Of a DNA stretch of 28,404 nt, positions 1 through 28,404 are shown piece by piece. The notes below the pieces were generated by a model, which had not been told where the DNA came from, did not search any database, and was given only the letters and a program-made list of their open reading frames with translations. The position numbers were made by a program, and so were the translations under genes. Within the stretch, counting starts at the first letter, position 1; each line of letters opens with the position of its first letter. Origin of the DNA: Spirogloea muscicola (Eukaryota; Streptophyta; Zygnematophyceae; Spirogloeales; Spirogloeaceae); assembly GCA_009602725.1 (NCBI GenBank), contig WELB01000163.1, positions 66,542-94,945 on the forward strand. The letters run 5' to 3'.

Positions 1-110
1 TCGCCCCGCCGCGGCAGGCGGCGGCGGTGGCGGGGCACCCGGAGTGGGCGGCGCCAACCGCGGCCCCCCACGGGCCCGGCGCGGGCCCCCAGTTGCGACT
101 GCAATGGCCG
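1..110. other. GC-rich window edge
   Basis: Very GC-rich sequence with GGC runs, matching in composition the islands that precede the SMP-like/neurochondrin pair and NOL11. It could be the edge of a gene-start island lying outside the window. No exon can be supported here. Confidence 0.3.
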
Positions 111-410
111 CTGCTTCTTGACCTTGTCCACCCATTCTTGGGCAGGGCTTTCACGGCCAGCGTTCTTTCTTCTTCGGGCTGGTTTTTCCAGCCCCTATTC
201 TCAATTAGTGAGCACTTGTTTCACAGCCAGCGCCCCTTCTGAACCCAGTTTCTCCGGCCTGCGGCTGCTAAGCAGGAAGAAGGAAAAAAAGAAAAGGAAA
301 AAAAGTAAGTGCTCGCCCATATAGAGAAAGCGCGGCCAGATTGACTGGTGGCTGGGAAAGGCCAACCCAAAAAAATGGACAAGGTCTGAGGGAGCTTGAG
401 TGTATATAGA
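110..410. repeat. Foldback-family repeat, inverted pair of arms
   Basis: The left part (about 110-220) is in minus orientation and the right part (about 290-400) in plus orientation, and both carry the family's diagnostic elements. The left part holds a hairpin at 176-194: GGGCTGG, loop of five T, CCAGCCC. The right part has the GCTCGCCCAT box followed by ggctgg and ccaaccc blocks and a run of A. The same elements recur at 960-1040, 1380-2160, 20665-20877, 22690-22870 and 27640-28005. Reading frames here are incidental. Confidence 0.55.
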
Positions 411-499
411 AGAGAGAAGGCGCGCGGGGCGCATGAATTGAAAGGGATGCCAATTCAAGCCAATACATTGTTCAGGCAGAGTCGAGTGCAGACTAAACA

Positions 500-700
500 A
501 TGCTACATAATAATATAGAAGAGAACCCGACAAAGCCAGCCCAAAAGGGGAATATGGTGTGTTAAGTGATGGAGGGCCTGTGTGGCCAAGTACAAAGGTA
601 AGCACATTGACGAATGGACATCACCAGCTGCTAAGCTGACCCGCTCAGTAACCACGAGCCAGCACATAGAAGGAAGAAAGCGCGGCCAGGTTGACTGGTG
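500..700 (-). repeat. Retrotransposon 3' end, subfamily B (minus strand)
   Basis: Read on the minus strand this gives the 3' tail of the window's non-LTR element: a GCTGGCTCG...CGGGTCAGC hairpin (635-663), then the tail containing ATGTGCTTACCTTTGTAC and GGCCCTCCATCACTTA. The same tail follows the hairpin at 4781-4809 on the plus strand and 19951-19979 on the minus strand. No coding part is kept. Confidence 0.65.
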
Positions 701-719
701 GCCCAAAGTGATGGACAAG

Positions 720-960
720 GTCTGAAGGAGCCGGAGTGCGAAGGACTTGGACTAAGACATCAGCCAGGGAACGCTCAGTAACCTCTAGTCAGGAGATGCA
801 AGTCTGAGTAGCTAGCCGGCGGAAAGACGTCGCCCTAACGGAAGCCGGAGGCCGCCGCCAAAGCTCGGCCTGCGCGCAAGTGAACCGCAAAGGCAAGGGA
901 CCGCTGCATCGAGATCGCCAAACGCATTCGGAAGACTTGAGCGAGGGACCCGGCGACGTT
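720..960 (+). repeat. Dispersed repeat shared with 19445-19660
   Basis: Diverged copy of the segment at 19445-19660 in the same orientation. Shared landmarks in order are a GCTCAGTAACCTC box, a GGAGTA/GAGTAGCTAG box, a GGCGGAAA box, a GGAGGC box followed by GCAAAGGC, then a CGCATTC...GAGCGA block. No reading frame is conserved between the copies, so this is probably a non-coding mobile or retroposed sequence. Confidence 0.5.
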
Positions 961-1060
961 GAGGAGAGGCAGGAGATGAAAGTGCTCGCCCATTGAGGAT
1001 AGGGGCTGGAAAAGCCAGCCGCAGGAAGGACGACGGGTGGGGGAAAGGAGGGCTGGAGGT
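960..1060 (+). repeat. Foldback-family arm with hairpin
   Basis: Contains the GCTCGCCCATTGAGGATAGG box followed at 1003-1020 by GGGCTGG, a five-base loop and CCAGCC. This block is almost the same as 27917-27955 and close to 22709-22750. Confidence 0.6.
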
Positions 1061-1379
1061 GCCACAGAGAAAGAGAGGGGGGGGCCGTGCCGCAGGGAGC
1101 CATGTCGACTCGACCTGCGCCTTGAGGGGTGGGAGGCAGTAGCAGTGGCAGAAATAGAGAAGGCGCGCGGTGCGCATGAAAGGAATGAAGGAAGGCGGGT
1201 GGGGGAAACGAAAGCCGGAGGTGCCACAGAGCGGGTGGGAGCCGTGCCGATGGGGGCCATTGTGACTCAACCTGCGCCGCTTCTGGAGCTGCTAGAGGAG
1301 TGGTAGGCAGCAGCAGAGAAGGAGGGTTTGCTACATTTCCTGTTGCGTTGTCTTGTGCCTAGCTGTGTCATTTTTCTTG

Positions 1380-1480
1380 TTGGCATCTTTTTGGCCCTTT
1401 AGATTATGTCCATTCTTTTCGGGCTCGACTCTGCCAGCCCTTCTTCTCTATGAGGGCGCACTTTTTTCTGACACTTTTCC
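1380..1480 (-). repeat. Foldback-family arm (minus orientation)
   Basis: Has the arm order seen elsewhere: TTTTTGGCCCTTT, about 25 bases, TTTCGGGCT...GCCAGCCC, then a GAGGGCGCACTTTTTTC block. It reads as the reverse complement of the plus-orientation arms. The hairpin is imperfect in this copy. Confidence 0.45.
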
Positions 1481-1589
1481 TTTTGTTCTTCAGATGATTT
1501 CATACGCACCGCGCGCATTCTTTCCAGCATACAGCAGACATTAGTAGCAGCCTTGTCCAATCTTGTGGAACTGGCCTCTCACAAGAGAG

Positions 1590-1715
1590 GCGGTTCCATG
1601 GCCCACGCCTTGCACCTGCGGGATGGCCGTGCTCTCGCTGCAGTCTCTGGCTATCGTCAGGAGAATTTCGTGTATTTGAAATAAACGAAGGCCAAATGGC
1701 CAAGTGCATAGGGCT
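1590..1715. repeat. Retrotransposon fragments
   Basis: The reverse complement of about 1655-1712 contains CTTGGCCATTTGGCCTT, then a TTTATTTC and AATACACGA tail. This is the terminal block of the element seen at 3360-3412, 21420-21475 and 22490-22540. On the plus strand at about 1605-1640 the reading ALHLRDGRALA resembles ALHQKAGRALVGG in the element's ORF. The two pieces are in opposite orientation, so this is a small mosaic of decayed copies. Confidence 0.45.
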
Positions 1716-1739
1716 CCGTTTTATACAGCCTTGTTTATC

Positions 1740-2160
1740 CTGCACTGCATTCTACCTAAACAATGTATTGGCTAGAATTGGCCTCCCTTTGAGTTCATGC
1801 GCTCCACGGACCTTCTCTCTCCAACCCCAAGTCTGAGATAGCGCTTTTTGGCCCTTTCGTTGTTTGGCCCCTTCGAATCTTGTCAGAGTATTTCGGGCTG
1901 GCTTATCGCAGCCATGGGAGAGGCACTTCTCTCGTCACAGCCGTTGCCGCCATTGGGAGAAAGCATGGGGAGAGCCACTTCTCTACAAAGGCCGCTCAAC
2001 AGGGTATTTTGAGCACCCAGTCGGCCACTTGAGTCGCTCTGTGCTTTGGCCCGTTTTGGCCCGCTTGAAGTTTGCTCTCTTTTCTCTGGCTGGCCTCTCC
2101 CAGCCACCACCCTCTCCTGGAAGCGTCGTTCCTCTTCTTCTCACAGCCCTCGCCCTTTTG
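1740..2160 (-). repeat. Composite of foldback-family arms
   Basis: Starts with a CTAAACAATGTATTGGCT block that is also present at 28270-28300 and, inverted, at 455-475. At 1838 it continues into AGCGCTTTTTGGCCC and CCCCTTCGAATCTTG, then CGGGCTGG...CAGCC, and at 2040-2160 a second arm of the same design (TTTGGCCCG, CTGGCTGG, CCCAGCC, CTCTCCTGGAAGCGT). A 238-codon plus-strand reading frame (1864-2580) crosses these blocks. I take it to be chance, because repeat copies elsewhere do not keep the frame. Confidence 0.5.
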
Positions 2161-2199
2161 GGTAGAGCTGCTACAGAACGCGGCTCCCGCTTAGCCTGT

Positions 2200-2540
2200 G
2201 CAGCACTCGAAGGCCCTGGCCCTGCATCAGCGTGTTTGGGCGCCGCACTAAGCCAAGCTGCCGGTTTTGTGGCCCCCACATTAGCTTGTCCATGTTATGT
2301 GCTCACTTGTGGTACTATGGCCCATTTACGCCTTGCCATGTGCTTCCTTAGCCTCTGTTGGCCTAAGGCTTTTGCTTTGTGTAGGCCCCACCCTGTGCGG
2401 TACTTTTCCTTGCAACAACCGCATGGGCTCGGCTTGGCCTTGTTATCCATCCAAGCACACCGCGCGCCTTTTTTTATTTTCGCCATCTCCTTGAGCGCCA
2501 TGCCCCACGCTCGGATACCCATACGGTCTCTAACCAAGGC
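2200..2540 (+). repeat. Dispersed repeat shared with 18955-19340 and 27470-27600
   Basis: Shares a series of short blocks with 18955-19340: AAGGCCCTGGCCCT, CTAAGCCA, CAAGTTAGC/ACATTAGCTTGT, GCTCACTTGTGGTACTA against GCTCACTCGTAAGTACTA, and AAGGCTTTTGCTTTGTGTAG against AAGGCTTTGCTTTGTATAG. The 27470-27600 segment shares only the GCTCACTCGTAAGTACTA block and its flanks. No function is recognised. Confidence 0.45.
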
Positions 2541-2605
2541 GTTTCAGTATGTCTGCAGCGAGCTCAGGCCCGTGCTCTAATCAGGAAGCTGGGCGAGCCT
2601 CTGAT
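2540..2605 (+). repeat. Retrotransposon coding fragment
   Basis: CTGCAGCGAGCTCAGGC followed by GAAGCTGGGCGAGC matches the end of the element's ORF (CTGCAGCGTGCTCAGGC... at about 22313). In the matching frame it reads LQRAQARALIRKLGEPL against LQRAQASALHQKAGRAL. It is about 60 bases of a decayed, 5'-truncated copy. Confidence 0.55.
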
Positions 2606-3000
2606 TGATTATAATCGCATTGGCTGTGTCAGGCCAGACCAAATAATGGACAAGGTAGGAGGTAAAATCACCATGAAAGCACAAACGAATGGTAATACAA
2701 GAGACTATCATGATTTGCAATCAGTAAGTCTTAGCCAGTCAACAGCCAGTACTTAGCAGCAGAAAAAGAGTGGACCCTGAGGCGGGCCAGCACGCAGATG
2801 AATGGCGAGCGCCTGGGTTTGCTGCAGCAAACTTGACGGAAGCATGCAAGTTCACCAGGGCGAGCAAGCCCGCGGCATGGTTGATTGGCTGCGCATGGTG
2901 CTGCCCCTGCCGTTGAGCCACCGCTCATTGCGCAAGCAGCTGGACGTCAAGCCACCGACCCTCAAAAATCCCGTGCACAAATAAGTGTAACCGGCAAATC
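2605..3000. other. No gene seen
   Basis: Small reading frames exist on both strands at 2730-2985, but none resembles a known family and none has convincing splice sites. The interval lies between two retrotransposon fragments. Confidence 0.4.
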
Positions 3001-3059
3001 AACCCCTTCAATGTGGTCGGTGTGTGTGAGATCCTGACTCCGTGCAACTTTGGCGACCG

Positions 3060-3413
3060 CGTGCCTTGCCTTCAAAACATTGCCAATCTAGGCTACACTC
3101 GACGTGCAGATGTGTTTCCGGCTGAGTTGGGCTTGCCAGCTGCATATCTGTCGCTCTTGCGACGTCGATTTCGGCCTGTTTGCAGCGTGCTCAGGATAGT
3201 GCCTTGCACCAGAAAGCTGGGCGAGCTCTAGTAGGTGGCAGAAGGGCTCCGTTCCTGGTATCTAGTATTCATGCATCGAGTAGTGACCTTTATGTTTTGA
3301 CCCGTGGTTATTGAGCGGGTCAATCTGCTGTAGGTTATGTAGATTTTTAGATGTGCTTGCCTTTGTACCTGGCCATTTGGCCTACATTTCTTTCTAATAC
3401 ACGATCTCTCTTC
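3060..3413 (+). repeat. Retrotransposon copy A, 3' end
   Basis: The last 340 bases are nearly identical to 22205-22543 (copy C), with about six differences seen by eye. The ORF end (CLQNIANLGYTRRADVF...) is followed by the TTGACCCG...CGGGTCAA hairpin (3297-3323), the tail, and the same terminal ACACGATCT. One missing base near 3168 (GTCGATTTC against GTCGAGTTTC) shifts the frame, so the copy is dead. There is no poly(A) at the 3' end. Confidence 0.8.
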
Positions 3414-3604
3414 CTGACTGAGAGGACCAGCTTGCTGTGGTCAGAGAAAGAAGCGCGGTCAGAGAGTGGTTGTGACCGCACCAGCAATGCTGCGCGGGCC
3501 ACCATCAGGCGTGATAGTGACCAGGTCCATCCGCCTTGGTTGGGCTTGGTGGCGGGTTGGCGGGTGGGCTTAAATTTGCCGTCGAGTGTGCGGGCATCGC
3601 TTCA

Positions 3605-3720
3605 CGACCCTCATACGTGCTAAGCAACGGCTATGGAGCGGGTCAGCATAACAGAGGCGGCTTGCCTTCGTGCTCGGCCGCTTTGGCCGCTGTCACTCAT
3701 TACTCGCTGCCTTATATCCC
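3605..3720 (+). repeat. Decayed retrotransposon 3' tail
   Basis: GAGCGGGTCAGC is followed by GGCTTGCCTTCGTGCTCGGCC and a CTGTCACTCATTAC block, matching the tail after the hairpin at 4781-4809 (GAGCGGGTCAGC, GTGCTTGCCTTTGTGATTGG, CCATCACTCTGTAC). The left hairpin arm is degraded. Confidence 0.45.
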
Positions 3721-3829
3721 CGTGGTCACCTCAATTGTCCTCTCTATACGACGCATCTCAGCACCTGGAAGCGTGGTCCTTGACTGGAAGCGTCCTTTAT
3801 TCTCTAATCAAAGCATCTCAGCACCTTTT

Positions 3830-4690
3830 TAGAATGAGCGGGACGCTCTCAATACTGGATCCAACAGCCATTGCCCAATTTAAGCACGCACCCATGGTGC
3901 AGAAGGGAACTTTAATTGTTGCCAAACTTCCATCACGAGACTACCCCAAATTACCACAATTCAAAATAAGGGCGAGTAAGGGTGGCCCATCCAGGTTCTG
4001 AAGTCTACCTTCAGCAAGCTTCATCAGTACCTCATAACCCATAACCTCAAATGGGTCTAGGCAGTCATGGTTGATGAGGCACCGCTCTGATTGGAGGAGA
4101 CTGTCTGGAGCCTGATATCGACCACCCTACTTCTGTACCTGATGGCCAGGTGGGCTGCCCTCAAATGTCTGTCTTTATGATTCAGTACTCAGTCGTGCCG
4201 CCTGTTCACTACATGTTCTCGTCGACGCTCTTCGTTGTTCCATTGAAGGTGCAGCTCTGATGTCAATTTCCGTGCACTGCAGCTTCGCGGAGCTGCTTTC
4301 AAAACCACTGACGAGGTCCATTATTAGGCTCCTGACGCCGAGCTCACCATCAAGCGCGCCGGCAAGACCTACACTGGCCGCTTGGAGATTGCACCCGTAG
4401 CTATAAAGAGGTATTCACCTAATTGGTCAGCACTCGTGTGGGGGGAGGTGTTGCTTGGTTAGATCTATCAGTGGCTCTAGTCTTCCTCAAACGCGAGGAG
4501 GGAACCAATTTTACCGACTACAGTCTCCACAACATCAATCCTACACCAGCACCAGCCCTCTCACTGCCAACTCACCTGTGTCGTCTTTGGAGATGTCTCT
4601 TACAAGTCAAGCAATGCTGCCTGGCAGTATATATGACAATCTTGATGTTACCGAAATTTGCTTGAGAAGATTAAGAAAGCCACGTCCTTT
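3830..4690 (+). pseudogene. Decayed coding-like region, origin unknown
   Basis: Several plus-strand stretches read like protein but are broken by stops and frame changes. Examples are KGTLIVAKLPSRDYPKL near 3905-3955 and LTIKRAGKTYTGRLEIAPVA at about 4340-4405, with an in-frame stop shortly upstream. The region runs directly into a subfamily-B retrotransposon tail at 4690-4900, so it may be the coding body of that element or an unrelated insert. I do not recognise the family. Confidence 0.25.
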
Positions 4691-4900
4691 GTGTGATTGT
4701 AGAGCCAGCGGTGGCCTCCAATGCCAGATTGGCTCTCATTTGCCGTCCGGAGTCGGGCATTACTTAGCCATTCTCCACGTGCTGACTCGTGGTTATTGAG
4801 CGGGTCAGCTTAGCTGCAGGTAATGTGCATCATCACCTGTCGATGTGCTTGCCTTTGTGATTGGCCACTCAGGCCCTCCATCACTCTGTACATGCCGTAT
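4690..4900 (+). repeat. Retrotransposon 3' end, subfamily B
   Basis: The coding end reads ILHVLTRGY then stop, as LYVLTRGY-stop does in copy C. The stop lies in the loop of the hairpin GCTGACTCG...CGGGTCAGC (4781-4809). The tail then follows with ATGTGCTTGCCTTTGTGA and GGCCCTCCATCACT. Confidence 0.65.
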
Positions 4901-5640
4901 TCCAATGAACCAGCAGGCTATTAATATGTTATTGACCTCCTGTGCACACCACCCGTGCTGCTTTCTCCCTTATATGTAGAGCGAGCTGCCATCTGGCAGC
5001 TATTTGGCAGCTATTGCGCCGCCTTCTTCATATACTACCGACATAGCACTCTGATGTGGTGCTTCCAAGTGAATCTGATTATTGCCATACCATGCCCGTG
5101 GTCCGTGTGACAAGCTCTTTCTTTACCTCCTAATATTTTTTCATCACTTCAAGAAAGCATGCACAGTCTCACAACCCCTGGCCATGCAATGACAGGTGTG
5201 TAGCTGCTCCTTGCTAGATACAAAACTCACTCCTCAAGGCCCACCATTTGTGCACAGATCACCCTGTCGATCTGCAGGTGTGTGGACGCTTTCCGCACTA
5301 TCATCCTCATTGACTGCAGAGTCTCTCAGATGAACCCGCAAGTGCCACAGAAAGAGCTTATATCATGCATCTCTGAAGTGCCATGGGAGTTTTACAATCC
5401 TATGGGCTGTTCTTCCGCAAAGGTGTGAAGCTAAAGAAAGAAACGAATCAATAATACTTTACTTACATTCATTTCAATGGGGCCATCGCTTACAGGCACG
5501 TAAAATTTGCAGAGCACTCCTTGTTCTTGTTGGAAAGAGTGTCCTTTGTAAACTCTTGATTGCTAGCTGCATATGGTCTAGGTCTAGCTGTTTTGTGTGG
5601 AGCTGCGCTGTAGCGCCTTGGTATGCTCATCACGGACAGC
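4900..5640. other. No gene seen
   Basis: AT-richer sequence without a long reading frame, a clear exon or a recognisable repeat. Confidence 0.4.
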
Positions 5641-5649
5641 GGTAGACGA

Positions 5650-5950
5650 GGTCTAGGGTTTTTGCCCTAGGAGTGGGTGGATGGCATGGGTCCCACACCC
5701 TGGTTGCCAGGTCAGCGACTTATCTGCCGGACTGGCCGACCAGCTCAGCCTCCCCGCGACTGCCCTGCGGGTCGGGCCGGGGTCATAAGACGCTGGAGGG
5801 CAAGCAGTCCTTCGCTCTTCTCAACACCTTCGGGCCCTCCTAGTCCGGTCGCTCCCCAGTCGCCGCCGCCGCCGCTGCCGCCGCCGCCGCTGTCGCAGCC
5901 GCCGTCGTCGCCAAGGCCATGGCGGGCGCTGCATTCCTACAGTTCTGAGG
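5650..5950. promoter_or_regulatory. GC island with CCG repeat, possible gene start
   Basis: Strongly GC-rich with a CCG/CTG/TCG trinucleotide run at about 5862-5910, the same composition as the islands at the SMP-like/neurochondrin pair and at NOL11. An ATG in good context lies at 5920 (GCCATGGCG) but reads only MAGAAFLQF before a stop. No following exon was recognised on either strand. Confidence 0.3.
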
Positions 5951-7838
5951 CTTACCTGTTTTCTGCTAATATGTCTTGTGGTTCTTACCTGCCACTCCTC
6001 CAACTTATGCAGAGCGCAGATCCTTTTACAACCAATGCAGAGCACAAGGCCCACACTCACCACGGGGCGAGCTATACTACATGGACATAGGTCTTGGTAG
6101 TCATCGCAGCATACTCGTGTCATTTAATTGCAAGGTTTTAGTAGTCATCGCAGCGTATTCATGTCATTGATTGCAAGAGTCTTTCTTGTCAAGAAGGATA
6201 TATGGGCGAGCACAAGCTAGTGGAGAAAAGGGAGGGGACTGACCACATGTATGATGGCGTTTAGTCAAATTTGCAATGATTAGCAGAAGATCTGATCTGA
6301 CATTTATAGACGCTGCATGCCTTATCATGACCAGCTCAGACTCCTCTTGGCGAGTCGCCCACTATGGTGCAGATGTATCATCGGTCTTCCACATTCACTC
6401 GACCGTCGTCACCAATCTGCATAAGGAGAATGTCTTGTCTTGCTGTTGGGCATGGCAGCTATTCTAGCTGCCTGCACAGCATACTTGACAGCTAGTGCGC
6501 TTGTGTGTCAAGCGTGGCTAGATAGTTGTGCTCTACATGCTTGACTGCGCAGTGGAATTGAGATAGCGCTAGTTCTAATGCGAAGGCCCTCGGCAGGGGC
6601 CGTTGCAAACTTCTGTATACCCGGTAGGTGGATGTGGAGGTGGGATACGTGACTACGGTGGACTGTAATGCGGAGCCACAAGTGACACTATCCTTGGGCT
6701 TACATACGTGTTGGGGGTCGCTCACATGCCTACACATATTGTACTAAAAGGACCGTCCCGGGCCCAGCCAAGCAGCCTAGGCAGTGCCCTCGCGCAGCTT
6801 TTATAGCCTGATTTCCACATCAGCTGCATGCGCGCTCAATCCCGTGCTGCATGCGCGCTGCACGAGCTGCATGCGCTGCATGCGCGCTGTCCCACAAGCA
6901 GACATGTGCTTGCCGGGGTAGGTATATCGCCTGTGCATTATGGAATGCTTACGGTACACTCAAATCCCGGCCCTTCATCAAATGGCTCGCGGATGCTCTT
7001 GCAAGTGGCTCGTAGGTTTGCAGGCGATTTTAGACCCACACATGCCCTGATGAGTGCATCACTGTCTCCAGAAAATTCACTCAAGATAAGACAAAGCACT
7101 GTGTCATACAAGGGGTCTGAGGACAACCAACTGGGCTCCAGTGTCTCTCTCAGCCACGGAGCTCATTCACTTCGACTTTGTACATGACGAGCTGGCCTTT
7201 GGCTCCTACAGTGTGACGTGACAATATGCGTTCGTGTTCATTTGACTTGCGGGTTCATCCTCAGCGACTAATCTATAAAATAGTATTCTATGTCCAGAAG
7301 GATTTGTCCAGCGTTCAGCGAACCCTAGAGTCGTTAATTACAGAGATCTTGCATGCTTAATGCCCACAGAGTCATCAACATGTCATGCTTTGCTTCGGTG
7401 CTAAGCATACCAACTGTATGTATGGCTGTTGTCCCGAGCGGCCCAAGGCTGATTGCATCCTCTCACTCGGCTCTACGGTCTACTATGTCATCGGGTGTTT
7501 GCAAATGTCTTGCTGCGCAAGCAGCACAATTGGCATCGTAAGTGCCTTGTGCAGAACGCAACTCTTACGGTTCACATTCTCGAAGTGTTGGAAATCTGTT
7601 ATTGACTTGCTTACTCTCTGTAGCCTCCCCTTTTTCAATGGGCTGAGGGATGCTGCCTGTGAGGCTTCTTAAGATCAATTCTCTACACTGCGCTAGCAGA
7701 TAAGGATATGTCAATCTAATTTGGAGGTGAGCTGAAGTTTGCGAGTCCGTTCAAAGTAGATACTTACTCACATGCACAGCCTATCATCCATAGAGCTCGC
7801 ACTCTGGTCAAGCAGCGCTACCAAGCTTGACTAAATTT
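5950..7838. other. No supported gene
   Basis: Only short frames. A minus-strand frame at 6938-7126 (SDPLYDTVLCLILSEFSG... LRATCKSIREPFDE) reads like protein and could be an exon, but it matches no family I can name and its splice sites are unclear. Confidence 0.35.
6818..6892. repeat. GCATGC-rich cluster
   Basis: Five GCATGC palindromes in about 60 bases, most in the context CTGCATGCGCGCT, at about 6825, 6850, 6870 and 6880. This looks like a short decayed tandem array or a cluster of binding sites. Confidence 0.5.
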
Positions 7839-8207
7839 TCAACTTCTCTTAGAGCAAAGAACAGCAGAAAGCATCTGCCCATACAACTTGCTTCCAGCTA
7901 TGACATCAAACTCCACTCGACCTCCACTTCCCGATCTAGTAGAATGCTCCCTCATAGACTGAAGCCGCCGCCACTTGGAAGCAGGTCTCCACCTATCTAA
8001 TGGAGAAGAAGTTAGCATTGCCCACAATTGCCCCTGCGATAGGCTCTGCAGCATCAGCAATCTAAAGCAGGACGCTCCTCCCATTCCTTCTGCCGATCTT
8101 TGTGGTGAAGCCGCCTTGGCAGCTAGTAATATTAGAAGGTTTTCTTCCACAAAGATACCACTCCGAGCTTGGGCAGCCGACAGTGGCCTTTCGCCTGGAT
8201 AGGTCAA
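7839..8207 (-). CDS. Possible C-terminal exon, unknown protein
   Basis: A 122-codon minus-strand frame ending in TGA just downstream of NOP53. It reads like protein throughout: GIFVEENLLILLAAKAAS, then LDRWRPASKWRRLQSMREHS, then GRVEFDVIAGSKLYGQMLSA near the end. A possible internal acceptor (CTCCATTAG) precedes the last third, so the true exon may be only about 7839-7997. No family is recognised and the upstream exons were not resolved. It may be a chance frame. Confidence 0.25.
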   Translation of the reverse strand: MTYPGERPLSAAQARSGIFVEENLLILLAAKAASPQRSAEGMGGASCFRLLMLQSLSQGQLWAMLTSSPLDRWRPASKWRRLQSMREHSTRSGSGGRVEFDVIAGSKLYGQMLSAVLCSKRS

Positions 8208-8521
8208 TCACCTGCCGCTTGCAACCTGCCACCAATGTTGCTGGCGACAATATTGCTATACCGTGAACAATCTCAGCAGGATTGTTGAGTTTAAATTGCT
8301 GAAGGCAGACCAGACGATGCAGAGGCCATCCTCTGCTAAAAGATGCGGAGATGACAAGGTTTGCATGTCTGATGTAATGACATGTCAAGCTACACGAGTG
8401 ATCCAAAGACAAGTGGAGCTGCTCGATAGCAACTCCACTGCGTCGTGACAACATATAGCCTTAAGCCTAAAATTAGATGCTTGTTACACTCACTTTCTAT
8501 GAGAATCAATGTAAATTTGTG

Positions 8522-10772
8522 TTAGGAATTTAAAGCATCACCACCAACATTGGACGCAACCTTGCCACCAAGTCGTCTAGCCTCTTGCATTGCAAGGATT
8601 TCGACATGACCCTCTCGCTCCTTCTGGCCTTGACTACCTTGCACCACCTCCTTTCTCTTTCTCCTCAGCTTTCTCCTGCGTGCAGGGTGAGGCATTACTA
8701 AAACTTTCAGAAATTGACAGGGACATACTGTCTCCCTTCTTAACAAACAAAGTAATCAGCGAAGCCAGCAATATGACCACAGATATATGAGAAGCCGGCA
8801 CACCTGACAGGAAGTCGTGGCTCTATGATCCCCCTGCGCTGTAAGCTCTTGAATCTTTCTCTTGTTACTGTGCTACACCCCTGCCACAGCAACCAGACTG
8901 TCAGGCCCTTTTGGCAAGCAAGCAAGCAAAACAAGGATGACCTAAGAAATAAAAAGGAAGAAGACTGTAATCAAGTAATTTGATCAGATATTTACCTTCA
9001 ACTTTCGCAGGCATCCCGAAAGTTCGTTTGTCAGAAGTACTTGCACAGGCTCTGGCTTGAACCTAGTGTCGTGAAGCACGGTGGCAGCGAGTTACATCAG
9101 TAGGACAGCGACACACTAAGCTTGGCTTTCCCATCAATAAGCTCCATAGATAATAGTCTTGAGAACCTTGGAGCAGCTCACATATTTGCACAATAAAGCC
9201 TAAATTCTGCTCTAGATGCCATCACATTAACAGAGCTGCATGAAAAGTACCTCTGCTTTCCTAAACGAGGGGGACACTCCAGCCGCTTCTCCTCCCTCGC
9301 TATTTTCCGTCGTACACGTCGATCCAGTAATGACTGTGCATTACCTTCCAGCTCCTCCAGTAACTCAGGCAGTCTTCTCAGGCATCATCAGCAAACACTG
9401 ATTAAGGATGACTGGATCTTTGACTATGCACATATTCTTGATGATTGCTAACATCTGCCAACGATGTCCAGAAGCAAGCTCCAAGAATGCCTCTCTTTAC
9501 ACGTCAGAGCAATCCCATCAGACTTCCCCGCATATAGGATGGCGGTGTTCTAATGAAAAGAGGTGGTCAAACTGCAGGGCTAAGCCTGTGTTAATGAAAT
9601 GATTCCTGAAGTAATGTGCCTGGACAAGGAGTTAAATATAGGAGCTAGGCTCTAGAACACTGGAATGTGGGCGACTGTATGTGCAGGGCGGTAGAGCAGT
9701 AGGGTGGACGGAGTGCTAACAGCGAGGAAAGGATGCATAGATCTGAAGGTTCCAGAATGACAAAGGAGCATACATCAATAGAGGGGGTTATCAAGTCAGC
9801 CAGGCTCATTTCAAATTCTCAGCCCGGCTCATCAAATTCTCATACCTTGCAATGTCCTTGGCGGTTCGCTTTTTGACAAGCTGCTCAGCCTGTAGCTTCT
9901 GAGCAGCAACTCTTCGCATACGCCGATTCAAGTCAGCCCTTGTCAGCTTCATCTGTCGTTGACCTCTGTATTGGGCAAATCATTCAGCGGATCAGTGATA
10001 CAAGTGGTGACAAGATAGCTATCAACAGACCCTGCCTGGCCATGTCACAGCCACAAGCCGATGTGTAAAGCAGATGCCAACACTGGGATTGAAATCCGAG
10101 AATAGTGCCAGTCAAAGCTGGTCTGTACTTGTATTCAGTAGGTTGTGCACCGTCCAGCTCCTCGTCATCCCCTTCTTTGTCCTCCACAGTCTCCAGGTAA
10201 AACATCTACTTCCCCATTTGCAAAGAGACAAGATGCCGAGAGACGTGCACTGAGTGGTTGTACAAGTTGTAAACGCCTGTGCAAGCCGGTGGCAACGGAC
10301 CACCAAGTCCAGTCTGCACAGCAGAGGGTAATGTGATCCCTCATCTGACCTCTTCCTCGCTGCGCGGTGGTCTGCCTTCAAGCAGATTCATAGGAACCGG
10401 TTCAGGTTCCAGCTCCTTCTGCAGCATCGTGCGCATTTCCTGTGCGACGGCCACACCAAGCGCGTCCTGTGGTGCGAAGACGCAACTCGAATGGGCTCAG
10501 TATGAGCCCGTGCTTAAGTGTGCTCAGATTGGCAATAAGCTAATACATCGTGGAAATTAGGTGGCAATTCCGTCTGCAAGGCACATCCTTACCTGGTGGG
10601 ATTCCTGGGAGGGGTTGTAGGAGCAGCCAGGAACATCAATCTCCACCGCAGCCGTGGGCACCTGCTTAGACATCTTGCGGGTGGCAGTACTGGCGGATAT
10701 TGGCAAGTCTGATTTGTCTAGTGATGCTGCTCCGATCCAAACGTCCTTCGCCTCGTCCAATTGTGACACTGC
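8522..10772 (-). CDS. NOP53: NOP53 (GLTSCR2/SMO4) ribosome biogenesis factor, N-terminus not resolved
   Basis: NOP53 is a nucleolar pre-60S factor. In yeast and humans it recruits the exosome with MTR4 for 7S/ITS2 processing. Eight minus-strand exons join with matching phases: 10772-10593, 10466-10350, 10205-10129, 9965-9846, 9376-9251, 9062-8996, 8880-8804, 8675-8522, giving 305 residues. All seven introns (115-469 bp) start with GT. Family blocks occur in the usual order: AVEIDVPGCSYNPSQESHQ, LEPEPVPMNL, acidic MFYLETVEDKEGDDEELDG, the basic ADLNRRMRRVAAQK, ECPPRLGKQRFKPEPVQVLL, ERFKSLQRRGIIEPR, and a basic C-terminus (RRKLRRKRKEVVQG). The first exon may begin at 10805 (PALLAVRQHL...). Known relatives are about 450-480 residues, so roughly 100-150 N-terminal residues are missing. 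They should lie between 10.8 and 11.4 kb, where one base (11064) is undetermined. A TGTAA-like signal lies about 35 bases past the stop (8484-8488, minus strand). Confidence 0.9.
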
Positions 10773-11395
10773 CTGTAGGTGCTGTCGGACGGCAAGTAAT
10801 GCAGGCTGTCAGCACAGTCGTCCAAAAGGGCGAGCTTCTTGATGGTGCACTTGCACTGTAAGGCGAGGCTTGTGAAGCCAAGGACAAATGAAGCCTCAGA
10901 GAACTCTGATGCTCTTTAGGTCCTTTCCTGCACACTTCACAAAGCCCTAGCAAAGTCCTGAGTGCTCACAGACTCTACAGTGGGTCTCTAATTCCACATC
11001 CAAAACTGCTGAGTAAGCGTCTTGGGAGCTCAGGGTGGGGGGGCTGGAGGGTGTCAGGGGGGGNCAACACCAAAAGGCTACAGCAGAGCCACTGGAAGCG
11101 GCATACTTCGTCTCCACAAGCCAACCACTCCTTGCCACCACGCCATGATTTCCTCGCCAACATCAAATTTCAGTCCTGCGTCATTATGGCACGAAATTGC
11201 TAAGCATAATGCTGGGGCAGCTCAAAGCATGGTTGCGGACTTCTGAGCATGACACTTTGCTTGTCGACGGGATGCAGAGGCAGCAACACCAGCAAGCGAG
11301 CAGCCTGCCCCGCCCCCCCAAGGCCTGCGCAGCGGCTCTGACAAGCGCGCCTGTGACTTACCATACAAGGCGCGGCGCTGCTGACGTTGATGATC

Positions 11396-11575
11396 CTATT
11401 TGTGGCCTTGTTGCCCCGACTGCCCGCCCCCACCGCCCGCCGCCGCGTTGGTCGCCGCAGCGGCTTGCGCCTTGGCAGGGAAGCTACCCTTGCCCACATC
11501 ACCACCGCTCTTGGCTGTGGCCCTCTGGATACGGGACGCGTCTGCGGCCGTCATTGGGGTACTTCCCTTCGGCAT
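11396..11575 (-). CDS. Small SMP-like (seed maturation protein-like) protein
   Basis: Single-exon 59-residue protein. The start MPKGSTPMTAADASRIQ was chosen because plant-lineage SMP-like small proteins begin this way, with MT..DASRIQ soon after the start. An in-frame start nine codons upstream (11602) is less likely. The body is AKSGGDVGKGSFPAKAQAAA, matching the family pattern of a glycine-rich turn followed by a KGSF.A.AQ.AA helix. The tail is low-complexity GGGGGQSGQQGHK. Molecular function is not established for this short form. The gene is head-to-head with neurochondrin and upstream of NOP53 on the same strand. It could have a further exon, though none is needed. Confidence 0.6.
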   Translation of the reverse strand: MPKGSTPMTAADASRIQRATAKSGGDVGKGSFPAKAQAAAATNAAAGGGGGQSGQQGHK

Positions 11576-11636
11576 GGTGCTATGCGTCAGTCTCGCTGCC
11601 ACCGAAAGCGTTTGATCGCCCGGTCAGCGCCGCCGC

Positions 11637-11669
<33 letters not shown>

Positions 11670-12140
11670 GGTCTCGGGCGCCCCGGGGGGAAGCCGACCC
11701 GGCAGAGCCGGCGGGGCCAGGTCGCGACGTCGGGGGGGTTTTGGCGGCGTCGTGGGGCGCTGAGGCTTAACGGAGCCGACGGGGCCCCGCCGCGTGTCCC
11801 AGGGCGCGACGCCGGGGTGCAGATATTTGGGCCCGGGCGCGCGCCCGAGGCCTGGCCGCTGCTCGCCACCTGTCCGCGGCCCCCTCCATGCTGACCCCCG
11901 CCCCGGTGAGGCCCCCATTACCCGCGCCGCCTCTGCAGCCCATGTCGGAGCTCTCCCGGCCTCCGGTTCCCATCCCTGCGACCCCCCCACACATGCTCGC
12001 CACTGCCGCCCCGCCCCCATGACCCCCCCCGGGCGGCCGCGGCAGCCTGACACCGCCGCCGTCGCTGGAGCCGTCGCCGGCGCCGCCAGGGACTCTGCGG
12101 CCGACGCGGACGGCGCCCCCCTCCTGACGCCCCGCCAGAG
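11576..12140. promoter_or_regulatory. GC island between divergent genes
   Basis: Extremely GC-rich, with a CCG/GCC run at about 11630-11670, lying between the start of the SMP-like gene (minus) and the first recognised neurochondrin exon (plus). It is probably a shared promoter and first-exon region. The N-terminal part of neurochondrin should be here or just upstream but is not readable. Just upstream of 12141 the frame +1 reading GAPLLTP would join the following EMVERIPVF only after a one-base shift. Confidence 0.45.
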
Positions 12141-15100
12141 ATGGTGGAGAGGATCCCGGTGTTTCTGGAGGTGCTACGCAGCGAGTAAGCTGCCCGGGGC
12201 TGCCTGCCTCAGAAGCATGTCACTCTTGTCGTCCCGGTCCGCTCGGTGATCGCGCCTCCAGCTCCGCAGTTCTGGAGACGTGACTGGTGATATGGATCTG
12301 GACAACGTCCCAAGGCTTGCCACTTGCCAGACAAGCGGGCGCTGGCTGCCACGGGGCATTTAAGTCACCTGCCTCCTGAACCAGGCCTGCAGAGTACTCT
12401 CCCCCTTCAAAGTGTGCCAGCGTTGCAGGGACCAGCGAGTCCTAGCTGCCTCACGCCTCTATCCTCTGTCATAGTCCAACAGTGTCTGGTCAGCCACTTA
12501 GCGCCTGCAAGATATAGCGGTGACGACTGTGATCAGTGTACTCGATGCAGTAGCGTTCAGCAAATGCTGCATGTTAGAGTTTTGCGTCGAAGCTTTAGAA
12601 AGCAGCATTGTCTTGACCTACATAGCAGCTAGCAATGTTCACTACCCGCTCCCTCCTGAGGCGACAGGTCGTGAACCTCCTTCAGGAGGCAGCAACTGCA
12701 GTACAATGCGCGCCTGCTACGTTACTTGTGTGCTGATGAGGAAATAATGTCTTACTTTGTGTGTGGCAGGCAAGGAGACCTTCAGAAGAAGGAAGCTCTA
12801 GACTACCTTCTCGCACTTGGAGTCTCCTCAAAAGAAGGTTTACAAGCACTCTTGTCCGCAAACACACTCGCGGTGGCAGCCGGGGTCATCTCGACTAATG
12901 ATGCATCCGGTGTGGCTCTCTCATACCTCCAACTTCCAGATTCCAGCATGTACAGCATGGTTGCTGGCACCTGTCCTCGTGGATTCATGTTGCTTGAATA
13001 TAGACTCCTTCAGCTTGGACGGCTGCTAGCCGAGGTGTGCAGTAGTGGAGTTCATGCTGACTTCTTCCACCTAAACTGTCACATGTCGCTTTCTGCAGCT
13101 GCCCCGTGGTTTACACCACTTCTACATCTCCTGGTGCTTGTTTTAAGTGAGGGCTACTCCGAGGGAGTTGGATCAGATAATGTAGAAAGCCTGGCCACCA
13201 CGGTGCGGTCCTACCTGCTTGTTGTGATTTTGCAAATATCAGACACAATCAAGCAACAAGTACATGTGCTTGCGTATCACGTGACCAAGCAGCCACACCT
13301 CTCTAGTGCACAGGTTTTAAGCCGCCAGAAGCACAGCCAGTAAGGAATTTTCGAGACGAGTGCATTATGAGCAATCCAGCTTACGCAAGGCAGCACTTCT
13401 GCATACATCAACCGCAGGTTACTGTCCTTGGTAATGAATTTGGCGCAAGACAAGATGAGCTCAAGTTTGGCACACTGACCTGCCTTCTGGTGCTTCTGAA
13501 GTCTGCTGACTCTGTAAGCTAAGCAAAGACACCTCTCACAACAAAATATGACATTATTCTTTCATTAAAATCCCCACAAAGAGTTGGCAGTAGATAGCAA
13601 CTGGCTTTGCTGAGCATTTTCTGTACTCTTGACTGGCATATGATACCTGGGATGTGGTGAATGTGACAGAGCGCCATCAGATCCAAGTTGAGGTCAACAG
13701 ATGACAAGCATTGGTTTCAATCTGTGCGGACAGGAATTGGTCAGATATTGCACAGTCGAGTCGGTGAGATAGCTCTATCTCTTTAGGCGGGACACTTGAT
13801 ATGCTTTCAAGTGTCCCAGTTCTTGTAACAGCCCTGAGAATCCTGGAATGTTGAGCGACTGCAGGCAGCACTTTGCTGTACAAGAAGTGAGACCTGATTA
13901 AGGTGATTAAATGATTGTCCCAAGCAGAAGTGATCAAGCTTGAAAAATTGCTCAGTGATGTCTATCTGCATGACCCCCCTTCTGCAACATTGCAACTATA
14001 CACTTTCATTTGGTACAGCCCCGGAACACAGGCAAGCTGCCCTGCGACTTGCAAATGAGGTTGTTGACATCAGTGACGAGGGTTGGCTATTGGGTCCCAT
14101 GACCAAGCCGAAAGAAAGGACAACATACCCTCCTGAGAGGTGCTCAAGCTGGTGCTCAAGCTCTTGCGTGCCATACAAACCTGTGGCGACTCTGCACATT
14201 GCAGTTGAGGCTCTAAATTGCTTGATATTATCACATCTCCGCAACTGATATTTGGCCTTCTCTGGAGCAGGTTCTTCCTTTTGATTGTAAAGACGCTGAC
14301 TGTTGAAATTCCCATTCTTCTACAAGAATTGGTCCATGGGAAGCAAACAAGTGGCCAGATTGTGCATCAGGACAAGCTTCTGCAACTGCAGCTGAAAGTC
14401 TCAGATTACTTTTTGCTGCTTGAGCATATAATCGAGGCAACGGCAACAGCAGCAGCAGCTTCGGATTCCACTCAGGAGCTGATTGAAGAGAAAAAAGGTA
14501 TATCCGTGGTCAATCTGCTCGAGCAAGCGGTGCATACTCATTTCAGCAGCTCCTGTGAGGAACTTGTCAACAGAAATTAAGAAGCACTAGATGATTTGGA
14601 TGGCAAGCAGTATCTGAGGTACCAGTTGAAGAAAATCACATTAGCCGGCCCTCTAGTAGTTGAGCAGTTCCAGTTGTTGGTCTTCAACGATGCCTTCCAA
14701 TAGTGTGTACCAGACTGCGTGCTGTGATCAGGGCAGCTTCCTGTATCCTCAATGTGTAAAGGCTGCTGCATTGACAGACAGAATGGATGCAGGTGTGGTG
14801 AGCCAGATTGCACTACGTAAAGCAGTGGCATCATTAGGAGAAATAGTTGCTGTGGTCCTTGAGTTCTTGGAAAAGGCAAAGGCAAGTCAAGCACCTCTTT
14901 GATGACTGAATATCTTCACAGGTCCAGCTTTTCTTTGCTTCATGTCCACCAGAAGTAATCTGGAAGTCGTCTAGTGCCATGCACTCTTACCAGGTCTTTG
15001 TGGCCAACAGGAGAAGAAATGGAGTAAGGATGACAGTGTGCTGGCAGCAGTGCGATTGGTAGGGCATTACTTAGCTGAAGTCCCAGAGGCACACCAGAAG

Positions 15101-16791
15101 CGTGTGTTACACTTATTTGGCTTCATGCTGACAGCAACAGCGACAGATGAGGACACGTAAGTGTCTCCAATCCCTCTTCTTGCAGAATAATTGAGATTTT
15201 GGATGCTGCCAATAAAAGCGGCGCTGCACGTCCACGGTTTGCTGGTACAAAGTTTCGCTGCGCACTTCACCCCTGCCTTCAGTTACTTCTGATCCATTGC
15301 AATGCAATAGGTTTGCAACAACTTTGGACCATTTTTCCTGATAAGCTGTGCGGCATCCAGACCATTGCTTGCAGTTCGCTTTCTGTTGCCTGCACTTCTT
15401 CAAATCACAAGTGATGGGGAGGGGTGCAAGGCACTGGTGAAGAAACGTGGGCACAAGCGGATCGTCGCCCTCGCGACAACATTAGCAAGAGTAGCCCCCG
15501 GTGGTGGCTTATTAGGTGGAGCAGATGATGAGGAGCCTCTGATGGCTGCAAGTAACATCATATTAAATCTACTAGGCACGGTGAGGCTGCAGTGACATAG
15601 ATTGCTGTAATATGTCGAAAACGATAGTTGCACCTGTCTGCCTGCCTGCTAGGTGCTCTTAAACAGTTCAGCTGTGTTGGCATCCCGACAAAACTTATCA
15701 CATTTCATCAGTCTAGCACATTGACATCGTCCCTGTGAGTTAACAGTGTCGTTAAGTGTAATGGCTATTCAGAAGTCCTGAAGCTGTAATTTGCAAGGCA
15801 CTAACTTGGTAAAGTTCTCCTGTGTGTTGAGGTGTTGGCCATGAACATTGACCTCAGATAGTGCACAAGCACTTGTATGTGCCTATTGCAATTAAAGCTC
15901 GGCCAATGACTTACTTGTTGCAGAGGGAGGACTTTCCGGAGCCTGTAGAAGCAAGTGACTACATTCCACTGTTACCAGCCATGGTGGCCTGGCGAGATGC
16001 AACAGGTGCAGTCTTCAAATATTTTGCAGGCCCCGATTCTGAATCATCAGAAGTGCTTTTCCCTGTGCTTTACTTATTCATCTTCCACACCTTCTGTTTG
16101 CTGTTGCCCAGCTACTGGGCAATGCACCCCAGTGGAAGTTGGTCTTTCGGCCTGTGTAGCTGCTTCTGTTCTTGAGCTGACAGAAGAGGAGGCAATTTTG
16201 AGGTCACCATTCATGGCAGAGCCTGGGAAGCTTGCTAGTGTGGCTCATCTCATCGTCCACTTTATCATGGTCGGTCATCAGGCAAGTTGCAGCACCCTAG
16301 CAGGCTGTAGCAGAGCTGGTGTTGCATCAATGCCGAAATAATTGCCCCCGGGCTTGTCATGTTGAGCTTAGGCCCTGAACGGCAAATGCTTAGCTGGACT
16401 TAGTAGTACTCGTAATCATATCTCATGCTTAAATCGTTTGCAAGTCACACTATGTGTTTCTGTTGAATAGGAGTATTTGCAATTGTTGCAGGCAATAAGC
16501 GAGACAGGTGATATGGACAAAGATCGTGACCTGTGGGATATAACAGTGACTTGTAAGTGCACTACCTTGTGGTCATAGTGCTGCCGAGGCTATATGTCTG
16601 GCTTCTGGCACTGAACATTGTGTCATGATCGTGTTAACACAAGGCCTTGCTATGTGATAGCTGCTGGAAACATGACAAGAGCTTTCGTCATGTTTGCAGC
16701 ATGTGCAGAGTGCATGCACCTCTTCCCAACATTAAGAGAGGCCATTGTGAAATCTCCATGGGTAGAAAATCTCACCAAGCGAAGGTGTTGA
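12141..16791 (+). CDS. NCDN: Neurochondrin-family protein, N-terminus not resolved
   Basis: Neurochondrins are armadillo/HEAT-like helical proteins. The animal one acts in neurons and has been linked to SMN, and the plant role is poorly known. Fourteen exons join in phase to 554 residues plus stop: 12141-12184, 12770-12909, 13099-13202, 13418-13513, 13670-13763, 14019-14139, 14271-14497, 14793-14881, 15011-15156, 15361-15580, 15924-16005, 16133-16281, 16492-16552, 16700-16791. Family landmarks are MVERIPVFLEVL (1-12), LDYLLALGVSSKEGLQALL (about 23-41), DELKFGTLTCLLVLL, HWFQSVRTGIGQILHSRVAP, RQAALRLANEVVDI, VEIPILLQELV, AVRLVGHYLAEVPEAHQKRV, AVRFLLPALLQITS, and the C-terminal MHLFPTLREAIVKSPW. 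Introns after 14881 and 16281 begin GCAAGT (AG|GC), the rest GT. The exon-2/3 junction is the least certain. Relatives are longer by about 100 N-terminal residues, so 12141 is probably an internal methionine of a first exon whose upstream part is lost or misread. Confidence 0.9.
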
Positions 16792-18900
16792 CAGTACCAA
16801 GGATTCTGCAGTTCCTATGATTTGGCCTTGACCGTTCCCTGAATGCAATACTGCGTAAATTCTGGCGCAGCGCATGTGTTAGACCTGTCTGTGTCAGATT
16901 TCGGTTTGTGCATAAGCATTTGGCGTACATAATTACTGATTGAAGGTCATGCAAACAACTTGTGACTTCCATCACATCACCAATTGGTAGATCATACGAC
17001 TTGATGTATCAGTTGGTACGTCAAAGTTGTCAATGGCGACAAACTGCCTTCATGATCTTTCTATGCAGGCTGCTGACTGCTGAGGTCATCAATGCATGCA
17101 CATCAGAACCTATGGTGCGCATGCTACTTGCCGTTGCAGCTGGGATTTGATTATCCTTACCTTCTCTTCTAGAGATGTCTTCATATGCTACCAGATCCGG
17201 TCCTCCAGCAGCCTCAAAAGGTAGTATCTGCTAACTGTACGTACTCTTCCCCTGTGGCAGTCTTTATGACAAGACCAATCAGTCAGAAAGGCCTGCGGTG
17301 GTTGCTGTTGCTGACCTAGAGCAAGTGATTTGTATTGTGGTTAAGAGTTCTAGAGCGTCTTTGCCCTTCCAAAATCTTACTGACATCAATCTGATGTGAA
17401 ATGCATTGGCTGTCATGTGACATCATTGCAGGAAGTATCTTACTTTGCAAACACTAGTAATATTCAAATGCTTGTCAAAACTCTCCCCACCGGACGGCCT
17501 AGCCAATCTTGCTTGGTTGTCTGATTCGGGTTAGTCAATGTCCACCAATTGTCCATCTATTGACTCGTGGGTTGCACTGTAAGCATTGAGAAGCTTGCCT
17601 TTGCACTGGGGAAGTCATACTTGCCTAGCTATTTCGCCTTGCATAGAAAGACAAGGCATGTTATGGAGCAGGAGATTGCTGACGTCAATGTGATGTGAGA
17701 TAGAGTCATGTGCACACGTATCAGTGGTACTATGAAGCACGTGCCGAAGGTTGGCTGGCTGCACCTTGTGCAACCGTTGAATGAAACAGGAAGCATAGTA
17801 CAAGAAGATTGTACCCCTATATCATGCCTAGATAGCCTGGGTGAGATGCCTGAAGCTAGCTGGACAAAGCTTCCAGCCCAAACCGCAGCACTTTCTCGAG
17901 TCAGTAACATCATCCTTCTGGCATTCTCGAGTCAGTAACATCATCCTTCTGGGATCCAACATACACCAACACGGTAGACACTCATGATACTTGCACACCT
18001 GCACATCGGCTGCTTGCCACTCTATGCTGCCAACAATGGCCGATATTGGGAGTGTGGGCAACATGCAGTCGTGTCATTCCGCAAGTCCATAGTAAATCAG
18101 TGATGCCACTACGAGGCAGAGGTTAGGCCAAGTCAGGTCAAAGCTACAAGAGGCCAGAGGTTGGAAACAAAATACAATCTCCAGTGGACATGGGCAGGGT
18201 TGCCTTATAGGAGTGCTTAGCTTCAAAAGTTACTGCTCATATCATCCTGTTACGAGTCATGATGAGCAATGAAGGATAGACACTAAAGTAGAGGCGTCAA
18301 AGCAACTGGTGTGTTACTGGGTCTAAATTGAGTTCGTGCAGATGGAATGATAGCTATGAAAACTCATTGAGTATTACCGGGTAAGGTGGGCCAGATTACA
18401 CTTTATGGTGTAAGCTCCCATGAGAGGTAAGCTCTGTGTATTGTTGCCGAAGCAAGGTTGAATGGTGATACAAGTTTTCCAAAGATTATGGTTCCTGACA
18501 TAGTCAGCTGCCTGAGTTGCCCTATGTCAACTGCCGTTAGGCCGACAGGCTTGAGCAGTGTGTAAGGTGGCTTCTTGCTACAATACTTCAAAATGCTGTG
18601 AATAGATGCAGAGCACGGCAGATGTAGGCTAATGTCTGGGGTAAAGTGTTACGTTCATGCAAAGGTACTATTCATCGCGTCCAGTGGGACAGGACGAGGG
18701 AGTCCACTCGTAGTTGCCTCGGGCTAACCGCTAATCGGTGCTGTGATAGCTCAAAATAAGGTTAGAGGCTGCCGAGACGCTAGCCCACCAACAGCATGAC
18801 CAGAGGTCGTAGCGAGACAGCGTTGATAGCCTAGACGCGCATGAACACTGGCTGCTCCCCTTGCTGCCATCTGGACACCGCTCGTCGTCAAGCTGGTGCA
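16792..18900. other. No supported gene
   Basis: AT-richer DNA downstream of neurochondrin. One exon-like stretch at about 17069-17150 (LLTAEVINACTSEPMVRMLL after a TATGCAG acceptor-like site) could not be linked to a gene. Otherwise only short frames and the 31-bp duplication at 17893-17952. Confidence 0.4.
17893..17952. repeat. 31-bp tandem duplication
   Basis: TTCTCGAGTCAGTAACATCA and the following bases up to CTTCTGG appear at 17893-17921 and again at 17924-17952. The 29-base units are identical, with a two-base spacer. This is a very recent duplication or an assembly artefact. Confidence 0.9.
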
Positions 18901-18918
18901 GAAGGTCAAGCCACCAAG

Positions 18919-18950
18919 CCCCCCGCCCCCGCCCCCGCCCCCGCCCCCGC
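18919..18950. repeat. CCCCCG hexanucleotide repeat
   Basis: About five uninterrupted units of CCCCCG. The complementary strand carries five G5 runs separated by single C, which could form a G-quadruplex. Read on the plus strand it gives a Pro-Ala run, but the surrounding frame (18841-19098) has no other support. Confidence 0.9.
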
Positions 18951-18954
18951 AAGG

Positions 18955-19340
18955 CCCCTGGCTTCCGAGGCTTTTCTCCAGCTTCCCAAGTTAGCCTCTC
19001 GGATGTTTATGAGCTCACTCGTAAGTACTAAAAGCCCTTCAGCCGGCTTGAGCACAGTCCCCTTGTTCACCCCTAGCATAAGGCTTTGCTTTGTATAGCC
19101 CCATCTTTTGCACTAGCTTTTTGAACGCTGCATTTGCTTCGGCTTGGTCTGGCCTCCCTGTCATTTATGCACAGTGCTCCATCTTTCTAAGAGCTCGCAG
19201 GCCCTGGCCCTTCACTGGCTCGCCCTAAGCCAGGCCACCATTAATTGCGCGATGCTCCGGGCTCCCAAGTTAGCCTGTGGCTCCAGGCTCCTGTGTTAAC
19301 CTGTGCTCGTGATTACTTGTATCCGCTTCAGCTGTGCCCC
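18955..19340 (+). repeat. Dispersed repeat (second copy)
   Basis: Shares ordered blocks with 2200-2540: AAGGCTTTGCTTTGTATAG, GGCCCTGGCCCTTCA, CCTAAGCCAGGCC, AAGTTAGCCTGT. It shares GAGCTCACTCGTAAGTACTA with 27500-27520. No conserved frame. Confidence 0.45.
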
Positions 19341-19444
19341 TCCAGAGCCTTAATAACGAAGGACACAAACACAGCTCTTGCAAAAGAAAGGCGTGGCTGT
19401 GAGAGGCCAATTTTAGAGGTGGACAAGGTTCGAAAGGGCTGGAA

Positions 19445-19660
19445 GGCGCAGAAACTTATCAGAAACTAATGTCTGACCTCTGCAAAAAGACGCTCAGTAA
19501 CCTCCAGACAAACATTGCAGATTGGAGTAACTAGAAGGCGGAAAAGCTTTGCACTATTGAGACCTGGAGGCAGCAACCAAGGTGCCGCAAAGGCCAAGCT
19601 ACGCTGCAAAGGTATTGGCAAGGCGCATTCTGCACACCTGAGCGACCTAAACCAAAACCC
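19445..19660 (+). repeat. Dispersed repeat shared with 720-960
   Basis: Collinear with 720-960: CGCTCAGTAACCTCC, GGAGTAACTAGAAGGCGGAAA, CTGGAGGCAGC, GCAAAGGC, GGCGCATTC, GAGCGA. It is followed at about 19765 by an AACAGTTTATTGGCT block related to those at 1755 and 28274. Confidence 0.5.
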
Positions 19661-19867
19661 TAAACCTAAGCTCGCTCTGCTATCTATGACGGCGGATTAC
19701 GGCACGAAAGCCTTAGGCTTTTGCGTTGAATGGTCCCATCCTCTGCAATTCCCTTAGCTTTGGGCATGAACAGTTTATTGGCTCGGCTTGGCCTCACCTT
19801 CATTCCAAGCGCACTGCGCACCTCCTGGCCTTTCACAGCGACCGCCACTCTCAAAGGAGTTGAAGCG

Positions 19868-20610
19868 TGATTTGAGTAATGGAGGGCCTGAGTGACACGT
19901 ACAAGGGCAAGCACACTGACATGTGTACTGAGCGGGTCGCCTTCTGCTAAGCTGACCCGCTCAGTAGTCACGAGTCAGCAGTACAGGTCGATGATTGATG
20001 CCAAAACAGCGGACGGCAGTTGACATGCCCGTCTATCACCAGCTTAACCAGCTTTCTGGTGCAAAGCATGAGCCTCAGCTCGCTGCAAACAGGCTGGCAT
20101 ACGATGCGCAATAACGTCAAATCTGCTGGAAGCACATCCTCCACATCGTGCATATCAGTGACTTGCAGTGTTCTCAAGTAGGGTACAAATCTCGGACCCA
20201 TGCAGCCTAAGATGTCAATTGCGGCCAGTAATAAGTGATGGATGCGGGGGTGGTCAGAAAGTGCTGCAGCTTTCTCTGCTCTGCACTCCCCACTGTATGG
20301 CCAGCAATGTGGGTCAATGCTGAATACTTTTACGCCTCCGTCACAACCACATCTCCGTCACAACCAAGGCTCGTGGACCCCCCAGAAGGTTGTACACCCA
20401 CGATGTCTAGGGTGCGACGGTGTTGGCGTCCCTGGACTCTTCGTGGAGATGAAGATGATGTTGTTTACCTCCACTACAGCGCGGTAGCCGGCGCCACTCA
20501 TCAAGTCCGCCAGAGAGAATCCTGGAGGAAACTGTGAACGGCCACCACTTCAGGTCCTGTGGGCATTGCAACATGTGCGTAGGGAGGTGACCGCCATCCA
20601 CGCGATAGCT
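19868..20610 (-). mobile_element. Retrotransposon copy D, decayed (minus strand)
   Basis: Minus-strand reading follows the ORF of copy C from the zinc-knuckle end (LPTHMLQCPQDLKWW against LATHMLRCPTGPEVV) through the HRRTLDIVG-equivalent to GPRFVPYLRTLQ and LCTRKLVKLV, then the subfamily-B hairpin (19951-19979) and tail. It has stops, frame changes and a local duplication of a GTGGTTGTGACGGAG unit at about 20335-20375, where the endonuclease D-V-V-V block should be. At 19926-19966 two perfect 13-base arms (TACTGAGCGGGTC and its complement) form an extra inverted repeat next to the hairpin. Confidence 0.7.
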
Positions 20611-20664
20611 GCCACTCAGAATGACGGACTCCGATCAGGCAGGTGTAGGAGGAGAGAGCTCTTC

Positions 20665-20877
20665 TTTAGTGGCGCCTTTCGGCCCTTCAGGCCGTGTACG
20701 TTCCTTTGGGCCGGCCGCTCACAGCCATTGCCTTACTTTGGAAGAGCTGTTTCTCTTCTCTTCCACTCCTTTAGCAGCTCCAGAAGAAAGACGCTTCCAG
20801 GAGAGGGCGGTTGCTGGGAGAGGCCAGCCCAGATTGAAGATAGAACAAATTCGAAGGGGCCAGGGTAAGCGCTAAAG
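20665..20877. mobile_element. Foldback (MITE-like) element
   Basis: The two halves are diverged inverted copies of each other over about 95 bases. The left half runs CTTTAGTGGCGCC, CGGCCCTTC, TTTGGGCCGGCCGCTCACAGCC, CTTTGGAAGAGC. The right half, reverse-complemented, runs CTTTAGCGCTTAC, TGGCCCCTTCG, CTGGGCTGGCCTCTCCCAGC, TCCTGGAAGCG. No transposase is present, so it would have to be moved in trans. It lies between retrotransposon copy D (minus) and copy B (plus). A homologous element is at 27640-28005. Confidence 0.6.
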
Positions 20878-20934
20878 CACACAGGAAATCAAGTAGCTAC
20901 GAATCACTTAGTATTCCCTATTAAAGCAGCCGCA

Positions 20935-21478
20935 GGTCGGATAAACTGGTCACCTGATAGCGGGTCTTCTGGCCTGGTTGTTGTTACGGAGACTTATAAA
21001 GGTCCAGCGTTGACGCATCACTGACACGCAGTAGCAAGTGTAGAACAAAGAGAGCTGCAGCACTACTTCGATTACCCCCAATGCGATCAGCTCCTGCCAG
21101 CTGCAGTCGACATTGTTGGCTGTTTAGGTCCTCTTTCCACACTCACCTTCAGAATACTGCCAATCTAGGATATGCACGACGTGCAGATGTGTTTCAGGCT
21201 GAGATGTGCTTGCCAGCTGCATATCTCTCGTTCTTGCGACGACGAATTTCGGCCTGTTCGCAGCTTGCCCAGGCTCATGCCCAGAAGGCTGGGCGTTATC
21301 TAGTTGGTGGCTGAGGGCTCTGTATCTGCCATCTCGTAATTAGGCATCGATTAGCGACCTTAGTGTATTGACCCGTGGTTACTGAGCGGGTCAATCTGCT
21401 GTAGGTGCTATACGTCTTTAGATGTGCTTGTGTTTGTACTTGGCCATTTGGCCTTTGTTTGTTTCCAATACACTAAAA
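20935..21478 (+). mobile_element. Retrotransposon copy B, 5'-truncated and broken
   Basis: Starts at the endonuclease block (LVVVTETYKGPALTH against VDVVVTEAYKGPAST) and runs through YPQCDQLLPAAVDI, the ORF end, the TTGACCCG...CGGGTCAA hairpin (21368-21394) and the tail to CAATACACTAAAA. Stops and frame changes make it inactive. Its 3' end abuts copy C directly. Confidence 0.75.
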
Positions 21479-21544
21479 TTGGCTGGCCCGGGCCAGAGGG
21501 TGCAGAGGTTGACGTAGGACGGGTCGACAAGGCCCCCATTTCAT

Positions 21545-22447
21545 ATGGCAGTGGAAGACGAACGCCGCAGAAGGTTGAGGAGGCTGCCAGAGATTCAGAA
21601 CAATCCGAGGAGCTTGGCAAGACTCACTTCTCTGGCCACACCTGGTGCCACTGACTGGATCACCTCTCCCCCCGTCGCCAACGCCTTCAGCATCAGCTCC
21701 GAGGCCTTTCGGACATCGCTTCAACTCTTCCTCGGCCTCCCACCTAATTGCCTGATTGGGGTGCGCCAGTGCGAGTGCGGCTTCCGTGCAGAGGGTGCTG
21801 TGCTCGCCACTCACATGCTGAGATGCCCCACTGGACCAGAAGTGGTGGGCATTCACAACCTCCTTCGCGATGCCCTGGCGGGCTTGATGCGCGACGCCGG
21901 CTACCGTGCGGTCGTGGAAGTCAACAATATCATGCCTATCACCACGGACGCCCAGGGACGTCATCATCGCCGCACACTTGACATTGTGGGCGTGCAACCT
22001 GGTGGAGGACCACGGGCCCTGGTCGACGTTGTTGTTACGGAGGCATATAAAGGCCCAGCATCAACACACATTGCTGGGCACGCAGTGGGCGGAGCAGAGC
22101 AAAGAAAACTGCGGCATTACTCCGATTACCCCCAATGCGATCAACTCCTGCCAGCTGCAATCGACATCTTTGGCTGTCTGGGTCCTCGCTTCCACACTCT
22201 GCTTCAAAACATTGCCAATCTAGGCTACACTCGACGCGCAGATGTGTTTCCGGCTGAGATGGGCTTGCCAGCTGCATATCTGTCGCTCTTGCGACGTCGA
22301 GTTTCGGCCTGTTTGCAGCGTGCTCAGGCTAGTGCCTTGCACCAGAAAGCTGGGCGAGCTCTAGTAGGTGGCAGAAGGGCTCCGTTCCTGGCATCTAGTA
22401 TTCATGCATCGAGTAGTGACCTTTATGTATTGACCCGTGGTTATTGA
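21545..22447 (+). CDS. C-terminal part of non-LTR retrotransposon protein, putative REL endonuclease
   Basis: Open for 300 residues, of which the first methionine is probably internal to a truncated protein. Residues 1-75 resemble the region following the reverse-transcriptase domain. A CxC...HxxxC knuckle lies at C76, C78, H90 and C94. A likely restriction-like (PD-(D/E)XK-type) nuclease core follows: RRTLDIVG with D146, then VDVVVTEAYK with D161, E166 and K169. R2, CRE and NeSL elements carry the same order of knuckle then nuclease at the C-terminus and cut at preferred target sites. That class assignment rests on motif order, not alignment. The C-terminal 120 residues (YPQCDQLLPAAIDI, LLQNIANLGYTRRADVF) are conserved among the window's copies. 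Without the reverse-transcriptase part the copy cannot move on its own. Confidence 0.6.
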   Translation: MAVEDERRRRLRRLPEIQNNPRSLARLTSLATPGATDWITSPPVANAFSISSEAFRTSLQLFLGLPPNCLIGVRQCECGFRAEGAVLATHMLRCPTGPEVVGIHNLLRDALAGLMRDAGYRAVVEVNNIMPITTDAQGRHHRRTLDIVGVQPGGGPRALVDVVVTEAYKGPASTHIAGHAVGGAEQRKLRHYSDYPQCDQLLPAAIDIFGCLGPRFHTLLQNIANLGYTRRADVFPAEMGLPAAYLSLLRRRVSACLQRAQASALHQKAGRALVGGRRAPFLASSIHASSSDLYVLTRGY

Positions 22448-22456
22448 GCGGGTCAA
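22430..22456 (+). other. Retrotransposon 3' hairpin over the stop codon
   Basis: Perfect 8-bp stem TTGACCCG/CGGGTCAA with an 11-base loop that contains the ORF's TGA. Equivalent hairpins are at 3297-3323, 21368-21394 and 4781-4809 (plus), and 635-663 and 19951-19979 (minus). In non-LTR elements such a 3' structure is typically what the reverse transcriptase recognises; that role is inferred here. Confidence 0.7.
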
Positions 22457-22689
22457 TCTGCTGTAGGTTATGTAGATTTTTAGATGTGCTTGCCTTTGTA
22501 CCTGGCCATTTGGCCTACATTTCTTTCTAATACACGATCTTTTCCATTTCTTCGCACTGGTTTCGTCTGGACATTGTACCGCGCCTTCTCTATTCTCTCT
22601 CTTGTTCATGGTGAGTGGGGACGCCAACCACGGAACTCGCTAAATTCGCCGGTTCATCCGGCACTCGTGTATCGCGACAGTCCCACATC

Positions 22690-22870
22690 GTGCTGCCTCA
22701 AAAGAAGAAAGTTCTCGCCCATCGAGAATGGGGGCTGGAAAAGCCAGCCCAAAAAAAATCAACAAAGGACGAGGAGGGGGCCAGGGGAAGCGCTAAGAAA
22801 AACAAGCACACAAAGAAACAAAGCAGCTAAGGATCACTCAGTAACCCCTGCTAAGCAGCCTCAGGTCAAA
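22690..22870 (+). repeat. Foldback-family right arm
   Basis: GTTCTCGCCCATCGAGAATG, then the hairpin GGGCTGG-aaaag-CCAGCCC (22732-22750), a run of A, GGGGGCCAGGGGAAGCGCTA, and an extension GATCACTCAGTAACCCC...CAGCCTCAGGTC that also follows the element at 20877 (to about 20938). It lies just upstream of the NOL11 start region. Confidence 0.6.
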
Positions 22871-22900
22871 ACCCCCTTGGCGGCGTGAATGAACCCGACC

Positions 22901-23020
22901 ATGTACATAAGCCGGCTGGCACGTCCCGCCGGCCGCCGGAGCCGCGGGCTCGGCAGGGCTGCGGCGGCTGTGGCGGCGGTGGCGGCGGCGGCGGGAACGT
23001 TTGCCGCAGCGAGGGGCTGA
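22901..23020 (+). promoter_or_regulatory. Possible upstream ORF of NOL11
   Basis: An ATG at 22901 opens a 39-residue frame (MYISRLARPAGRRSRG... ending AAARG) that stops 20 bases before the NOL11 start, within the GC island. If transcription begins upstream of 22901 it would act as a short upstream ORF. The Arg/Ala-rich composition also follows simply from the GC run, so this is tentative. Confidence 0.25.
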
Positions 23021-23039
23021 GTCCCGCCGCCAGGACGCC

Positions 23040-26000
23040 ATGGATGCGTCCGGCGCCGTGGTGTACAGAGCCGGCGGCGACGGAGACGGCCGCCGGGTGG
23101 TCGGTGCCGCCGCCGGCCCCGCCGCGCTGGCCGAGGTGCTGGTGACGGTCCAGGGCGACGGCGTGGCTTGCTGCTGCCCTCGCACGCAGGTCCGTTGGCC
23201 GCCGCCATTGCAGGTGCTCTCCCAGCTCGCCGCGTCCACCAGCTCTCACACTCTGACGTGTTGGCGGCTGCTCTCTGCGCAGCGGCAGCTGCGCGGCTGG
23301 CCGGCCGGGCCGGGCGTGAGCTTCACCGCCGGCACGGTGTGGGACGGGCTGTCGCGGCGCCTGTACGCCGCCGTGGAGCGGGCCTCCGGCGGCGGCGCCG
23401 CCGCCGCTGCCGAGCTCGTCTCTTGGCAGGACGAGCCAGCCGCCGCTTCCGACGGCGCTGCTCTTGGGCCCGTGCCGCCTCTGGCGGGCGTCTCCTCCTT
23501 GAGCCGGGCGCTGCTGGCCTCACCCGCGACCCTCCTCGTCCCGCTGTCCCGGCTCCTGCCCGAGCCCGCGTCGGCGGTGGCGTCCCGTATGCAGGATGAA
23601 GGCCACGTTGGGCTCGACGATGGCGGCGGCGTGTTGGCTCTGCTCAAGTCCGGGCAGCTCGTGCTCTACGGGCCCGAGCTCGGCGACTGCCTCGCGAGCC
23701 TGCCTGCGCCAGCCGAGCGGGACGTGGTGGTCGTCGATGTCCCGCCCGTGCCGAGGGGCACGGTGACGCTGGCGACGGCCGGCCGATGCGGCAAGGATTG
23801 GCGGCTATCGGTGGTCCGAGTCGGCCAAGGCCCTGACGAGGACGCAGACGGCGGCCACAATGGTGCTCTTCTCGAGGTGGTGTTCAGTGCCGAGCTCGTG
23901 GCCCCTGGGCCGAGCTGCCGAGTGGTGGCTGCGGCCTGCGGCCAGGATGGCGACGCTGCTGTAAGCCCCTCCGCCGCTTTTGTTACAGTGGGCCACCATC
24001 TCAAGATTGGTTGCCGCTCTGTCTAGTCTACCAGCCTGGCCACGCATCTGTGATTACTCGTAGAGGGCAGGCTTCTCCTTGAGAGCAGGCTTCTCAGCCC
24101 TGCCCATTACTGCGCAGATCCTCTGGTCTGATGGCACCTGGGAGTTGCATCGGCGGCTCCTCGCCACAGGAGCCGGCGCCCTGCCTGGCGGGAGGCAGCG
24201 GCAGGTACTGCAACGGAAGCTTCAGCACTTGGACCTTGCAAGCCAAGTGGACATTGCAGGTCATTCTGCTACGCCGACTGCGTCGAGGAAGAGGCGTGAA
24301 AATGGTGCTGCAACGCTGCGTAAAGGAGGGGCAGCTACTGCGCCACTGGGACCTCTCATGCGGCCCGCCACAATGCAGTTCCTCCCAGGCAGCCGGTACT
24401 TGGTGGTTGTGGGCCGCCGGAGGGAGCGGACAGAAGGTGGCCGTAGTCATCTGGCGCTGGCCTTGCTTGACGCCCTCTATGGCTGCGTGCATGCTGTCCA
24501 CGACCTTGGACTTGGCGAGGATGCCAAAGATATTCCGTCGCTTGGCGACGGAATCTGTTCTATGGATTGGGCAGTCAGCAGTGTGTTTCTTGTTAGCACT
24601 ATCTTCAGTGTGGTGGCCATTACAGTTGCCACCGAGCCACTCTCACTTGCCAGCGTGGTTGGCGCCCTCTCCGGATCTGGCGTGGACCGCGCCGGGTGGC
24701 CATGCGTGGCTGGCCGAGCTGCGAGGGCAGGCATGCAGGTCTTGGGGACAGAGCAGCTGGCTGCGCTAGCGAGACCTCCGCTGGTGTCTGTGGCATCGCC
24801 CCGTTTGGAGCACCGAGGAGAAGAGGACAAGGAGGGAGGTGGCGGAGGGAGGGAGCATGAGGCTGGAGTGGAGGAGCTCGACTTTGTCAGTGGGAGCGGG
24901 TTTGTGCGCCGGCGGAAGGGCCTGGCGTGGGATGCGGAGCACCTGGAGGGAGCGGAAGCAGCGGAGCGAGGGCTCATCACCAACCTGTTGAAGAGCGGAC
25001 CGGGGGTTGTAGGCGTGGATGAGTTTTACAGTATCTTTGAGCGTTACTTCCAAGTCTGCAGGCTGGACAGCAATGATGGCGCAGCCGGCAGACAGTCGAG
25101 GGATGGGAATGGGGCCAATGAAGCTAGTGTGGAGGAGGGCGTAGGCACCAAAGTTGGTGCCAAACTTGAGGGAGATGGGCTGCGGCCCAATGCTGATAAT
25201 GGCTCTGGTGCCAATCGAAGCAGTGCAGTCAAGAAGGAAAGCCGAGAGCAGAAGAGGTGGCGGAGAGCTGCAGCGTCTCTCTCGCCGGCGCTGGTGTCAG
25301 CAGTCGTGCGGTGGTGCTTCACTTCCACGCACTGGGCCCCACTACGGTGCCTGTTGGAAGCTGGCGCTGTGACTGCCGCCGTGCACCCAGGCCTGATTGC
25401 TGCGCTGGTGGAGCAGCGCCATGTGCTGCTGTTGGAGCGCTGCTTTGCGGCCGTGCCGGATCTGCCGCCCTCTGACCTCGCCCTTTTCCTCAAATTTGTG
25501 CTGATCAATGAGGAGGACAACGCAGGTGAGCGTCTAGTGCCTCTGGTCCATAATCGGCAGCGGCAGGCGGCGGCTGTGGTTGCCAAGGCTGCGGCGCACA
25601 TGCGGGCACGCGGTGGCGGCGTGTACGTGGCTGGCAACCACCTGCCGCGCATCGCTCGAGAGGCTGTCATGGCCGTGGCAGCGGTGGAGGGGTTCTCGCC
25701 ACAGGAGCTTTGTTTACACGCCGTGGTGGCGGCACCGCACGTCGACGAGGCTGTGCTGTCGGCGGCTGTCACCAAGCTGGACGCTGGCCAGCTTTCTGTG
25801 ATGGTCGCCTACCTCTGCAAGTGGGTGGAGCTCTTTGGTGGCCTGCTGCAAAGTGCTGCACTACGAGGCCACACAACGTCACGACCAGGCTTTCCCATTC
25901 CGTCGCTAAGTCAGGTAAGGGAATTGAGCAAACGCTAGTCAAGAAGTTCACGAAGCTTTGTAATGTTGCCAGCCTGACCGGCATCGAAGTGTTGCCGTTG

Positions 26001-26297
26001 CTCGTATTCGTGCTCACTTGCATTTGAGCACTGCACTTGTTGCAGGTCCTCGCATGGGCTAGCACCATCTTAGACGCGCACTTTGCACAGCTGGTGCTTG
26101 CGCGGGCTAGCCTGCCGCACCTCCTGCAACTCCAGCAGCTAGTGGCAAGCCAGGTGGCTCTCACTAGTCGCTTAGCACCACTGGCTGGGGCCGTTGCCCA
26201 CATGCAGGACCAGCAACGTCAACAAGGAAACAGCCGCAATGCAGTTGGCGGGAGCTTTCAGGACGGTTACACTGTGGAACTTCTTGCCCTTCATTAG
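23040..26297 (+). CDS. NOL11: NOL11 homologue, SSU processome t-UTP subunit
   Basis: NOL11 is a nucleolar protein of the t-UTP (UTP-A) subcomplex, needed for rDNA transcription and early 18S pre-rRNA processing. Four exons join in phase 0: 23040-23189, 23283-23960, 24118-25914, 26046-26297, giving 958 residues. The start was chosen at GCCATGGAT. The N-terminal half reads as a beta-propeller-like region (GWPAGPGVSFTAGTVW; WSDGTWEL at about 279). FVRRRKG (about 538) precedes LITNLLKSGPGVVGVDEF, as RRRK precedes the helical part in the animal protein. Basic KKESREQKRWRR is a likely nuclear signal. The C-terminal exon (WASTILDAHFAQLVL; QLQQLVASQV; DGYTVELLAL) closely follows the animal NOL11 C-terminus (W..LLDA.F, LV.SQ, ...Y.IEVLEL). 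The protein is longer than the roughly 720 residues of the human one, through low-complexity inserts. The first 93-base intron has no stop and is a multiple of three, so it could be retained as coding. Confidence 0.85.
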
Positions 26298-27370
26298 GGA
26301 GTGGCTGCTGCTCACAACGCAGACTTGTAGCAGCAAGCTGAGCTTATCGCTGCGGTCCTACACTGTGCATGGACCTGCATGAACGGCTGTGTCAGGTCTG
26401 GTGTGGACCTGCATGGCTGGCTCGTGTGAGTGAGCACATTCTTTGCTGCAGCGAAGCAGCTTGAAGGCAGGAATAAACCTGCCTCAAATCTCCGAGCAGC
26501 AATCGCCAGGACTCATGTTTGCAGGGTGTGCATGCCGTGAGGGTTCTGGACGTAATTTTCACCGCAGGGCCACTCGGGTGTCTTGCAAAAAATCGCCTTC
26601 TGCTTCAGCAGATTATGAGCCCACAATCTTGGAGCTTCCCTGTAGCACTTGAGGACATGGGGATCCTCCTCCAGGCAAAGTGATTAGGGTAAGCCTCAAA
26701 TATAAGAATGAGCGACCTGAAGCTTATGAGCCTAGAGCTAAGAAGAGGGCCCCAACAATACCTTGCTACAATGGAGGTCTCACACTCATGCAAGCCTACG
26801 GAAATTACATGCACAGCAGCACTGGATGAGTACAAGACTGGGGGTGAGACTGTTGTATCTTGAGACGGGGCGCACATCACAGCTTCCTAGGCTATGCTCG
26901 ACATCTACGCCATCATGGGTAAATCCCCTCCAGCGGGTGCGGTCAGCACCTGTGTGACGAACCGCAATGCACGTCGTGCACAGTCCATGCTCTGCGATGA
27001 GCAGCTCCGGGCGTCTGGCACACCACCGACTCATCTCGATGGACACATGACCGGCCTTCGGGCACAAGGCCCGCCTGCACCCATCCTCCACGGGGCACCA
27101 CTCACTGGGATAATCGTGCAGATGTCTTCCGTTGGGCCGCAATTGGTGTTGAAAGGCAACAGAGAAAAGGGGGGTTTGCAATGAAAGAGGATATAAGTAG
27201 GACAAAAAGCAGATGCCATCTGGAGAAGCTCGCAGCGTGAAGATGCCTAAACAATTACTAGATACTTTACAATCTTGCGATGGAGGAGGGGTATTGGGGC
27301 AAGCGTGACGAGAAGCTGGCCCGCCTGGGCGGCGCGATGGGTCCTTGATTGCTTGCTACATAATGCGGCA
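26298..27370. other. No supported gene
   Basis: Sequence downstream of NOL11. Overlapping frames are open on both strands at 26786-27205. The minus-strand one has regularly spaced Cys and His residues (CPVEDGCRRALCPKAGH) but no recognised family. Confidence 0.35.
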
Positions 27371-27374
27371 TTCG

Positions 27375-27440
27375 TTGAGACTGCAGCGCTCCCAGGCACT
27401 CGCGATACACCAGCGTACTGGGCGCGCACTAGGCCCTGCA
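27375..27440 (+). repeat. Retrotransposon coding fragment
   Basis: Reads LQRSQALAIHQRTGRALG against LQRAQASALHQKAGRALVG near the end of the copy C ORF. Flanking sequence is unrelated to the element. Confidence 0.5.
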
Positions 27441-27469
27441 AATGAGCTTCCTGTCGGTGCTCTGGCTCC

Positions 27470-27600
27470 TCAGCTTAGCTCAGCTTGTCGGACATGTCTG
27501 TGCTCACTCGTAAGTACTATGGACCCCCTTAGCCAGCTGGTTTTGCCCCGTTACCAAAGCTTTGTGAGGTCGATTTGGCCTCGAAGTGGGCATAGCTAAG
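27470..27600 (+). repeat. Dispersed repeat fragment
   Basis: GTGCTCACTCGTAAGTACTA and the following CCCTTAGCCAGCTGG match 19010-19045, and more loosely 2298-2330. Confidence 0.45.
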
Positions 27601-27639
27601 CTCCCATTCGCTGTAGTCTCTTGCAGAGCTGTGAGGTTT

Positions 27640-28005
27640 GCGCCTTTTGGCCCTTCGACCCTTTTTCAATCTTTCTGGGCTGGCCATTCACAGCCCCCGC
27701 CCACCTTTGGATGAGCTCATTCCATGCCTCCCGTGCATTCCATGCGTACAGCTTGCCCTTCTCCTTGGCTCGGCAGTGAGGGCCAAACCGTCGGGCGCCC
27801 TGCGGCCGGCCCGCCCGCCTGTGGGCGGGCCGGCCTGTGGCTGGGGGCTGGCTCTGTTGCGGCGGCCTGGTTTAGGTGCGGGACGGGGGCGGCGCGACGG
27901 GCCTAGCAGAAGAAAGTGCTCGCCCATTGAGGATAGGGGCTGGAAAAGCCAGCCCAAAAAAGAATGAAACAGAGTACGAGAAGGGGGCCAGGGGCAGCGC
28001 TAAGA
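27640..28005. mobile_element. Foldback (MITE-like) element, larger copy
   Basis: The left arm (GCGCCTTTTGGCCCTTCGA, CTGGGCTGGCCATTCACAGCC) and the right arm, reverse-complemented (TTAGCGCTGCCCCTGGCCC, TTGGGCTGGCTTTTCCAGCC), match each other and the arms at 20665-20877. The right arm carries the perfect hairpin GGGCTGG-aaaag-CCAGCCC at 27937-27955. The centre is a GC-rich insert with a strong palindrome at 27804-27835. No ORF of substance. Confidence 0.55.
27804..27835. repeat. Perfect 13-bp inverted repeat
   Basis: GGCCGGCCCGCCC, six-base spacer GCCTGT, then GGGCGGGCCGGCC. All bases are G or C in the arms. It sits at the centre of the foldback element at 27640-28005. Confidence 0.9.
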
Positions 28006-28404
28006 AGGTGGCTGCAAGGCCGAGCGCCTCGCACAGCCACCGAATTGTCCCTCGTTCCGGGCGAGGAGAGTTCGGTGGAGTGCTCGTTACAAGCGCCGTC
28101 TCTTTTGCTGGGCCCCGGCGACAGGAGCGGCCAGTCTTACCAAGCGGTGTTGGTCGACCCGGCGAAAGCAGCCGAGGGGTGAGCTGTCTTGGGTACTGAT
28201 GTCACCTTGGGCACCTTAGTTTAGGTCACGGTATTATGTAGCCCTGTTTAGTTTGCCCTAGACTTTGCCTGAACAGTGTATCGACTTGAGTTGGCCTCCA
28301 TTTCGTTTCATGCGCCTCGCGCGCTTTCGCCGCCGGTTGTTGAGTCCCCGGCCAGCCGGCGGCCCCCGCGCGGCGCCGCGAGCGGCGGCGGCGGCGGCGG
28401 CGGC
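28005..28404. other. Repeat-derived sequence and GC-rich window end
   Basis: At 28255-28330 lies a CTGAACAGTGTATCGACTTGAGTTGGCC...CATGCGCC block related to those at 1755-1800 and (inverted) 430-485. The last 70 bases are almost pure GC and end in an uninterrupted CGG run cut by the window edge. No gene supported. Confidence 0.4.

Follow-up and report, generated by a model that had tools for sequence, protein, structure and literature searches.

A predicted hairpin over the stop codon in two families of copies of a putative non-LTR retrotransposon from Spirogloea muscicola

A hairpin, designated H1, with a 10-pair stem around a 9-base loop over the stop codon is kept in six of the seven copies of a repeated element that span this site in the window (the whole stretch of DNA analysed, 28,404 nt). 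The copies belong to two families, A and B, and the reading we tentatively prefer is that H1, overlapping the stop codon, may belong to the 3' template mark of a non-LTR retrotransposon. The case for H1 is built on a predicted structure, its place over the stop, its occurrence in two families, two changes that affect both sides of a pair, and a coding arm that differs at synonymous sites only. The support that these sequences lend to H1 as an RNA structure under selection is modest and comes from one A/B contrast.

The window has the look of nuclear DNA from a eukaryote, with many decayed repeats. The element, its protein and its larger copies are represented by the following features:

21545..22447, + strand: ORF of 300 aa in copy A22, C-terminal part of the element's protein, ending VLTRGY and stop TGA
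22484..22515, + strand: 3' UTR block, the second one conserved between the two families, ATGTGCTTGCCTTTGTAC..TGGCCATTTGGCC, with a GGCC/GGCC palindrome
20941..21473, + strand: copy A21, decayed and apparently 5'-truncated, about 530 bp
3070..3407, + strand: copy A3, 5'-truncated, 338 bp, 98% identical to A22 over their overlap
about 20644-19870, - strand: related copy; other relatives are shorter pieces

The 300-aa ORF carries the motifs Cys-x-Cys...His-x3-Cys and DIV...VDVVVT (seen by eye), which we take to be similar to the end that bears a restriction-like endonuclease in certain non-LTR elements; such endonuclease-like motifs at the C-terminus of the protein are presumably also a likeness to the Dualen/RandI LINEs. 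No Pfam match and no PDB sequence match was obtained for the ORF (21545-22447), and its structure model, predicted from one sequence, reached a mean pLDDT of 34.1, too poor for a fold search. The copies keep only the C-terminal part of the protein, and no reverse transcriptase domain was seen in them. A study of the R2 endonuclease names, downstream of the RT, a CCHC motif together with a domain of the PD-(D/E)XK type (PMC3636483).

The 5'-truncated copies have a common 3' end (AATACAC in all four A-type copies compared) but differ in length, the shortest measuring about 40 bp (1673-1714) and others 338 bp and about 530 bp, as expected of target-primed insertion. The ORF of A22 starts about 70 bases behind A21, and A22 begins within 21473-21545 (72 bases), head to tail with its neighbour, an arrangement expected from template jumping or from insertion next to a copy already present. 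The second conserved block with its GGCC/GGCC palindrome is found in A21 at 21422-21453, and the palindrome was left out of the evidence because it hardly varies. Protein and DNA pattern searches of viral contigs and genome contigs, which find close matches only, revealed no relative. The one match in a viral contig was regarded as chance, as its surroundings were judged by eye to be unlike the element and the complementary left arm was absent.

H1 was defined on a gap-free alignment of the seven spanning copies, which are given below with one very short piece of the A type (z, fold z-score of the 46-nt stretch):

22429..22457, + strand: H1 of copy A22, left arm 22429-22438, right arm 22448-22457, z -2.97
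22439-22447, + strand: loop of H1 in A22, GGTTATTGA, stop TGA at 22445-22447
21367..21395, + strand: H1 of copy A21, stop TGA at 21383-21385, z -3.96
3296..3324, + strand: H1 of copy A3, outermost pair lost (T-T), z -2.33
4781..4809, + strand: H1 of a B copy, z -1.34
635..663, - strand: H1 of a B copy, left arm GCTGGCTCG with one G-U pair, z -0.90
19951..19979, - strand: H1 of a B copy, z -3.03
3619..3647, + strand: decayed B copy, right arm intact, 4 of 10 pairs broken, found by a profile of the six other copies
1673..1714, - strand: very short A-type piece without H1, starting downstream of the hairpin and sharing the end AATACAC, also detected by that profile

The A stem is ATTGACCCGT / GCGGGTCAAT, with nine Watson-Crick pairs and one U-G in the best A copies, and the B stem is GCTGACTCGT / GCGGGTCAGC, for which copy 635-663 instead has GCTGGCTCGT. 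The left arm of the B family reads GCTGACTCG in two of the three intact copies and GCTGGCTCG in the third (635-663). The loop is GGT TAY TGA (Gly-Tyr-stop) in five copies and GAC TAC TGA (Asp-Tyr-stop) in B copy 19951-19979, in the reading frame of the element in each case. Standard pairs occupy 65 of the 70 cells of the seven-copy alignment; four of the five non-standard cells lie in the decayed copy 3619-3647, and the fifth is the outermost pair of copy 3296-3324. The initial annotation had proposed a hairpin with both arms present in six copies on both strands and the ORF stop inside the loop. Both points were confirmed, with TGA in frame in the loop of six copies, and the decayed B copy at 3619-3647 is added as a seventh that spans the site.

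In predicted folds of 63-base stretches centred on the stop, the stem was formed in all six copies, while at 46 nt H1 was the centroid of copy 635-663 and not its minimum-energy fold. Within 160 nt of context, H1 belonged to the minimum-energy fold of four of the six copies and was absent in 635 and 19951: the left arm of copy 635-663 paired upstream instead, and in copy 19951-19979 a 13-bp inverted repeat outcompeted H1. Rfam gave no match at the gathering score anywhere in the window, and at a lax threshold on 21300-22560 a single sub-threshold match was returned, at 22322-22359 on the other strand and not over H1. No tRNA was found in the window by a tRNA search with the bacterial code. Perfect inverted repeats with arms of at least 8 and loops of 3-20 number 26 in the window, as against 5-15 in 12 shuffles, so that a single hairpin alone means little.

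The informative event is the A/B split. Six copies do not amount to six tests, because there is one A/B contrast and the copies of a family inherit the hairpin together. Three stem pairs differ between the majority sequences of the two families, from which the decayed copy was excluded, and the other seven are the same in both. Two of the three, columns 9/37 and 10/36, are altered on both sides, and the third, column 15/31, is C-G in one family and the wobble U-G in the other, with one side changed. An A:T pair replaced by C:G on both arms, with all remaining changes of the wobble type, had been described earlier; the wobble is found at 15/31, and the single double change has to be revised, as two pairs differ on both sides. 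The left-arm codons are GTA TTG ACC versus GTG CTG ACT, both encoding Val-Leu-Thr, and all three left-arm differences are thus synonymous.

When three left and two right changes were placed at random on the A stem, 0.25-3.2% of 200,000 trials per setting gave full pairing together with two double changes, the result depending on the transition share. The covariation score was matched by 3 of 500 shuffles and the share of paired cells likewise by 3 of 500, both being inflated by the kinship of the copies. In two other measures the alignment did not exceed the shuffles: at least as many pairs with double changes were seen in 328 of 500, and at least as many further pair types in all 500. Sliding the partners by 1-3 columns reduced pairing to 23-43%.

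Conservation was compared between A22 and A21 on one side and the three intact B copies on the other, with A3 excluded. A/B identity is 72-83% over the 29-base hairpin and 41-57% over the 60 columns upstream (only 17 of which were available for 635-663); downstream of H1 it is 59-75% over the next 60 columns and 54-60% over all of the remaining 3' part. Selection on an RNA structure, as the initial annotation suggested, is consistent with the two double-sided changes, the coding arm with synonymous differences only and a block better conserved than its surroundings. It is weakened by the single contrast (P 0.25-3.2%), by more distant relatives, C and D, that lack the stem, and by the footprint of a template switch in one copy.

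The C relatives (774-783 and 19493-19502, both on the - strand) and D (22837-22846, - strand) end in L(T/S)(R/G)GY and stop and keep GGTTACTGAG. The profile of the six copies also weakly reaches the two C ends (E 0.0043 and 0.16). The arms of H1 are absent from the C and D ends, and the z-scores of their 46-base stretches (0.89 and 0.28 for C, -0.78 for D) are not or hardly better than those of shuffles; a decayed D-like stretch near 20900 (- strand), judged by eye, has a z of -1.86. An alternative hairpin around the stop can form in the D copy at 22837, which may be chance. With the C-terminus and GGTTACTGAG present in C and D and the stem missing, conservation of the peptide and loop reaches further than that of the stem. 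A further relative, with SDVYELTRKY and then TAA at 18993-19031, is also without the H1 stem.

Another repeat tail in the window contains a different hairpin, GGGCTGG-CTTTT (or TTTTT)-CCAGCCC, which appeared in 4 of 10 stretches folded, once without the outer pair. Its sites are 22690-22770 (- strand, downstream of the D-type stop), 27895-27975 (- strand), 960-1040 (- strand) and 150-235 (+ strand), and variants occur at 300-400 (- strand) and 2050-2150 (+ strand).

The most serious mutational rival is template switching (quasi-palindrome correction), by which one arm would have been copied onto the other in one event, leaving the inverted repeat and the matched changes with little or no selection and RNA structure as a by-product. 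Stems, and compensatory changes of several neighbouring bases at once, were reported to arise by template switching (PMC8794818), a process that can yield double changes without selection. Such an event has probably occurred at this very site, where one feature stands out:

19926..19966, - strand: 13-bp perfect inverted repeat with a 15-nt loop, in which a portion of the loop and right arm of H1 is copied in reverse

In copy 19951-19979, TACTGAGCGGGTC is followed 15 bases on by its exact reverse complement, and the other two intact B copies are without this repeat; an inverted copying event is most likely the source of the repeat. The two double-sided pairs are adjacent, at the base of the stem, a placement expected from a single event. 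However, the third pair to differ, with C-G turned into U-G, was left uncorrected, the left arm was altered at synonymous sites only, and conservation is higher in the hairpin block than around it; we consider it unlikely that template switching accounts for H1. About equally unlikely is that the pairing is incidental: constraint on the protein (C-terminus LTRGY) would preserve the left arm and loop, and some sequence-specific signal the right arm. The recurrence of L(T/S)(R/G)GY with GGTTACTGAG in C and D, where the stem is missing, fits this explanation, as does GAGCGGGTCA, which is identical in all seven copies, even the decayed one. Against it stand the two matched changes and arms that are complementary over 10 pairs in A as well as in B, a result rarely reproduced by random placement. 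Part of the left-arm conservation may be peptide conservation.

The location of H1 over the stop would also suit a role in translation termination or mRNA 3'-end formation in place of reverse transcription, which we regard as improbable, there being no conserved extension past the stop. The frame beyond the stop runs for 11 codons in the three A copies and for 7 in two B copies, and in the third B copy it is open through all 39 codons displayed. As the extensions differ among the A and B copies, a conserved readthrough product is not indicated and stop-codon readthrough is disfavoured.

The preferred reading of H1, as part of the 3' template mark, draws the role of a mark for the reverse transcriptase from other LINEs (PMC4176376, PMC5135761). 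According to previous studies, the protein of stringent-type LINEs binds a stem-loop in the 3' tail of the RNA, with stem and loop read by different regions (PMC4176376, PMC5135761). The stem-loops described there for UnaL2, ZfL2-1/2 and SART1 are, like H1, short, near the RNA 3' end and conserved in the loop. Stringent-type LINEs typically conserve a stem-loop near the 3' end of their RNA, and this trait is present here within two families only. Unlike H1, which has the stop in its loop and a coding left arm, those stem-loops are described as belonging to the 3' UTR, and H1 is without the bulge 4-6 bp from the loop that marks the consensus given for stringent-type LINEs (PMC5135761).

A 3' hairpin with compensatory changes has been reported in monocot L1 elements (PMC3747384). 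The hairpin of these L1-clade LINEs and their SINEs resembles H1 in that it is a prediction from sequence, shows compensatory changes and has conserved bases in the loop, but it belongs to another clade, lies at another position and is backed by LINE and SINE families, compared with two families of one element here (PMC3747384). For human L1, stem-loop positions were predicted at the end of ORF2 (PMC5135761); the available passages do not describe them as spanning the stop and report no evidence of function. The Dualen/RandI LINEs of green algae (PMC3747384, PMC8226300) share with the present element the likely setting in a green alga. A literature search for a retrotransposon hairpin overlapping the stop found no papers. 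Among the literature matches listed (titles and abstract starts), no LINE hairpin over a stop codon was described, which is no proof of absence in print. Hairpins of this kind at the 3' end are already known; what is unusual is that the loop holds the stop.

H1 lies within about the last 110 bases of the element's presumed transcript, its loop holding the last two codons and the stop. Together with the second conserved block about 27-58 bases downstream, H1 would constitute the 3' template mark, which the element's own protein would bind before target-primed reverse transcription, as in stringent-type LINEs. A terminating ribosome would melt H1, because the stop lies in the loop, and we conjecture that H1 folds and binds new protein only between rounds of translation. 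It is quite doubtful, as a further step, that the mark is built around the element's own stop so that termination and RNA capture exclude each other, the released protein binding the refolded mark and thereby enforcing a preference for its own RNA.

The way in which LINE-type proteins choose their own RNA is understood only in part. If a template mark does lie over the stop codon, it would couple RNA capture to the end of translation by simple physical means. If template switching alone is at work, the hairpin would instead be a caution against inferring covariation from a handful of repeat copies.
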